Part shown: piece by piece, positions 1 to 64,000 of the stretch
Position numbering within the stretch: the first letter of the stretch is position 1
How the letters are laid out: each line of letters begins with the position of its first letter
Source: an uncultured Prevotella sp.
Lineage (GTDB): Bacteria; Bacteroidota; Bacteroidia; Bacteroidales; Bacteroidaceae
Direction: 5' to 3'
DNA: 64,000 nucleotides
Assembly: GCA_944319935.1 (NCBI GenBank)
Contig: CALUFM010000001.1
Span: 372,001 to 436,000 of the forward strand
Notes under the pieces: model-generated
The model's input: the letters and a program-made list of their open reading frames with translations, nothing else
Told to the model about the DNA's origin: nothing
Databases searched by the model: none
Position numbers and translations under genes: made by a program

Positions 1-1
1 G

Positions 2-658
2 ACACTAAGCGAAGCGACAGACGGCTTTGAGTTGGCCGCGCACATAACAGGTGAAAGCAAAACATCAACAGTAAACGTAGCGTACGAAAAACAAACGCCC
101 GTCAAGCCGCAGCGTGAAAACATCATAAAGCAACTGTCGAAACTCGGCAATACTCCGTTCGAATGCAATGAAATAAAATTCATCCCGCACGACTTCAATT
201 ATTTCATACCCTCAAGCGTGCTTGCAAACATGCGCCGCCAATTGACAAGCGAACTGATGGAGAACATTCATTCCGCCTCTCCAAGCGCAACAACTGGCAC
301 AAGGCAAGGTGTGAAAACTGGCAATGTCACGCATGAAACTGAAATAGAAACAACACCATTGCAAACAAACAAAGGCAGAGAATGGTTGTTGAACATATCC
401 AACCATTTGGCAAAAGACTTTTATGAAAAAGACGGAATAATAAACGCCCCATGTGCATTTGAGCTGAAACAACCCAAAGAACCTTTACTCATGCAATGCA
501 AACATTGCATAAGACTGTCATTAGGCCATTGCCTGAAACACGAACGAAGCGATGCAAGATGGCAAGCCCCTTTATACCTGCGCCTACCTGACGGACATCG
601 GTTTAAACTGCAGTTTGACTGTAACAAATGCCAAATGAACGTATATGCTGAAACTTAA
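2..658 (+). CDS. U32 family peptidase, C-terminal part (5' end outside window)
   Basis: The frame is open to the left edge, so the start lies outside the window and only about 218 residues are seen; the apparent TTG start at 32 is not the real one. The C-terminal tail carries a Cys cluster, QCKHCIRLSLGHC followed by FDCNKC, which is typical of the end of Bacteroidetes U32 peptidases of the YhbU/RlhA type with a DUF3656 insertion. Known relatives act on RNA hydroxylation (RlhA) or are annotated as collagenase-like proteases. The catalytic U32 domain itself is not in view, so the family call rests on the tail alone. The stop overlaps the next gene by 14 nt, which suggests translational coupling. 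Confidence 0.7.
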   Translation, partial: TLSEATDGFELAAHITGESKTSTVNVAYEKQTPVKPQRENIIKQLSKLGNTPFECNEIKFIPHDFNYFIPSSVLANMRRQLTSELMENIHSASPSATTGTRQGVKTGNVTHETEIETTPLQTNKGREWLLNISNHLAKDFYEKDGIINAPCAFELKQPKEPLLMQCKHCIRLSLGHCLKHERSDARWQAPLYLRLPDGHRFKLQFDCNKCQMNVYAET

Positions 659-1664
659 ATTGCATCTTCCACAGGCATTATGGCCGCTGATTGTCGTCGT
701 TGCCTTGTCCTTGTTGCATGTCAGTTGCAATTACAAACAAACAAGAACGACCGACACGCAACAGGCGCAGTACAGCCAAAAGCAACTTGACTCTATCATG
801 TTCGCTGAAAAACACCATTACTCAGTGAACTATAATTTCGTTGTGAAAGACGATTCCGTCAGTCTCATCCGCCAACAGCCGGAAGAAATAATGGGACGTA
901 TGATGACCGACACGGTCACCGTATACAAGCATGACCATCTCGCCGTAGCCGACATAAGGATAATACCTGCCGACTCCATTGACTCTGTTTGGGTGCAAGT
1001 GGCAAGAGACCAAGCCACATTCGGGTGGATACATGAAACCGGATTGCTGAAGTCAGTCGTACCCAACGACCCCATCTCGCAATTCATTTCCATATTTTCC
1101 GACACCCATTTGCTGGTTTTCCTAATCATAATAAGCCTCATCTCAATAACATACCTGATGCGCACCATATTCCGCCGCAACGCCAAGATAGTGCATTTCA
1201 ATGACATAAATTCGTTCTACCCCACTCTCTTGGCGGTTATCGTGGCGTCAAGCGCAACACTTTATTCAAGTATACAGACTTTTGCGCCCGACATTTGGCA
1301 ACAATTCTACTTCAACCCGACGCTCAACCCGTTCAACGTCCCGTTTATACTTGGAGTTTTCTTGGTCTCTGTATGGTCGATGCTGATAATTGGATTGGCC
1401 ACCATTGACGTTGTAAGAAGCATACTGCCCGCAAGCGAAGCCCTGCTTTACCTTTGCGGACTGGCGAGTGTTTGTGCCGTCAACTACATAGTTTTCAGCA
1501 TAGCAACACTTTATTTCATAGGCTACGCCATGTTCGCCGGTTATGTCTACTACGCACTTTACGTGTATTTCAAACGTTCGAGATGTGCCTACATTTGCGG
1601 GAAATGCGGAGCCAGGATGAACAGAAAAGGGCGATGCCCCGTCTGCGGCACGGTCAACGAGTGA
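645..1664 (+). CDS. Membrane protein with C-terminal zinc ribbon
   Basis: The protein has 339 residues. The N-terminus has a hydrophobic segment ending in LLHVSC, a loose lipobox, so the soluble part (about residues 30-150) may be an outward-facing lipoprotein-like domain. Five or so hydrophobic segments follow between residues 155 and 310, and the last 25 residues form a zinc ribbon (CGKCGARM then CPVCG). The ATG lies inside the end of the U32 gene. I do not recognise a specific family; zinc-ribbon membrane proteins of this kind are common in Bacteroidales and uncharacterised. Having both a lipobox-like signal and a zinc ribbon, which is usually cytoplasmic, leaves the topology unresolved. 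Confidence 0.65.
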   Translation: MLKLKLHLPQALWPLIVVVALSLLHVSCNYKQTRTTDTQQAQYSQKQLDSIMFAEKHHYSVNYNFVVKDDSVSLIRQQPEEIMGRMMTDTVTVYKHDHLAVADIRIIPADSIDSVWVQVARDQATFGWIHETGLLKSVVPNDPISQFISIFSDTHLLVFLIIISLISITYLMRTIFRRNAKIVHFNDINSFYPTLLAVIVASSATLYSSIQTFAPDIWQQFYFNPTLNPFNVPFILGVFLVSVWSMLIIGLATIDVVRSILPASEALLYLCGLASVCAVNYIVFSIATLYFIGYAMFAGYVYYALYVYFKRSRCAYICGKCGARMNRKGRCPVCGTVNE

Positions 1665-1754
1665 GACCGTGAACGGAAAATACACATAAATGAGGATTGC
1701 AGGCCTGTGCCATTATTGCTAAATTTGCACCGCCAAAACAGGCATGCAAACCAC

Positions 1755-4187
1755 ATGACAAACAAGATATTCATAACAATGGCCGCATTTGCCATCATCA
1801 CGTCAAATGCGGCATACGCCGTCAGGCATGACAATGCCAGCAACATTGCAGACAAGACAGCCTCAACCAACAACCTACCAGACAACAGCGGACTGTCAGA
1901 CTCGTCAAGGATTTTCGACCTTGACGAGGTTGTTGTAATCTCACAACCCAAGGAAGTGCAAACCCTGAGACGCCAACCGCTAAGCTCAACGATGTTCACC
2001 GGGCGCGACCTCGCCATCACAGGCGCACGCGACCTCAGCGACATCGCATCCCTGATTCCGTCATTTGCCATGCCAGCATACGGCTCACGGCTTACATCAT
2101 CGGTATATGTGCGCGGGATTGGTTCACGGGTCAACAACCCCGCCGTAGGCATATACATTGACGGCATACCGTTAGTGAGCAAGAACTCATACAACTTCCA
2201 CACATACCAAATCGACCGAATTGACGTGTTGCGCGGACCGCAAGGCACGCTGTACGGCATGAACACCGAAGGCGGACTTGTACGCCTATACTCAAAAAGC
2301 CCCATGACATACCAAGGGACAGACGTCAACCTCAGCATAGGCACACACTTTTACCGAAACATTGAGGCTGCACATTACTTCAAGCCGAGTGACAAATTCG
2401 CAATGTCGATAGCAGGATTCTACAACGGTGGCAACGGTTTTTTCCACAACTCGACGACCGGGCGACGTGCCGACACTTCAAACGAAGCCGGCGGAAAGGC
2501 TCGAATGATATTCAAACCTAACAACAAACTGACGGCCGACGTTGTGGTTGACTACCAATATTCACGCCAAGAAGCATTCCCTTACGGACTGTTCGACACA
2601 GAAACAAGACACATCGCAACACCTGCGACCAACCGCGCCAACAGCTATAAGCGCAACATGCTCAACACAGGGCTCAGCCTGACATACATCACGGACGGTC
2701 TGGCGTTAGGTTCGCAAACGTCGTACCAGTTCTTGAAAGACTGCATGGAGATGGACCAAGACTATCTGCCGCAGGACTACATGCACCTTGAGCAGCGACA
2801 GATGATGAACGCGCTGACACAAGAATTCACCGTAAAAAGCACCCACGAAGGCGCGTGGCGGCACACGTCAGGCGTCTACGGCTCCTACCAATGGCTGAAA
2901 ACCGCAGCTCCAGTCTATTTCGACAGCGACTTCACCAACCGCATCGCCGGAGGAATACAAAGCTCAATCCATACCGGAATACTGCAATCCATGACCTCGG
3001 CGGGCATGCCAGCCGACATGGCCGAAACCATAATCGAGCAGGCCGGAGGCATATCCGTCAGCGTTGACATGCAAGTGCCGGCACTTTTCCACACTCCGCA
3101 AGCCAACATCGGTGTCTACCATGAGTCAAACATCGCGATAACCGACCGACTGACAGCCACCATTGGACTGCGGTACGACTACAACAGGGTTAACATCAGC
3201 TACAATACAAGCGCGGCGATGGCCGCCACTGTCAACGTGATGGGAACCCAGGCAGCCAACACCTTGTCATCATCGCTCTGCAACAAGACGCACGACGGCT
3301 ACAGCCAACTGCTGCCCAAAGCCGGCCTTAGCTATACCATTGACAACAACGGCAGCAACATCTACGCCGTTGTGAGCAAAGGCTATCGCGCGGGCGGGTA
3401 CAACATCCAGATGTTCTCCGACATACTGCAAGCCGAACTAAACGCCAACGCAAGCATGGCCATGGGCGGAAACCATGACATCCAACATACGGCGGAAGAC
3501 TACGAAAACGTGAACAAGACCATAACCTATAAGCCTGAAGAGAGCTGGAACTACGAGATTGGCACACACCTGAACCTGTTTGGCGGCATGATACAAGCCG
3601 ACTTGGCAGCGTACTGCATGACTATACGTGACCAACAACTGTCAGTCATGGCTGAAGGATACGGCTTCGGCCGCATGATGGTCAACGCCGGGCGCAGCCG
3701 CAGCCTTGGGCTGGAAGCCGCCCTGCGTGGAAGCGCATTTGACAACAAACTTTCATGGAGCGCAACCTACGCGTTGACATCGGCAAAATTCACAGAGTAC
3801 AGCGAGACAGGCGAGGGCAAAGACATAGACTACGCAGGCAATTACATACCATACGTGCCACAACACACACTAAGCCTACGTGCCGACACACGTCTGCCCG
3901 TAGGCGTCAACGGCGACAAAGCCCTGCTATTCGGAGCGGTACTGACAGGACAAGGCCGCACATATTGGGACGAGGCCAACACTGCTTCACAACCTTTCTA
4001 CGCCCAGCTCGCCCTACACGCCGGGATACAATGGGGACAAACCGGACTTAAACTATGGTGCCGCAACGTGACAAACACCCGCTATGCTACCTTCGCTTTC
4101 AGCAGTGCAGCGTCAGGACAGGAGCGTTGGTTCGCGCAGCGAGGCAATCCCATCCAAGCAGGAATAGACATTCACCTAAGGTTCTAA
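1755..4187 (+). CDS. TonB-dependent outer membrane receptor
   Basis: This is a protein of 810 residues. I chose the ATG at 1755 rather than the upstream one at 1707 because a clean signal peptide (MTNKIFITMAAFAII, cleavage near NAAYA) begins there. The segment LDEVVVIS resembles the TonB box and plug start of Bacteroidetes receptors. The plug carries VYVRGIGSRVNNPAVGIYID and IDVLRGPQGTLYG, and the barrel ends in a terminal aromatic residue (HLRF). No carboxypeptidase-like N-terminal extension is present, so it is not a SusC. The layout resembles siderophore or small-ligand receptors. Its position before feoAB suggests, but does not prove, an iron-related substrate. Confidence 0.85.
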   Translation: MTNKIFITMAAFAIITSNAAYAVRHDNASNIADKTASTNNLPDNSGLSDSSRIFDLDEVVVISQPKEVQTLRRQPLSSTMFTGRDLAITGARDLSDIASLIPSFAMPAYGSRLTSSVYVRGIGSRVNNPAVGIYIDGIPLVSKNSYNFHTYQIDRIDVLRGPQGTLYGMNTEGGLVRLYSKSPMTYQGTDVNLSIGTHFYRNIEAAHYFKPSDKFAMSIAGFYNGGNGFFHNSTTGRRADTSNEAGGKARMIFKPNNKLTADVVVDYQYSRQEAFPYGLFDTETRHIATPATNRANSYKRNMLNTGLSLTYITDGLALGSQTSYQFLKDCMEMDQDYLPQDYMHLEQRQMMNALTQEFTVKSTHEGAWRHTSGVYGSYQWLKTAAPVYFDSDFTNRIAGGIQSSIHTGILQSMTSAGMPADMAETIIEQAGGISVSVDMQVPALFHTPQANIGVYHESNIAITDRLTATIGLRYDYNRVNISYNTSAAMAATVNVMGTQAANTLSSSLCNKTHDGYSQLLPKAGLSYTIDNNGSNIYAVVSKGYRAGGYNIQMFSDILQAELNANASMAMGGNHDIQHTAEDYENVNKTITYKPEESWNYEIGTHLNLFGGMIQADLAAYCMTIRDQQLSVMAEGYGFGRMMVNAGRSRSLGLEAALRGSAFDNKLSWSATYALTSAKFTEYSETGEGKDIDYAGNYIPYVPQHTLSLRADTRLPVGVNGDKALLFGAVLTGQGRTYWDEANTASQPFYAQLALHAGIQWGQTGLKLWCRNVTNTRYATFAFSSAASGQERWFAQRGNPIQAGIDIHLRF

Positions 4188-4259
4188 TGCTCATTAGCAA
4201 CCATCTGAATACCAACACATTATCCACACATAACTTTTCGCGCCACAAAAGGCCGCGAA

Positions 4260-4314
4260 CCGCAATGCAAAAGGGCGTCTTTCATAAAGTGAAAGACGCC
4301 CTTTTGCATTGCGG
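4260..4314. terminator. Perfect 25-bp inverted repeat after the TonB receptor gene
   Basis: The arms 4260-4284 and 4290-4314 are perfectly complementary around a 5-nt loop. There is no T-run after the right arm, so it may be an mRNA 3' stabiliser or a mobile repeat rather than a classical terminator. Its core (AAAAGGGCGTCTTTCAT) is clearly related to the hairpin at 49641-49680. Confidence 0.6.
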
Positions 4315-4397
4315 TAGACGAAAACATAGCTGACGTGACGACTGTCTGGACTACGCAAACTTACAAAACATCCCCATTATTAGGTATTTTATAAAAG

Positions 4398-4422
4398 AGC
4401 CGACATTAAGTCGGCTTTTTTT
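4398..4422 (+). terminator. Intrinsic terminator upstream of feoAB
   Basis: The arms agccgac (4398-4404) and gtcggct (4410-4416) enclose a 5-nt loop, and a run of T follows to 4422. It probably ends transcription coming from the TonB receptor gene. The feoAB promoter element begins 3 nt later. Confidence 0.75.
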
Positions 4423-4424
4423 GT

Positions 4425-4432
4425 TACTTTTG
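4425..4432 (+). promoter_or_regulatory. Putative -7 element of feoAB
   Basis: TACTTTTG fits the Bacteroidetes TAnnTTTG consensus and lies 28 nt before the ATG at 4460. No clear TTTG is found at the -33 position, which would fall inside the terminator hairpin. Confidence 0.45.
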
Positions 4433-4459
4433 CATTGCTTAAAACAAAATGGACGAAAA

Positions 4460-6889
4460 ATGAGACTTTCAGAACTGAAGACAGGCGAAAAGGGCGTCAT
4501 TGTAAAGGTTCTCGGACACGGAGGCTTCCGCAAGCGCATCGTTGAGATGGGCTTCATCCGCGGCAAGATTGTGACCGTATTGTTGAACGCCCCGCTGCAA
4601 GACCCTGTCAAATACAAGATAATGGGGTATGAAATATCCCTCCGCCACTCAGAAGCGGCGATGATAGAAATAATCTCCGCCGACGAGGCGCGCCGCCTTG
4701 AAGACGAAGAAGCGGAAAAACTCGGACTGAACGAAACACCCGAGAAATACAGCGACGACGACGGCTACATGACCGACGAGCAACTGCACAAGGCGGCCAT
4801 GAGACAAAGACGCACGATAAACGTGGCACTCGTGGGCAATCCCAACTGCGGCAAGACTTCGCTGTTCAACTTCGCGTCAGGCGCGCACGAGCGCGTGGGC
4901 AACTACTCAGGCGTTACGGTTGACGCCAAAGAGGGCAAGGCCGAATATGGCGGATACACGTTCAACCTGGTTGACCTGCCGGGCACTTACTCACTGTCGG
5001 CATACAGCCCCGAGGAACTTTATGTGCGCAAACAGATTATCGAGAACACGCCCGACGTGATAATAAACGTCATCGACGCGAGCAACCTTGAGCGCAACCT
5101 GTACCTCACCGCCCAACTCGTTGACATGAACCTCAAGATTGTGGGCGCGCTCAACATGTTTGACGAGTTCGAGTCACGCGGCGACAAGCTCGACTATGAC
5201 AAGCTGGGCGAACTGTTCGGCATCCCGATGGTACCTACCGTGTTCAAGAACGGACGTGGCGTTGACGACTTGTTCAACATGGTAATCAACGTCTACGAGG
5301 GAGAGGACGTGCAGGGCAAAAGCCTGCACAGGCACGTCCACCTAAACCACGGCAAATACATAGAGCAAGGCATCAACAACATCAAAAAGGAAATACAGAA
5401 AGACGAGCAGATAAGATACAAGTATTCGACACGCTTCCTGTCAATAAAACTGCTTGAAAAAGACCCGAAGATTGAGGATTTTGTCAAGACCCTGCCAAAC
5501 GGCGACGAGATAATGGCCACACGCGACAAGGCCGCCGAATACATCATGATGGAAACAAAAGAAGACAGCGAGACGGCCATCATGAACGCGAAATACGGCA
5601 TCATACACGGCGCGCTGCAAGAGGCCGGATGCGAAGAGGGGTCACATGCCGACACATACCAGACCACACACATTCTCGACGCGCTGGTAACAAACAAATA
5701 CATCGGCTTCCCGCTGTTCTTCCTGTTCCTTTACATAATGTTCGAGGTGACGTTCACGCTCGGGCAGTATCCCATGGACTGGATTGACGCCGGTGTTGGC
5801 GCGCTGTGCGACTTGGTGAAAGCCACCATGCCTGACGGCCCGCTGAAAGACATGATAGCCGACGGGGCGATAGCCGGCGTTGGCGCAGTAATCGTGTTCC
5901 TGCCGCAAATCCTGATTCTGTATTTCTTCATATCCTTCATGGAAGACTCGGGATACATGGCTCGCGCGGCATTCATCATGGACAAGCTGATGCACAAGAT
6001 GGGGCTGCACGGCAAGTCGTTCATACCGCTGATTATGGGCTTCGGCTGCAACGTCCCTGCCATCATGGCGACACGAACCATAGAGAGCCGCCGCAGCCGG
6101 CTGATAACAATACTCGTATTGCCGCTGATGAGCTGCAGCGCGCGCCTGCCCATCTACATCATGATAACAGGAACATTCTTCGCCGTGAAATACCAGTCAC
6201 TCGTGATGATTTCGCTTTATGCCATCGGCATAATCATGGCCGTGCTGATGAGCCGCCTGTTCAGCAAATGGATTGTAAAGGGCGACGACACGCCGTTCGT
6301 AATGGAGCTTCCGCCCTACCGATTCCCTACGGGCAAAGCCATAGCACGCCACACATGGGAAAAGGGCAAGCAATACCTCAAGAAAATGGGCGGCATCATC
6401 CTTGTGGCCAGCATCATCGTATGGGCGTTAGGCTACTTCCCGCACAACGAACAGCTTGACAACCAAGCCCAACAGGAGCAAAGCTACATCGGACGCATAG
6501 GCAAAGCCGTAGAACCCGTGTTCCGCCCGCAGGGCTTCGACTGGAAACTTGATGTCAGCCTGATAGCCGGCGTCGGGGCGAAAGAAATTGTCGCATCGAC
6601 AATGGGCGTGCTTTACGCCGACGACGAGACCGTGGCTGACGATACGGTTGACAACACACGCAAATACGAAGTGCTGCGTCAGAAAATGGAGGCTGACGGC
6701 GTGACGCCGCTTGTAGCGTTCTCTTACCTGCTGTTCGTGCTGATATACTTCCCGTGCATCGCCACCATCGCGGCGATAAAAGGCGAGACGGGCAGTTGGC
6801 GTTGGGCTGCCTTTGCGGCATGTTACACCACCGCGCTTGCGTGGATAGTGTCTGCCTGTGTTTACCAAATAGGAAGCTTGTTGCTGTAA
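4460..6889 (+). CDS. feoB: Ferrous iron transporter, FeoA-FeoB fusion
   Basis: This protein of 809 residues joins two proteins that are separate in enterobacteria. Residues 1-75 are an FeoA SH3-like domain (MRLSELKTGEKGVIVKV). After a linker comes the FeoB G domain with G1 GNPNCGKT near residue 125, G3 DLPG and a G4-like NMFD. From about residue 415 there are gate-type membrane helices, including GFGCNVPAIMATRTIESRR and a second Gate-like segment near VGAKEIVASTMGVLY. It imports Fe(II) across the inner membrane using GTP. The ATG at 4460 is chosen because FeoA homology begins there and the earlier ATG at 4449 hits a stop at once. FeoA-FeoB fusion is typical of Bacteroidales. Confidence 0.96.
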   Translation: MRLSELKTGEKGVIVKVLGHGGFRKRIVEMGFIRGKIVTVLLNAPLQDPVKYKIMGYEISLRHSEAAMIEIISADEARRLEDEEAEKLGLNETPEKYSDDDGYMTDEQLHKAAMRQRRTINVALVGNPNCGKTSLFNFASGAHERVGNYSGVTVDAKEGKAEYGGYTFNLVDLPGTYSLSAYSPEELYVRKQIIENTPDVIINVIDASNLERNLYLTAQLVDMNLKIVGALNMFDEFESRGDKLDYDKLGELFGIPMVPTVFKNGRGVDDLFNMVINVYEGEDVQGKSLHRHVHLNHGKYIEQGINNIKKEIQKDEQIRYKYSTRFLSIKLLEKDPKIEDFVKTLPNGDEIMATRDKAAEYIMMETKEDSETAIMNAKYGIIHGALQEAGCEEGSHADTYQTTHILDALVTNKYIGFPLFFLFLYIMFEVTFTLGQYPMDWIDAGVGALCDLVKATMPDGPLKDMIADGAIAGVGAVIVFLPQILILYFFISFMEDSGYMARAAFIMDKLMHKMGLHGKSFIPLIMGFGCNVPAIMATRTIESRRSRLITILVLPLMSCSARLPIYIMITGTFFAVKYQSLVMISLYAIGIIMAVLMSRLFSKWIVKGDDTPFVMELPPYRFPTGKAIARHTWEKGKQYLKKMGGIILVASIIVWALGYFPHNEQLDNQAQQEQSYIGRIGKAVEPVFRPQGFDWKLDVSLIAGVGAKEIVASTMGVLYADDETVADDTVDNTRKYEVLRQKMEADGVTPLVAFSYLLFVLIYFPCIATIAAIKGETGSWRWAAFAACYTTALAWIVSACVYQIGSLLL

Positions 6890-6975
6890 ATCACACAAAA
6901 CGGGTACGCAAACCTGTGACGCAAGCCCGGCAAATGGACTGACATACAGACGTTCAATACAATATTTTCATCGAC

Positions 6976-7031
6976 AAAAACATGAGAGCCATGCCGACCT
7001 TTTTCTTAATCGGCATGGCTCTTATGTTTTT
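6976..7031. terminator. Bidirectional terminator between feoAB and the minus-strand operon
   Basis: The arms 6976-6997 and 7010-7031 pair over 22 bp with one G-U and carry A-runs on the left and T-runs on the right. It sits between convergent genes and can serve both strands. Confidence 0.8.
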
Positions 7032-7082
7032 GTAAAACTGTAGCCTATGTTTTTCCTGGCGACATTGCGGCCGTTTACATAA

Positions 7083-8240
7083 TCACTTACGTTTTCCGTA
7101 AAAATAATAAAACCAATACGTATCCCCGTAAGTGTCCCTGACGTATGACTCACACTCCCTCTTGTCGGGATATTTCCTCTCAAGAGCCTGCATGTCGGCA
7201 TAATCGGCATCCATCACTTCGTTATGATAAACAACTGCCGGATTGGCGCGTTGGTGCGTGTACAGCGTCAGGGCCTCCTTGTAATGCTTGGGCAAAGACG
7301 GTGATGAGATGTCATATTTCCGCTGTATCGCCCTGACAAATCCGTCAATATCCTTATCCAGCAAATAGCCGCACAGCATATAGTCTGCGGCAGACTTCAT
7401 CGCCAACCCGTTTCGTTCTATATACTGCAAGTAAGCCATCGGAGACATGCTGCCCTTCTTGCGGATGCTCAATACCTTGAAAATCCGTCTTTCTGGATAA
7501 AACAAACAACGCACATCCTTGCCGTCAGGAAGCAACGCTTGTGAACCTCCCGACAATGGATATTCAAAAAGACGCTCACCCAACAACCGTTCACGTGACA
7601 AAGCGTAAATACGCAACATCGTAAGACTGGGGTCTGCATCATCCGACTTCTCCCCCACTTTCAGCGCATCCGCATAATTTCCAGACATCAACAACCGTTC
7701 CACACGCAGCCTGTAGTGGAACACCCTCTCACTGTTGCCGTACAAACAAACGACAATGCACATGAGCGACATCAGCAATAAGTTCTTCCACAACAACCCG
7801 ACAGGCGTAGCACCACCACCGGAAAAAACAGGCAAACTGCGCCTTACACGCAAGAATGAGACTACCGCAATATACAAAATGAAAAGTGACAATGACACCC
7901 ACAGGCAACCGCCATTGTATGGGTTTTCATCAAAATCACTATCAACGCATGTCAATGCGATTAGCAAAAGGAATGAGGGTATGTATGAAAAAACATGCCC
8001 GCCTGCGCCAAAATCGCCAAGCTTCATCACACCTACATGTACGAAATAAAGCACAAGGGTGATGACAACCGTCCCGATGGTCTTGTCATAATGGGTGGTT
8101 CCACCAGACAAGACATGCTGAACCATGAACAGCAGGTCAGCTTGGAAGAAATACAAGTATAAAAATACAAACAATATAAAAACAATAGCACACGCCGAAT
8201 TGAGCAATGTGCTATTGTTAGACTTACGATTACGCATCAT
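7083..8240 (-). CDS. Polytopic membrane protein, DUF6057-like
   Basis: The protein has 385 residues. The first 190 residues contain about five hydrophobic helices (for instance ACAIVFILFVFLYLYFF and LLLMSLMCIVVCLYG). The remainder is a soluble, helical domain rich in Arg and Tyr with TPR-like spacing (MSGNYADALKVGEKSDD). The pattern recalls the Bacteroidales family annotated as DUF6057, but I identify it from memory only. It starts 1 nt after the branching enzyme stop, so the two are almost certainly cotranscribed. Its role is unknown; operon position hints at the envelope or at storage polysaccharide metabolism. Confidence 0.6.
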   Translation of the reverse strand: MMRNRKSNNSTLLNSACAIVFILFVFLYLYFFQADLLFMVQHVLSGGTTHYDKTIGTVVITLVLYFVHVGVMKLGDFGAGGHVFSYIPSFLLLIALTCVDSDFDENPYNGGCLWVSLSLFILYIAVVSFLRVRRSLPVFSGGGATPVGLLWKNLLLMSLMCIVVCLYGNSERVFHYRLRVERLLMSGNYADALKVGEKSDDADPSLTMLRIYALSRERLLGERLFEYPLSGGSQALLPDGKDVRCLFYPERRIFKVLSIRKKGSMSPMAYLQYIERNGLAMKSAADYMLCGYLLDKDIDGFVRAIQRKYDISSPSLPKHYKEALTLYTHQRANPAVVYHNEVMDADYADMQALERKYPDKRECESYVRDTYGDTYWFYYFYGKRK

Positions 8241-8241
8241 A

Positions 8242-10314
8242 TCAGTTCTTTTTTAACACAACAGCCGAACGCGCGGGAATGTACAGTTTCAACCACTCTT
8301 TATGGTCTTTTACGTAAAGAGGGTCGTAGTTTGTGACATGGGTCATCGTATCATCGGCGAAACCATTGCCACCAAACTCTTTTGCGTCCGTATTCAACAC
8401 CACATCGTATGACCCCGTAGGCACGAGGAAGCCATAATCTGTAAACGAACGCGTCGGGCTGAAATTGAAGACAAACACCAAATCACCACGCATGAAAGCA
8501 AGCACCTGGTCGCCGTCATTGTGCCAAATCTCCTGCACTGGAGTTTTTTGGAAATTACGCACGCTCTTTATCACATTCAACATCGCACGGTCAAAGTCGC
8601 CAAGATAATGATAACAAAGTTCGTGGTTGTCAACAAGATTCCACTGCCTACGCGCATACTTGTAACTCCAGCCATTGCCTTCACGCGGAAAGTCAATCCA
8701 TTCTGGATGCCCGAACTCATTACCCATGAAGTTAAGATAACCGCCATTGATTGCGCCTGCCGTGACAAGCCTTATCATCTTATGCAACGCGATGCCGCGA
8801 TGCACGGTCTCATTCTCGTCGCCTTTCTTGAAGTGCCAATACATGTCGGCGTCAATGAGGCGGAAGATTATTGTCTTGTCGCCCACCAATGCCTGGTCAT
8901 GGCTTTCACAATAGCTTATCGTCTTCTCGTCAGGGCGACGGTTCTTCACCTCCCAGAAAATGCTGCTTGGCTTCCATTCCTCGTCGCTGCGTTCCTTGAT
9001 TGTCTTTATCCAATAATCAGGAATATTCATCGCCATGCGATAATCAAAGCCGAAACCACCGTCTTCAAACTTGGCTGCAAGTCCCGGCATGCCGCTTACT
9101 TCTTCGGCAATGGTTATAGCATCCGGGTTGACCTCATGTATCAGCTTGTTCGCCAAAGTAAGATAACAGATTGCATTGTCATCCTCATGGCCGTTGAAAT
9201 AATCACCGTAATTGCAGAATGCCTCGCCAAGACCGTGACTGTAATACAGCATCGAGGTAACACCGTCGAAACGGAAACCGTCAAAATGATATTCTTTCAG
9301 CCAATACTTGCAGTTGCTCAACAAGAAATGTATGACATCATCCTTGCCATAATCAAAGCAAAGGCTGTCCCATGCCGGGTGTTCGTGCCTGTCACCCGGA
9401 TAAAAATATTGGTTAGGGTCGCCCGCAAGATTGCCCAATCCCTCAACTTCGTTTTTCACGGCATGGCTATGCACAATGTCCATAATCACCGCCACACCGT
9501 TTCTGTGAGCCTCGTCAATCAGAGCCTTGAGTTCTTCAGGCGTGCCAAAACGGCTTGACGGTGCGAAGAAACTGCTTACATGATAACCGAAAGAGCCATA
9601 ATACGGATGCTCTTGTATAGCCATTATCTGTATGCAATTATACCCGTCAGCTACAACACGCGGCAAAACATTGTCCTTAAACTCTGTATAAGTTCCGACT
9701 TTCTCAGCGTCTTGCGCCATGCCTATGTGGCATTCATAAATCAGAAGAGGATTTTTATTTGGCTTAAATTTCTTTTTCTTCCACACGTATGGCTTTTCCG
9801 GATTCCATACTTGGGCAGAAAATATCTTCGTCGCATCATCCTGTACAACCCTTTGAGCCCATGCCGGGATGCGTTCGCCTTGACCACCCTCCCAATAAAC
9901 ATGCATCTTGTAAAGGTCGCCATGCTTCATGCCCTTTTCCGATATCTTCAATTCCCAATTGCCTGTTCCTTCTATACGCTTTGCCTTATATCGTTCAGTC
10001 TCTTTCCAATCGCTGAAGTCACCTACAAGATATATGGCCGTAGCGTTAGGAGCCCACTCCCTGAACACCCATCCACGAGACAGTTTGTGCAAACCATAAT
10101 AGTCATATCCGCTTGCAAAACCCTCCAAAGTGTCCTTGCCGTTACGTGTAAGCTGGTTCAACTTCCACTCTGCATGGTCGTGTCGTCCACGTATGGCATC
10201 TTCATACGGGGCCAAATAAGCGTCGTTTTTCACCAAACCGATATGCTTTGTTCCGTCTTTTTTCACGGCGGATTTTCCTGCATTCTTTACCGTATTAGCT
10301 TTTTTCTCTACCAT
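8242..10314 (-). CDS. glgB: 1,4-alpha-glucan branching enzyme, eukaryote-like GH13_8 type
   Basis: The enzyme has 690 residues and makes alpha-1,6 branches in glycogen. An N-terminal CBM48 module (FREWAPNATAIYLVGDFSDW) precedes a GH13 barrel. The catalytic residues lie in DGFRFDGVTSMLYYSHG (nucleophile near residue 348), TIAEEVSGMPGL (acid/base near 402) and YCESHDQALVGDKT (near 471). These motifs match animal and plant branching enzymes (subfamily GH13_8) far better than E. coli GlgB (GH13_9). Some other Bacteroidetes are known to carry this type. The N-terminal 30 residues are Lys-rich and look like an added tail. It follows the YhcH-like gene by 43 nt in one operon. Confidence 0.93.
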   Translation of the reverse strand: MVEKKANTVKNAGKSAVKKDGTKHIGLVKNDAYLAPYEDAIRGRHDHAEWKLNQLTRNGKDTLEGFASGYDYYGLHKLSRGWVFREWAPNATAIYLVGDFSDWKETERYKAKRIEGTGNWELKISEKGMKHGDLYKMHVYWEGGQGERIPAWAQRVVQDDATKIFSAQVWNPEKPYVWKKKKFKPNKNPLLIYECHIGMAQDAEKVGTYTEFKDNVLPRVVADGYNCIQIMAIQEHPYYGSFGYHVSSFFAPSSRFGTPEELKALIDEAHRNGVAVIMDIVHSHAVKNEVEGLGNLAGDPNQYFYPGDRHEHPAWDSLCFDYGKDDVIHFLLSNCKYWLKEYHFDGFRFDGVTSMLYYSHGLGEAFCNYGDYFNGHEDDNAICYLTLANKLIHEVNPDAITIAEEVSGMPGLAAKFEDGGFGFDYRMAMNIPDYWIKTIKERSDEEWKPSSIFWEVKNRRPDEKTISYCESHDQALVGDKTIIFRLIDADMYWHFKKGDENETVHRGIALHKMIRLVTAGAINGGYLNFMGNEFGHPEWIDFPREGNGWSYKYARRQWNLVDNHELCYHYLGDFDRAMLNVIKSVRNFQKTPVQEIWHNDGDQVLAFMRGDLVFVFNFSPTRSFTDYGFLVPTGSYDVVLNTDAKEFGGNGFADDTMTHVTNYDPLYVKDHKEWLKLYIPARSAVVLKKN

Positions 10315-10357
10315 AATACATTCTATTTAATTATGGGACATGCGCCATGCAAACTTA

Positions 10358-10801
10358 TCAGGCAAGCACCTTGAATATCGCTTTCTTTATTTCACTCGCA
10401 TCGGTAATGCATGGAGCATGGCCGTCTTGCGGGAAAAATATGGCAAACTCGCCAGGCTTGCACGTCACATACGTATCAGCCAAGCCTTCGTATTTGGTTA
10501 TGTCTTTATCTGAATTATACTCTGCTTCGGGTAAATCCTTCAAAGGCGTATATCCATAGGTCTCCTCTGAAGTCAGAGGAATCTGTATGTCTATCATTTT
10601 CTTATGGGTCTCAAGTTTCGCTTCTTCCTTTGTCTTACCCTTTGCCATTTGGACATTTACAAACAAGTCAGAACCTTTTATCTGATGCTTGCCTGCTTCA
10701 AGTGCATTCAAGTCATTTGATTTAATGAACTCGACAACATCTTTGAATAAAGGATTTAGCGAAACATATTTCTCCAAATTCTCAAGCGTATCTATTACCA
10801 T
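10358..10801 (-). CDS. YhcH/YjgK/YiaL family protein
   Basis: The protein has 147 residues, the usual length for this cupin-like family (DUF386, related to EbgC). Visible features are the opening MVIDTLENLEKYVSLNP, the central HKKMIDIQIPLTSEETYGY and the C-terminal FAIFFPQDGHAPCI, whose His and acidic residues bind metal in relatives. Family members are linked to sugar or sialic acid anomer handling, but the substrate is not set by sequence. It lies 19 nt after the MORN gene and before glgB, which supports a carbohydrate role. Confidence 0.85.
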   Translation of the reverse strand: MVIDTLENLEKYVSLNPLFKDVVEFIKSNDLNALEAGKHQIKGSDLFVNVQMAKGKTKEEAKLETHKKMIDIQIPLTSEETYGYTPLKDLPEAEYNSDKDITKYEGLADTYVTCKPGEFAIFFPQDGHAPCITDASEIKKAIFKVLA

Positions 10802-10820
10802 AACTAAAAATTTTAAATGA

Positions 10821-11930
10821 TTACTGAACTCTGTTTCCTAAAATATACATTCCTTGTGTCACGATATTTCCGTTGCGGTCTTTCTCTATATACTTGCCGT
10901 CACGCAAATCGTCTTTATACGACCCCTCAAAACGGCGTCCGTCCTTGTCCACTTCAAGAGCCTTGCCGTTACGTTTGCCGTTGCGGTAAATACCCCTGAA
11001 CTTGGCACCATCAGCAAAATGTATTATCACTTCACCGTCAAACACGCCATTCTTGAAGTTGCCTTCATAAACGTCACCATTCTTCTTGGTAAGCTTGCCA
11101 TGGCCGTTTTGCTTGTCCTGTTTCCAATATCCATTGTAGACATCGCCATTTTTCCATTGCAATATGCCGTGTCCGTCTTTATCCCCCTCTACGAAATGCC
11201 CCGTGTACCGGTCACCGTTGGCAAAAGTGAATATGCCTTCACCTGTACGTTTGCCCCTTACATAATCACCTTCATAGACATCTCCGTTTCTGAACTTGTA
11301 AATGCCCTTGCCGTTCTGCACATCCTCCAGCCAGTCTCCTATATACACGTCACCGTCGGCATAACGGTTTGTCCCTTTTCCCGAACGCAGGTTGTTCTCC
11401 CACATTCCGTCATAGGTTGTGCCGTCAGCCCAGTCGAAAAAGCCCTTTCCGCTTTTCTTGTCGTCTTTCCATTCGCCTTCGTAATAGGCTCCGCCACTGT
11501 ATGAATATTTACCTTTGCCGTTGCGTTTGTCTTGAAACCACTCACCGTCATACTTGTCGCCATTGTAATAATACATCACGCCATGGCCTTGCTGGTAATC
11601 CCTGAACCACAAACCGACATACTTGTTGTTGTTCATGAAATAATATGTGCCTTTGCCATGCTGCTGGTCTTGGAACCATTCGCCGTCATACTTCTCACCA
11701 TCAGAAAACGTATAAACGCCATATCCCTGACGCTTGCCTTTCACGTAAGAGCCTTCATACGTGTCACCGTTTTTATAAACTGTCTTTCCCTTGCCGTGAG
11801 GCTTGCCCGACACAATCTCACCTTGATATACACCTCCGTCCTTGGTGTCGCAAGAACCCAACGTTATTTTCTGCGCATTGGCGAACAAAGGCAATACCAA
11901 TGAAAAAGCTATCAATATATATTTCTTCAC
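10821..11930 (-). CDS. Secreted MORN-repeat protein
   Basis: After a signal peptide (MKKYILIAFSLVLPLFANAQ) the 369-residue protein is almost entirely MORN repeats. I count 14 consecutive 23-residue units of the form Y-x-G-x-[WY]-x(5)-[HNS]-G-x-G, for example YDGEWFQDKRNGKGKYSY, plus a final partial unit. MORN arrays fold as long beta hairpin strips and bind phospholipids or act as scaffolds in eukaryotes; bacterial export of such a protein has no assigned role. It is the first gene of the operon with yhcH, glgB and the DUF6057-like gene. Because of the repeats a long spurious reading frame appears on the opposite strand. Confidence 0.9.
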   Translation of the reverse strand: MKKYILIAFSLVLPLFANAQKITLGSCDTKDGGVYQGEIVSGKPHGKGKTVYKNGDTYEGSYVKGKRQGYGVYTFSDGEKYDGEWFQDQQHGKGTYYFMNNNKYVGLWFRDYQQGHGVMYYYNGDKYDGEWFQDKRNGKGKYSYSGGAYYEGEWKDDKKSGKGFFDWADGTTYDGMWENNLRSGKGTNRYADGDVYIGDWLEDVQNGKGIYKFRNGDVYEGDYVRGKRTGEGIFTFANGDRYTGHFVEGDKDGHGILQWKNGDVYNGYWKQDKQNGHGKLTKKNGDVYEGNFKNGVFDGEVIIHFADGAKFRGIYRNGKRNGKALEVDKDGRRFEGSYKDDLRDGKYIEKDRNGNIVTQGMYILGNRVQ

Positions 11931-11954
11931 GATTAATCATTTTAAATTTATCAC

Positions 11955-11985
11955 CAAAAGTAATAAAAAATCGGCAGACACCAAA
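11955..11985 (-). promoter_or_regulatory. Promoter of the MORN-glgB operon
   Basis: Read on the minus strand this is TTTG (11985-11982), 19 nt, then TACTTTTG (11962-11955), a full match to the Bacteroidetes -33/-7 consensus. It lies 24 nt before the MORN start codon. Confidence 0.65.
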
Positions 11986-12035
11986 AATATTTCTTAAAAA
12001 ACAAACGATGAAAGGCGTTTATTGAGAAATATTAG

Positions 12036-12043
12036 TATCTTTG
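12036..12043 (+). promoter_or_regulatory. Putative -7 element of the kdsB operon
   Basis: TATCTTTG fits TAnnTTTG and lies 27 nt before the kdsB ATG. A matching -33 element is not evident. Confidence 0.45.
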
Positions 12044-12070
12044 TAAAAATATTAAAACCGTAGGAATACG

Positions 12071-12841
12071 ATGAATTTTGTCGGCATAATACCTGCCCGG
12101 TACGCTTCAACGCGATTCCCGGGAAAGCCTTTGGCCATGTTGGGCGGAAAGGCTGTAATCCAAAGAGTTTATGAACAAGTGTCAAACGTGTTAAGCGATG
12201 TGTATGTCGCCACTGACGATGAGCGCATCTTCAACGCCGTAAAGGCTTTTGGAGGCAAAGTTGTCATGACTTCAGCCAACCACAAGAGCGGCACAGACAG
12301 GGTTGAAGAAGCAGTAAACAAGCTCGGCGAACAATTTGATGTCATAATAAACATACAAGGCGACGAACCTTTTATCCACGAATCACAAATAAGGACAATC
12401 TGCGAATGTTTTTCCGACGCCAACACTATGATTGCCACTCTCGGGCGTCCGTTCACTGAGGAAGATACGGTTGAAGACCTGGAAAACCCCAATTCGCCGA
12501 AACTGATTTGCGACAACAACGGCTTCGCCATGTACTTCAGCCGCAGCATCATACCATACGTGCGCAACGCGGAGAAAAAGGAATGGATTAACAAGTTCAA
12601 TTACCTGAAGCATATCGGACTGTACGCATACCGCCGAAACGTGCTGGCAGAAATAACGAAACTGCCACAGTCAAGCTTGGAAATAGCCGAAAGCTTGGAA
12701 CAACTGAGATGGCTGCAAAACGGATACCGGATAAAAGTCGGCATAACAAATGTCGAAACAATAGGCATCGACACACCTGACGACCTGAAAAAGGCCGAAG
12801 AATTTTTGTTGGGGAAACACCGGCAACACGGCCATGACTGA
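12071..12841 (+). CDS. kdsB: 3-deoxy-manno-octulosonate cytidylyltransferase
   Basis: The enzyme has 256 residues, the normal length. It activates KDO as CMP-KDO for lipopolysaccharide core assembly in the cytoplasm. The N-terminal nucleotide-binding motif IIPARYASTRFPGKPL, the acidic INIQGDEPF and the LEQLRWLQNGYRIKV segment near the C-terminus are hallmarks of KdsB. The gene heads a four-gene operon and overlaps the folK-like gene by 8 nt. The KDO-8-phosphate phosphatase kdsC is encoded elsewhere in the window (44698-45216). Confidence 0.96.
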   Translation: MNFVGIIPARYASTRFPGKPLAMLGGKAVIQRVYEQVSNVLSDVYVATDDERIFNAVKAFGGKVVMTSANHKSGTDRVEEAVNKLGEQFDVIINIQGDEPFIHESQIRTICECFSDANTMIATLGRPFTEEDTVEDLENPNSPKLICDNNGFAMYFSRSIIPYVRNAEKKEWINKFNYLKHIGLYAYRRNVLAEITKLPQSSLEIAESLEQLRWLQNGYRIKVGITNVETIGIDTPDDLKKAEEFLLGKHRQHGHD

Positions 12842-13220
12842 CAAGAAAGAACTGATAATGTCTCTTGGTAGCAACTGCGACCAAGAGACATGTATGTCTG
12901 AAGCAATGTCGCGGCTGCGCGATATGTTCGGCAATGACATTGTTTTTACTGAACAAATATGGACCACCCCAATCGGCATCGAATCGGAATCGTTCCTCAA
13001 TTGCCTTGCGTTCACCCACACCTCGCACAAGCTTGAGCATGTAGTCAAGGCCGTAAAACATATCGAGAAGATGTGTGGCAGCAGGAAGGGGGCTCGCGCG
13101 AACAACATAGTCAAAATGGACATCGACATCTTGAAATACGGCGGACAGGTGTTGCACGAAAGCGATTGGAACCGCGAATACATTGTCAGGCTCATGAAAT
13201 GCTGCCCGTTCACACAATAA
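12834..13220 (+). CDS. Short FolK-like pyrophosphokinase homologue
   Basis: The 128-residue protein has the FolK opening (MSLGSNCDQETCMSEAM), the substrate-side TTPIGIESESFLNC and the Mg-binding DID of KMDIDILKYGG, so it belongs to the 6-hydroxymethyl-7,8-dihydropterin pyrophosphokinase family. Classical FolK proteins are about 155-165 residues and continue with a HPRxxxR segment that binds ATP. Here the region after DID is short and reads HESDWNREYIVRLM, so that motif is missing or replaced. It may be a minimal FolK or a paralogue with another substrate. It overlaps kdsB by 8 nt and is followed by the M64 gene. Confidence 0.7.
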   Translation: MTDKKELIMSLGSNCDQETCMSEAMSRLRDMFGNDIVFTEQIWTTPIGIESESFLNCLAFTHTSHKLEHVVKAVKHIEKMCGSRKGARANNIVKMDIDILKYGGQVLHESDWNREYIVRLMKCCPFTQ

Positions 13221-13289
13221 GTGCGGCAAAAACAGGATAAACTTTTAGCGGTCATTCATATTGTTTCAATAAAAACCAACGTTCCACCC

Positions 13290-14582
13290 ATGATTATCCC
13301 AAGACACTTTATCGTCTTGTGTATGCTGTTAGTGCATGCGGCCAACTGCACTGCGCAAGACTTCCACACATATTTCACCGACCAGACATTGCGTCTTGAC
13401 TACATTTTCTCAGGCAACAAACACAAGCAACACATCAGCTTGTCCAACATCTCGTCAACACCACATTGGTACGGAAAGAGGCAACGGCTCAGCGAGAGCC
13501 CCGTAGAAGGCAACGGGCAGATAACCATAAGACGGCACAACGAAGACAGCATAATATACAGGAACTCTTTTTCCACTCTGTTCCAAGAGTGGCTGTCCTA
13601 CGACGAAGCCGCCGGCCCTGAAAAGGCTTTTGAGAATGTGTTTCTCGTCCCGATGCCCAAAGACACGGTGGACGTAACAGTGGAACTGCGCGACAACCGC
13701 AGAAACATCACAACGGCATACACCCACTGCATAGCCCCAGGTGACATCCTGATACGGCGCACGGGCGAACGCCACACCACCCCATACACAACCCTGCAAC
13801 AAGCCGCCGACACCACAAGATGCATACACTTGGCTTTCGTGGCGGAAGGGTATGCGGAAAACGAGATGCAGGCATTCATTGACGATGCAAATGAAGCCGT
13901 TGAAGCCATATTCGCACACGAACCGTTCAAGTCGTCAAGGGACAAATTCAACATCGTGGCCGTTAAATCCGTCTCGGACGAAAGCGGAACAAGCGAACCG
14001 TCAAAAGGCGTTTGGAGAAACACCGCACTTGGCTCGCACTTCGACACGTTTTACAGCGAACGCTACCTGACTACGCTCAACCTCTTCAAACTGCACGACC
14101 TGCTCGCCGGAACCCCTTACGAACACATCATCATATTGGTTAACACTGACCAATATGGCGGTGGAGGGATACTCAACTCATACGTGTTGTCAATGACCCG
14201 CCATGCCATGTTCAAGCCTGTTGTCGTGCATGAGTTCGGGCACAGTTTCGGCGGACTGGCCGACGAGTACGCATACGAATTCGAGCAAATCCCCATGTAT
14301 CCGCACGACGTGGAACCGTGGGAACCCAACATCACCACCCTGCACGACTTCAAAGGCAAATGGGAAAACATGATAGAACCGGGCACACCCGTACCAACGC
14401 CGGAAAGCGGGAACCCGGATACAATCCACACCAAGGTCGGACTGTTTGAAGGTGCCGGCTACAGCCTTAAAGGCGTCTACCGCGGCGTGCAAGACTGCAG
14501 GATGCGCACGAACGAAACGCCAGAGTTCTGCCCGGTATGCCGCAACGCGCTGCAACGCCTAATTGACTTTTACACAAAGTGA
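13290..14582 (+). CDS. Secreted M64 family metallopeptidase
   Basis: I start at the ATG at 13290, giving 430 residues, because a signal peptide (MIIPRHFIVLCMLLVHAANC, then TAQ) begins there; the GTG at 13221 would add 23 unlikely residues. The zinc site is VVHEFGHSFGGLADEYAYE, an HExxH with the later GLADEY typical of M64 (IgA peptidase family). An N-terminal beta domain (about residues 20-160) precedes the catalytic domain. The Cys pair in FCPVCRN near the C-terminus is also seen. It is likely periplasmic or outer-membrane exposed; the substrate is unknown. The last bases overlap the TPR gene (GTGA). Confidence 0.88.
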   Translation: MIIPRHFIVLCMLLVHAANCTAQDFHTYFTDQTLRLDYIFSGNKHKQHISLSNISSTPHWYGKRQRLSESPVEGNGQITIRRHNEDSIIYRNSFSTLFQEWLSYDEAAGPEKAFENVFLVPMPKDTVDVTVELRDNRRNITTAYTHCIAPGDILIRRTGERHTTPYTTLQQAADTTRCIHLAFVAEGYAENEMQAFIDDANEAVEAIFAHEPFKSSRDKFNIVAVKSVSDESGTSEPSKGVWRNTALGSHFDTFYSERYLTTLNLFKLHDLLAGTPYEHIIILVNTDQYGGGGILNSYVLSMTRHAMFKPVVVHEFGHSFGGLADEYAYEFEQIPMYPHDVEPWEPNITTLHDFKGKWENMIEPGTPVPTPESGNPDTIHTKVGLFEGAGYSLKGVYRGVQDCRMRTNETPEFCPVCRNALQRLIDFYTK

Positions 14583-15169
14583 AACATCTCATATTGCTTT
14601 TAATCCTTTCGCTTTTCGAGCCATCCACAGCAAACGCCCAGGCGACAAACGACATGCCCGACACTCACAAATTGGGCATGGCGTTAGACTATTTTGCCGG
14701 AGGCAAATACCACGAGGCCTTGATGATGTTCTTGAAAATAGACAAGAAATACAAACTCAACCCACGCTTCAAGGCTTACATCGGCGTTTGCTATTACCAC
14801 GAATGGGAATACGAGGAAGCATGCAAATACCTTGACGAGGCCATACCCGAACTTGACGCATTCGCAAAAAGCGAACGCAACGTGTATTACAATGTTGACG
14901 CCGAAAGCCACTTTGAACTGAAAGAATACGATGAAGCCATACCGCTCTACGAAAAGCAACTGCTCGTTTGCCACGACAACGAGAAGGGCGACGTGTTCTA
15001 TCGCCTCGGCTTCTGCTACATGTTCAAGGAGAAATGGCAAAACGCCGCCGACTATTTCAGGGCATCTTTGGCATATTACGAACGTTTTCCAAGACCCGAC
15101 GTGTCGTCAAGGATAAGCCAACTTGGCGCAATGATAAACGGATGTGAAAGCCAGGCGAAACTGCAATGA
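14579..15169 (+). CDS. Exported TPR-repeat protein
   Basis: The gene starts with GTG overlapping the M64 stop (GTGA), an arrangement for coupled translation; the following hydrophobic stretch (KHLILLLILSLFEPSTANAQ) is a signal peptide and supports this start over internal ATGs. The 196-residue product contains about four TPR units, such as LGMALDYFAGGKYHEALMMF and AYIGVCYYHEWEYEEACKYL. It probably works with the M64 peptidase as a periplasmic scaffold, but this is inferred only from the coupling. Confidence 0.8.
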   Translation: MKHLILLLILSLFEPSTANAQATNDMPDTHKLGMALDYFAGGKYHEALMMFLKIDKKYKLNPRFKAYIGVCYYHEWEYEEACKYLDEAIPELDAFAKSERNVYYNVDAESHFELKEYDEAIPLYEKQLLVCHDNEKGDVFYRLGFCYMFKEKWQNAADYFRASLAYYERFPRPDVSSRISQLGAMINGCESQAKLQ

Positions 15170-15208
15170 CATCGCAATTACAACCGGATGTCTGTCAACG
15201 ACTTGCGA

Positions 15209-15243
15209 AAAGGCCGCATCCTGCATTGCAGGATGCGGCCTTT
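15209..15243. terminator. Terminator hairpin after the TPR gene
   Basis: The arms 15209-15225 and 15227-15243 form a 17-bp GC-rich palindrome flanked by A- and T-runs. It lies between convergent genes. Confidence 0.75.
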
Positions 15244-15252
15244 CATTAACCA

Positions 15253-15287
15253 ATACACGGCCTTCAGCGTTGCGGAAGGCCGTGTAT
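15253..15287. terminator. Terminator hairpin after fucI
   Basis: The arms atacacggccttc (15253-15265) and gaaggccgtgtat (15275-15287) are a perfect 13-bp inverted repeat, 12 nt from the fucI stop. It forms a tandem pair with the hairpin just before it. Confidence 0.7.
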
Positions 15288-15298
15288 CACGCTAAGAC

Positions 15299-17074
15299 TT
15301 ATTTGTACATTGGACCAAAGTTGGCGCAAGCCCTGAAGTCTGCCCCCTCCTTGTCCATGCCGAAAGCGTTCCAAGCGGCGGGACGGAAGATCTTGTCCTC
15401 GTCTACATTATGCATGCAAACAGGTATGCGGAGCATCGAAGCCAGCGTGATAAGGTCGGCACCAATGTGGCCGAAGCTTATCGCACCATGGTTTGCGCCC
15501 CAGTTGTTCATGACCGAATAAACATCCTTGAACGCAGGTTTGTCACACAAGCGTGGCACAAACCAAGTAGTCGGCCATGTCGGGTCGGTGCGCTTGTCGA
15601 TTATGTTGTGTATCTCCGGGTCAATGTCAACCGTCCATCCCTCGGCCAACTGAAGCACTGGGCCTAGCCCCTTGACAATGTTCAGGCGAGCCATGGTGAC
15701 AGGCATGCCGCCCTTTGACAAGAAGTTTGACGAGAAACCGCCGCCGCGGAAATAGTCACGGTTGGCGGGATACCACGTTGTAGCAGCCAGACAAGCCTCA
15801 GCCTCCTGCTCCGTCATTTCCCAGTAAGGCTTCATGACAGGATTGCCATCGGCGTCGCTGCAACGGCCAGTGCCGTCAAGCGTCGTCGCTCCAGAGTTTA
15901 TCAAATGTATGATACCGCCAGATGCACGTCCGGTCAGTTCCTTGCCCGTAACACGCTTCACTGCTTCAGGACTCCAATATGTCCTCACATCTGAGAATAT
16001 CGCACTCCTATTGGTAAGCAGATGCTCCAACAACATTGTCAAGCCATTGCACGTATCATTCTCTGTAGCAACGACATACGGTTCACGCAAGCCGTTCCAG
16101 TCGAACGACGTGTTGAGCATGGCCTCTGAAAAATCGCCGTTAGGCTTAAAGTCTGTCCACTGCCTTTGTCCTTGGAAACCGGCCGCAATGGCGTTGTGTC
16201 CCAATGACTCTTCCTTGAAACCTGCGTCAAGCAGTTTCCCGTTGCCCGTCATAAGGTCACGGATTATCATCGTCATCTTGGTGACAAATTCCCAGTCGGC
16301 ATCCTTGCCCGCACGGTTCTTCTTCTTGACATCCCTGTTGCCGATGTCCTCGCCTTCATTGGGCACACAATACTTCTTCACCCACTCAATGGCCTTGGCA
16401 TATTCGTCCTTATCGTATATGCCCTCTTCCATACGGCGAAGAATCTCGGTCATGTCGACCTGCTCGGCACGTATGCCAAGATACTCCTGCATGAAGTCGG
16501 CATTGGCTATGCTGCCAGCAATGCCCATAGCCACATTGCCTACAGACAAATAAGACTTGCCGCGCATCGTGGCAACAGCCTGAGCCGCACGCGCCCATCG
16601 CAAAATCTTTTCAGCGACATCGGCCGGTATCGAATTGTCGTCAAGGTCCTGAACATCATGTCCGTAAATGCCAAAAGCCGGAAGCCCCTTCTGGGCATGG
16701 GCGGCAAGCACTGCAGCCAAGTAAACAGCCCCAGGACGCTCCGTTCCGTTGAAACCCCATACAGCCTTCGGCCAATATGGATGCATGTCCATTGTCTCGG
16801 AACCGTAGCACCAGCAAGAAGTCACCGAAATGGTAGCCCCCACCCCACAGCTCTCAAATTTCTCAGCGCAACGGGCAGCCTCGGCCACTCGGCCGATTGT
16901 TCCGTCGGCCACAACACACTCGACAGGCGAGCCGTCACCGTTCTTCACGTTTGCAGATATAAGCTCAGCAACAGCATTGGCCAACCTCATTGTCTTTTCC
17001 TCAAGGCTTTCACGAATACCGCCCTGACGTCCGTCGATAATCGGACGAATACCGATTTTTGGATAGTTTTTCAT
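15299..17074 (-). CDS. fucI: L-fucose isomerase
   Basis: The 591-residue length and sequence fit FucI, which converts L-fucose to L-fuculose (and D-arabinose to D-ribulose) in the cytoplasm with Mn(II). Motifs include the opening [38 protein letters not shown] and [14 protein letters not shown], and the active-site region [17 protein letters not shown]. It stands alone: no fucK, fucA or fucP is adjacent, while a FucP-like symporter lies 34 kb away in the oxidative cluster. Two hairpins separate it from the convergent TPR gene. Confidence 0.95.
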
Positions 17075-17113
17075 CTTATATTAGCGTTATAATTAATGTT
17101 TTCCACTCTTTTG

Positions 17114-17142
17114 CAAAAATAGGGGAACCCAACCAATAGCAA
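17114..17142 (-). promoter_or_regulatory. Putative fucI promoter
   Basis: On the minus strand TTG (17142-17140) is followed after 18 nt by TATTTTTG (17121-17114), 40 nt before the fucI start. The spacing is one short of the usual range. Confidence 0.5.
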
Positions 17143-17219
17143 CATTGTTTTTTGACAAACAAGGCTTGATTTATATCCAAGAAGCGTTTATTGATGACTT
17201 TTTACGTTTATATACAAAA

Positions 17220-17247
17220 AAAATGGACAAGCTTACTTGTCCATTTT
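17220..17247 (-). terminator. Terminator of the tRNA-Ser transcript
   Basis: On the minus strand a 12-bp hairpin (aaaatggacaag / cttgtccatttt) with a 4-nt loop is followed by a run of T. It lies 18 nt downstream of the tRNA 3' end. Confidence 0.8.
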
Positions 17248-17264
17248 CATTTTAAACCATAATG

Positions 17265-17352
17265 CGGAAGATGAGGGATTCAAACCCCCGATACCCGTAA
17301 TGGGTATACCGGATTTCGAGTCCAGCGCATTCGGTCACTCTGCCAATCTTCC
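17265..17352 (-). tRNA. tRNA-Ser (anticodon CGA)
   Basis: The minus strand starts with GGAAGAT and ends with ATCTTCC plus discriminator G, giving a 7-bp acceptor stem. The T loop is GGTTTGAATCC-like, the anticodon loop reads CT-CGA-AA within CTGGA/TCCGG, and a long variable arm (tacccattacgggta) marks a class II tRNA. The discriminator G is the serine identity base. CCA is not encoded. It reads codon UCG. Confidence 0.95.
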
Positions 17353-17406
17353 ATTAACAAGGCTTATATCACCCAAACATGTGCTGAGAGCCTTGTTTTT
17401 CGTGTG

Positions 17407-17437
17407 CAAAGATAACATATTTTTTCCATTCGGCAAA
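17407..17437 (-). promoter_or_regulatory. Promoter of tRNA-Ser
   Basis: On the minus strand TTTG (17437-17434), a 19-nt spacer and TATCTTTG (17414-17407) match the Bacteroidetes consensus exactly. The tRNA begins 55 nt downstream. Confidence 0.7.
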
Positions 17438-17444
17438 GAAATTC

Positions 17445-18035
17445 TTACTCAAAAGAGAGTTTTTCAAGCCGCGATTTCAATAGTTCAGCCTCTGATTTCC
17501 TTATACCCAGCTTTATCTCGCACGTGCTGTCATAATTCTGTGAAATTATCCTCGGTTTCAATTCTTTCACTACACGCATCACCGAGTTCATCATTACGTA
17601 GGGAAAACTGTACGTAACAACCGCTTCAACTTGCCTTATTTCCACCTTTGAAGCCGCCAACGCTTCGGCCGCAGCAGCCCTGTACGCAACAATCAGACCG
17701 CCAGTTCCAAGGTTTACGCCGCCATAATACCGCACAACAACAACAAGAACATCGGTTAATTCACTGCTGTTTATCTGTCCCAAAATGGGTTTCCCGGCAG
17801 TGCTGCTTGGTTCACCATCGTCATTCGCCCTGAAAACGTCACGCTCCGGCCCTAAAACGTAGGCGTAACAGACATGTCGTGCGTCATAATATTTTTTCCT
17901 ATAAGACGAAATAATATCTTTAATCTCGTCAAGATTTTCAACATGATGTGAAAAAGCGAGGAACTTACTCCGCTTTTCGGAATAAGTCCCCTCGCCTACA
18001 TTTACTATTGTCTTGAATTCGTCAGCTCCCATCAA
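17445..18035 (-). CDS. YigZ/IMPACT family protein (UPF0029)
   Basis: The protein has 196 residues. The family core is seen in KRSKFLAFSHHVENLDE, DDGEPSSTAGKPILGQI and VVVVRYYGGVNLGTGGL, followed by the C-terminal alpha-beta domain of YigZ. Relatives bind nucleic acid or ribosomes (eukaryotic IMPACT regulates Gcn2), but the bacterial function is not settled. It starts 13 nt after the DUF1015 gene and ends the serC-serA-DUF1015 gene string. Confidence 0.88.
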   Translation of the reverse strand: MMGADEFKTIVNVGEGTYSEKRSKFLAFSHHVENLDEIKDIISSYRKKYYDARHVCYAYVLGPERDVFRANDDGEPSSTAGKPILGQINSSELTDVLVVVVRYYGGVNLGTGGLIVAYRAAAAEALAASKVEIRQVEAVVTYSFPYVMMNSVMRVVKELKPRIISQNYDSTCEIKLGIRKSEAELLKSRLEKLSFE

Positions 18036-18048
18036 ATTGATTAAAACC

Positions 18049-19296
18049 TCATGAAAGTTTGTGGATAATCAATCCTGAACGGAGCTTAGGCTCAAACCAT
18101 GTGGCCTTCGGAGGCATAATCTTGCCACTGTCAGCAATATCCATGATTTGCTTCATCGTGACAGGATAAAGAGCCAATGCCATGCGCATCTCACCACTGT
18201 CAACCCTGCGCTTCAACTCCTCAAGACCTCTCAAGCCTCCAACGAAATCGATACGCTTGTCTGAACGCAAGTCTTTTATACCAAGAATTTCATCCAATAT
18301 CAAGCGGCTTGAAATGTCAACGTCAAGCACACCAATCGGGTCTTTGTCGTCAAACGTTCCCTGCTTTGCCGTAAGGCTGTACCATTTTCCGTCAAGATAC
18401 AAAGAGAAATTATGAAGACTGTTGGGCTTATATACATCAGCACCTTTCTCCTCAACCTCAAAATTCTTCTTCAAAGCATCAATAAACTGCTCGGATGTCA
18501 AGCCGTTCAAGTCTTTCACGACGCGGTTGTAATCCAATATTGTAAGCTGTGAAGCCTGGAAGCATACGGCCATGAAGTAATTATACTCTTCAGTTCCGTT
18601 GTGATTGGGGTCTTGCTTTGCCTTCTCCGCACCGACAAGAGCAGCAGCGGCAGAACGGTGGTGACCGTCAGCAATATACAATGAAGGCATCTTTGCAAAC
18701 TCGTTTGTCACGGCGGCAATGTCATCATCGTTTGAGATAACCCAGAACTGATGGCGGAAACCGTCAATCGGAGCAACGAAGTCATACTCAGGTTCAGTCT
18801 GGGCATAACGCATAATCAGGCTGTCAAGTACGCTGTTGTCTGGATATGCAAAGAACACAGGCTCGATGTTGGCGTTATTCACACGCACATGCTTCATGCG
18901 GTCTTCTTCCTTGTCACGACGTGTCAGCTCATGCTTCTTTATCACGCCGTTGAGATAATCTTCAACGTATGCGCAAACAACCAAGCCATATTGCGTCTTG
19001 CCGTTCATGGTCTGGGCATAAATGTAATACTGCTCCTTGTCGTCCTGCACAAGCCAGCCTTTCTCTTGGAACTTCTTGAAGTTCTCCGCAGCTTTCTCAT
19101 ATACACGCGGGTCGTATTCGCTTGTTCCAGGAGCAAAGTCTATCTCCGGTTTTATTATATGGTAAAGGCTTTTCTCATTGTCGCCAGCCTCTTTGCGTGC
19201 TTCTTCAGAATCAAGTACGTCGTATGGCCTTGACTCTACTTCCTCAACATACTGCTTGGGAGGACGCACCCCCTTGAAAGGTTTGATTGTAGCCAT
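18049..19296 (-). CDS. DUF1015 family protein
   Basis: The 415-residue protein opens with TIKPFKGVRPPKQYVEEVESRPYDV and holds the family signature YIADGHHRSAAAALVG. DUF1015 proteins are almost always found beside serA and serC in Bacteroidetes and Firmicutes, as here (31 nt after serA). Some members have been reported as SerR-type partners or as kinases in serine metabolism. I therefore infer a role near serine synthesis, with moderate confidence for that role. Confidence 0.85.
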   Translation of the reverse strand: MATIKPFKGVRPPKQYVEEVESRPYDVLDSEEARKEAGDNEKSLYHIIKPEIDFAPGTSEYDPRVYEKAAENFKKFQEKGWLVQDDKEQYYIYAQTMNGKTQYGLVVCAYVEDYLNGVIKKHELTRRDKEEDRMKHVRVNNANIEPVFFAYPDNSVLDSLIMRYAQTEPEYDFVAPIDGFRHQFWVISNDDDIAAVTNEFAKMPSLYIADGHHRSAAAALVGAEKAKQDPNHNGTEEYNYFMAVCFQASQLTILDYNRVVKDLNGLTSEQFIDALKKNFEVEEKGADVYKPNSLHNFSLYLDGKWYSLTAKQGTFDDKDPIGVLDVDISSRLILDEILGIKDLRSDKRIDFVGGLRGLEELKRRVDSGEMRMALALYPVTMKQIMDIADSGKIMPPKATWFEPKLRSGLIIHKLS

Positions 19297-19327
19297 TGCT
19301 TTTCTTTTTTACCCGGTATTAAACTAA

Positions 19328-20245
19328 TTATTTGTTCACCTGGAACTTTGTGCAACCATCCTTGAAGTATGCGTTAATCTGCTTTGCTGCGGCAATACCT
19401 GCATTGATGTTGGCTTCAGCAGTCTGCGCTCCCATTTTCTTAGGAGTGCTGAAATAACGTCCTTCAAACTTTGCGAACTCTACATCTGCGTCAGGCTTGA
19501 TGTCCGTGATATATTTCAAGTCTTCACGCTCAGCCATCAGTTTCAGCAATTCAGGCTCATTGATAACTTCCTTACGCGCAGTATTGACAACGATGCCGCC
19601 CTTCTTCATCTTGCCTACCAAAGCATAATTGATGCTCTCTTTTGTTTCAGGCGTTGCAGGAATGTGCAATGAAACGATGTCACAAGTCTCAAACAACTCA
19701 TCCTGAGAAGCGACAGCGTGTACACCAGCCTCTTCTATAACCTCTTTCGGGCAGAATGCGTCGTATGCGTAAACATCCATGCCAAAGCCTTTTGCTACGC
19801 GTGCAACGTTGCGTCCAACATTTCCAAAAGCGAGAATGCCAAGCTTCTTGCCTTTCAGCTCAGTACCAGCCTTGCCATTGTAGAAATTACGTACCGCATA
19901 AACCAACAATCCGAACACAAGTTCTGCAACCGCATTAGAGTTCTGGCCCGGAGTGTTTTCTACAATCACACCCTTCTCCTTTGCATACGCCGTGTCGATG
20001 CTGTCATATCCGGCACCTGCACGCACAACAATCTTCAACTGCTTTGCTGCGTCAAGCACTGCAGGTGTAACCTTGTCTGAACGTACAATCATGGCGTCAG
20101 CATCCTTGACTGCATCCTGAAGCTGAGCCACGTCGGTATATTTTTCAAGCAACACAAGTTCGTTGCCTGCACCTTCAATTTCTTTTCTTATTCCGTCAAC
20201 AGCAACGGCTGCGAACGGTTTTTCTGTTGCTACCAATACTTTCAT
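19328..20245 (-). CDS. serA: D-3-phosphoglycerate dehydrogenase, short form
   Basis: At 305 residues this is the short type without ACT or intervening domains. It oxidises 3-phosphoglycerate with NAD, the first step of serine synthesis. The Rossmann region reads KLGILAFGNVGRNVARV; the catalytic Arg and Glu are in VVNTARKEVINEPELL. Where most PGDHs have the catalytic His (TPHIGASTxEA), this protein has TPKKMGAQTAEAN, so Lys replaces His near residue 268. This fits the type III-K PGDHs known from Entamoeba and some bacteria. The next upstream gene is serC. Confidence 0.93.
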   Translation of the reverse strand: MKVLVATEKPFAAVAVDGIRKEIEGAGNELVLLEKYTDVAQLQDAVKDADAMIVRSDKVTPAVLDAAKQLKIVVRAGAGYDSIDTAYAKEKGVIVENTPGQNSNAVAELVFGLLVYAVRNFYNGKAGTELKGKKLGILAFGNVGRNVARVAKGFGMDVYAYDAFCPKEVIEEAGVHAVASQDELFETCDIVSLHIPATPETKESINYALVGKMKKGGIVVNTARKEVINEPELLKLMAEREDLKYITDIKPDADVEFAKFEGRYFSTPKKMGAQTAEANINAGIAAAKQINAYFKDGCTKFQVNK

Positions 20246-20284
20246 AGTTATTCGATTTTAAATGGTTATACTTTATATAAATCA

Positions 20285-20356
20285 TGAGGAGCGTATGGCA
20301 ACACGCCCGAAGTGCCAACCGACACTAACCGGGCGCATTGCCCAACGCCCCTACGT
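20285..20356. repeat. Intergenic imperfect inverted repeat between serC and serA
   Basis: The left arm (GAGCGTATGGCAACACGCCCG, split here as GAGCGTATGG and CAACACGCCCG) matches the reverse complement of the right arm GGGCGCATTG-CCCAACGCCCC with few mismatches, around a spacer of about 20 nt. The ends read like ...GGGGCG / CGCCCC..., a form I recall as dispersed in Bacteroidales intergenic spaces. It could fold in the serC-serA transcript. Confidence 0.6.
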
Positions 20357-20380
20357 TGTAATCAATAGTAATCAAGCTTA

Positions 20381-21448
20381 TCAATGCTGAGCCTCGAAGT
20401 CCTTCATGCACTTAACCAGAGCCTGAACGCCTTCTACAGTCATGGCGTTGTAGCAGCTTGCACGGAAACCGCCAACTGAACGGTGACCCTTGATGCCAAC
20501 CATGCCCTGAGCTGTTGCATACTCGAAGAACGGCTTCTCGAGTTCTGCGTATTCGTCGTTCATGACGAAGCAAATGTTCATCACTGACCTATCCTCTGTA
20601 GCCACAGTGCCACGGAACAGCTTGTTCCTGTCAATCTCTGAATAAAGCATGTCAGCACGCTCAAGCGCACGCCTGTCCATTTCCTTTACACCGCCCATCT
20701 TCTTAATCCAACGAAGGTTCTCAAGAGCGCAATAAATAGGAATTACCGGAGGAGTATTGAACATTGAACCCTTGTCAACATGAGTCTGGTAGTTCAACAT
20801 CGTAGGTATCTCACGCGGAGCCTTGCCTAATGTATCGTTCTTGACAATGACAACGGTCACACCTGCCATTGAAAGGTTCTTCTGTGCGCCGGCATAGATG
20901 CAGTCATACTTCGCAACATCAACCGGACGGCTGAAGATATCTGAAGACATGTCACCGATAAGCCTTACAGGCACGTCAAGGTCTTTGCGCATCTCAGTAC
21001 CATAGATGGTATTGTTTGTAGTGATGTGCAGGTAATCAACGTCTGTCGGGCATGTCCAGTCTTTCGGAATGAAAGTATAGTTGGCATCAGCCGAAGAAGC
21101 TACTTCAACAACTTCACCAAACAGTTTAGCTTCCTTCATTGCTTTCTTAGCCCAAGTACCAGTGTTGAGGTAAGCGGCTTTCTTTATAAGGAAGTTGTAA
21201 GGAATCATGCAGAACTCGAGTGAAGCTCCGCCGCCGAGGAAAAGAACAGAGTAGCCTTCAGGCACATCGAGCAACTCTTTGATAAGAGCAACAGCCTCAT
21301 CTACTACGGGCTGGAAGTCCTTTGACCTATGGCTTATTTCTGCCAAAGACAAACCAATACCGTTAAAATCCAAAATCTGCTTTGCAGTGTTCTCAATGAC
21401 TTCGCGCGGAAGTATTGAGGGGCCAGCGTTAAAGTTATACTTCTTCAT
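20381..21448 (-). CDS. serC: Phosphoserine aminotransferase
   Basis: The 355-residue PLP enzyme makes 3-phosphoserine from 3-phosphohydroxypyruvate and glutamate, and also serves pyridoxine synthesis. Motifs include the opening [18 protein letters not shown], the phosphate-binding [11 protein letters not shown] and the PLP Lys in [13 protein letters not shown] near residue 189. It is first in the serC-serA-DUF1015-yigZ series; the 135-nt gap to serA holds the inverted repeat at 20285-20356. Confidence 0.96.
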
Positions 21449-21486
21449 ATTATTATGTGTTTTTTATAAGGTTACTTTTAACTCTG

Positions 21487-21494
21487 CAAAGATA
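21487..21494 (-). promoter_or_regulatory. Putative -7 element of serC
   Basis: The minus strand reads TATCTTTG, 38 nt before the serC start codon. A -33 element is not clear. Confidence 0.5.
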
Positions 21495-21555
21495 CGTATT
21501 TTTCTTTAGCTATACAGAATTTTATGTTAAACAATCTAAAAGCGGTGACATTTTG

Positions 21556-22878
21556 TCACTTTATGTGTTCCACAACCGTTTTCACTCCCTTCAGTTTTCC
21601 ACCAGATGCACGTTTTACGACGTCTTCCCACTTGTCACTTGCGACAGTGGCGTATGAACAACGCTCACGCACGTCTATCCTGCCGATGTCTGTTCCATCA
21701 AGACCGCCCACCTTGCAAAGAAAGCCTAACACGTCTCCTTTTGACACTTTGTCGTGCTTTCCCTTACCTATATATAATGTGGCCATACGCGGCTGTGGAG
21801 CTTCGCCCAGCCATTCGCTTACTTCATACGGCCCAGGCTCGTCAGTAACATACTCTGGAAGTTCCTCGTCAGGGCCTAACAGGAAGAACGCCCTGCCCTC
21901 AGCCTTCCACCTGGCTGTTCGGCCTACACGGTGGACATACTCGTCTTCGCCAACAGGCAAATGATAATGCACGATGTTGTCAACGTCTGGCATGTCCAAC
22001 CCACGCGACGCCAAATCCGTCGCCACCAGAACATTCGCCGAGCCGTTGGCAAACCTGAACACAGCGTCCTCACGCTGCTTTTGGTCAAGTCCGCCATGGA
22101 ATACGCTCACAACGAAGCCCTTGTCACGCAAGAACTCACCAACGCGCTCCGCACTGTCACGATAATTCAAGAACACGATGGTACTCTTGTCGCCAAAACC
22201 GCAAAGCAAGTTGGCAAGAGTCCGCAATTTATCCCTGTCAGGACTTTTCACCAAAAACAGCCCTATGCGCTCCGCAACGTCATTGCCTTCGAGATAATCC
22301 AGCCGCTCCACACCTCGCATGTTGACAAAGCCAGGTATTTCCTCTGCGTCTGTCGCCGACAACAAGAACTTCCTGCGCACACCTGGCAACATGTCAACCG
22401 CACGCTTCATCTCGTCGCGGAAACCCATCTTCAAGCACTTGTCAAACTCGTCAATGACAAGAAAACGAACACTATAATGGTTAAGGTTGTCTTTCTCCAA
22501 ATGGTCAACAAGCCTTCCCGGCGTGGCGAACACCACCTGCGGCATCACCCGCCGCAACTCCCGATGCTCATCCATAGTCGGCCTTCCGCCGTAAAGGCAC
22601 ATCGAGCGCAGCCCGCTGCCCATGCCCTTGAACACCTCATGCGACTGCAACGCCAGCTCCCTGCCGGGCACAATTACCACAGCCTGCAGCGTGTCTACCT
22701 TAGCGTCAAGCATCTCCACTAACGGCAGCAGGTACGCAAGCGTCTTGCCGCTGCCAGTAGCCGACAGCAACACAACGTCGCCATTACGCTCCAACATGGC
22801 ATTCTTCATGCCAACTTGCATCTTGCTCAACGCCTCGATGCCCAACTTTCGCAATATTTCATTTTCGTTAATTGCCAT
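21556..22878 (-). CDS. DEAD-box RNA helicase, DbpA-like
   Basis: The 440-residue protein has the helicase motifs in order: SATGSGKT (I), PGRELALQ (Ia), TPGRLVDH, VIDEFDKCLKMGF (II, DEFD instead of DEAD), LLSATD (III), VFHGGLDQKQRE, VLVATDLASRGLDMPDV and HRVGRTAR (VI). The last 75 residues (TLYIGKGKHDKVSKGDVLGF onward) look like the DbpA RNA-binding RRM that targets 23S rRNA helix 92. A role in large-subunit assembly is therefore likely. The DEFD variation keeps the two acids needed for ATP hydrolysis. Confidence 0.92.
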   Translation of the reverse strand: MAINENEILRKLGIEALSKMQVGMKNAMLERNGDVVLLSATGSGKTLAYLLPLVEMLDAKVDTLQAVVIVPGRELALQSHEVFKGMGSGLRSMCLYGGRPTMDEHRELRRVMPQVVFATPGRLVDHLEKDNLNHYSVRFLVIDEFDKCLKMGFRDEMKRAVDMLPGVRRKFLLSATDAEEIPGFVNMRGVERLDYLEGNDVAERIGLFLVKSPDRDKLRTLANLLCGFGDKSTIVFLNYRDSAERVGEFLRDKGFVVSVFHGGLDQKQREDAVFRFANGSANVLVATDLASRGLDMPDVDNIVHYHLPVGEDEYVHRVGRTARWKAEGRAFFLLGPDEELPEYVTDEPGPYEVSEWLGEAPQPRMATLYIGKGKHDKVSKGDVLGFLCKVGGLDGTDIGRIDVRERCSYATVASDKWEDVVKRASGGKLKGVKTVVEHIK

Positions 22879-22912
22879 TTGCCAAATTCTCTAATATCTG
22901 CGTTTCTAACGG

Positions 22913-22920
22913 CAAATATA
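22913..22920 (-). promoter_or_regulatory. Putative -7 element of the DEAD-box gene
   Basis: The minus strand reads TATATTTG, 34 nt before the start codon. TTG occurs 17 nt further upstream, slightly too close for the consensus. Confidence 0.4.
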
Positions 22921-23079
22921 CGAAACAAAAATGAAATCAACGAATAAAACGGGAACAATAATTTAATCATATTACCGTCTTATACAAATAGAATAAATAA
23001 ACATCGCTTCATTCTTCCACGCATAAATAAATACGTGAAAAAATGCCGCATTTTGCCAAACAAATATTACAGACAAAAA

Positions 23080-23104
23080 GACGGTTGCAAAAATTGCGAC
23101 CGTC
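23080..23104 (-). terminator. Terminator of the LRR gene
   Basis: An 11-bp hairpin (23080-23090 with 23094-23104, one G-U) is followed on the minus strand by a T-run. It lies about 50 nt beyond the LRR stop. The rest of the gap 22879-23152 is AT-rich with no further feature seen. Confidence 0.75.
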
Positions 23105-23152
23105 ATAAAAAATAAAATAAAAAGGTATATATTTTCATAAGTCCAGCAATAA

Positions 23153-25063
23153 TCATAATGCCACTTTCACAGCCTTACCGTCAGACTTTACGATATATAT
23201 GTCTTTTGCAAGATTGCTGATTTTTGAATCCGACCCACTATACACACATTGGCCGTTTATGGTGTAAATGTTTATTGCTTTTCCATCTGCATTTATTATT
23301 GAGCCATCTTCAACCTTCACATTCTGTTCATTTACCACCATTACATTATTATCTATACCAGTAATTACCATTTCCTTGATGTTATAAAAAAGACACCACG
23401 GCTCAACGGTTGCATACTTGCTTTCACAACCTACAGGCACATACAACACTGCGTTTTCATAAACATTTTCGGAGAAGCCAAAACCATAAGCTCCTCTAAT
23501 CGGAACAGGTCTTTTCATCAAACAATAAATCTCTTTTAAACCTTCACAACCATAAAAAACATCACTACCCATAGTCTGAACGGATTCACCTAACACAATA
23601 CGCTCCAATTTAGAACAATAATTAAATGCCAAATAGTCTATCAACTTAACAGAATTTGGTATGTCGATACTCAACAAGCTAGAACAATTAGAAAACGCAT
23701 AGTGGCCAATTACAGTAATAGAGTTTGGGATTTTAACTCTCGCCAAGCTGGAACAATTTTCAAATGTACAAGCATCTATCTGCGTAACAAAACTTGGTAT
23801 GTCAATGCTTGTCAGGCCATAACAATTCCTAAACGCTGACTCACCTATCGATGTGACAGAGTTCGGAATTACAATATTTGTCAGGCCCGTACAATTATAA
23901 AACGCATAGTTACCAATACATGAGATAGAACTTGGTATGTCAATGCTTGTCAGATTGGCACAACCTTCAAACGAATTGTCGGATATTGACATAACAGTGT
24001 TTGGAATACTTATTGACAGTTTTGCCCCAGGGCAACAAAATAATGTTGTGACATTTTTTGAATAAAGACATCCATCTATTGACGCATAATTCTGATTGCC
24101 ACCATCAACATTTATTTCTGCCAGACTTCTACAATTAGAGAACGCACCAACCCCAATTTCTTCAACAGATTCAGGTATATTGATATCTGTCATACTATTA
24201 CAATTAGAAAACGCACTAGCCCCTATTTCTTCAACAGATTTAGGAATATTGATATCTGTCATACTATTACAATTAGAAAACGCAGATTTTTTTATCGACA
24301 CGACAGAAGAACCAATGCTTAAATCTGTAAGACTTGAACAACTATAAAAAGCCGACTGTCCTATAGTTTCAACTGAATTTCCGATATTGACACTTTTGAG
24401 ATTTGAACAATTGTAAAATGCATTATCAGTTATCGTTGTTACAGTGTTACCAATAGTAACAGATAACAAGGATTTAAGTCCTGAAAAAGGTGTATTGTCA
24501 CTTGAGACGTCTCTTCCCAAGTATATTGCTTTCACAGGAGTCCTTTCATCCCCCAAACCCACACTAAACGCATTTGATGATATTTTCAGTTCATTACTAC
24601 CGTCTTCAAATACAATATCACTCAAAACAGGACAAAAACCAAACACCTGTTCACCAATAAATGCAACAGAGTTCGGAACATAGATATTCGCAAGACCTGA
24701 ACATCCCGCAAACGCATAATCACCAATATATGTAATAGTGTGCGGAATACTCACACTTTTTAAATCTACACAATCTTCAAACGCACCAAGGTATCCCAAT
24801 TCATCCCCATGAATACCAATAACCGTAAACGTTTTTCCATCAAACATAACATGTTCAGGAATAATAATATCACCTTCATATTTTTGACCTCCAAATGTTA
24901 TCTCACAAGTCAAATCATCCTGTGATAGAACATTGAAATACATACCATCAACAATGAAGTCATAAGCAGTTGCACTAATGCTGAATAAAAGACAGACAAC
25001 CAACACTTGCAACTTCAAAAAATTAATAAATTTTCTTTTAATCAATTCTCCAGCTATCAACAT
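23153..25063 (-). CDS. BspA-like leucine-rich repeat surface protein
   Basis: I place the start at the ATG at 25063, because the longer frame to 25123 would run into the terminator of the upstream RNA. A hydrophobic signal (FLKLQVLVVCLLFSISATA) lies about 15 residues in. Some 15 LRR_5 (BspA, treponemal type) units of 23 residues follow, with the pattern LTSIDIPSSVTxIGxxAFxNC. The last 70 residues (INIYTINGQCVYSG, then YIVKSDGKAVKVAL) resemble a type IX secretion sorting domain. The gene is clearly richer in A+T than its neighbours. BspA-like proteins mediate adhesion and coaggregation in oral and gut Bacteroidales; a similar role here is inference. Confidence 0.88.
   Translation of the reverse strand: MLIAGELIKRKFINFLKLQVLVVCLLFSISATAYDFIVDGMYFNVLSQDDLTCEITFGGQKYEGDIIIPEHVMFDGKTFTVIGIHGDELGYLGAFEDCVDLKSVSIPHTITYIGDYAFAGCSGLANIYVPNSVAFIGEQVFGFCPVLSDIVFEDGSNELKISSNAFSVGLGDERTPVKAIYLGRDVSSDNTPFSGLKSLLSVTIGNTVTTITDNAFYNCSNLKSVNIGNSVETIGQSAFYSCSSLTDLSIGSSVVSIKKSAFSNCNSMTDINIPKSVEEIGASAFSNCNSMTDINIPESVEEIGVGAFSNCRSLAEINVDGGNQNYASIDGCLYSKNVTTLFCCPGAKLSISIPNTVMSISDNSFEGCANLTSIDIPSSISCIGNYAFYNCTGLTNIVIPNSVTSIGESAFRNCYGLTSIDIPSFVTQIDACTFENCSSLARVKIPNSITVIGHYAFSNCSSLLSIDIPNSVKLIDYLAFNYCSKLERIVLGESVQTMGSDVFYGCEGLKEIYCLMKRPVPIRGAYGFGFSENVYENAVLYVPVGCESKYATVEPWCLFYNIKEMVITGIDNNVMVVNEQNVKVEDGSIINADGKAINIYTINGQCVYSGSDSKISNLAKDIYIVKSDGKAVKVAL
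24157..24290. repeat. 69-bp near-identical tandem repeat inside the LRR gene
   Basis: Units starting at 24157 and 24226 are offset by exactly 69 nt (23 codons, one LRR) and differ at only a few positions. The likeness is at the nucleotide level, so the duplication is recent. Confidence 0.8.
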
Positions 25064-25106
25064 AAATAAAATTATTATGCCCTTATCCCAAGTCAAGGCG
25101 GTTAAT

Positions 25107-25438
25107 AAAAAAGTATAGACCATATATACGCAAAAAGCGTGGGAACTTTACCCGTCACCCGTCCCACACTCTGAGGCCTTCGCATTGCCCGAAACAGTTG
25201 AACGAGCAACGCAGAAGCCCACGCCGTGTATGTATATACGGCGACATGGGCATCATGCCAAAGAGACAAACGCCAATGATGGGCCGTACAAGATACACCC
25301 ATGAGCATCTACTGTTGCCATGTTCTTGACTGTTTCAGAAAGTTGCGAAGTTTCAGAGTGTCAAGCACAAAGCGCCAAGTAAACGCTTTCCTTAATATAT
25401 AATCCCCCGCCCGCCGCCAGCGCGGCTCCTGCCGAAGG
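25107..25438 (-). ncRNA. Probable free-standing structured RNA (candidate Bacteroidales-1-like)
   Basis: The minus strand has a TATCTTTG -7 element at 25452-25445, then about 330 nt without a convincing gene, then a small hairpin (gtata/tatac, 25113-25129) and six T at 25112-25107. Inside are conserved-looking helices: GCCCA-CGCCGT (25251-25238) with ACGGCG-TGGGC (25227-25217), and GTGTGGGA (25169-25162) with TCCCACGC (25144-25137). A 68-codon frame exists here but has RNA-like composition and no ribosome binding context. The promoter-plus-terminator layout recalls the Bacteroidales-1 RNA motif; I cannot confirm the match. Confidence 0.6.
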
Positions 25439-25444
25439 ACATTG

Positions 25445-25452
25445 CAAAGATA
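25445..25452 (-). promoter_or_regulatory. -7 element of the non-coding RNA
   Basis: The minus strand reads TATCTTTG. No TTTG is found at the -33 distance. Confidence 0.5.
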
Positions 25453-25776
25453 TAAAATAAATTAAAGGTGAAAAAAGGAATAACAAAAAAATTGAGATAT
25501 AAAATAAGGAATATCAAACATTGTAATTTCAATTTACGGTAAAACGCCGGGCGAAAGACGGTGAACAGGAATACAAAAGGGCACGTTTCAGATGGCAAAA
25601 GACGGCATGTTAGATTGCAATTAAATATCAGGCATTTAATTAAAAGACGACAGATAACGCACGCCTGGCATAAAAAGACGCAACTAAATGCAGCCAAAAA
25701 GTTACTGTTTTCAGTCGGATAAACCATGCCAAGAATAAAAACATGGGCAACGGGCACGGATATGGGGATTTTGATG
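25453..25776. other. AT-rich intergenic stretch, no gene seen
   Basis: About 320 nt separate the RNA promoter from the HAD gene promoter. A minus-strand frame covers much of it but has a biased Phe/Leu/Cys composition and no family resemblance. I see only AT-rich spacer with a repeated GGCAAAAGACGG-type word. Confidence 0.4.
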
Positions 25777-25784
25777 TAACTTTG
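25777..25784 (+). promoter_or_regulatory. Putative -7 element of the HAD gene
   Basis: TAACTTTG fits TAnnTTTG, 101 nt before the HAD start. The transcript would begin with the nested hairpin at 25794-25869. Confidence 0.4.
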
Positions 25785-25793
25785 CAGTGTCAA

Positions 25794-25869
25794 CAGACAA
25801 GTTACAACCAGACTACCAGACAAGCTACATGGCAAATCGGCTTGTTTGCCGTCACAGTGAACTTGTCTG
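25794..25869 (+). repeat. Nested hairpin in the leader of the HAD gene
   Basis: The perfect outer arms cagacaagtt (25794-25803) and aacttgtctg (25860-25869) enclose inner arms acaagc (25820-25825) and gcttgt (25840-25845). The same GACAAGC / GCTTGT words occur in the gap upstream of glnS. Confidence 0.55.
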
Positions 25870-25884
25870 CTTAAAAGAAAAAAG

Positions 25885-26529
25885 ATGAAACAATACGACA
25901 CTTACATCTTCGACCTCGACGGCACGCTGCTGTACACGCTCGACGACCTTACGGCAAGCGTCAACCACGCAATGAGGGCTGAAGGATTCAAGGGACACAC
26001 GGTGGAAGAAGTCAGGATGATGGTGGGCAACGGCGTAAGGAAACTGATTGAGCGTGCCGTGCCCGACGGGAAGGAGAACCCGCGATATGAGGAAACGTAT
26101 CAGGAGTTCATCGACCACTACATGAAGCACAGCATGGACACTACGCGACCTTACCCCGGCATCATGGAGACACTTGCTGAACTGAAGCGGAGGGGCAAAC
26201 GCATGGCTGTGGTGAGCAACAAGTATTGCAAGGCTACGGAGGCTCTTTGCCGCACGTTCTTCAAGGATTATATCAGCGTGGCGATAGGCGAAAGCGAGCA
26301 GGTGCGCAAGAAACCCGCGCCTGACACCGTGCTTGAAGCCTTACGGCGGCTCGACACGGGCAAGGATGGCGCAGTATACGTGGGCGACAGCGAGGTTGAC
26401 ATTGCCACAGCACGCAACTGCGGACTGCCGTGCATCAGCGTGCTGTGGGGGTTCAGAGACAAAGACTTCTTGATTGAAAACGGTGCTACAACGTTAGCCA
26501 ATGAGCCAAAAGAGTTAGTTAATGCATAA
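25885..26529 (+). CDS. HAD family phosphatase, phosphoglycolate phosphatase-like
   Basis: The 214-residue protein has HAD motif I (YIFDLDGTLLYTLDDL), an alpha-helical cap of the Gph type (VRMMVGNGVRKLIERAV), motif II in MAVVSNK, motif III Lys in RKKPAPDTV and motif IV in YVGDSEVDIATA. These fit the phosphoglycolate phosphatase / PGMB subgroup (HAD-IA). The most likely substrate is 2-phosphoglycolate from DNA repair, but HAD enzymes are promiscuous. Ribosome binding is probably by the AAAAGAAAAAAG run just before the ATG. Confidence 0.85.
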   Translation: MKQYDTYIFDLDGTLLYTLDDLTASVNHAMRAEGFKGHTVEEVRMMVGNGVRKLIERAVPDGKENPRYEETYQEFIDHYMKHSMDTTRPYPGIMETLAELKRRGKRMAVVSNKYCKATEALCRTFFKDYISVAIGESEQVRKKPAPDTVLEALRRLDTGKDGAVYVGDSEVDIATARNCGLPCISVLWGFRDKDFLIENGATTLANEPKELVNA

Positions 26530-26534
26530 TTCAT

Positions 26535-26666
26535 AATTCACAATGCATAATGCACAATTTATAATGCATTACAAATGATACGAACTGGTTGGCAATCATG
26601 TATAACCAAAGGCGTCCGCCCTATTATGAATTAACAAATGCGCAGCCCAATTATGCATTGTGAATT
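26535..26666. repeat. AT-rich long inverted repeat between convergent genes
   Basis: The arms 26535-26551 and 26650-26666 are a perfect 17-bp inverted repeat (aattcacaatgcataat). Extra partial copies (ATAATGCATT, GAATTAACAAATGC) lie in between. The right arm reaches into the stop codon of the LytTR gene. It may work as a two-way terminator. Confidence 0.6.
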
Positions 26667-27378
26667 AACAAATGCTGTGCCTGTCAATGTATTCCTGCAC
26701 GATGTCCTTGTAGCTTTCGGAAACAGGGATGAACGTATCACCGATTACCATACGGCCACGGTCAATCATTTCAACCTTTGACATGTTGACTATAAATGAA
26801 CGGTGGACACGGAGGAACTGCGGGCACGGCAGGTAGTCCTCAACCTTCTTCATGTTCATCAGCGACATTATGGGCTTGCGCTGGTCGCCCAAATAAAACT
26901 TCACGTAGTCCTTCACCCCTTCTACATACAAGATGTCATCAAAGAACACACGCACAAGCTTGTATTCGCTCTTGAGGTAGACAAACCTGTCATGCGACAC
27001 CATGCCCTGCCGCTCTTTCGAGTCAAACCATCCGGCAACCTTGTCAACAACCCGTATGAAGCTGTCATAACTTATCGGCTTGAGCAGATAACCGGCGGCA
27101 TCAAACTTGTAGCCGTCGATGGCGTAACGGTCAAACGCCGTAGTAAATACTATCCTCGTGTCCTTGGGCAACAGGTTGGCAAACTCAAGGCCGCTAAGTT
27201 CCGGCATCTGTATGTCGAGAAACAGCAGGTTCACGGGGTTGCCACGAAGCTCTTTCATGGCCTCCACGGCACTATTGTACACGCCAACGAGTTTGAGTTC
27301 GGGCGTCTTCTTCGCATACGAGGCAAGCAGCTCGGCCGCCAAAGGCTCGTCATCTATTATCGCGCAAGTCAGTATCAT
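26665..27378 (-). CDS. LytTR-family response regulator
   Basis: The 237-residue protein joins a receiver domain (IIDDEPLA acidic pair, phospho-acceptor D55 in FLDIQMP, Lys in YLLKPIS) to a C-terminal LytTR DNA-binding domain (from about residue 130, with LYVEGVKDYVKFY and LRVHRSFIVNM). Its start overlaps the histidine kinase gene by 29 nt, so they form a two-component pair. It is the last gene of the tolC-macAB operon and probably controls that operon or envelope functions. Confidence 0.93.
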   Translation of the reverse strand: MILTCAIIDDEPLAAELLASYAKKTPELKLVGVYNSAVEAMKELRGNPVNLLFLDIQMPELSGLEFANLLPKDTRIVFTTAFDRYAIDGYKFDAAGYLLKPISYDSFIRVVDKVAGWFDSKERQGMVSHDRFVYLKSEYKLVRVFFDDILYVEGVKDYVKFYLGDQRKPIMSLMNMKKVEDYLPCPQFLRVHRSFIVNMSKVEMIDRGRMVIGDTFIPVSESYKDIVQEYIDRHSIC

Positions 27379-28432
27379 GAATTATAATTTTAGAGAAATA
27401 TACATTATTTTGATTGTCTACACCACGCAGCCACTCGTAACGCCCGGCGTAAGCCAGGTCGAGCCTACGCGCCACCTGCTCAAGTCCTATGCCGTGGCCG
27501 CTCTTGTCTGAAGAGTTTTTCGGGTGGTTGCTGTTTTTGATTTCACACTCTATCTTGTCGCCGTCAGACGCCATGCTTATCGAGATAAAACTCGGCTCAG
27601 TAGGGCTTACGCCATGCTTGAAGGCGTTTTCGACAAGCGATATGAAGATAAACGGAGCCACACGCACCTCACGTTCGGCCGGAACCCGCACATCAAAGTC
27701 AATCCTGACATTCTTGCTTAGCCGCAACTTCATCAGCTCCACGTAGTTGCGTATAAACTCGACATCATCGCCCAAACTTATCGAACTGTTCCTCCCGCCG
27801 TACAGCATCTGCCTCAACAACGCGCTAAGCGACAACACAGCCTTCTGGGCCTTGTCGCTGTCAAAGGATATAAGGGCGTAAATGTTGTTAAGGGTATTAA
27901 GCAAGAAGTGCGGGTTAATCTGGTTCTGCAGGTTCTTCAGCTCAGCCTCGGTCTTCTGCATCTCCATCTCCTTGCGCGCGGCTTCAGTCTTCTGCCATCT
28001 CAAAGCCATGCGCAACAACGTGGCGAGAAGCACGGACAAGGCGAACGGCATGACGTTTTTCAAAACCCGGAAAGCGAACATCGCAATGAGGCTGACATGC
28101 TCACGGGGTGGGTGAGGCACAAAACCTGCCTTCATCTCGACAAAATGCAACAAGCCAACGAGGCCGTCCATGCAGAATGCTGACACCGCTACAATGGCAA
28201 TATTGACGCAGACGTACACCTTGACATGCCGTTGGAGAAAATAACGCGGCACAAGCCAAAAGTAATTCAAATAAAAAGCCACACACAGAAGCAACGGCAG
28301 ACATAAGCGTATAAGGCTTATGCCTAAGGTCTGCTCTACGTGGGTCGGGACAAACATCACCGACGGCAAAGCCACCAATATCCAGCACACGACATGGAAT
28401 GCTACCGCCAAGAACTTGTTTCTCGCCATCAT
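27350..28432 (-). CDS. Sensor histidine kinase, LytS/YehU-like
   Basis: The 360-residue protein has four hydrophobic helices in the first 160 residues, then a coiled linker (EAARKEMEMQKTEAELKNLQ) and the His_kinase region with phospho-acceptor His in QINPHFLLNTLNNIYAL. The ATP domain shows LVENAFKHGV (N box) and KSGHGIGLEQVARRL (G box). No periplasmic sensor domain of size is seen, so the signal is probably sensed in or at the membrane. It lies 16 nt after the MacB-like permease gene. Confidence 0.92.
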   Translation of the reverse strand: MMARNKFLAVAFHVVCWILVALPSVMFVPTHVEQTLGISLIRLCLPLLLCVAFYLNYFWLVPRYFLQRHVKVYVCVNIAIVAVSAFCMDGLVGLLHFVEMKAGFVPHPPREHVSLIAMFAFRVLKNVMPFALSVLLATLLRMALRWQKTEAARKEMEMQKTEAELKNLQNQINPHFLLNTLNNIYALISFDSDKAQKAVLSLSALLRQMLYGGRNSSISLGDDVEFIRNYVELMKLRLSKNVRIDFDVRVPAEREVRVAPFIFISLVENAFKHGVSPTEPSFISISMASDGDKIECEIKNSNHPKNSSDKSGHGIGLEQVARRLDLAYAGRYEWLRGVDNQNNVYFSKIIIHDTDLRDNR

Positions 28433-28448
28433 TGCCTTTGTTTACGGT

Positions 28449-29687
28449 TTACTCATACCTTATAGCCTCTATCGGGTCGAGCATCGCCGCCTTCTTGGCC
28501 GGATACCAACCAAAGAACACCCCTGTCGCGGTACATACGCAGAAGCTGAGCAACACGCTCCAAGGCTGTATGAAGACAGGCCACTTGGCGAATATGTTTA
28601 CACCGTAAGTAGCCCCTACGCCTATGACGACACCGATTATGCCGCCTGTCACACTGAGCAGAACAGACTCTATCAAGAACTGGCTCAAGATGTCAACACC
28701 CCTTGCCCCGACGCTCATGCGCAAGCCGATTTCCCGCGTGCGTTCGGTCACGCTGACATACATTATGTTCATTATGCCGATGCCTCCCACGACCAACGAT
28801 ATTCCGGCAATGCAGGCAAGGAGGATTGTCATCAGGTCGGTGGTTGAGTTCATCATCGTGGCCAACTCTTCTTGCGAACGTATGTTGAAGTCGTCAGCGT
28901 CGCCTTCACTCTCGTCCGTAGCGTCTTTCAGCTTGTGCTGAGTGCGCAGTATGGTTGTAATTTCCTCTGTGGCCTTGTCCGTCAGGTCTTCAGTCAACGC
29001 CGAGCAGTTGATGCTCTGAACGTAAGTTATGGCGAGGATACGCTTCATCACCGCAGAATACGGTGCAAGTACAAGGTCGTCTTGGTCCATACCCATCGAG
29101 TTGTAACCCTTACTTTTGAGAACGCCTACTATGCGGAAAGGTATCGTGTTAAACCTTATTACCTTGCCAACGGGGTCAGAGCCGTCAGGGAAAAGATTGT
29201 CAGCAACGGTCTTTCCGACAACACACACTTTCGCGCTGGCCTTGATGTCTTCGTCGGTAAACATCTCCCCATCCTCAACCGACAATTGACGGATTGTGAG
29301 ATAATCGCCGTTAACACCGTAAATGGTTGACGGAGTGTTGTTGTTTCCATAGATAAACTGCCCAGAACTGTTGACAACGGGGCTTATCGCGCTTATATAC
29401 TGGCACTGGTCTTTAAGCGCGTCATAATCTGTCAGCTTCAAGGTTTCCATCTCAGAGGCGTCACGACGCACTCCGCCGCGCATGTCTTGGCCGGGCATAA
29501 TCATAATCATGTTCGACCCCATCTCCGAGATTTGCTTCTGTATGCTTTTCTTGCTGCCCTGCCCTATGGCAAGCATCGTTATGACAGACGCCACGCCTAT
29601 TATGATGCCGAGCATCGTAAGGAACGAGCGCAGCTTGTTGGCGGCGATGGCGCGCAAGGCTATTTTGAAAAGATTGGCTATGCTCAT
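28449..29687 (-). CDS. MacB-like ABC transporter permease
   Basis: I take the second ATG (29687; MSIANLFKIALRAIAANK), where homology of this family starts, giving 412 residues; an ATG 9 nt earlier is also possible. There is one N-terminal helix (FLTMLGIIIGVASVITMLAI), a large periplasmic MacB_PCD domain (about residues 45-280) and three C-terminal helices of the FtsX domain, with the conserved RTREIGLRMSVGARGVDIL coupling segment. It lacks an ATPase domain, which is encoded by the preceding gene. It should form a tripartite exporter with the adaptor and TolC protein. Confidence 0.92.
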   Translation of the reverse strand: MSIANLFKIALRAIAANKLRSFLTMLGIIIGVASVITMLAIGQGSKKSIQKQISEMGSNMIMIMPGQDMRGGVRRDASEMETLKLTDYDALKDQCQYISAISPVVNSSGQFIYGNNNTPSTIYGVNGDYLTIRQLSVEDGEMFTDEDIKASAKVCVVGKTVADNLFPDGSDPVGKVIRFNTIPFRIVGVLKSKGYNSMGMDQDDLVLAPYSAVMKRILAITYVQSINCSALTEDLTDKATEEITTILRTQHKLKDATDESEGDADDFNIRSQEELATMMNSTTDLMTILLACIAGISLVVGGIGIMNIMYVSVTERTREIGLRMSVGARGVDILSQFLIESVLLSVTGGIIGVVIGVGATYGVNIFAKWPVFIQPWSVLLSFCVCTATGVFFGWYPAKKAAMLDPIEAIRYE

Positions 29688-29736
29688 GCTTCGCAATCAG
29701 TTATTTTACGTTATATGAAACATTGTTGACCGCGGC

Positions 29737-30504
29737 TCAATCGTCCCTCGCCGGCGGAAGCTCGGCAAGCGACTTTGCAGCCGAAAGAATGTTGTCGTTT
29801 TGCGTGTCGCTGCGTATCTTGCCGTCACGCAACACGATGTTGCGGCTCGAATAAGCGGCGATGTCGGGATTATGGGTGACGAATATTATTGTACGTCCTT
29901 CCGCATGGAGCTTCTGAAACAGTACAAGTATCTCGAAAGACGTCCTCGTGTCAAGGTTTCCTGTCGCCTCGTCGGCCAGCAACACAGCCGGATTGTTGAC
30001 CAGGGCGCGGGCTATGGCCACACGTTGCATCTGCCCTCCCGACATCTGGTTTGACTTATGATAAAGCCTATCGCCAAGGCCTACGGCCTCAAGAGCCCGT
30101 ATCGCACGCTCACGACGCTCTTTCGCACTGACTTCCGGGTTATACATCAACGGCAACTCTACGTTCTCAACGCTGGTGGTTTTCGGCAAAAGATTGTAAT
30201 TTTGGAATACAAAACCGATTTTGCGGTTGCGCAGTACGGCCCTGTCGGGCTTCTTCATCTTGCGCACGGAGACGCCGTCAAGGTAATATTCGCCACGACT
30301 TGGCGTATCCAGACATCCCAACTGGTTGAGCAATGTGGATTTTCCCGAACCCGACTTGCCCATTATCGTGACGAACTCTCCCTCATATATCTTGAACGAA
30401 ACGCCACGCAACGCATGCACAGTTTCATCCCCGACACGGAAATCACGATGCACGTCTTGCAACTCTATTACGGCTTTCCTGCCGCCGCTAACATCTTCTG
30501 CCAT
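29737..30504 (-). CDS. MacB/LolD-like ABC transporter ATP-binding protein
   Basis: The ATG at 30504 gives 255 residues and begins 4 nt after the adaptor stop; the longer frame would overlap the adaptor by over 100 nt. Visible are Walker A GKSGSGKST, Q loop FVFQNYNLLP, signature SGGQMQRVAIARAL, Walker B VLLADEATGNLDT and the H-loop FVTHNPD. It drives the MacB-type permease encoded next. The C-terminal tail (SDTQNDNILSAAKS) is a short extension. Confidence 0.94.
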   Translation of the reverse strand: MAEDVSGGRKAVIELQDVHRDFRVGDETVHALRGVSFKIYEGEFVTIMGKSGSGKSTLLNQLGCLDTPSRGEYYLDGVSVRKMKKPDRAVLRNRKIGFVFQNYNLLPKTTSVENVELPLMYNPEVSAKERRERAIRALEAVGLGDRLYHKSNQMSGGQMQRVAIARALVNNPAVLLADEATGNLDTRTSFEILVLFQKLHAEGRTIIFVTHNPDIAAYSSRNIVLRDGKIRSDTQNDNILSAAKSLAELPPARDD

Positions 30505-30508
30505 CGTC

Positions 30509-31705
30509 TTACTTTTTGTTTTTCTTGTCCTGTCCCGGCCCTTTTGGGGCAAACGGACTTGACTCCTGCGGCCCGTCACCGCCCATCGGCGGCATACCGG
30601 CGTTGTTTTGGTCAACCTTTATCTCAGTGACAATCTTCGTGCCTTTCTTCACTCCGCCCAGCAATTCTGTATTAATGCCGTCGCTTATCCCTATCGTGAC
30701 AGGATGAGCCGTAAACACATTGTTGCTGAAAGTCCACACCTTGTTCTTACCCTTGCAGTCTTTCACCTTCGCATCGCCTATAAGCTCCTTCGTAGGAGTG
30801 AAGCGCAACGCCTTGTTTGGAACGCTCAAGACATTCTGCTTGTCAAGGGTATAGATGGTGACGTTGGCCGTCAGTCCCGGCTTCAACTTCAAGTCCTTGT
30901 TAGGCGCGCTGATTACCACCTCAAAAGTGACAACATTGTCCTCAGTGTTACCTTCCTGGCGCACCTGCGTCACTGTGCCGTTGAACGTGTCATCTGGATA
31001 AGCGTCAACGGTGAAAGTCACACGCTCGCCTTCCCTCACCTCGCCGATATCGGCCTCGTCAACGTCGGCAATGACACGCATGTCGGTCAAGTCTTGGGCT
31101 ATGGTGAACAGCGTAGGTGTCTCGAAGCTCGCCGCCACGGTCTGCCCTTCTTCCACCTCACGCGACAACACCACTCCGTCAACAGGCGAAGTTATCGTTG
31201 CGTAACCGAGGTTTGTCTGTGCCTGTTGCAGGCTCTCGCGCCTCTGCTTTACTTCATCTTGTGCCTGACGGTATGCAAGCAACGCCGTCTCATACTCGTC
31301 CGCGCTGACAAGACCTTTCTTATATAAGATGCTGTAACGGTTATAATTAGCTTTCTGGTATGTCAGTTGGCTTTGGGCGTTGTTCAGGCTCGCCTTCGCC
31401 GTGTTTACCTGGCTTATCAGGTTGGTCTTGTCAAGCTCTGCTATCACCTGGCCTTTCTTCACCACGCTGTTGTAATCAACATACAACTTGGCCACTATGC
31501 CCGACACCTGCGTACCGACATCCACCGATGTCACAGGCTCGATTGTGCCTGTGGCGGTTACGCTGTTTGAGATGTTCCCCTCGCCTACTATGGCCGTCTC
31601 GTATGATATTTCATGCTTGTCCCTGCCGCAAAACGCGACACAACAACAAGCCACAACGACCGCGGCAACAACTGTGCCTATAATGATTTTCCTTTTCATA
31701 ACCAT
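30509..31705 (-). CDS. MacA-like periplasmic adaptor (HlyD/RND family)
   Basis: The 398-residue membrane fusion protein has an N-terminal helix (KRKIIIGTVVAAVVVACCCVAFC), a lipoyl-like beta hairpin (GTIEPVTSVDVGTQVSGIV and ATITSPVDGVVLSREVEEGQ), a coiled-coil hairpin (about residues 95-165) and a beta barrel. The C-terminus ends in a Pro/Gly/Lys-rich tail. It links the ABC permease to the TolC-like channel. The start may instead be 6 nt downstream. It follows tolC by 4 nt. Confidence 0.93.
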   Translation of the reverse strand: MVMKRKIIIGTVVAAVVVACCCVAFCGRDKHEISYETAIVGEGNISNSVTATGTIEPVTSVDVGTQVSGIVAKLYVDYNSVVKKGQVIAELDKTNLISQVNTAKASLNNAQSQLTYQKANYNRYSILYKKGLVSADEYETALLAYRQAQDEVKQRRESLQQAQTNLGYATITSPVDGVVLSREVEEGQTVAASFETPTLFTIAQDLTDMRVIADVDEADIGEVREGERVTFTVDAYPDDTFNGTVTQVRQEGNTEDNVVTFEVVISAPNKDLKLKPGLTANVTIYTLDKQNVLSVPNKALRFTPTKELIGDAKVKDCKGKNKVWTFSNNVFTAHPVTIGISDGINTELLGGVKKGTKIVTEIKVDQNNAGMPPMGGDGPQESSPFAPKGPGQDKKNKK

Positions 31706-31709
31706 ATTT

Positions 31710-33032
31710 TTATATCATGTTCAGTTCTTCTCCCTTGTAGAAATCCAGCAACTTCAGGTAAAGTATCGCCGTGTATTTGCTCTCCAGGCGGCTCTGCTGA
31801 GCGTTGAGCAACGTGGTTTTCGCCGTCGTCAGCTCCACGATGTTCTTCAAGCCGAGGCGAAACTGCTCGCTCAGCAGCTCATAGCTGTCTTGCGCGCTGC
31901 CGACACTCGCGCCGGCTGACTTGAACCGCTGCTGGTTCGTGGTGGCGTTAATCCAATACCCCTGTATGGCAAGCGCAAGCTGTGCTTTCACGTCGTCAAC
32001 CTCGTCTTTTGCCTGTTGCAGGCTGATTTTCGCCTTGTTGACCGAAGTCTTGGCCGCACGGTTGTCAAAGATGGGCACGCTGACTGTCACGCCCAACGAG
32101 CCGCTTAGGTTGCCCTTCATCTGGTTTCCCCAAGCCATGCCCGTGCCGCTCATAGTGTTCGTGCCAATGCCTCCGCTGAGGTTAACCGTAGGCATGCGGC
32201 CGGCCTTGGCTATCTCTACGTCCAAGTTGCCACCCTCTACGCCAAGCACGGCATTTCTCATTTCCGGGCGCAAAGCCAACGCGCCGTTCAGGACGTCACT
32301 CACCGACGGCACGGCCGCCAACGCCTGGGCGTCGGTTGACGACGGCACGGCCAAGTCGAAACCGCTGTCATAGTCGAGCCTGAGCAGATACTTCATCTGC
32401 TGCTTGTAGTCTTCAAGACGCCCCTTCATGTCTACGAGATTGTATTCGTCGGAAGCCACCTGGGCCTGAAGCTGTGACAAGTCAGCCTTTGACAGCGAAC
32501 CCACACGGTACATCTCCTCCCCGCGTTCGGCGTTCTGGCGGCTTATCGCAAGAACTTCCTCATTTACCTTGACAGCCTCCCTTACATACAACACCTGCAC
32601 ATAAAGCTGCAATATCTGTTCTTGTATGCTGTTGACGCTTTCCTCAAGCGACAATTCCTCCTGCTTGCCCTGCAACCTCTGGCGTTTCAGGGTGTTGCGG
32701 TTGGCGTTGCCGTCCCATACTGTCCAGCTTGCGTTAAGCCCGTAATCGCCCGAATACGTACCCTTGTCCTCATAAGAGCCGTCATCGGCGAAAGGACGAT
32801 AACCGCCCTGATGGCTCGTTGAGAACGACAACGAGGGGAAAAGCCTCGCCCTGGCCTCCTTGACATCCTCGCCTGCCGACATGACCGACAGCCGTCCGGC
32901 CTTCACACTGATATTATGCTCCAAGGCATAGTCGATGCAGTCTTTCAGCGTCCACTGTTTTTCCGCGTGCGCAAACATCGCGTTCATCGACAACAACAAC
33001 GTGCAAATGGTTGTAATTCCACTTTTTCTCAT
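31710..33032 (-). CDS. TolC-family outer membrane efflux protein
   Basis: Starting at the ATG at 33032 gives 440 residues with a good signal peptide (MRKSGITTICTLLLSMNAMF, cleaved near AHA). Two OEP repeats follow; typical segments are WTLKDCIDYALEHNISV and the second-half mirror LRPEMRNAVLGVEGGNLDV. It forms the outer membrane channel for the MacAB-type exporter whose genes follow. It is the first gene of the operon. Confidence 0.93.
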   Translation of the reverse strand: MRKSGITTICTLLLSMNAMFAHAEKQWTLKDCIDYALEHNISVKAGRLSVMSAGEDVKEARARLFPSLSFSTSHQGGYRPFADDGSYEDKGTYSGDYGLNASWTVWDGNANRNTLKRQRLQGKQEELSLEESVNSIQEQILQLYVQVLYVREAVKVNEEVLAISRQNAERGEEMYRVGSLSKADLSQLQAQVASDEYNLVDMKGRLEDYKQQMKYLLRLDYDSGFDLAVPSSTDAQALAAVPSVSDVLNGALALRPEMRNAVLGVEGGNLDVEIAKAGRMPTVNLSGGIGTNTMSGTGMAWGNQMKGNLSGSLGVTVSVPIFDNRAAKTSVNKAKISLQQAKDEVDDVKAQLALAIQGYWINATTNQQRFKSAGASVGSAQDSYELLSEQFRLGLKNIVELTTAKTTLLNAQQSRLESKYTAILYLKLLDFYKGEELNMI

Positions 33033-33057
33033 AATCACACTTTCAAATTGCGTGATA

Positions 33058-33065
33058 CAAAAATA
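33058..33065 (-). promoter_or_regulatory. Putative -7 element of the tolC-macAB operon
   Basis: The minus strand reads TATTTTTG, 26 nt before the tolC start. No proper -33 element is seen. Confidence 0.45.
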
Positions 33066-33215
33066 CGCAGAAAAACAAACCTGATAAAACAAAATGGATA
33101 CATGCCCCGCGTTAGTAGAGACATATATCCATTTTGTCTATGTCGGCCTCAGGCGTTAACATTCATAAACGCCGCACCCGTTTCGACGGCATCATCCAAT
33201 GCATGGCGTCGGCGG

Positions 33216-33818
33216 TCACGACAGGCTGCTGAGCCGCGCGATATACTTGCCAAGGATGTCGAACTCGATGTTGACCTTCGTTCCTATTTTTATATCCCTG
33301 AAGTTTGTATGTTCAAACGTATAAGGTATAATGGCCACGGTAAAAGAGTCATCCGTAGGGTTGCACACCGTCAGCGAAACGCCGTTGACAGTCACGCTGC
33401 CCTTGTCAACCGTGAAATACCCTCGGCGCGCCATCTCCCTGTCAAAAGCGTACTTGAACGTGAAATACGTGCTGCCGTCAGCGTCCTTCATGTCCACGCA
33501 CTCGGCGGTCATGTCAACATGTCCCTGCACGATGTGGCCGTCGAGGCGGCCGTTCATCAGCATCGAACGCTCAACGTTCACCCTGTCGCCGACCTTCAGG
33601 AGGCCGAGGTTTGAGCGGTCGAGCGTCTCCTTCATGGCCGTCACCGTATAACAACCATCCCCGAGGCGCACCACCGTCAGGCACACCCCGTTGTGCGACA
33701 CGCTTTGGTCAATCTTCAATTCGCCCGCAAACGAACACTCAAGCGTCAGGTCAACGTTGCCTTGATACCTATCTACCGCCTTGACGACGGCTGTCTCTTC
33801 TACAATTCCAGAAAACAT
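33216..33818 (-). CDS. ribE: Riboflavin synthase alpha chain
   Basis: The 200-residue enzyme dismutates 6,7-dimethyl-8-ribityllumazine to riboflavin. It has the two lumazine-binding barrels: MFSGIVEETAVVK with NGVCLTVV in the first, and VQGHVDMTAECVD with VNGVSLTVCNP in the second, then a C-terminal trimerisation helix. It stands as a single gene with a leader of about 260 nt that contains the structured RNA at 33885-34070. No other rib gene is in the window. Confidence 0.95.
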   Translation of the reverse strand: MFSGIVEETAVVKAVDRYQGNVDLTLECSFAGELKIDQSVSHNGVCLTVVRLGDGCYTVTAMKETLDRSNLGLLKVGDRVNVERSMLMNGRLDGHIVQGHVDMTAECVDMKDADGSTYFTFKYAFDREMARRGYFTVDKGSVTVNGVSLTVCNPTDDSFTVAIIPYTFEHTNFRDIKIGTKVNIEFDILGKYIARLSSLS

Positions 33819-33850
33819 AATTCAAAGTTTGAAGCGTTATTACACAATAC

Positions 33851-33875
33851 AGGGCAGGAACAAAGTCCCTGCCCT
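33851..33875 (-). promoter_or_regulatory. Strong hairpin just upstream of ribE
   Basis: The arms 33851-33860 and 33866-33875 form a 10-bp GC-rich stem with one G-U and a 5-nt loop, 33 nt before the ribE ATG. It lacks a T-run on the minus strand. It may be the expression platform of the structured leader. Confidence 0.55.
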
Positions 33876-33884
33876 CGTATTATT

Positions 33885-34070
33885 TAAAAGACCGTACCAG
33901 TGATGTGATGAAAACTCCGAGCTATATAAGATTTGAGAGCCCTCCGCCTTTGTAATCCACCGGCTTTACAGCTATGCCTTGCGGCATTGTGGCCCGCCAT
34001 TGGCAAGAGGAGTCATCTCGGTTTTCGTTTTTTTATTGATGAGTATCCCGATCGAACCAATACGGTCTAT
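33885..34070 (-). ncRNA. Structured RNA leader of ribE, type not identified
   Basis: On the minus strand the element is closed by the 8-bp helix AGACCGTA (34068-34061) with TACGGTCT (33896-33889). Inside is GAAAA-CCGAG (34026-34017) with CTCGG-TTTTC (33921-33910, 2-nt bulge), then CCTCTTGCC (34010-34002) with GGCGGAGG (33948-33941), then CCAC/GTGG (33992-33989 / 33960-33957). The last encloses two adjacent hairpins with GNRA loops: ATGCC-GCAA-GGCAT (33987-33974) and GCT-GTAA-AGC (33972-33963). The FMN riboswitch signature is absent. Its place between a strong promoter and ribE suggests a cis-regulator; a separate small RNA is possible. Confidence 0.65.
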
Positions 34071-34088
34071 TTTTCATCTTTCTTTTTG

Positions 34089-34120
34089 CAAAGATAGGCA
34101 TTTATCCGCAATCATGCAAA
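34089..34120 (-). promoter_or_regulatory. Promoter of the ribE leader
   Basis: On the minus strand TTTG (34120-34117), a 20-nt spacer and TATCTTTG (34096-34089) match the consensus fully. Transcription would start near 34082, just before the structured RNA. Confidence 0.75.
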
Positions 34121-34204
34121 TATTTGAACGTGAAAATATTTAAAATATCTTGGAACAAATTCCCACGCCCGGCCAATCAGCATTACGCAAAAGCCGTACA
34201 AACG

Positions 34205-34301
34205 CCTGGCAGCCAGAATGTTACCAAAAGGCCATCTTTTACGTCCCAAAACACGGCCTTTTAGCGTGCGTTTCACGGCCTTTCGCAACGCCGTTTGCCG
34301 C
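34205..34301 (+). repeat. Intergenic repeat, copy 1
   Basis: It contains AAAAGGCCATCTTTTA, an eroded partner GGCCTTTT, then AGCGTGCGTTTCACGGCC and CGCCGTTTGCCGC. Copy 2 at 38671-38766 has the same order and orientation. The two copies enclose the YD-repeat and immunity-like genes. Confidence 0.8.
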
Positions 34302-34333
34302 GTATGCCATAAACGGCATCCTGATGCCAAAGC

Positions 34334-37300
34334 TTACTTCATGTAATTATACGTATACTTTTCCAGCATTCGGTTAATTCCACCTTCCCTAAAACTTTTA
34401 CCTGCAAGCCTCCCTGCGATGTCATAGTCATAATATGTACAAAAACCACGAACGTCAGTTATTGACGTGACGCCGACAAGCGGCTTGAATGTTGCTACAG
34501 TGACATCCGCCTCCGGTAGCCTGTCCCGCAAGCCGTTTAGGGCGGAAAATACGGAAGAGCCTGGATTGTTCGCATGCTCCACATCATAAAGCATGTCGTC
34601 ACCCAACAAAGAACGCACCGTTGGAAAATCGCAATTCCGTATCACTGCGACAGGATAAACACCGCCGTATCCCCACAATATCACCGTCGTGCCGTCGTCG
34701 GCCGTCACAGACATAGGCTTGCCCGTGTCCGTATACTGGCCGTATGACACCTTGACACGATAGAACTTGCCTACATTGCTTTCAGCCATCAGCTCCGTGT
34801 TTTCCGTTTCGCTTTCCGACTGCGGCAGCAACTTGCCGTCATAATCCGCATAGTCCGTCTTCGTCGCGCGTATGACCTGCCCTCCATGCCAAAGTTGTTG
34901 TTCCACAGGAACGCCTATCATATGGTTGAATTCCATTTTCTCATAAATGGCACCAGCCTTGTCGCCAGCGTAAATATATTTTCTCTTATATGTCTTTCCG
35001 TCCACCCTGAATTCTTCGTGCGACAACTGGAAATCATCATTATAAAAATAATTGGTCTCCTTTTCCATATCACCATTCCGTCCGTATGTCATTTCAGCTT
35101 TCCGCGCAAGGCTCGGCCAACATATCACATATTTGTAAAAATGATATTTCAATTCGCCTTCACGAAGCATGAAGCCATAAACCGTATGCCCGTACAATTG
35201 AGTGTACTCATACTCAGCCCTCCCGAGACACGTAACCCCCTGCATGAAACTCTCGCTCTCCAACAGGCCGTTATAGCAGTTTGGCGTTGAAGGTATGAAA
35301 GGGTAATCGCTGTCATGCGTTTCTGGTTCGTTATGGTATGTGCGTATTACGCTTGTATTGTCCCCGCGTGTTTCAGTCACTCTGTCATAGCCGTAAATGT
35401 ATCCGTCCTTCAGCGTACCCATCGGTGTCACAGCCTCCGAGTTCTGCACCAAGTATTCGTGGTAATAATATTTTTCCTCATCTCGATAATAGTCCTCGTC
35501 GTAACGATACGCCGTAATCGGCTGCACGAGAAGCTTCGCCCCGTCATAAGCAAACTCACGCTTATCTGTTCCACGTATTTCTTTTATCCGCAAGCCTCCG
35601 AGACTTACGGTTTCACCAGGCTCCAGCACCGTCGCCTTGTACTTGAAATACACCGCAATGTAAACATCCCGAACAGGAGCGTAAACCTCAAAACTGTAAG
35701 TTCCAGCCGTAAGGAAGTCAGTGTAATGCGGGTAATTGTATTCATAATCAGTCTTTATCTCCGACGGCACTGTCAGAGAGTACCGATAATCATCATACTT
35801 CGTGCCGTCCGCTTTAAGCTTGTAAACCCTGAATATAGGATAGGCCTCATGGTCATACCAACAATTCGGGTCTTCCTTTCTCGTCGTATTTTCCAAATGC
35901 GCCCAAAACTCCACATGCGTATCCTCGGCAAACGTTATTATCTTGGAACTTTCCTTCTGCAGGTTTTCGTCCACGTAGTCAGTGGATTCATACCTGTTGA
36001 ACACCGCAAGCCCTATTCTCTTGTCCTTGACAACGGGCGTAGGCGCGGACGTGCTTGTGTGAGTGTCATAAACGAACGTAACCTTTTCACCTGTAGGATA
36101 CGTCAAGGTGTTCAACGTCCCGGAACGCATGTAGGCTATGTTGCCTGTCTTGTCAGCGCCGAAAAATGTCTTTCCACCGTAAGAAGCCGAGCAAAAATAG
36201 TCTGAGCCTTGCTCTACGCCGTTGCTGTAGCCCCAGTAATCAGTGTTGTTTGAGTTCTTTGGAGGCAACGGATGGTCATTGAAATAAGTCATCTTATATT
36301 CTATGCTCGTGTCAAGGCAGTCGGCCACCTTGTCAAGCATGAGCCTTTTGTAAACGTATGCGAAATCTCCTGGCATGCTTGGATTCATATAAGAATAAGA
36401 AAAAGCATATTGCCTTATCATGTCACCGAGGTTGTTCTTCACCGTTACCTTGTCAAGTTTCTTGGGCGCGCAGTCCGCCTCCCATTCCTTCACATCACCC
36501 CTCTCCGAAGCGTCGAACACGACATTGCCGCCATTCCATGACACCTTGACCAACCGATAACTCTCTACAACGGTCTTTGAACACGAATACCTTGTGTTTG
36601 AACCTATCGTGCCAGCAGAACCATAACCTGCCAAATAATTGTATTTCACCGCAGATTCGTGTGTAGGCAACATGTATGACTCTTTTTCATAACTGAAATT
36701 GACGTTAAGCCCTTTCACCGTCGTTATCTGCGTAAGCAGCCAAGACGACGTGTATTTCATAGGAGGGTCATACCTGTATTCCACCGTGCTGCGTGTCTCA
36801 TCCAAATTGTTGTTGCTCGGCTTGTTGCTGTTCAAGTTTCCGACACGTGAATAAACCCAAGTTATTTCCTTTTGCCTGAAAGTGTACTTGTTGCCATAAA
36901 CATCAGTTATGATGAATGTATACACACCGTTTTGCCCTGTCTTCTTCCCATCAAGCTCAATTTTGACATTGGCTTTGCCCGTCTTTGTCAACAACACGGG
37001 GCCACGCGATTTGTCCATTAGGAATTTCCCGCTGCCTCCGGGTATGCTGTAGAAGAAGATGTCCGGCTCAGAGTCTTTTTTCAATTTCACGTCTAAGCCT
37101 GAAACGCTGAAATAACTTTCATCCAACGGAGCCATGGCTTCAGGGGCGTCATAATAGCCCTGTTCAATCCCGTTTTCATAAGAATCCAAATACTCGTGAA
37201 AATCATCACTGCACCTCACCGTGCGCGACACGACTCCTCCGCATTCCAAACTCCAGCCCAAGCCGACCCATGTAGCCTCTTGGCTGACCCGTATGCCTGA

Positions 37301-37630
37301 AGCATGATAATTCAATGTTATCGGTATCTTGACGTCTTGCATGTCTATCTCATACAACGGTATGCTTATTTCCGGCGTTCCCGTGTAATACGAAACAGGG
37401 CAATCAACATATTGCAGCAGCCCCGAAACATTTGGAGCTTTAGGTTCATACGACATCACGCCGTGATTAATCGTGCTGTAAAAATCATCATCTGCAGCAA
37501 GCGCAGACGCCCCTTTGGACACAACCGCCGTATCAATAACCGAAACTACCGTATCCTTGACATTCACCGCAACTGCTGACTTGGGAAGCAAAAGGAACAC
37601 AAACGATATTATGACATAAAACTTTTCCAT
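34334..37630 (-). CDS. Large exported YD-repeat (Rhs-like) protein
   Basis: The 1098-residue protein has a signal peptide (MEKFYVIISFVFLLLPKSAVA) and then the N-terminal region of Bacteroidetes Rhs/YD proteins: YTGTPEISIPLYEID, ITLNYHASGIRVSQEATWVG and LGWSLECGGVVSRTVR. It ends soon after one YD motif (YYDYDIAGRLAGKSFREGG); the YD shell array, the Rhs-associated core and a C-terminal toxin are absent. Similar long proteins are frequent in Bacteroidales and uncharacterised. The gene upstream encodes an immunity-like protein, so the locus may be a remnant or a carrier of a polymorphic toxin. Flanking repeats at both ends suggest it is a cassette. Confidence 0.8.
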   Translation of the reverse strand: MEKFYVIISFVFLLLPKSAVAVNVKDTVVSVIDTAVVSKGASALAADDDFYSTINHGVMSYEPKAPNVSGLLQYVDCPVSYYTGTPEISIPLYEIDMQDVKIPITLNYHASGIRVSQEATWVGLGWSLECGGVVSRTVRCSDDFHEYLDSYENGIEQGYYDAPEAMAPLDESYFSVSGLDVKLKKDSEPDIFFYSIPGGSGKFLMDKSRGPVLLTKTGKANVKIELDGKKTGQNGVYTFIITDVYGNKYTFRQKEITWVYSRVGNLNSNKPSNNNLDETRSTVEYRYDPPMKYTSSWLLTQITTVKGLNVNFSYEKESYMLPTHESAVKYNYLAGYGSAGTIGSNTRYSCSKTVVESYRLVKVSWNGGNVVFDASERGDVKEWEADCAPKKLDKVTVKNNLGDMIRQYAFSYSYMNPSMPGDFAYVYKRLMLDKVADCLDTSIEYKMTYFNDHPLPPKNSNNTDYWGYSNGVEQGSDYFCSASYGGKTFFGADKTGNIAYMRSGTLNTLTYPTGEKVTFVYDTHTSTSAPTPVVKDKRIGLAVFNRYESTDYVDENLQKESSKIITFAEDTHVEFWAHLENTTRKEDPNCWYDHEAYPIFRVYKLKADGTKYDDYRYSLTVPSEIKTDYEYNYPHYTDFLTAGTYSFEVYAPVRDVYIAVYFKYKATVLEPGETVSLGGLRIKEIRGTDKREFAYDGAKLLVQPITAYRYDEDYYRDEEKYYYHEYLVQNSEAVTPMGTLKDGYIYGYDRVTETRGDNTSVIRTYHNEPETHDSDYPFIPSTPNCYNGLLESESFMQGVTCLGRAEYEYTQLYGHTVYGFMLREGELKYHFYKYVICWPSLARKAEMTYGRNGDMEKETNYFYNDDFQLSHEEFRVDGKTYKRKYIYAGDKAGAIYEKMEFNHMIGVPVEQQLWHGGQVIRATKTDYADYDGKLLPQSESETENTELMAESNVGKFYRVKVSYGQYTDTGKPMSVTADDGTTVILWGYGGVYPVAVIRNCDFPTVRSLLGDDMLYDVEHANNPGSSVFSALNGLRDRLPEADVTVATFKPLVGVTSITDVRGFCTYYDYDIAGRLAGKSFREGGINRMLEKYTYNYMK

Positions 37631-37862
37631 ATACTTAAAAACACATATCTACTTTCCATGAATATAAAAACAAACAATCAAAAGATTCATCTACTCTAAA
37701 ATATTTTGAACATTTGACATCGATGAAGACAAATTCTTTATACTCTGGTATCTGTTGATGGAATTATTTGCGCCATGCATGGTAGCACTTTCAGCTTATT
37801 ACATTTCAATAGCTTTTACTTATAGTTTTCACTTACCTCCGACAAGTTTTCAAGATGCATCC
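37631..37862. other. AT-rich gap between immunity-like gene and YD gene, no gene seen
   Basis: Apart from the terminator at 37863-37899, the stretch 37631-37982 shows no reading frame with family features and no consensus promoter for the YD gene. It could hold remnants of lost sequence, but I cannot recognise any. Confidence 0.4.
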
Positions 37863-37899
37863 TTTTGTGGTGTGAAAGATTATCTTTCACACCACAAAA
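37863..37899. terminator. Terminator hairpin after the immunity-like gene
   Basis: The arms 37863-37879 and 37883-37899 form a perfect 17-bp palindrome (ttttgtggtgtgaaaga) with A- and T-runs at its ends. It separates the immunity-like gene from the YD-repeat gene on the minus strand. Confidence 0.75.
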
Positions 37900-37982
37900 C
37901 AATATGTATTGAAAGCAGAAAGGACATTACTTGAAACTGTAATCATGGACGTGCCAATAACAATAATTACGCCAATGGGTAT

Positions 37983-38432
37983 TTATTTATAATGTACACA
38001 ATTCAAGACCCTGCCATCAGACCTTTGTATGACTATAGAAAGGCCACCACCTTCTGTCATAAGATTATCTCCCATTACCTCCCATAGCGCATCGTCAACT
38101 AATTTAACTCTAAAAGGTTTCACATCCTCTATCTGTTCAGGACTGCATTGACTGGAAAATATATCAATGGCAACCTTTGCTGCGGTTTCTGCGTCTGGTA
38201 TAATCCCGTTCCGCCGCCTATAAACTCTATCAAGAGGGACAAACCCTCTTTCCGCGGACCTATCAAAGCGAAATCCTTCATAAGTCTTTCCCAAATCCAC
38301 GTACATCGGTGTTTTTTTATCATCGTGTCTGCCTTTCACACTGTAATCTATTAAACTTTTAGCACAAATACCAAGAACAAAACACGCCGTTGCAAGCATG
38401 TACTTTTTTGCATTTATCCGTTTCATGTTCAT
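37983..38432 (-). CDS. NTF2-fold immunity-like protein (YbbC/YhhH type)
   Basis: The 149-residue protein has an N-terminal hydrophobic anchor (KKYMLATACFVLGICAKSLI) and a C-terminal domain with IPDAETAAKVAIDIFSSQCS, FRVKLVDDALWEVMG and LSIVIQRSDGRVLNCVHYK. This order is typical of NTF2-fold immunity proteins (YbbC/YhhH family) that protect against Rhs or other polymorphic toxins. Here it precedes a YD-repeat gene that lacks a visible toxin end, so it may be an orphan immunity gene. The start may be 6 nt later. I am fairly sure of the fold family and unsure of the function. Confidence 0.7.
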   Translation of the reverse strand: MNMKRINAKKYMLATACFVLGICAKSLIDYSVKGRHDDKKTPMYVDLGKTYEGFRFDRSAERGFVPLDRVYRRRNGIIPDAETAAKVAIDIFSSQCSPEQIEDVKPFRVKLVDDALWEVMGDNLMTEGGGLSIVIQRSDGRVLNCVHYK

Positions 38433-38670
38433 TGTTTTAAAAAATTATTCGTTTATTAAGGGAACCAGTGAAAAAATTGTGAAAATGGAATATTTTTAGT
38501 ACTTTCATAGTTGACAATAAATAAGTTACATAAAAACGTCCAGTCCCATGACTGGATGCAAATTTAATAAAAATTTCCTGTATTCTCAACAGTTCTGCAA
38601 ATGTTTTCCCCCGAACCGGAAAAACACACGTTGCACACCAGCGACAAACGCCGCCACAACGCCACAAATA
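38433..38670. other. Upstream region of the immunity-like gene
   Basis: No gene is seen between 38433 and the repeat at 38671. It holds the promoter at 38559-38589 and a small hairpin, ccagt-cccatg-actgg, at 38540-38555 that would be at the 5' end of the mRNA. Confidence 0.4.
38559..38589 (-). promoter_or_regulatory. Putative promoter of the immunity-like gene
   Basis: On the minus strand TTG (38589-38587), 20 nt and TAAATTTG (38566-38559) fit the consensus. The 5' leader would be about 120 nt. Confidence 0.5.
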
Positions 38671-38766
38671 CCTGACAACCAACACGTTACAAAAGGCCAT
38701 CTTTTAGGGCGTAAAAGATGGCCTTTTGGCGTGCGTTTCATGGCCTTTCAAGACGCCGTTTGCCGC
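38671..38766 (+). repeat. Intergenic repeat, copy 2
   Basis: It opens with a perfect 16-bp hairpin, aaaaggccatctttta (38691-38706) and taaaagatggcctttt (38712-38727) around gggcg, followed by GGCGTGCGTTTCATGGCC and GACGCCGTTTGCCGC. It is in the same orientation as copy 1 at 34205-34301. Confidence 0.8.
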
Positions 38767-38894
38767 CTTTCGTACGCGCGGCGCAAACCTCGACAGCACG
38801 CATACATGAAGACGTGACGGCAAATCAGCAAACAACGGCAAGACAATACATTAAAATATAACGGAATATCATCCGTTATTTCAAAAATAAAATG

Positions 38895-38902
38895 TAATTT
38901 TG
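38895..38902 (+). promoter_or_regulatory. Putative -7 element of mltG
   Basis: TAATTTTG fits TAnnTTTG, 20 nt before the ATG. A 6-bp hairpin (aacgga/tccgtt, 38860-38877) sits just upstream where the -33 would be. Confidence 0.4.
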
Positions 38903-38922
38903 CGCACAAAATATTTATTGAA

Positions 38923-39948
38923 ATGAAATTGACAAGCCAAAAGAAATTTGTAATCCCGGCGGCGGTCTGCATAGCCGTGATACTGTTCTTATGCTATTAT
39001 TACTTCTTCACCGCCATGGCGGGCAAAGGCGGCAGCCATTTCATCTACATTGACAAAGACGACAACATCGACTCCGTTTACGCCCAACTTGACACCATAG
39101 CGTCACAACACGGCATGACCGGCTTCAAGACTTTGGTGAGGCACAGCTCATACGAAGAGAACATACGCACAGGGCGATACGAGATAGAACCGGGCAACAG
39201 CGCGTTCACCGTGTTCAGGAAGCTGAAGAACGGCCTTCAGACATCGGTTAACCTCACCGTGCCGAGCGTGCGCACGGCTGACAAGCTGGCGGGAGCGTTG
39301 TCAAGGAAACTGATGATGGACAGCGTGGAAATCTACAAGGCACTGACCGACTCGGCCACATGTGCGAAGTACGGATACAAGCCTGAGACGATGCTCTGCA
39401 TGTTCATACCCAACACGTATGAGGTATACTGGAACACGACCGTTGACAAGTTCCTTGACAAGATGAACGAGGAGAGCAAGAAGTTCTGGAACTTTGAGCG
39501 CACCCAAAAGGCCAAGGCCATGGGATTGACGAAAGAGGAAGTGATAACGATGGCCAGCATAGTTGACGAGGAAACGGCCAACGACGCCGAGAAACCGATG
39601 GTGGCCGGGATGTACTACAACCGCCTGAGAACGGGCATGCCGCTACAGGCCGACCCGACAATCAAGTTCGCGCTGAAGGATTTCGGAATCAGGCGCATAT
39701 ACCACAACATGCTTAACGTGAAAAGCCCATACAACACTTACAGGAGGACGGGGCTGCCGCCTGGGCCAATCAGGATACCTTCGGTTGCGGGCATCGACGC
39801 CGTGCTTAACCACGTGCGCCACGACTACCTGTACATGTGCGCGAAAGAGGACTTCAGCGGAACGCACAACTTCGCCGAGACTTACGAGGAACACCTGCAA
39901 AACGCGGCTAAATACTCGGCGGCGTTGAACAAGAGGGGAATTAAATAA
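38923..39948 (+). CDS. mltG: Endolytic transglycosylase MltG (YceG-like)
   Basis: The 341-residue protein has one N-terminal membrane helix (FVIPAAVCIAVILFLCYYYFF), a LysM-like domain and the YceG catalytic domain. The signature runs through MASIVDEETANDAEKPMVAG and YYNRLRTGMPLQADPTIKFAL, then PYNTYRRTGLPPGPI. MltG cuts nascent glycan strands at the inner membrane and sets their length. The residue aligned with the catalytic Glu of E. coli MltG (SIxEKET) is Asp here (D215, codon at 39565), with Glu next to it. The gene precedes glnS by 100 nt. Confidence 0.92.
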   Translation: MKLTSQKKFVIPAAVCIAVILFLCYYYFFTAMAGKGGSHFIYIDKDDNIDSVYAQLDTIASQHGMTGFKTLVRHSSYEENIRTGRYEIEPGNSAFTVFRKLKNGLQTSVNLTVPSVRTADKLAGALSRKLMMDSVEIYKALTDSATCAKYGYKPETMLCMFIPNTYEVYWNTTVDKFLDKMNEESKKFWNFERTQKAKAMGLTKEEVITMASIVDEETANDAEKPMVAGMYYNRLRTGMPLQADPTIKFALKDFGIRRIYHNMLNVKSPYNTYRRTGLPPGPIRIPSVAGIDAVLNHVRHDYLYMCAKEDFSGTHNFAETYEEHLQNAAKYSAALNKRGIK

Positions 39949-40049
39949 AGCAGACAAGTAACGAGTAACGAGCAGACAAGCAACAAGCTGTCAAGGCATA
40001 TCACCTTGTTTGCTTGTGACTGACGGCTTGTCAACTAAACAAACAAGAT
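39949..40049 (+). repeat. Repeat-rich spacer with hairpin between mltG and glnS
   Basis: It has short direct repeats (gtaacgagtaacgag) and a hairpin of acaagcaacaag (39976-39987) with cttgtttgcttgt (40005-40017). The same words occur upstream of the HAD gene at 25794-25869. Confidence 0.5.
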
Positions 40050-41768
40050 ATGACGACAGAAGAGAAGAATACGGAAGAGAAGAAAAGCTTGAGCTTTGTA
40101 GAGCAAATCGTAGAGAATGACTTGGCCGAAGGCAAGAACGGCGGCAGGATACAAACGCGCTTCCCGCCCGAGCCGAACGGCTACCTGCACATAGGGCACG
40201 CCAAGGCCATCTGCATGGACTTCGGCGTGGCCGAGAACTACGGCGGAGTGTGCAACCTGCGCTTTGACGACACAAACCCGAGCAAGGAGGACACAGAATA
40301 TGTTGACTCAATCCTGAACGACATAAAATGGCTGGGGTTCCACTGGGCCAACGTTTACTATGCTTCTGACTACTTCCAGCAGCTTTGGGACTTCGCAGAG
40401 TGGATGATTAAGCAGGGCAAGGCCTACGTTGACGAGCAGACAAGCGAACAGATAGCTGAACAAAAGGGCACGCCGACACAGCCGGGAACGCCGTCGCCTT
40501 ACCGTGACCGCCCCGTGGAAGAAAGCCTTGAGCTGTTCCACAAGATGAACACCCCGGAAGCGGAAGAAGGCTCGATGGTGCTGCGCGCCAAGCTCGACAT
40601 GGCCAACCCCAACATGCACTTCCGCGACCCAATCATGTACCGCATAATCCATACCCCGCACCACCGCACGGGAACAAAATGGCACGCATACCCGATGTAT
40701 GACTTCGCCCACGGGCAGAGCGACTATTTCGAGGGCGTGACCCACTCGATTTGCACGCTTGAATTCGTGCCCCACCGCCCGCTGTACGACAAGTTCATCG
40801 ACGAACTGAAGACATACAAGGGCGAAGGCGACAACCTCGGCGACTTCCGCCCGAGGCAAATCGAGTTCAACCGCCTCAACCTGACCTACACCGTGATGAG
40901 CAAGCGCAAGCTGCACGCGCTGGTTGACGAGGGCAAGGTGAACGGATGGGACGACCCACGCATGCCCACCATCTGCGGCATGCGCCGCCGAGGCTACTCG
41001 CCAGAGAGCATCAAGAACTTCATAAAGAGCATCGGATACACCAAGTTTGACGCGCTCAACGATGTCGCATTGCTCGAAGCCGCCGTGCGCGACGACCTCA
41101 ACAAGCGCGCCATAAGGGTTTCAGCCGTACTCAACCCCGTGAAACTCGTCATCACCAACTATCCTGACGGGCAGACCGAGGAAATGGAAGCGGTGAACAA
41201 CCCCGAAAACGAAGCCGACGGAACGCACACCATAACATTCAGCAAGAACCTGTGGATTGAGCGCGAGGACTTTATGGAAGACGCCCCGAAGAAATTTTTC
41301 CGCATGACACCGGGACGCGAAGTACGCCTGAAGAACGCTTACATCGTGAAATGCACGGGCTGCACGAAAGACGAGAACGGCAACATTATAGAAATCCAAG
41401 CCGAATATGACCCTATGAGCAAGAGCGGCATGGAGGGAGCAAACCGCAAGGTGAAAGGCACGCTGCACTGGGTAAGCGTAGACCACTGCAAGAAAGCAGA
41501 GGTAAGGATTTACGACCGCCTGTTCAACGTAGAAAACCCTTCCGCCGAAGAACGAGACTTCAGGGAACTGCTCAATCCCGACTCGCTCACAATAATGCAA
41601 GACTGCTATGTGGAAGACTACGCAGCCGAAAAACAACCGGGAGAATACCTGCAATTCCAACGCATAGGCTACTTCATGGCTGACTTGGACTCTAAGCCAG
41701 GACACCTTATATACAATAAGACCGTCGGACTAAAAGACACTTGGTCGAAAATATCCAAGGGCAACTAA
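40050..41768 (+). CDS. glnS: Glutaminyl-tRNA synthetase
   Basis: The 572-residue class I synthetase has the HIGH signature in EPNGYLHIGHAKAICMD, the KMSKS-equivalent VMSKRKLHALV and a GlnRS-specific DDTNPSKEDTEYV segment. The C-terminal anticodon-binding beta barrels span about residues 340-560. It charges tRNA-Gln directly, so this organism need not rely on GatCAB for glutamine. It is followed by a hairpin at 41772-41817. Confidence 0.96.
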   Translation: MTTEEKNTEEKKSLSFVEQIVENDLAEGKNGGRIQTRFPPEPNGYLHIGHAKAICMDFGVAENYGGVCNLRFDDTNPSKEDTEYVDSILNDIKWLGFHWANVYYASDYFQQLWDFAEWMIKQGKAYVDEQTSEQIAEQKGTPTQPGTPSPYRDRPVEESLELFHKMNTPEAEEGSMVLRAKLDMANPNMHFRDPIMYRIIHTPHHRTGTKWHAYPMYDFAHGQSDYFEGVTHSICTLEFVPHRPLYDKFIDELKTYKGEGDNLGDFRPRQIEFNRLNLTYTVMSKRKLHALVDEGKVNGWDDPRMPTICGMRRRGYSPESIKNFIKSIGYTKFDALNDVALLEAAVRDDLNKRAIRVSAVLNPVKLVITNYPDGQTEEMEAVNNPENEADGTHTITFSKNLWIEREDFMEDAPKKFFRMTPGREVRLKNAYIVKCTGCTKDENGNIIEIQAEYDPMSKSGMEGANRKVKGTLHWVSVDHCKKAEVRIYDRLFNVENPSAEERDFRELLNPDSLTIMQDCYVEDYAAEKQPGEYLQFQRIGYFMADLDSKPGHLIYNKTVGLKDTWSKISKGN

Positions 41769-41771
41769 CAC

Positions 41772-41817
41772 AAATGCGGCTGACGCGCACCAACATCACC
41801 ATGCGCCAGCCGCATTT
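41772..41817 (+). terminator. Long hairpin after glnS
   Basis: The outer arms aaatgcggctg (41772-41782) and cagccgcattt (41807-41817) enclose inner arms gcgca/tgcgc. There is no T-run after it, so it may be an RNA stabiliser or a weak terminator. Confidence 0.6.
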
Positions 41818-41849
41818 CATGACTTCAAAACGCAAGAATACAACAATAG

Positions 41850-43283
41850 ATGTCATACAATTCTGAAGATTATTTCCTGTCAAACGATTTCAAGGCAATC
41901 CTCAAAAATTTTGAAGAGGCGGATGACAATGAAAGATACACGTCACTCGACCCCGACGAACTGGTGGATATAGCCGAGTATTATTACAACAACGGCGACA
42001 CAGGAAAGGCTGAAGAAATAGTAAACAACGTCATGTCTTTTTACCCGGGAAATCCTGCACCGCTCCTGTTCAAGGCGAGAATGGCGTTGATAGAGAGCCA
42101 TGACATACCAAAAGCCGAACACTACGCAGAGCAGATAGAAGACAAGACTGACCTGGAATATTTTTACATAAAGGCAGAAATCATGCTCGTCGAAAAGCAG
42201 GCGGCACGCGCCGACATGTATCTTGAAGATAAGTTCGCCGAAATAGACGAGGATGACAAAGACTACTTTACGATTGACTCCGCCGCACTGTTCCTGGATT
42301 ACAACGAAACAGACATTGCCGAAAAATGGCTGAAACGATGCTATGACAAAGAATCAGTTGATTACAAGGAACAATCGGCAAGAATATCCTTGGAAAAAGG
42401 CGATTACGAAAAAAGCAAGAAATTATTCAACGAACTTATAGACAAAGACCCGTATTCCACACAATACTGGAATTCACTTGCCTCATCGCAATTTTTCAGC
42501 AACAACATCGAAGACTCCATACAAAGCAGCGAATATTCCATTGCCATCAATCCGAAAAACTCAGTGGCATTGCTCAACAAGGCCAACGGCCTATACAACT
42601 TAGGAAACTATGGCGAGGCCCTAAAATATTATCTGAGGTACAATGAGTTATGCCCTGACGATGAAAATGGAGAAATGCTGATTGGCTTTTGCTGCATGCT
42701 GCTTGAGAAATACGAGTTGGCCATAAAGCATCTTGAAAAAGCGGAAAAGCTATTGCCGCCGCAAGCGACAAGCCTCATTGACGTTTATAAAGACTGGGCG
42801 TTCTCATTATGCCGCCTCGGCCGCCTAAAAGAAGCCATGGCCATACTTGACAAGACAGAGAACCTCGACTGCGACCACAATGACATGCTTGTTTATCGCG
42901 GCAACTTGCTGGCAGGATGCGGACTGCTCACCGAAGCAAGAACGTATTTCATACAGGCTTTGACAAATTCGGGCTACTCTCCAAACATTTTGATGAAAAT
43001 CGCAATTACCGTGTTTGAAAGCGGCGACTCAAACTATGCCTACAAAATTTTCAAGACCCTGTATGACATACATAAAGACTGGAAAAAAGGATATGCATAC
43101 TTTGCAGCATGCTGTTATGACCTTGGCAAGACTGACGAGTTCATGCAATGCCTTAAAACCGCAACAGGACACTCGCCCAAAGAGCTGCAAATGCTGCTCG
43201 GCAAATTATTCCCCGAAGGCATGAAGCCTGAAGACTATTACAAATACATGCTTGACAAGATAAAAAAAGAAGGGAAAATATAA
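41850..43283 (+). CDS. Cytoplasmic TPR-repeat protein
   Basis: The 477-residue protein has no signal peptide. TPR units repeat along its length, for example LVDIAEYYYNNGDTGKAEEI, EYSIAINPKNSVALLNKANG and YNLGNYGEALKYYLRYNEL. It is acidic near the N-terminus (ILKNFEEADDNERYTSLDPDE). Similar TPR proteins are common in Bacteroidales without known partners. It begins 81 nt after glnS and is probably in the same transcript if the hairpin allows read-through. Confidence 0.85.
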   Translation: MSYNSEDYFLSNDFKAILKNFEEADDNERYTSLDPDELVDIAEYYYNNGDTGKAEEIVNNVMSFYPGNPAPLLFKARMALIESHDIPKAEHYAEQIEDKTDLEYFYIKAEIMLVEKQAARADMYLEDKFAEIDEDDKDYFTIDSAALFLDYNETDIAEKWLKRCYDKESVDYKEQSARISLEKGDYEKSKKLFNELIDKDPYSTQYWNSLASSQFFSNNIEDSIQSSEYSIAINPKNSVALLNKANGLYNLGNYGEALKYYLRYNELCPDDENGEMLIGFCCMLLEKYELAIKHLEKAEKLLPPQATSLIDVYKDWAFSLCRLGRLKEAMAILDKTENLDCDHNDMLVYRGNLLAGCGLLTEARTYFIQALTNSGYSPNILMKIAITVFESGDSNYAYKIFKTLYDIHKDWKKGYAYFAACCYDLGKTDEFMQCLKTATGHSPKELQMLLGKLFPEGMKPEDYYKYMLDKIKKEGKI

Positions 43284-43331
43284 AAATCTTGCATCATTAC
43301 AGAAACGCGCAAGACAACACATGAATAACAA

Positions 43332-43374
43332 AAATCCGCCAAACGCACACACTCAACGTACGTTTGGCGGATTT
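43332..43374. terminator. Bidirectional terminator between TPR gene and dedA-like gene
   Basis: The arms aaatccgccaaacg (43332-43345) and cgtttggcggattt (43361-43374) are a perfect 14-bp inverted repeat between convergent genes. Confidence 0.75.
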
Positions 43375-43389
43375 GTCACTTATACTCCA

Positions 43390-44037
43390 TTATACAGTTT
43401 TCTTTTTCTGAACTCCTTTGTAAACCAATACTCCAATTATGACAACAGCCAAAGCCAATATCACATATCCAATCTCATGGCTGTACTTTGTTGCCTCTTC
43501 TACCACCCTTTCAGGCCCGACATCCGGCATAGCCCTGTAAATCAAATAACCTATAAATGCGAGAACACTGTTCCACACACCAGCACCGAGAGTGGTGTAT
43601 AAAAGGAAATGGTCAATCCTCATTCCCGCAAGGCCAGCCGGAATACTGATAAGCTGACGCACAGCAGGAACAAGACGCCCGAAGAAAGTTGACGCCGCGC
43701 CATGGTCACGGAAATACCGTTCAGCTTTCTCCACACTCTGACGGTCAATCAAGCACATATGCCCGATGCGGCTGTCTGCGAACTTATAAACGACAGGACG
43801 TCCGAGCCATTTAGCCAAATAATAATTGAACAACGCGCCGATGTCGGCACCCAATGTGGCGAAAACCACCACAAGTACAATGCTCATTTCGCCTTTAGAC
43901 ATTGCGAGCCATGCCGCTGGAGGCACAACCACTTCCGATGGGAATGGTATGAACGAACTCTCAACGGCCATAAAAACAGTGACAACCCAATAGTTCAGGT
44001 TATCAAGAACCCACGCTATTAATTCTGCTGAATCCAT
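43390..44037 (-). CDS. DedA family membrane protein
   Basis: The 215-residue protein has the DedA/SNARE-associated pattern: IPFPSEVVVPPAAWLA near residue 30, GADIGALFNYYLAKWLGR, and the signature FFGRLVPAVRQLISIPAGLAG, with five or so membrane segments. It ends in a basic tail (YKGVQKKKTV). DedA proteins take part in lipid carrier (undecaprenyl phosphate, C55-P) recycling and membrane homeostasis. It converges on the TPR gene and is separated by 72 nt from the Maf gene. Confidence 0.9.
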   Translation of the reverse strand: MDSAELIAWVLDNLNYWVVTVFMAVESSFIPFPSEVVVPPAAWLAMSKGEMSIVLVVVFATLGADIGALFNYYLAKWLGRPVVYKFADSRIGHMCLIDRQSVEKAERYFRDHGAASTFFGRLVPAVRQLISIPAGLAGMRIDHFLLYTTLGAGVWNSVLAFIGYLIYRAMPDVGPERVVEEATKYSHEIGYVILALAVVIIGVLVYKGVQKKKTV

Positions 44038-44109
44038 TTAATGCGGTAAATATGATTAAAACATTAACAAATATCACTTATCATCAAACGATGAACAAGA
44101 CAAGAGACG

Positions 44110-44682
44110 TCAAAAATCACACAGTTCGTCATAAATTCGCTGCACAGGAAGCCCCATGACATTGAAATAACTGCCATTTATCGACGTAACACCTATATAA
44201 CCAATCCATTCCTGTATGCCGTAAGCACCAGCCTTGTCCAAAGGTTTGTAATGCTCAACATAATAGTCTATCTCGTCTTCAGACAAAGACTTAAACGTCA
44301 CATCCGTAACTACTGAAAAGCTTCTCTGCTTGACAGAAGTTGTCAGGCACACGCCTGTCACAACCTGATGAGTATGTCCGCTAAGCATGCGCAACATTTC
44401 ACGTGCCTCGCCAAGGTCTTTGGGCTTGCCCAAAACCTTGTCTCCCAAAACAACAACGGTGTCGGCTGTTATAACAAGATTGTTTTCCTCTAACTCGCCT
44501 TTGTATGCTTCCGCCTTTTCCGCCGCAATGTACCCTGCAATATCCATCACTGGCAAATCCGAAGGATAAGACTCACTAACACCCTGAAGCACACGCACTT
44601 CAAAATTCAAATCCAGCCCCTCAAGCAGTTCCTTGCGCCTCGGACTGTTGCTACTCAGTATTATATGATAATTCTTTTTCAT
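44110..44682 (-). CDS. maf: Maf-like nucleoside triphosphate pyrophosphatase
   Basis: The 190-residue protein shows the Maf opening IILSSNSPRRKELLEGL, the KAEAY helix and ITADTVVVLGDKVLGKP, followed by MLSGHTHQVVTGV. Maf enzymes hydrolyse non-canonical or canonical pyrimidine nucleotides (dTTP, UTP, m5UTP) and affect septation. The ATG at 44682 is where family homology begins; a GTG 12 nt upstream is an alternative. It lies 15 nt after kdsC in one operon. Confidence 0.93.
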   Translation of the reverse strand: MKKNYHIILSSNSPRRKELLEGLDLNFEVRVLQGVSESYPSDLPVMDIAGYIAAEKAEAYKGELEENNLVITADTVVVLGDKVLGKPKDLGEAREMLRMLSGHTHQVVTGVCLTTSVKQRSFSVVTDVTFKSLSEDEIDYYVEHYKPLDKAGAYGIQEWIGYIGVTSINGSYFNVMGLPVQRIYDELCDF

Positions 44683-44697
44683 CTCCACAACCAACCG

Positions 44698-45216
44698 TTA
44701 CCATCCAAAAGCATTCTCGGCCTTCAGCCATTTGCCTTGCGCGCGCAACACTTGTTCTATAATGTCACGGCCGCAACCATAGCCACCATTAACGTGACTG
44801 ATGTATTTACTTATCAACTTGATGTCAGCGCAAGCGTCTGCCGGACAGCAAGGACATCCACAACGCAGCATGACTTCATAATCCGGAATGTCGTCACCGA
44901 CGTAAATGACCTCGTCATCAGCCAAGCCGTATTTGCCGAGTAGCTTGTCATAATCATTTATCTTGACAGAACTGCCCATGATTATATCCTCCACTCCGAG
45001 ATGTTCATACCGTAAGCGCACGCTCTCAGTCGTGCCACCAGTTATAATCACCACGCGCAAACCCACCTTGCAGGCCAACTGAATGGCATATCCGTCTTTT
45101 ATGTTGACTGTACGCATCGGCTCGCCTGACGGATGCAGAGGTATTGTCTCCGCACTCAACACACCGTCAACATCGAAAAAAACAGCACGTATCTTTGACA
45201 AATCGTAGTTTATCAT
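44698..45216 (-). CDS. kdsC: 3-deoxy-D-manno-octulosonate 8-phosphate phosphatase
   Basis: The 172-residue capless HAD phosphatase has motif [12 protein letters not shown], motif [12 protein letters not shown] and motif [14 protein letters not shown]. These fit KdsC, which makes free KDO before activation by KdsB. The start overlaps the stop of the DUF2520 gene by 4 nt (ATGA), so translation is coupled. The other KDO gene of the window, kdsB, is 32 kb away. Confidence 0.92.
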
Positions 45217-46004
45217 ATTCTATGGTCGATTTCTTTTTGAGCAACACGATGGATACTATCACTCATTGATTCATAAACTTTTCTGAAAAAAAGATTGTCT
45301 TCCAACAAACCAGCCTGCATCCCAATCACATTCCTGTCATATCGTACAGCAGGACCAGTCTGTGCTTCATACGGCCGCATAACATGCACCTTGCGCGCAG
45401 TTTCGTCAATCAGCGGCAGCATGACTTCAAACGGAATGCCATACTTCGCAAGTATCTCGGAAGATATTTCATAACAATGATTAGCGAAATTACAAGCGAA
45501 GACCGCAGCCAGATGCAAATGCTTGCGTGCTTCAGAGTCGAGCCTGAAAACGCTGTCAGACAAACTATGAGCCAACTTTGACACCGTTTCAAGGACAAGT
45601 TCGTCATTCCCTTCAATAAAACAGGGTATATCCTTGAATGCCAGAGGTTTGCTCTTTGAAAATGTCTGCATCGGATATAACACTCCATAATGCAAAGCCC
45701 TGCCTTCAAAAACACTGGCGGCAACACTCCCGGACGTATGCAAAAAGACCTTCCCCTCTTTGCCGTGACACAATGACGGCACAATGTCTGCCATCACACT
45801 ATCCTTAACCGCAACAATGTAAACATCCGCATCGGCGGATATGCGGTCAATCTCTGTTACAGGAGAAGCATCCAGTGCGTCTGCAAGTGCGGAAGCCGCT
45901 TGACATGTGCGGCTGTAAACCTGCAATATGTCATTGCCAGCTTCAAATAAAGCCCGCCCCAAACTGCAAGCCAAATTGCCAGCTCCAACTAAAACAATCT
46001 TCAT
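45213..46004 (-). CDS. Rossmann-fold protein with DUF2520 domain
   Basis: Start is taken at the ATG at 46004 ([20 protein letters not shown]), where the Rossmann fold begins, giving 263 residues. A pyrroline-5-carboxylate reductase-like N-terminal domain ([23 protein letters not shown]) is followed by the DUF2520 helical domain ([19 protein letters not shown]). These proteins are thought to be NADP-dependent oxidoreductases; relatives include PanG-type ketopantoate reductases. It leads the operon with kdsC and maf. Confidence 0.85.
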
Positions 46005-46043
46005 TATCAAGAAACGGTTTTGCCGCTTGTTAAAAAACGTATG

Positions 46044-46051
46044 CAAAGGTA
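46044..46051 (-). promoter_or_regulatory. Putative -7 element of the DUF2520-kdsC-maf operon
   Basis: The minus strand reads TACCTTTG, 40 nt before the start codon. The -33 is not clear. Confidence 0.45.
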
Positions 46052-46081
46052 GGCATTATAAGCCAAAAACATATTGTCATA

Positions 46082-46112
46082 TTGTTTTTTTTAAAAAGAT
46101 TTACTATTTTTG
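46082..46112 (+). promoter_or_regulatory. Promoter of the acetyltransferase gene, near-leaderless
   Basis: TTG (46082-46084), 20 nt, then TATTTTTG (46105-46112) fit the consensus. The ATG at 46117 follows only 4 nt after the -7 element, so the transcript would be almost leaderless. Confidence 0.55.
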
Positions 46113-46116
46113 CGCT

Positions 46117-47088
46117 ATGAATGATATTCATGTCGTCATCGTGTCCAAAGGCAAAGACCTTCCGCCAATACAAGGCAAAGGATTTTTCCATAGCGAGGCA
46201 TTGTTCAGGATGATAGAAAACACACCCGGACAACGACCTTACATGGCGATAGCGTATGATGGCGGCGAAGTTGTTGGGCACATGCTCGTAATGTTGCGTC
46301 GTAGAGGTTCGCTTTTTCCACCTTACCTGTTCACACAAGGAAGAGTGTACGGCGAAGGCGAATACGCCGAAGGTTATGAGAAAGAAGAAATATTCGGCCT
46401 CATGCTCAGCCAAATAACAAAAAAGCTACGCCGCGGACTATGCCTGTACATTGAATTCAGCGACCTAAGCACTAAAATGTTCGGTTACGGAAAGTTCCGC
46501 AGCAATGGTTTCTTCCCTATCCACTGGATGGAAATACACAACTCTTTGCACAGCATGCCGCCAGAGAAACGCCTTACTTACAGGATGAGGAAAAACATAA
46601 TCAAGGCCAAACGTTCAGGCATGGAAACACGTCTTGCCTTGACCGACAACGAATACGACAACTTCTTCAAGATACTGAAAAACTACGTTTCGCTGAAAAT
46701 CAGGCGTTACATCCCCGACATCAAGCTTTTTTACGAACTTAAAGAAAACGGCGACTGCCATTTATTCACCACAACTTACAGTGGGAAAACAGTCAGCGGC
46801 TGCCTTTGTGTCTATTCTGAAGATAACTGTTATCTGTGGTACTTGGCCACTAAACACAACCTGCACAGGAAACGCGCCAACGCACTTACCGTATGGACGG
46901 CCATCAAACACGCATACGAAAACAACTGCCGGCACATTTATTTCATGGACGTGGGACTGCCGTTCAAGAAAAACCACTTCCGCGAATTCATCCTCGGCTT
47001 CGGCGGCAAGCCCGTAGGCACTTACCGATGGTTCCGTTGCTCATTCAAATGGGTCAACAACCTTTTATCATGGATGTATCGGGAATAA
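46117..47088 (+). CDS. FemAB/GNAT-fold acyltransferase
   Basis: From the ATG at 46117 the product has 323 residues; the frame extends far upstream but that part overlaps the opposite gene. Typical features are an N-terminal half with FFHSEALFRMIENTPGQRP, and a C-terminal GNAT domain with RMRKNIIKAKRSGMETR, TYSGKTVSGCLCVYS and YFMDVGLPFKKNHFREFILG. This pattern resembles FemAB-type or BioF2-like acyltransferases, which add acyl or aminoacyl groups in envelope building. The substrate is unknown. Confidence 0.75.
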   Translation: MNDIHVVIVSKGKDLPPIQGKGFFHSEALFRMIENTPGQRPYMAIAYDGGEVVGHMLVMLRRRGSLFPPYLFTQGRVYGEGEYAEGYEKEEIFGLMLSQITKKLRRGLCLYIEFSDLSTKMFGYGKFRSNGFFPIHWMEIHNSLHSMPPEKRLTYRMRKNIIKAKRSGMETRLALTDNEYDNFFKILKNYVSLKIRRYIPDIKLFYELKENGDCHLFTTTYSGKTVSGCLCVYSEDNCYLWYLATKHNLHRKRANALTVWTAIKHAYENNCRHIYFMDVGLPFKKNHFREFILGFGGKPVGTYRWFRCSFKWVNNLLSWMYRE

Positions 47089-47161
47089 GCCCCATACGAA
47101 AGAAACAAATCAGCAAGAAAGCTGACACAACAGCATCCGTACTTTTATTCTTCACCCTTTT

Positions 47162-47169
47162 TACTTTTG
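47162..47169 (+). promoter_or_regulatory. Putative -7 element of the second TonB receptor gene
   Basis: TACTTTTG fits TAnnTTTG, 45 nt before the ATG at 47214. No -33 match is seen. Confidence 0.4.
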
Positions 47170-47213
47170 CATGCCACCACAATAAACAACGGTTGCCGAC
47201 GTTATATATACCA

Positions 47214-49589
47214 ATGGAAAGAATACGTTTTAGCATAATCATACCCTTGCTTTTGCTTTTCCTGAACGCAAAAGCCCAGACTTTCACGCTGCAGGGGAAA
47301 GTCACCGACGAACAGATGAACCCTATCGAGCTTGCCACGGTGGCCGTTGTGCAGCAAGGCAAGATGACCATGACAAACCTGAAGGGCGAATATTCCATAC
47401 GCTTACAGTCAACTGACAGTGTGGTCGTCAGGTTTTCAATGATAGGATACAAGACCAAGACTCGCGTGCTGAGGCGGCCGCGCGGCAAGCAAACGCTATT
47501 GATACAACTGTTCAACGACACAGAACTGGCCGGGGTCACCGTCACAGGCGAACGCCGGCAAACAGGCAGCACCCAACATCTTGACACCAAGGACATCAAG
47601 CAGGCTCCCAGCGTGACAGGCAACGCCGTAGAAGAAATGATACAGGCGCAAGCTGGCGTGTCTACCCATAGCGAATTGTCGTCACAATACAACGTGCGCG
47701 GCGGCAGCTTCGATGAAAACAGCGTGTACATAAACGGCATTGAGATGTACCGTCCTTTCCTTGTCCGCAGCGGACAGCAGGAAGGCCTTTCCGTCATCAA
47801 CCCCGACATGGTTGAGTCTGTAGGCTTCTCCACGGGCGGCTTTGAAGCCAAATACGGCGACAAGATGTCATCCGTGCTTGACATAACTTACAAAAAACCA
47901 AAGAAATTTGAGGCCAACGTCTCAGCCAGCCTTCTCGGAGCAAGCGCATATATCGGCTTCAGCACGAAGAAATTCGCCTGGAGCAACGGCATACGCTACA
48001 AAACAAACAGATACCTTCTCGGCACACTTGAGACTAAAGGAGAATACCAACCTAACTTCTTGGACTATCAAACCCACCTTACATACGAGCCAAACAACCG
48101 ATGGAGCATCGAACTGATGGGCGACATATCCGACAGTCATTATAACTTCTACCCCGAAGACCGTGAGACAACTTTCGGCACTATGCAAAACGTAAAGGCG
48201 TTCCGCGTTTATTTCGACGGACGCGAAAAAGACCTTTTCCGTACATATTTCGGCTCACTCAGCATAACACGCAAACTCGGGAAAAGCACGAAACTAAAGC
48301 TCTCTGCCTCAGCCTACCACACCAATGAGCAAGAATGTTACGACATACAAGGCCAATACTGGCTAACGCAGACTGAAACAAGTGAAAACCTGGGCGTAGG
48401 CACATACATGGAACATGCTCGCAATTACATCGAGGCCACCGTGAAAAGCCTGAAGCTGACGCTCAACCATAAAATAAAGAAACACGACATTGAAGCCGGA
48501 CTGACCTATAAAATCGAGGACATAGAGGAACGCAGCAAAGAGTACGAGATGCGCGATTCGAGCGGATACAGCATTCCCCACACAGGCCAAGACCTCTACA
48601 TGATATACTCGCTCAACGCACGTAACAAGCTCAGTGCCAACCGCCTTGAGACATACCTGCAAGACACGTGGCGGTTCACAAGCACGGGCGGGCACACCCT
48701 TTTCACACTGAACTACGGTATACGCTTCAGCCATTGGAACTACAACCGCGAGAGCATCTTCAGTCCACGCGCGTCAATTGGCGTAATACCAGCCTTCAAC
48801 CACAACGTAACCCTGCGCTTCGCCACGGGAGTGTACTACCAAGCACCATTCTTCAAGGAGCTTCGCGACACGGCCACCGTGAACGGTGTAACGCAAGCAA
48901 CACTGCGCCGTGACATAAAAAGCCAGCGGTCTATACACTTCATTGCAGGATTTGACTACAACTTCAAGATGAAAAACCGCCCCTACAGGTTTACGGCCGA
49001 GGCTTATTACAAGGCTCTTTCCAACGTTGTACCCTATACCGTAGACAACGTGAAAATCGTATATGACGCCAGCCAGCAATGCTCCGGACACGCCATGGGA
49101 CTCGACCTCAAGCTTTACGGCGAATTCGTGCCGGGCACAGACTCGTGGGTTAGCCTGTCGCTCATGAGTACGCGCCTTAACATCAACGGCAAGAGCATTC
49201 CCATGCCGACCGACCAGCGTTACTCGCTCAACCTCTTTTTCACCGACTATTTCCCCGGAACTACACGCTGGCGCATGTCGCTCAGGCTCGCACTGGCCGA
49301 CGGATTGCCTTTCGGCGCGCCCCACCGCAGCCTTGACACCATGCCGTTCCGCGCCCCAGCCTACAAACGCGCAGACATAGGTATGAGCTACCGCCTGTTG
49401 GACAACGACAAACGGCAGCGCAAGTCATGGTTCAAGAACATCTGGCTCGGGGTTGACTGCCTCAACCTGCTCGGCATCAACAATGTCAACTCATACTATT
49501 GGGTGACCGACGTGACCAACCAGCAATACGCCGTGCCCAACTATCTCACAGGGCGTCAAATAAATGTCAGGGCGACATTCGAGTTCTAA
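47214..49589 (+). CDS. TonB-dependent receptor with carboxypeptidase-like N-terminal domain
   Basis: I use the ATG at 47214, where a signal peptide starts (MERIRFSIIIPLLLLFLNAKAQ), giving 791 residues. A CarboxypepD_reg-like domain (FTLQGKVTDEQMNPIELATV) precedes the plug (VEEMIQAQAGVSTHSELSSQ, YNVRGGSFDENSVYINGIE) and a 22-strand barrel ending in VRATFEF. It is of the SusC-like or CirA-like group but has no SusD partner, so glycan import is not implied. Ligand unknown. Confidence 0.9.
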   Translation: MERIRFSIIIPLLLLFLNAKAQTFTLQGKVTDEQMNPIELATVAVVQQGKMTMTNLKGEYSIRLQSTDSVVVRFSMIGYKTKTRVLRRPRGKQTLLIQLFNDTELAGVTVTGERRQTGSTQHLDTKDIKQAPSVTGNAVEEMIQAQAGVSTHSELSSQYNVRGGSFDENSVYINGIEMYRPFLVRSGQQEGLSVINPDMVESVGFSTGGFEAKYGDKMSSVLDITYKKPKKFEANVSASLLGASAYIGFSTKKFAWSNGIRYKTNRYLLGTLETKGEYQPNFLDYQTHLTYEPNNRWSIELMGDISDSHYNFYPEDRETTFGTMQNVKAFRVYFDGREKDLFRTYFGSLSITRKLGKSTKLKLSASAYHTNEQECYDIQGQYWLTQTETSENLGVGTYMEHARNYIEATVKSLKLTLNHKIKKHDIEAGLTYKIEDIEERSKEYEMRDSSGYSIPHTGQDLYMIYSLNARNKLSANRLETYLQDTWRFTSTGGHTLFTLNYGIRFSHWNYNRESIFSPRASIGVIPAFNHNVTLRFATGVYYQAPFFKELRDTATVNGVTQATLRRDIKSQRSIHFIAGFDYNFKMKNRPYRFTAEAYYKALSNVVPYTVDNVKIVYDASQQCSGHAMGLDLKLYGEFVPGTDSWVSLSLMSTRLNINGKSIPMPTDQRYSLNLFFTDYFPGTTRWRMSLRLALADGLPFGAPHRSLDTMPFRAPAYKRADIGMSYRLLDNDKRQRKSWFKNIWLGVDCLNLLGINNVNSYYWVTDVTNQQYAVPNYLTGRQINVRATFEF

Positions 49590-49640
49590 AATAACGACAA
49601 AACAACCAAGCCATATAACAATCTGGCTTCCAGGATATTG

Positions 49641-49680
49641 CAAAATGCCGTCTTTCATGATGTGAGAGACGGCCTTTTTA
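49641..49680 (+). terminator. Terminator after the second TonB receptor
   Basis: The arms gccgtctttca (49647-49657) and tgagagacggc (49663-49673) pair with one G-U and are followed by five T. Sequence and loop resemble the hairpin at 4260-4314. Downstream a GGCAAAACGCGTCGC segment recalls the intergenic repeats at 34.2 and 38.7 kb. Confidence 0.75.
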
Positions 49681-49752
49681 TGTGCAACCAACGGCAAAAC
49701 GCGTCGCAAAATGGCGTCACTTATACAGCAAAAGATATTCTTACGACAAAAA

Positions 49753-49790
49753 CAATGCCAGCCATATTGCATTGAAACAATATGGCTGGC
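49753..49790 (-). terminator. Terminator of the sugar oxidation operon
   Basis: A perfect 15-bp hairpin (49753-49767 with 49776-49790) is followed on the minus strand by TGTTTTTG. It lies 25 nt after the alcohol dehydrogenase stop. Confidence 0.8.
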
Positions 49791-49814
49791 ATCTTCGATT
49801 ATATGCAAACATTA

Positions 49815-50831
49815 TCAAAACTCCACAAGTATGCGGAACACCTTGCCCGGGTTCTCGCTCCATTCCTTCATGGCTTCAGCGGCCTGTTCCGGCTTCACGA
49901 CACGTGAAATAAACTTCTCCACAGGATACCGGCCAGTGTTTATGCAGTTGATTACTGCGCGGAAGTCGGCCGGCGTGGCGTTACGCGAACCGCGTATGTC
50001 AAGCTCCTTCTGTACAAAAAGCTTTGTCTGGAATGCCACTTCGCTCTTGGCGTAACCGATGCAGGTGACACAACCGGTGAAACCAACCTCGTTTACAGCC
50101 ATCACGTATGTGACAGGGCTGCCCACAGCCTCAATCACCACATCGGCTCCAAGCCCTCCGGTTATTTCCTGTATCTTGGCATGCACATCATCAGTCATGG
50201 TGTTTACGGTGTAAGCCGCTCCAGCCTCACGTGCCAAGGCAAGCTTCTCATCGTCAATGTCGGCGGCAATAACATGCGCGCCACGCAACGAGGCACGCAT
50301 CACCGCGCCCAAACCAACCATGCCGCAACCTATCACCATGACGTAACTGCTGTCAGTAACGCCGGCACGCGCCACGGCATGGAAGCCTACGCTCATGGGT
50401 TCTATCAGCGCGCAGGTACGTACGGGAATGTCACCTGCCGGTATTATTTTCTGCCAAGGCAGGACGGCATACTCGCACATAACGCCTTGACGCTGAACGC
50501 CAAGTGTCTCATTATGTTCGCAAGCGTTGTAACGCCCGTTGCGGCAAGAGGCGCAATGACCGCAGTTTGTATACGGATTGAGGGTCACCACCATACCTTT
50601 TGCAAGGTTGGCAGGCACGCCCTCTCCCACTTCTTCTATCACCGCGCCCACCTCATGGCCGGGCACTACGGGCATGCGCACCATCGGGTTGCGGCCAAGA
50701 TAAGTGTTGAGGTCGGAGCCGCAAAAGCCCACATACCTTATTTTAACTAACACCTCACCGGCTCCAAGCACCGGTTTCTCGATTTCAGCCACGCCCATCT
50801 CCATCGGCGCGGCTATGCGTACTGCTTTCAT
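49815..50831 (-). CDS. Zinc-dependent medium-chain alcohol dehydrogenase
   Basis: The 338-residue MDR enzyme has the catalytic zinc ligands in GFCGSD and VPGHE, and the structural zinc Cys cluster CGHCASCRNGRYNAC. The NAD site reads VMVIGCGMVGLGAVM, with an Asp after beta-2 (AADIDDEKL) that favours NAD. It is close to sorbitol, L-threonine and L-idonate type dehydrogenases. In this cluster it would oxidise a sugar acid, for example 2-keto-3-deoxy-L-fuconate. It is the last gene of the operon. Confidence 0.87.
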   Translation of the reverse strand: MKAVRIAAPMEMGVAEIEKPVLGAGEVLVKIRYVGFCGSDLNTYLGRNPMVRMPVVPGHEVGAVIEEVGEGVPANLAKGMVVTLNPYTNCGHCASCRNGRYNACEHNETLGVQRQGVMCEYAVLPWQKIIPAGDIPVRTCALIEPMSVGFHAVARAGVTDSSYVMVIGCGMVGLGAVMRASLRGAHVIAADIDDEKLALAREAGAAYTVNTMTDDVHAKIQEITGGLGADVVIEAVGSPVTYVMAVNEVGFTGCVTCIGYAKSEVAFQTKLFVQKELDIRGSRNATPADFRAVINCINTGRYPVEKFISRVVKPEQAAEAMKEWSENPGKVFRILVEF

Positions 50832-50895
50832 CTTTGTTGTTTTGTTTTATTTGTTTTTGCCGATACGGATATGCCGCACGGCACATTGAATTTCA

Positions 50896-52176
50896 TCAAG
50901 CCTTGAAGGCCTCCAGGTTACGGTAACCTTTCCAGCCGTAATAGGCGCAGAATGCGAAACAAACCATCGGCACGAGATATGCCACATGGTACATATGCTC
51001 GTTAACATGCATCACATACGCCGTTAGCTGCGGCAGACATGCGTTGCCGACAATGGCCATAACGAGGAACGCCGAACCGCTCTTTGTCTGGCCGCCAAGC
51101 CCGTCGAGAGCCAGCGAGAACTGCGTGGGATAGATTATCGACATGAAGAACGAGACGGCTATCATGGCGTAAAGACCCACATAACCTCCACAAACGCTTA
51201 TTACAACGCACAAGGCCATCAGCATAAGCGAATAAGCCAGCAACATGTTCTGCGGCTTGAACTTAACCATCAAGGCCGTGCCGACCCAACGCCCAAGCAG
51301 GAACGCCAGCATGTATATGCCGAAAAACGTTGTAGCCGTGGCCTCGTCGATGCCCACATAGACGCAACTATACACAAGGAAAAGACTGTTGACGGCTGTC
51401 TGTCCGCCGTTGTAGAAGAACTGGGCAATGACGCCCCAGCGCAGATGCGAACGGCGAAGCACGCCAAAATCAATCAGCTTAGCCCCTTGCCCGCCGGCTG
51501 CCTTCCCACCATCGGCGGCGTTCTCGTCACCAATCTTAGGCAACTTGGTGAACACGAAGACAAGTGCGACAATCAAAAGCATGGAGCCGAGCGCGAGATA
51601 CGGCAAGAGCATGGCCTCAGTCTCCTGCTGGATGTACCCGTCCCAACCACCTGGATAATCGGCAGGAAGAGTGTCACGGGTGAAATTGTTGCCACTGAGA
51701 ACCAACTTGCTGAGGAACATGGCCGAGATAAACGCGCCCAAACCGTTGAACGACTGGGCGAGATTCAACCTGCGCACAGCCCCGTCCGCATTGCCAAGCA
51801 CTGTGACATACGGGTTTGCCGCCGTCTCAAGAAAACACATGCCAGTGGCTATGACAAACAACACGCACAGGTAAACCCAATACGACTTGACAAGAGAAGC
51901 GGGGAAAAACAAGAATCCCCCACAGGCGGCAAGCAAGAGTCCGAACACTATGCCCGCCTTGTAGCTGTAACGCTTCATGAACATCGCAATGGGAATTGGG
52001 AACACGAAGTAAGCCAGCCAATAGGCACTCTCTGTGAACGAAGCCTCAAACGTGTTAAGCTCGCATGTCTTCATTAGCTGGCGTATCATCGTAGGCAGCA
52101 AGTTGCTGCTTATCGCCCAAAGGAAGAACAAGATGAATATCAATGCCAAAGGCACCGTGTAATTATTCTTTTTCAT
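50896..52176 (-). CDS. fucP: FucP-like sugar:proton symporter (MFS)
   Basis: The ATG at 52176 (MKKNNYTVPLALIFILFFLW) gives 426 residues and 12 membrane helices. The segment FLETAANPYVTVLGNADGA is the FucP/GluP subfamily signature, and FALNLAQSFNGLGA-like sequence (RRLNLAQSFNGLGAFIS) follows. FucP imports L-fucose with protons, and some relatives take glucose or galactose. Genes on both sides are co-directional (70 nt from the amidohydrolase gene, 64 nt to the dehydrogenase), which supports uptake of the sugar the cluster oxidises. Confidence 0.88.
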   Translation of the reverse strand: MKKNNYTVPLALIFILFFLWAISSNLLPTMIRQLMKTCELNTFEASFTESAYWLAYFVFPIPIAMFMKRYSYKAGIVFGLLLAACGGFLFFPASLVKSYWVYLCVLFVIATGMCFLETAANPYVTVLGNADGAVRRLNLAQSFNGLGAFISAMFLSKLVLSGNNFTRDTLPADYPGGWDGYIQQETEAMLLPYLALGSMLLIVALVFVFTKLPKIGDENAADGGKAAGGQGAKLIDFGVLRRSHLRWGVIAQFFYNGGQTAVNSLFLVYSCVYVGIDEATATTFFGIYMLAFLLGRWVGTALMVKFKPQNMLLAYSLMLMALCVVISVCGGYVGLYAMIAVSFFMSIIYPTQFSLALDGLGGQTKSGSAFLVMAIVGNACLPQLTAYVMHVNEHMYHVAYLVPMVCFAFCAYYGWKGYRNLEAFKA

Positions 52177-52246
52177 TGGTAAGTAGTGTTGTGTAGTTGT
52201 AAGGTAAAGGATTTTTATACATGCAACGGCTTGCCGCCTTGGCTTC

Positions 52247-53188
52247 TCATTCAGACATGTTCTTGACGTATGGCAACTCAGGCAGTTGCCCGAAACCATA
52301 GAAGCCGCGGGCGTTTTCGCCGAGGAAGAGTTGCTTCTGGCGGTCTGTCAGCGCGTCGGTCTTGCATACAAAGTCGTATGACATCTTATACGTGATGGCT
52401 GTTATTGTACGCGGATAGTCAGAACCCCACATCAGCTTGTCCTCTCCCACCATGTCGATTGCCTCGCGTATGGCACGCACGGCACCGTTGAAGGGATAGA
52501 ACTCGCTGTTGAACAGCCACGTTATGCCGCCTGACTCTATCATGACATTGTCTGAAAGCGCAAGCTTCACCTGCTCTTCCCACCCTGGGGCGGTTACCAT
52601 GCCGAAATGGCCGACGGCCACTTTCAGGCCGGGACATTCCTCGATGACCTCACGCATCTCGGCCGTCTGCTCGCCTCCTGGCGCAAGACACACTGACAAC
52701 ACCATGCCTTCACTCTCCATGAAATGGAACATATCCATCATTTCGGGTTCGTTCAAATGCACATGCGCCTTGTCTGTTATGAGGCGATGACCAGGGATGG
52801 CAATGCCACGGAATCCCTGAGAGGCCAACGCCTTCGCCTTTTCGCTGTAACCGGGGGCGAAATAATCGCACATCCCGAAGACAAAAAAGCGGTCAGGGTT
52901 CTTGCTTTTCACCTCCGCGAGATAGTCGTTCTGTATGCCGTCGATAAACTCTTGCACAATGCAAGCCGCCCCTACCTGCGCGTAATTCATGTTTGAGAGA
53001 AACACTTCCGCAGTGTTCCTGCCGTCAATCATGAACGGCGGAAGCATCTGCACCTCTTCCGTGAGGAAGAACGAACGGCCGTTCTCCGTTGTGCGTATCG
53101 GCATCCCGTTCCACGAAGTGTCCTGGCGCAGCCACAAATGGGCATGCGCGTCAATTATTGTCAGATTGTTGGATTGTTGAGTCTTCAT
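52247..53188 (-). CDS. Amidohydrolase family protein, probable sugar lactonase
   Basis: The 313-residue protein is of the amidohydrolase-2 type: metal-binding IIDAHAHLW at the N-terminus, VAVGHFGM in the middle and KLMWGSDYPRTI near the end. COG3618-like members hydrolyse sugar lactones, notably L-fucono-1,5-lactone and L-rhamnono-lactone. The neighbours (aldo/keto reductase and FucP-like symporter) make an L-fuconolactonase role the best guess. Other amidohydrolases of this fold act as decarboxylases, so the assignment is moderate. Confidence 0.75.
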   Translation of the reverse strand: MKTQQSNNLTIIDAHAHLWLRQDTSWNGMPIRTTENGRSFFLTEEVQMLPPFMIDGRNTAEVFLSNMNYAQVGAACIVQEFIDGIQNDYLAEVKSKNPDRFFVFGMCDYFAPGYSEKAKALASQGFRGIAIPGHRLITDKAHVHLNEPEMMDMFHFMESEGMVLSVCLAPGGEQTAEMREVIEECPGLKVAVGHFGMVTAPGWEEQVKLALSDNVMIESGGITWLFNSEFYPFNGAVRAIREAIDMVGEDKLMWGSDYPRTITAITYKMSYDFVCKTDALTDRQKQLFLGENARGFYGFGQLPELPYVKNMSE

Positions 53189-53324
53189 GTCTTTTAAACT
53201 GCATTTATTGCGCCGTTAGCTTGCAACATGTCGGCAAAGCCATGAAGACACGCCCTTAGCACAATCAGGAATAGTATCCCTACGCCAAGCGCACAGCCCC
53301 ATTGCCCTGCCTGTACGATGTCGA

Positions 53325-54257
53325 TTATGTATTGGCCCAGCGCACACGCATCTGGTCGCCGATTATCTCTTGAACGTCTTTTACAAGCTGCTCGTCCATC
53401 GGTTCGTTGACATATCCGATGTTCTTCAGCACGTTGGCCGGATTAGCCGAGCTGAACAGAGTGGTAGCTATGCGCGGGTTGCTGGTAGAATACTGCACGG
53501 CAAGCTTTTCAATCGGGTAGCCCTTCTCGCTGCAATAGTCGGCCGCTCGCTTGCAAGCCGCCTTCAAAGCCTCAGGAGCCGGATGCCAGTCAGGCGCGCC
53601 GCGCTGTGAAAGCAGGCCCATTGAGAATGGCGAAGCGTTGACTATACCGACATTGTTTGCCTCAAAAAAGTCAAAATATTCAGTCAAGAGTTCGTCATTC
53701 AGACTGTAATGGCAGAAGTTCAGGACAGACTCCACAGTGCCGGCGGGCACGTGTTCGATGACCCACTTCAGGTTCTCCGGCTGCAAGTCGGTTATCCCGA
53801 CATGCCCGACAACACCTTTCTCCCTAAGCTTCACAAGAGCGGGGAGCGTCTCTGAAACAATCTGATTGAGGTCGGCGAACTCGACGTCATGCACGTTTAT
53901 GATGTCAATATAGTCGATGTTGAGCCTTTCCATGCTCTCATACACACTGTCGGTGACGCGCTTCGCCGAATAGTCCCACGTGTTAACGCCGTCCTTGCCG
54001 TAGCGTCCCACCTTGGTTGAAAGGTAATACTTGTCACGCGGTATCTCCTTCAACGCCTTGCCTAAGACGGTCTCGGCCTTGTAATGACCGTAATAAGGGG
54101 AAACGTCAATGAAGTTTATCCCGTTGTCAACAGCGGTGTGTACGGCCTTGATGCCTTCCGCCTCGCGTATGTCATGGAACACTCCTCCAAGCGACGATGC
54201 ACCGAAACCGAGGTTAGACACACGCAATCCAGTTTTTCCAAGTTCGTTATATACCAT
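53325..54257 (-). CDS. Aldo/keto reductase, L-fucose/L-galactose dehydrogenase-like
   Basis: The 310-residue AKR has the Asp-Tyr pair in FIDVSPYYGHYKAETVLG, Lys in YYLSTKVGRYG and His in IINVHDVEF. The start, MVYNELGKTGLRVSNLGFGA followed by SSLGGVF, matches the L-galactose dehydrogenase group, which also oxidises L-fucose to the lactone. It is the first gene of the operon and would carry out the first oxidation, feeding the lactonase encoded 136 nt downstream. Confidence 0.85.
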   Translation of the reverse strand: MVYNELGKTGLRVSNLGFGASSLGGVFHDIREAEGIKAVHTAVDNGINFIDVSPYYGHYKAETVLGKALKEIPRDKYYLSTKVGRYGKDGVNTWDYSAKRVTDSVYESMERLNIDYIDIINVHDVEFADLNQIVSETLPALVKLREKGVVGHVGITDLQPENLKWVIEHVPAGTVESVLNFCHYSLNDELLTEYFDFFEANNVGIVNASPFSMGLLSQRGAPDWHPAPEALKAACKRAADYCSEKGYPIEKLAVQYSTSNPRIATTLFSSANPANVLKNIGYVNEPMDEQLVKDVQEIIGDQMRVRWANT

Positions 54258-54334
54258 AATATATATGTTTTACGTTTATAGCGATGACGGAAAAAAACGT
54301 GGTTTGTAATATTAATTATGTTAAAATTTTGCCG

Positions 54335-54342
54335 CAAAAATA
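54335..54342 (-). promoter_or_regulatory. Putative -7 element of the sugar oxidation operon
   Basis: The minus strand reads TATTTTTG, 77 nt before the aldo/keto reductase start. The -33 is not clear. Confidence 0.45.
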
Positions 54343-54400
54343 CGGTCAAAGGTTTCAAAATGGCGTAGCAGTTGTCCGCATGAAGTTCACCGGCAGCGGC

Positions 54401-55423
54401 TTAACCACGCATGAACTCATTGTAACGGCCAAGCTGTTCTGTTATGTCCTGCATGTCGCCCTCCCTGAAAAACGCGGCAGCTTTCTTGGGGTGCCAGTTG
54501 CCGACGACGCGCCCTCCGCTTACGATTACGGGGTAAAACAGGCCGTTGTTGCTGTACGCACGCGGACGGAACTCATTCTCGAGTACATGGTGGCGACTCT
54601 TGTAGCCGAGCAGGTATTCGTCATACGACGGCAGCAGGAGCGTCTGCCTGCGACAGCCTCGCATGCGGCAATCCCTGTGGATGTAGTATGCTGCGCCGCC
54701 ATGCTTTTCTTCCATAAGTTCGTTGCGGAGCGCATCGATAGCCGCGCGGCATTCGCTGACATTCAAGTTAGTCCACCACACAAAGTCTTCAAGCGTGGCG
54801 GGCGAATGGCTACGGAAATATTTTCGGGCGAGCATGGCAACAGCCTCCTCACATGAAGGCTCTGCTGCCGGAGGTATGCGCTCGTCGATGAGCGCGTATG
54901 TATTTTCCTTGCTGTCAAGCTCTCCGCTGCAAATGATGCCGTCCAGTTCCGCCCTTCGCAGGAAGATAGACATGGCATGAACAGTATCTGACAGGCCAAG
55001 CTCCGCCAACCGTTCAACAAGTTCGGTCTTGGTCGTAGACCTGCGTCCGGCAAGTGCCTGCCATATCAGGCTGTTGGCGCGATTGTATTCATCTTCACTG
55101 ATAACCCGTCCTTGGTACGCCGTATATCCGTTGATAGCGGCTTTGTTCCTGTCGGCGCAGAGCTTCAGCATCCAACGCAGGTCTTCCGCTGCCACAAGCT
55201 GCCACGTACAACGGAAAAGGTGCGTGCGGACGATGCGCCCGGAGTTGTATGCCGACCTGAACGCCGCCATTGAAGGACGTTTCATCCTTATGCCGACAGC
55301 CCAGCGCATCATCCTATATTCCTGCGCCTGCAACATGCCCATGTGAGAAACAAGGTCGTGGACGTCGGTAAATAGTGAGGCGACAAGCTGCTGGTTTAGC
55401 AGCCGTATGTTGGGTATGTTCAT
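54401..55423 (-). CDS. Winged-helix DNA-binding protein (HTH_42, AlkZ-like family)
   Basis: The ATG at 55423 (MNIPNIRLLNQQLV) gives 340 residues and lies 20 nt after the preceding stop. Family features are LVSHMGMLQAQEYRMMRWAV, RTHLFRCTWQLVAAEDLRWM and SPATLEDFVWWTNLNVSEC, then LLLPSYDEYLLGYKSRHHV near the end. This is the winged-helix superfamily that includes the AlkZ/YcaQ DNA glycosylases. AlkZ-type QxQ or QxD catalytic motifs: MLQAQEYRMM contains QAQ, consistent with a glycosylase-like role. Function not proven. Confidence 0.75.
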   Translation of the reverse strand: MNIPNIRLLNQQLVASLFTDVHDLVSHMGMLQAQEYRMMRWAVGIRMKRPSMAAFRSAYNSGRIVRTHLFRCTWQLVAAEDLRWMLKLCADRNKAAINGYTAYQGRVISEDEYNRANSLIWQALAGRRSTTKTELVERLAELGLSDTVHAMSIFLRRAELDGIICSGELDSKENTYALIDERIPPAAEPSCEEAVAMLARKYFRSHSPATLEDFVWWTNLNVSECRAAIDALRNELMEEKHGGAAYYIHRDCRMRGCRRQTLLLPSYDEYLLGYKSRHHVLENEFRPRAYSNNGLFYPVIVSGGRVVGNWHPKKAAAFFREGDMQDITEQLGRYNEFMRG

Positions 55424-55442
55424 GCTTCCTATGCGCTTCGGC

Positions 55443-56108
55443 TTACCTGTAAATAGAATACTGGCAACCAGTTCCCTGCGCATACTTGCCAAAAAGGCGC
55501 ACAAGGTATTCTGCATTTGCCTTAACCTGCGCCTCGTTCCCATCGTAACCGTTGACAAGGACGAGTACGCGCCGCGTGTCGATGGTGATTTTCGTGCGTT
55601 CGTTGTCGCTCGTAGGCGTACCCACTCCGCCTATGGCGTCGCGGTATACGGGCAGTCCGGCAATGTTGAGCATTCCCCTGCCGATGCCCTCGTAAGGCTC
55701 GCCCTCGCGCCCGACACCGAGCGTAAGCGTATCGCCGACGAACTTGTCTGCGTCGAAACCGCCTATGCTGTAACCGTAGGCGATGCTCGCAAGGTTGATT
55801 AAATCGACCAGCGTGTCGATTTGGTAAAGCTGTTTGCCTTGCAGCATACGCCTGATTAACGCCTCCGCCGCCGGGCGGTAGCGGCTCGGGTCTTTACCAC
55901 ACGCACGGTAAACGCGGCGCGTAGCCTCGATGCCTGGTATTTGCTTGATTGTCTCAGTGGTATATTCCTCCCTGTATTTCTCGCCAAGAGCTTCAATTTC
56001 AGCCCACAGCTCCGCATTGTATCCGCTGTTGACAACCTCTGCCTCTACCGCCGCACCGACAAAACCCGGGCAGACTCGCTCTATTTCTGTTGATACAATG
56101 ATTTTCAC
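55443..56108 (-). CDS. B3/B4 tRNA-binding domain protein
   Basis: The 221-residue protein matches the stand-alone B3/4 domain of phenylalanyl-tRNA synthetase beta chain: TRRVYRACGKDPSRYRPAAE, LVDLINLASIAYGYSIGGFD and AGLPVYRDAIGGVGTPTSDN. Such proteins may edit or bind mischarged tRNA, but the role is not settled. It is cotranscribed with the winged-helix gene. The start follows AT-rich sequence with no obvious ribosome site, as is normal in Bacteroidetes. Confidence 0.82.
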   Translation of the reverse strand: MKIIVSTEIERVCPGFVGAAVEAEVVNSGYNAELWAEIEALGEKYREEYTTETIKQIPGIEATRRVYRACGKDPSRYRPAAEALIRRMLQGKQLYQIDTLVDLINLASIAYGYSIGGFDADKFVGDTLTLGVGREGEPYEGIGRGMLNIAGLPVYRDAIGGVGTPTSDNERTKITIDTRRVLVLVNGYDGNEAQVKANAEYLVRLFGKYAQGTGCQYSIYR

Positions 56109-56186
56109 GTTTTTTATTTATTTTCTTATGCAACTGTATTTTTTATGGCTTACAATAAACAAAACAAACCTTTAACGCTCTGCGTG

Positions 56187-56591
56187 TCAGCCAAAATTGA
56201 AGTCCTTGTCCTTTCTATAGGCCATTCCCGTGAACGCGCAAACAAGCTCGCCACGCTGGTTGCGCACCTTGACTTCAAGATATGGAACTTTGGGATGATT
56301 AAGTGTTTCCACAGCTTCCGCCGTAAGTAAGTCACCTTCAACGGCTGAATGCAGAAATGAAATGGTGCTTTCAATACTGAACGTGAGCTTGCCATGGCTG
56401 TTCATCACCGCGGCCAAAGCGAGGTCGGCAAGTGTGAACAACGCCCCTCCCTGACAGACCCCACCGGCATTAAGATGTTCTTTTGTCACCGTCATCTCGG
56501 CAACGGCACGGCCTTCTTCCACTTCTGTCAACCGCGCACCGACATTAGCCGCAAAGCGGTCTGACTGGTTAAGAAATTCTTTCAACTTCAT
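56187..56591 (-). CDS. PaaI-like hotdog-fold thioesterase
   Basis: The 134-residue protein shows the hotdog signature HLNAGGVCQGGALFTLADLA with the catalytic-type Asp, and a second half that packs on it (LTFSIESTISFLHSAVEGDL). Length and motif fit PaaI/YbgC-like acyl-CoA thioesterases. The substrate is not predictable. The ORF ends in DFNFG, about 80 nt before the B3/B4 start. Confidence 0.85.
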   Translation of the reverse strand: MKLKEFLNQSDRFAANVGARLTEVEEGRAVAEMTVTKEHLNAGGVCQGGALFTLADLALAAVMNSHGKLTFSIESTISFLHSAVEGDLLTAEAVETLNHPKVPYLEVKVRNQRGELVCAFTGMAYRKDKDFNFG

Positions 56592-56657
56592 ATTTCACCT
56601 CCTTGTATTTTCAACTTCATACAACATTGCAGCCAAGATGTCATCATCAAACAAAAA

Positions 56658-56690
56658 AGGCCGCTTTTACAACGAACGTAAAAGCAGCCT
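56658..56690 (-). terminator. Terminator of the zap-rny operon
   Basis: The hairpin aggccgcttttac (56658-56670) / gtaaaagcagcct (56678-56690) with a 7-nt loop is followed on the minus strand by six T. It lies about 35 nt after the rny stop. Confidence 0.8.
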
Positions 56691-56724
56691 GTCTTGGCAT
56701 GGTAAATTGTCTTTTATGTATCAA

Positions 56725-58260
56725 TTACTTGGCGTAAGCCACGCTGCGAGTCTCACGGATGACGGTAATCTTCACCTGTCCAGGATAAGTCATCTCATTT
56801 TGAATCTTCGTAGCGATTTCGCCTGAAAGTTTTTCAGTATCCTTGTCGTCCATCTTGTCCGCACCGACAATCACACGGAGTTCGCGTCCAGCCTGTATGG
56901 CGTATGTCTTCGTAACGCCAGGATAACTCATGGCTATGGCTTCAAGGTCGTTAAGACGCTTGATGTAAGCCTCCACAATTTCACGACGCGCACCAGGACG
57001 CGCACCGCTTATGGCATCGCACACCTGTACAATCGGCGCAAGCAGCGTGTTCATTTCCATCTCGTCATGGTGTGCGCCTATGGCGTTGACGATATCGGGC
57101 TTCTCCTTGTATTTCTCTGCTATCTTCGCTCCATAAAGTGCGTGAGGAAGTTCGCTCTCCTCGTCAGGCACTTTTCCTATGTCGTGCAACAATCCGGCAC
57201 GCTTTGCCTTTTTCGGGTTCAAGCCAAGTTCCGATGCCATCACTGCGCAAAGATTGGCTGTTTCACGTGCATGCTGCAAAAGGTTCTGACCATAACTTGA
57301 GCGATACTTCATCTTACCGATAATCCTGATAAGTTCTGGATGCAAACCATGTATGCCGAGGTCGATTGCGGTACGCTTGCCTGTTTCAATTATTTCATTG
57401 TCAAGCTGTTTCTTTACCTTGGCAACGACTTCTTCTATTCGTGCCGGATGGATGCGCCCGTCTGTCACAAGCTGATGTAAAGCGAGACGGCAAACCTCAC
57501 GCCTGATTGGGTCGAAAGCTGAAATCACAATAGCTTCAGGAGTATCGTCTACGACGATTTCAACACCAGTCGCAGCCTCCAAGGCACGTATGTTGCGCCC
57601 CTCGCGGCCAATGATGCGTCCCTTAACCTCATCATTATCAATGTGGAACACACTTACAGAATTTTCAATCGCTGTTTCCGTGGCCACACGCTGTATCGTC
57701 TGTATGACTATTTTCTTGGCTTGCGCATTGGCATTGAGCTTTGCCTCGTCCATTATCTCGTTGACATAGCTTGCCGCATCGGTACGAGCCTCGTCTTTCA
57801 AGCTTTCAACAAGTCGGTTTTTCGCCTCTTCCGCACTGAGTCCTGAAAGCTCTTCAAGCTTCTCACGCTCCTGCAACTGCATCTTGTCAAGTTCCTCTTG
57901 CTTAATCTGCAACAACTTCTTTTCATTTTCCACACGCTGTTGTTGCTGGTCAAGGTCTTGCTTTTTGCGTCCAAGTTCTTCCTGACGCTGGTTCAAGGAA
58001 ATCTCGCGCTGCTTCAAGCGGTTTTCGCTCTGCTGTATCTTTTGGTTGCGACTTTGCACCTCTTTTTCCAATTCAGACTTTTTGTTAAGGAATTTCTCCT
58101 TGACTTCCAGCATCTTTTTCTCTTTCAACACATCCGCTTCTTTCTCCGCGGCACCTATCATTTGATTATATTTCCCGGTAACGACATACCTGAAAATACA
58201 ATAACCCGCAAGGCCTCCTATCACGAGAGCCACTACGGCAATAACAATATTCAATATCAT
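56725..58260 (-). CDS. rny: Ribonuclease Y
   Basis: The 511-residue endoribonuclease has one N-terminal membrane helix ([20 protein letters not shown]), a long coiled coil (about residues 30-190), a KH domain ([20 protein letters not shown]) and an HD domain ([20 protein letters not shown]). It starts mRNA decay at the membrane. It is the last gene of a cluster with zapA and a ZapB-like gene, a common Bacteroidetes order. Confidence 0.96.
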
Positions 58261-58287
58261 TTGTTAATTTATTTTTAGTTAATATTC

Positions 58288-58614
58288 TCACTTTTTCTTG
58301 TCAAGTGACAAGTTGTTCACGCCCAATGCTTCTTCAATCTCTGTGGTAAGCTTCGTGAGAATACCATTATACGGTTCGGTGTCATTATGAGTCTTTTCAA
58401 ACTCCAAGGCAATGGCTATGTCCAACATAGCCATGAAAAGTATTTCTTTTTCGCTTTTTGATGTCCTGTAACGTTCGGACAACATGTTCACCTTTTCCGT
58501 GATAAGCTTTGCTGCGTTACGACAATAAGACTCGTCTTCCCGCATTATAGTAACCGGGATGTCCGTATCGTAAACATGCAATCTTATATGTAATTTGTCG
58601 TTCTCTCCTGCCAT
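58288..58614 (-). CDS. zapA: Cell division protein ZapA
   Basis: From the ATG at 58614 the product has 108 residues, normal for ZapA. The N-terminus (KLHIRLHVYDTDIPVTIMRE) is the FtsZ-binding beta domain, and the C-terminal helix (SEKEILFMAMLDIAIALEFE) forms the tetramer coiled coil. ZapA bundles FtsZ filaments at the septum. The upstream ATG at 58620 is a weaker alternative. It starts 10 nt after the coiled-coil gene. Confidence 0.88.
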   Translation of the reverse strand: MAGENDKLHIRLHVYDTDIPVTIMREDESYCRNAAKLITEKVNMLSERYRTSKSEKEILFMAMLDIAIALEFEKTHNDTEPYNGILTKLTTEIEEALGVNNLSLDKKK

Positions 58615-58624
58615 CGCCACCAGT

Positions 58625-58918
58625 TTATTTTCCGCTCAGCAGCGTGATACACTTGTTCACCTCCCTTATCAGGCCGGACAATCTGCGCTTTGCCGATTCA
58701 ATGTCGCCATCGCTGATTTCCATCATCTTAGCCATTTTGAGGCTTTCATAATCCTTACATGCCTGCTCCCGACTTTCCTTGAGACGTTTTATCTCATCTT
58801 CAAGCTCTCCAACCATCGCATAAAGCTCCTCATTCTCCTTCTTCAACTCTTCATATTGGAGAATCATCTGCCTTACACGAGTGGTAAAAAGCGTTAGGAT
58901 TTTGTCATTGTCAGCCAT
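58625..58918 (-). CDS. Small coiled-coil protein, possibly ZapB-like
   Basis: The 97-residue protein is nearly all coiled coil, with heptads through MILQYEELKKENEELYAMVG and ELEDEIKRLKESREQ. It precedes zapA and rny. By position and form it may be the ZapB-type partner of ZapA, but there is no specific sequence mark. Its promoter carries an inverted repeat (58932-58947). Confidence 0.7.
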   Translation of the reverse strand: MADNDKILTLFTTRVRQMILQYEELKKENEELYAMVGELEDEIKRLKESREQACKDYESLKMAKMMEISDGDIESAKRRLSGLIREVNKCITLLSGK

Positions 58919-58931
58919 CTAAATGGATTTT

Positions 58932-58967
58932 GTCTACAAAAGTAGACCTTTTTTGTCACATTGCAAA
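58932..58967 (-). promoter_or_regulatory. Promoter of the zapB-like-zapA-rny operon with operator-like palindrome
   Basis: On the minus strand TTTG (58967-58964), 19 nt, and TACTTTTG (58944-58937) match the consensus fully. The -7 element is embedded in the perfect inverted repeat gtctac-aaaa-gtagac (58932-58947). Confidence 0.65.
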
Positions 58968-59048
58968 ATTTATTTAGTCGAATTTAAGAAAATTCATGTT
59001 TTAAGGCAGTTACACACACCTTTACAACTTGCTTAAACTCAAATAATT

Positions 59049-59687
59049 TTACTTTTTGCCCGCATCATCGTCTGTATTTGGGCGCGGTTCTTTCTTAGCA
59101 AGCATGACAACTTGATAAACGAAATCAGTTATCCACTTCTCACTGAAGCCCAGACGTTTGTCGTATGTGCGGATTGCGACAACCGTTTTCATCACTCCTG
59201 CATCCTTGAAATCATTCTTGTGGAAAATATCTGAAACAGTCTTTTCCGTCATCCCATAAATAGCCTTCTTCATAAATGACGGCATGCGGAGCTTGAACTT
59301 CATCAAATTGCCCATCAACATCATTATGTCTTGGGTGAAATTCTGGAACTGTATGAGGTATGTCTGCACATCCTGTACTTTCCTACAATTCTTGCGGATA
59401 CTTTGGTCAAGCTCTTTGAAGAATTCATCGTTGGTCTTGTACAGGTCTTTCAGCATCTTTTTACAGTGTTTCTTCTCTCCCACTCCCAACTTGTTGTTCA
59501 CCGTAGGGACATGCAGGGTTGTCTTGAACATTCTCAAATCCGGCAAAACCGCCAAATTGGTGATGCCGGCATTCTCTGCAATCGCAGCCTGAAGATAAAC
59601 ACGGACAAGTGTCATATAATCCTCCATTCCGCCGATTTTATGTTCTTTCGTATTGTTCTTTCCGAACAGTTTATTAAAAAATCCCAT
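59049..59687 (-). CDS. Conserved-looking protein of unknown function
   Basis: The 212-residue soluble protein is basic in the first half and mostly helical (for instance LKDLYKTNDEFFKELDQSIR and KFKLRMPSFMKKAIYGMTEK). It starts with MGFFNKLFGKNN, a motif like those of small secretion-associated or membrane-attached factors. No domain is recognised. It has a full consensus promoter and lies between the zap operon and rfbA, with its own promoter divergent from rfbA. Confidence 0.7.
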   Translation of the reverse strand: MGFFNKLFGKNNTKEHKIGGMEDYMTLVRVYLQAAIAENAGITNLAVLPDLRMFKTTLHVPTVNNKLGVGEKKHCKKMLKDLYKTNDEFFKELDQSIRKNCRKVQDVQTYLIQFQNFTQDIMMLMGNLMKFKLRMPSFMKKAIYGMTEKTVSDIFHKNDFKDAGVMKTVVAIRTYDKRLGFSEKWITDFVYQVVMLAKKEPRPNTDDDAGKK

Positions 59688-59743
59688 ATCAAAATTTAAT
59701 TATAAAATCTATAAAGTCTATGCTCATTTTTTAAACATAAGTG

Positions 59744-59774
59744 CAAAAATACATCAAATGCGCCAAAAACCAAA
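59744..59774 (-). promoter_or_regulatory. Promoter of the 59049-59687 gene
   Basis: On the minus strand TTTG (59774-59771), 19 nt and TATTTTTG (59751-59744) are a full consensus match, 57 nt before the start codon. Confidence 0.7.
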
Positions 59775-59780
59775 ATAAAA

Positions 59781-59812
59781 TTTGATTATTATCCATTTTT
59801 ATTATACCTTTG
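59781..59812 (+). promoter_or_regulatory. Promoter of the rfbA-wzc operon
   Basis: TTTG (59781-59784), a 20-nt spacer and TACCTTTG (59805-59812) match the consensus fully. The -33 boxes of this and the divergent promoter are 6 nt apart. The leader is about 105 nt. Confidence 0.7.
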
Positions 59813-59923
59813 CAACAATGACGGCGGACATGTCGCCATGTACAATTCACAAGAACATGTTTAACATCGGCAAACCGCGCCCTGCGGAATGCCACTTTTC
59901 ACATCAACAAAACATATCGCAAA

Positions 59924-60805
59924 ATGAAAGGAATAGTACTTGCGGGTGGTTCTGGTACAAGGTTGTACCCTATTACTAAAGGCATCAGCAAACAACTGAT
60001 ACCAATATTCGACAAGCCAATGATATATTATCCCATCTCCGTACTCATGCTTGCGGGAATACGGGAAATCCTTATAATATCAACCCCTCATGACCTCCCG
60101 GGGTTCAAACGCCTGTTGGGAGACGGCTCTGACTTTGGCGTAAGCTTTGAATATGCCGAACAGCCGTCACCAGACGGACTGGCCCAAGCTTTCATCATTG
60201 GCGAAGAATTCATCGGGAAAGACAGTGTATGCCTTGTCCTTGGAGACAACATCTTTCACGGAGCGGGGTTTACCAGCTTGCTGAAAAACAGCGTAAAGAA
60301 CGCCGAAGAAGAAGACAATGCTACAGTTTTCGGCTATTATGTAAACGACCCGGAACGTTATGGCGTCGCCGAATTCGATGCAAACGGTAATTGTCTCAGC
60401 ATTGAAGAAAAACCGGCTCATCCCAAAAGCAACTATGCCGTAGTTGGTTTGTACTTCTACCCGAACAGCGTTGTCAAAATAGCCAAAACAATAAAGCCGA
60501 GCGCACGTGGAGAACTTGAAATCACAACAGTCAACCAAGACTACCTAAAACAAGGCCGCCTGAAAGTGCAGACTTTGCAACGTGGTTTCGCATGGCTTGA
60601 CACTGGCACCCATGACAGCCTCAGCGAGGCATCGACATTCATTGAAGTCATCGAGAAAAGACAAGGCCTGAAGATTGCGTGTCTTGAAGAAATCGCATTC
60701 AAAAGCGGTTGGATAGACGCAAACAAGCTTAAAGCCGTGGCGCAACCGATGCTAAAGAATGACTACGGAAAGTATCTTATGAATTTAGTAACTGAAAACA
60801 ACTAA
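59924..60805 (+). CDS. rfbA: Glucose-1-phosphate thymidylyltransferase
   Basis: The 293-residue enzyme makes dTDP-glucose, the first step of dTDP-L-rhamnose synthesis. The signature [20 protein letters not shown], the catalytic region [13 protein letters not shown] and [13 protein letters not shown] are typical of RmlA/RfbA. No rfbB, rfbC or rfbD follows; the next gene is the wzc-like autokinase, which suggests an exopolysaccharide locus continuing outside the window. Confidence 0.96.
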
Positions 60806-60826
60806 CCATCACAAAAGCAGAAATTG

Positions 60827-63331
60827 ATGAACGAGTTAAACAACGATCAGAATGTTCAAGAAATAGCAGAAGAGCATTCTTCATTTAATTTCCAAGCCAT
60901 TTTCAAAGCTTTGATTCTCAATTGGAAATGGTTTCTCCTGTCAATAATTATATGTGTGGGATTGGGACTGATTTACCTGCGCTATACCACACCAGTGTAT
61001 AATGTCACAGCAAAACTGCTTGTCAAGGACGACAACAGCGACAAGCGCAGTGGCGGAGGAACATTGCAAGCACTGGAAAGCATGTCCAACCTCGGCATCA
61101 TAAGCAACAACTATGGCATCGAGAATGAACAGCAGATATTAACTTCTACGATTGTGTCCGAGCAAGCCGTGCGCGACCTGAAACTTTACACGGCCTATTA
61201 TATTAAAAGCGGTATAAAGAAAAACCTTCTTTATAAGACACAGCCTATCAACGTTGACCTCGATTTTGAACATCTTGAGAAGCTCAACATGCCGATAGAA
61301 CTGAAAATAACACACCGCCAAAACCAATTCGAAATAAAAGGCACCTACTATATCGCTCAAGACCAGGTTACATCAACCGGCCCTTACGAGATAGAGAAGA
61401 CCATAACAAAATTACCGGCAATAATACACACACAAGTCGGAAACATAACCCTGACCGCCAACAGCCGCAATAAGCTTGAAGACGGACAGACGCTAATCGT
61501 AAGCATAAATTCACCGCGCAACACGGCACTCAGCTACATCAAGCAGCTTTCTGTTGAACAGACATCAAAAACATCATCGGTATTCAACCTGCAACAAAAG
61601 GGTGAAAACATAGACCGCTGCATGGATTACCTGAAACAACTGGTAATCTGTTACAACCGGCAAGCCAATGAAGACAAAAACGAAATAGCAGTCAGGACAG
61701 AAGAATTCATCAACGACCGCTTGATGAAAATCGATGCGGAGCTAAGCACCACTGACGGCGCACTTGAAAGCTACAAGAGGCGCAACAAGTTAATGGAGCT
61801 AAAACTCGACGCTGCCGCAACATCTACAAACACTTCAACCTACGAACAGAAGCTGAACGAGGCCAACACCCAGATTTCATTGATTGGCAGCCTCATAAAT
61901 TTTGCTAACCGCCCAGGCAACAAGCATCAAGTATTGCCGTCAAACATAGGACTGCAAGACGAGGCTTCAACATCGCTTATCAATGAATACAACAAAATAG
62001 CGCTGGAACGCAACCGCTTATTGCGCACGGCATCTGAAAGTAGCCCTGTCGTCACGGAGCTTACCTCGCAACTCGACGACATGCAGGAAAGCATAAAGCA
62101 AGCATTGCAGCAAGCAAGGAAAGGCCTTGTTATCCAACGCGACGCCGTACAAGAACAGCTCGGCATGTATAGCAGCGAAGTGACAAAAGCCCCTGAACAG
62201 GAACGCATACTTACCCAAATAGGCAGGCAGCAAGAAGTAAAATCAGGACTTTACCTAATGCTCCTACAGAAACGCGAGGAAAACTCCATATCACTTGCCG
62301 CCACGGCTGACAAGGCAAAACTTATCGAAATGCCACAATTTGACAAGAAGATAAGCCCGAAAGGCAGTATTATCTTGTTGGTTGCCTTGTTCTGTGGCAT
62401 AGCCATACCGTCGGCTATACTTTACTTAATAAGTTTCCTCCGTTACAGGATTGAAGGGCATGAGGACGTTGAAAGCCTCACAAAATTACCCATCGTGGCT
62501 GACATCATGGTTGCAAGCGACCAAACAAAGACAAGGGCGGACATCGTTGTACACGAGAACCAGAACAACCAAATGGAAGAAATATTCCGCTCTATGCGCA
62601 CAAACATACAATTCATGCTGCAGCCAGGACAAAACGTATTGCTCTTCACATCATCCACATCAGGAGAAGGCAAGACGTTCACAGCTTCAAACCTCGCCGT
62701 CAGCTTCGCCCTGCTTGGAAAGAAAGTCGTACTTATCGGCCTTGACATACGTAAGCCGAGACTGGCCGAACTGTTCATGATAAACAACTACACAAGCGGA
62801 ATAACACGCCTTCTCACAATGAACGATGTGACATGGGACGATGTCAAATCCCAAATAGTGTCTTCGGAGATAAATTCAAATCTCGACCTGTTAATGGCCG
62901 GCCCGATACCTCCAAACCCGGCCGAGCTTGTGTCTCGCCCAGCATTGGAGCAAGTCATAACGCACCTGAAGCAGCATTATGACTATGTGCTGATTGACAC
63001 CGCACCCGTCGGACTTGTGACCGATACGCTACAAATCGGCAAGCACGCCGACATAAGCATCTACGTATGCCGTGCCGACTACACATTGAAGGCAAGTTTC
63101 AATATGATAAACGCCTTGGCGCAAGAAGAAAAGCTGCCCAACATGTGCATAGCCATAAACGGCATTGACTTGTCCGAAAAGAAATACAGCTATTACTACG
63201 GATACGGCAAATACGGAAAATATAGCCGCTACGGTTACGGCAACGGCAAGTCTTACAGTTCTTACGGAGGTTACGGCAACTACTCGAACAGCCATTACGG
63301 AAACAAAGACGACGACTCTGTAAAACGGTAA
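60827..63331 (+). CDS. wzc: Wzc-like polysaccharide tyrosine autokinase
   Basis: The ATG at 60827 is used rather than TTG at 60824, giving 834 residues. Helix 1 (WFLLSIIICVGLGLIYL) and helix 2 (IILLVALFCGIAIPSAILYL) border a periplasmic Wzz and coiled-coil region. The cytoplasmic kinase has Walker A STSGEGKTFTASN, Walker A' LIGLDIRKPR and Walker B YVLIDTAPVG. The last 50 residues are a Tyr-rich autophosphorylation tail (YSYYYGYGKYGKYSRYGYGN). The protein controls polymer length and export with a Wza-type channel. Linked to rfbA 21 nt upstream. Confidence 0.93.
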   Translation: MNELNNDQNVQEIAEEHSSFNFQAIFKALILNWKWFLLSIIICVGLGLIYLRYTTPVYNVTAKLLVKDDNSDKRSGGGTLQALESMSNLGIISNNYGIENEQQILTSTIVSEQAVRDLKLYTAYYIKSGIKKNLLYKTQPINVDLDFEHLEKLNMPIELKITHRQNQFEIKGTYYIAQDQVTSTGPYEIEKTITKLPAIIHTQVGNITLTANSRNKLEDGQTLIVSINSPRNTALSYIKQLSVEQTSKTSSVFNLQQKGENIDRCMDYLKQLVICYNRQANEDKNEIAVRTEEFINDRLMKIDAELSTTDGALESYKRRNKLMELKLDAAATSTNTSTYEQKLNEANTQISLIGSLINFANRPGNKHQVLPSNIGLQDEASTSLINEYNKIALERNRLLRTASESSPVVTELTSQLDDMQESIKQALQQARKGLVIQRDAVQEQLGMYSSEVTKAPEQERILTQIGRQQEVKSGLYLMLLQKREENSISLAATADKAKLIEMPQFDKKISPKGSIILLVALFCGIAIPSAILYLISFLRYRIEGHEDVESLTKLPIVADIMVASDQTKTRADIVVHENQNNQMEEIFRSMRTNIQFMLQPGQNVLLFTSSTSGEGKTFTASNLAVSFALLGKKVVLIGLDIRKPRLAELFMINNYTSGITRLLTMNDVTWDDVKSQIVSSEINSNLDLLMAGPIPPNPAELVSRPALEQVITHLKQHYDYVLIDTAPVGLVTDTLQIGKHADISIYVCRADYTLKASFNMINALAQEEKLPNMCIAINGIDLSEKKYSYYYGYGKYGKYSRYGYGNGKSYSSYGGYGNYSNSHYGNKDDDSVKR

Positions 63332-63379
63332 CAGCCATATCTTCCATAATTCTTAAAACCACTAACATCAAAAAGGGAA

Positions 63380-63811
63380 ATGACAATAGCAGTTGACTTT
63401 GACGGAACTATAGTAGAACACCGCTATCCGGAAATCGGCAAAGAACTACCTTTCGCAACAGAAACGCTGAAAATGTTGATAAAAGACCGCCACAGGCTTA
63501 TACTGTGGTCTGTGCGTGAGGGGAAACTCTTGGATGACGCCGTAAATTGGTGTCGTGAACGCGGAGTCGAATTCTACGCAGTCAACAGGGATTATCCGGA
63601 AGAACGCGGAACAGAGAACAACAACAATTTCTCACGCAAGTTGAAAGTTGACATGTTCATTGACGACCGCAACATAGGCGGACTGCCAGACTGGGGCACA
63701 ATATACCGCATGATAAGCGAAAACAAGTCATATTACGACATCATGATGGAACGTGCCGGCAGGGCGTCACACGATGACACGCCAAAGAAGAAACGCTGGT
63801 GGCAGAGATAA
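63380..63811 (+). CDS. Small HAD-fold hydrolase, BT0820-like
   Basis: The 143-residue protein has HAD motif I MTIAVDFDGTIVEHRYPEIG, motif II LILWSVREG and motif IV MFIDDRNIGGLPDW. Size and motifs resemble the Bacteroides BT0820-type hydrolases and the WcbI/Cof-like short HADs of polysaccharide clusters. Its substrate is unknown. It lies 48 nt after wzc and probably belongs to the same operon. Confidence 0.8.
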   Translation: MTIAVDFDGTIVEHRYPEIGKELPFATETLKMLIKDRHRLILWSVREGKLLDDAVNWCRERGVEFYAVNRDYPEERGTENNNNFSRKLKVDMFIDDRNIGGLPDWGTIYRMISENKSYYDIMMERAGRASHDDTPKKKRWWQR

Positions 63812-63826
63812 TAAAAACAAAGCATT

Positions 63827-63882
63827 AAGAGTCAAGAAAGCCTCAACAACCAAAGCAGCAGGCATTCTTGGCTCTTATTTTT
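63827..63882. terminator. Bidirectional terminator after the HAD gene
   Basis: The arms aagagtcaagaa (63827-63838) and ttcttggctctt (63865-63876) pair over 12 bp with one G-U, with further pairing AGCC/GGC inside and a T-run after. Confidence 0.8.
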
Positions 63883-64000
63883 CAGCTCATTTTCTTGAAC
63901 ACAAACCTTACTATAAGGAAATTCGTTGGTATGGCGATGCAATACACCGGCACGGGGGCCAAGGCCTTGCTGACACCAAGCCAAATGAAAAAGTTCAACA
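63882..64000 (-). CDS. GtrA-like membrane protein, C-terminal end (partial)
   Basis: The minus-strand frame is open from the right window edge to the stop TGA at 63884-63882. The visible 38 residues end in PTNFLIVRFVFKKMS, preceded by FIWLGVSKALAPVPVY. The PTNFLIVRFVFKK end is typical of GtrA-family membrane proteins, which move lipid-linked sugars. With only the C-terminus in view the call is tentative. It converges on the HAD gene across a terminator. Confidence 0.6.
   Translation of the reverse strand, partial: LNFFIWLGVSKALAPVPVYCIAIPTNFLIVRFVFKKMS

Follow-up and report, generated by a model that had tools for sequence, protein, structure and literature searches.

A Bacteroidales-1 RNA, likely of the 6S type, precedes the riboflavin synthase gene in a Prevotella genome

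What is the structured RNA that lies between a strong promoter and ribE in a Prevotella genome, and does it serve riboflavin synthesis? We examined this question in a 64,000-nucleotide stretch of DNA from an uncultured Prevotella sp., hereafter the window. On the minus strand, the order is TTTG (34120-34117), 20 nt, TATCTTTG (34096-34089), the structured RNA, a GC-rich hairpin and ribE. The Bacteroidetes-type promoter TTTG-N20-TATCTTTG (34089-34120, minus strand), recognized from its sequence, is exactly where a preliminary description of the locus had placed it; a sigma-70 promoter scan returned no match, as expected for Bacteroidetes. The terminator-like GC-rich hairpin, also noted earlier, occupies 33875-33851 of the same strand between the RNA and ribE and ends 32 nt 5' of the ATG. 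The ribE gene itself (33216-33818, minus strand) encodes a riboflavin synthase of 200 aa (NCBIfam TIGR00187, 191.8 bits, over cut-off). The leader had been described as an unidentified structured RNA, either a new cis-regulatory RNA for riboflavin synthase or a separate small RNA sharing the site.

The DNA around the RNA has features of its own. Upstream of the RNA is an ORF of 1098 aa (34334-37630, minus strand), which resembles RHS/YD-repeat proteins by eye and had no NCBIfam match. It is flanked on either side by a 77-nt repeat (34225-34301 and 38690-38766, 86% identical). The repeat has the core AAAAGGCCATCTTTTA, of which the genome contains 8 copies (reversed control, 0) and which is present as an inverted pair at 38691-38727. 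The repeat resembles a small palindromic element of the dispersed type. Elsewhere in the window, two tandem 69-nt units that are 83% identical lie at 24110-24247.

The identity of the RNA was examined by cmscan against Rfam, the check that the preliminary description had called for and in which a confident match was to count against its proposal. RF01693 (Bacteroidales-1) matched at 33884-34067 on the minus strand with 133.9 bits (gathering score 60, E 3.7e-22) over the full length of the model (1-179). The leader RNA is a member of an already catalogued family; the structured element is confirmed as real, and the label "unidentified" was wrong. Bacteroidales-1 was described by Weinberg et al. 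in 2010, who marked cis-regulation with a "?" (PMC2864571), and its Rfam annotation reads "6S-Bacteroidales RNA suggested". The FMN riboswitch model RF00050 had no covariance-model match in the window or in the source genome, in agreement with the earlier statement that the FMN riboswitch core is absent. Two sub-threshold Rfam matches overlap the RNA, one to Prevotella-2 (21 bits) and one to mir-1181 (19.1 bits), and were judged to be due to chance. The source genome has a single copy of Bacteroidales-1 RNA. Across the family, 145 of 151 genomes carry it, likewise in one copy, and these cover all 22 sampled genera; order-wide, it was found in 39 of 148 genomes. As for RF01693 members, a Bacteroidetes promoter stands directly upstream of the window RNA and its homologues, with TAnnTTTG no more than 75 nt upstream in 71 of 76 homologue loci (shuffled mean 3.4).

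We explored the possibility that the RNA is a cis-regulatory, riboswitch-like element that senses a flavin or a related ligand and controls ribE. In 70 loci of the window's lineage, the RNA precedes ribE on the same strand and the gap is often short, which would fit such a role, as would the apparent dependence of ribE on the promoter of the RNA; the question mark of Weinberg et al. left room for it as well. A cis-regulator of ribE would be associated with that gene across the range of the RNA. We therefore looked at 40 loci outside the genus of the window, representing 21 further genera of the family as well as four additional families, with about 3 kb per locus. Although these RNAs carry the same conserved core, ribE was beside the RNA, within about 3 kb, in 0 of the 40. 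A terminator hairpin was found 90 nt or less downstream of the RNA in 31 of the 40 (shuffled 5.6), and the downstream gene was frequently on the opposite strand. Since the RNA is beside ribE in none of these 40 loci, it is not a riboflavin switch. Instead, it is a free-standing small RNA whose link to ribE is local to one lineage. The RNA is also not an FMN riboswitch, and in relatives it coincides with matches to 6S-Flavo (see below), which leaves a flavin-sensing leader highly improbable. Together with the Rfam match and the occurrence in every sampled genus, these observations remove the proposal of a new cis-regulatory RNA for riboflavin synthase and bear out the alternative offered alongside it, a separate small RNA at the same site. 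In loci L111-L150, the RNA is often preceded by a gene of 114-116 aa that resembles rplT (ribosomal protein L20) by eye. Near one Bacteroidales-1 gene there is a sub-threshold match to the FopS sRNA model RF04319 (L163:2329-2410, minus strand; 46.5 vs 56 bits).

To gain insight into the structure of the RNA, we analyzed its folding and the covariation among 102 distinct homologues aligned via sequence anchors only. The RNA folds better than dinucleotide shuffles, with z scores of -2.44 for 33880-34070 and -3.62 for 33849-34082, the latter including the hairpin. No pair reached E < 0.05 in a pairwise G-test scan for covariation, and the top-ranking pairs were mostly artefacts, produced by a 3' block that was out of register. 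After the alignment was re-anchored, the scan was replaced by a helix test, which counts the branches on a FastTree tree where both sides of a pair changed and pairing was kept. The null kept the number of changes per column and placed them independently in 100 simulations.

All helices discussed here are on the minus strand. P1 was proposed earlier as AGACCGUA/UACGGUCU (34068-34061 with 33896-33889), and the compensatory changes bear it out, with 33 branch events against a null mean of 5.3 and a maximum of 15. It extends to 12-13 pairs, so that its strands span 34056-34068 and 33889-33901, the latter with a U-rich tract directly behind it. Because some lineages carry bulges, canonical pairs make up only 75% of P1 in the register used. 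The P2 of the preliminary description (34026-34017 with 33921-33910) fared differently: its complementarity is present in the sequence, but its evolutionary support is lacking. It had 1 compensatory event against a null maximum of 3, its canonical pairing was inside the null range, and it is broken at 34021/33915 in 8 sequences. It was rejected on covariation, and its 3' strand pairs with 34047-34041 instead. In this revised P2, GAUACUC (34041-34047) pairs with GAGUUUUC (33910-33917); canonical pairs fill 99.3% of the cells of the core ACUC:GAGU, and 8 sequences have G-C in place of its C-G pair, giving 2 events against a null maximum of 1 for a helix that was proposed post hoc, after inspection of the alignment. 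The revised P2 is absent from the RNAalifold consensus, which shows a small, questionable hairpin in this region.

The terminal stem (33935-34019) comprises GAG:CUC, P3, P4 and two GNRA hairpins. P3 (34013-34002/33939-33948), whose complementarity had been noticed earlier, gained firm support with 32 events against a null maximum of 11, and P4 (33992-33989/33957-33960) had 10 against 2. The short GAG:CUC helix (34019-34017/33935-33937), also proposed post hoc from the alignment, had 4 against 2. The GCAA and GTAA hairpins are both present as described, and the GUAA hairpin showed 12 events against a null maximum of 5. Between the terminal stem and the closing stem formed by P1 and the revised P2, the 102-sequence covariation model leaves a central bubble unpaired, with a 5' strand at 34040-34020 and a 3' strand at 33934-33918. 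The RNA is thus a rod with a closing stem, a large central bubble and a terminal stem, the architecture of a 6S RNA, its revised P2 being a post hoc helix.

The homology of the RNA to an accepted 6S family was examined with the Rfam models RF00013 and RF01685 (6S-Flavo). Neither model matched in the source genome, and the window RNA has no direct match to RF01685. The connection is indirect and runs through relatives from other Bacteroidales families. In one genome (G225), RF01693 at 103.4 bits (over threshold) and RF01685 at 36.9 bits fall on the same place and strand, and the two also coincide, at lower scores, in G259, L152 and L153; all four RF01685 matches in these Bacteroidales genomes are below its gathering score. 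Two unrelated weak matches at one spot in megabase genomes are unexpected by chance, and we therefore counted the coincidence for a 6S RNA. A 6S RNA and its pRNAs have been detected by dRNA-seq in B. thetaiotaomicron (PMC7366714), and the equivalence of that RNA to an RF01693 locus is putative. The single copy, the conserved promoter, the covarying rod and the coincidence with 6S-Flavo all back the 6S reading. The RNA might instead be a small RNA unrelated to 6S that merely happens to be located before ribE, as we found no functional test of RF01693 in the literature examined and Rfam says only "suggested". This is rather unlikely given the 6S-Flavo overlap, the 6S-like rod with its central bubble and the single copy family-wide, in a source genome that has no other match to a 6S model. 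We conclude that the Bacteroidales-1 element is very likely the 6S-type RNA of the Bacteroidales, and that a 6S-ribE unit is probable in the genus of the window.

We propose that transcription from a strong housekeeping promoter belonging to the RNA yields a small RNA about 190 nt long, which would end after P1 or at the next hairpin. It would bind the RNA polymerase holoenzyme as a mimic of an open promoter, and a pRNA may be copied from the 5' strand of the bubble, the possible template side. Synthesis of the pRNA would open the revised P2 and so release the RNA. We speculate that the pairing 34026-34017/33910-33921 is an alternative conformation adopted once the pRNA has opened the revised P2.

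How, then, is ribE expressed behind such an RNA? Relatives of ribE were fetched from named genomes, mostly Prevotella and Bacteroides relatives. The gap between the RNA and ribE in the 70 loci noted above is 22-408 nt with a median of 51; in one exception (L029), ribE is convergent with the RNA. TAnnTTTG or TAnnTTnG occurred in 0 of the 70 gaps (shuffled 3.1 for TAnnTTTG), whereas TAnnTTTG was found in 19 of 28 ribE upstream regions without the RNA (shuffled 3.0), these loci being related by descent and not independent trials. The lack of a ribE promoter element in the gap, compared with the regions without the RNA, suggests that the RNA and ribE probably form a 6S-ribE transcription unit in this genus, with ribE supplied by read-through from the RNA promoter. 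The earlier suggestion that this promoter runs on into ribE thus stands for this genus, as an inference from the gap sequences. Part of the transcripts would read through into ribE, and partial termination would set the ratio. Hairpin terminators, found in 21 of the 70 gaps (0 of 41 among gaps <60 nt), would lower this read-through and count against it. They are also compatible, as is the U-rich tract immediately after P1, with a 6S RNA that does not feed ribE, the gene having its own unrecognized and unusual promoter in the gap. We consider this unlikely, though by no means negligible, because the known elements are missing from the gaps and because 41 of the 70 are shorter than 60 nt and have little space for a full promoter. 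The 6S-ribE transcription unit can be taken further. In Prevotella and its close relatives, ribE may have lost its own promoter and be expressed solely via 6S read-through, with the P2 of the preliminary description as an alternative conformation of the RNA; we put this forward only tentatively. If true, the dependence of ribE on 6S read-through would tie flavin synthesis to 6S output.

These results settle the identity of the ribE leader as Bacteroidales-1, provide an independent argument for placing Bacteroidales-1 and 6S-Flavo in a single 6S RNA lineage, and add closing helices that are absent from the Rfam consensus. What remains of interest at the locus is its link to 6S-Flavo, the extension of the structure and the probable 6S-ribE unit; its reading as a riboflavin switch is not supported. 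The window RNA resembles the RF01693 consensus in its conserved blocks, promoter and apical hairpins, but the P1 and P2 strands, unpaired in that consensus, form covarying closing helices here. The window RNA does not match the 6S-Flavo model itself, yet the ends ACUCAAC ... GGAGUUU are common to both families and their loci coincide in four genomes. Like the FMN riboswitch RF00050, it is a structured leader of a riboflavin gene; unlike it, the window RNA shows no link to flavin genes elsewhere. The closest parallel is with E. coli, where 6S RNA is transcribed together with ygfA (PMC2848244). RF00013 is unmatched in the source genome and the partner here is ribE rather than ygfA. As in the still unexplained ssrS-ygfA pairing, however, a 6S-like architecture is followed by a metabolic gene that is probably expressed off the same promoter.
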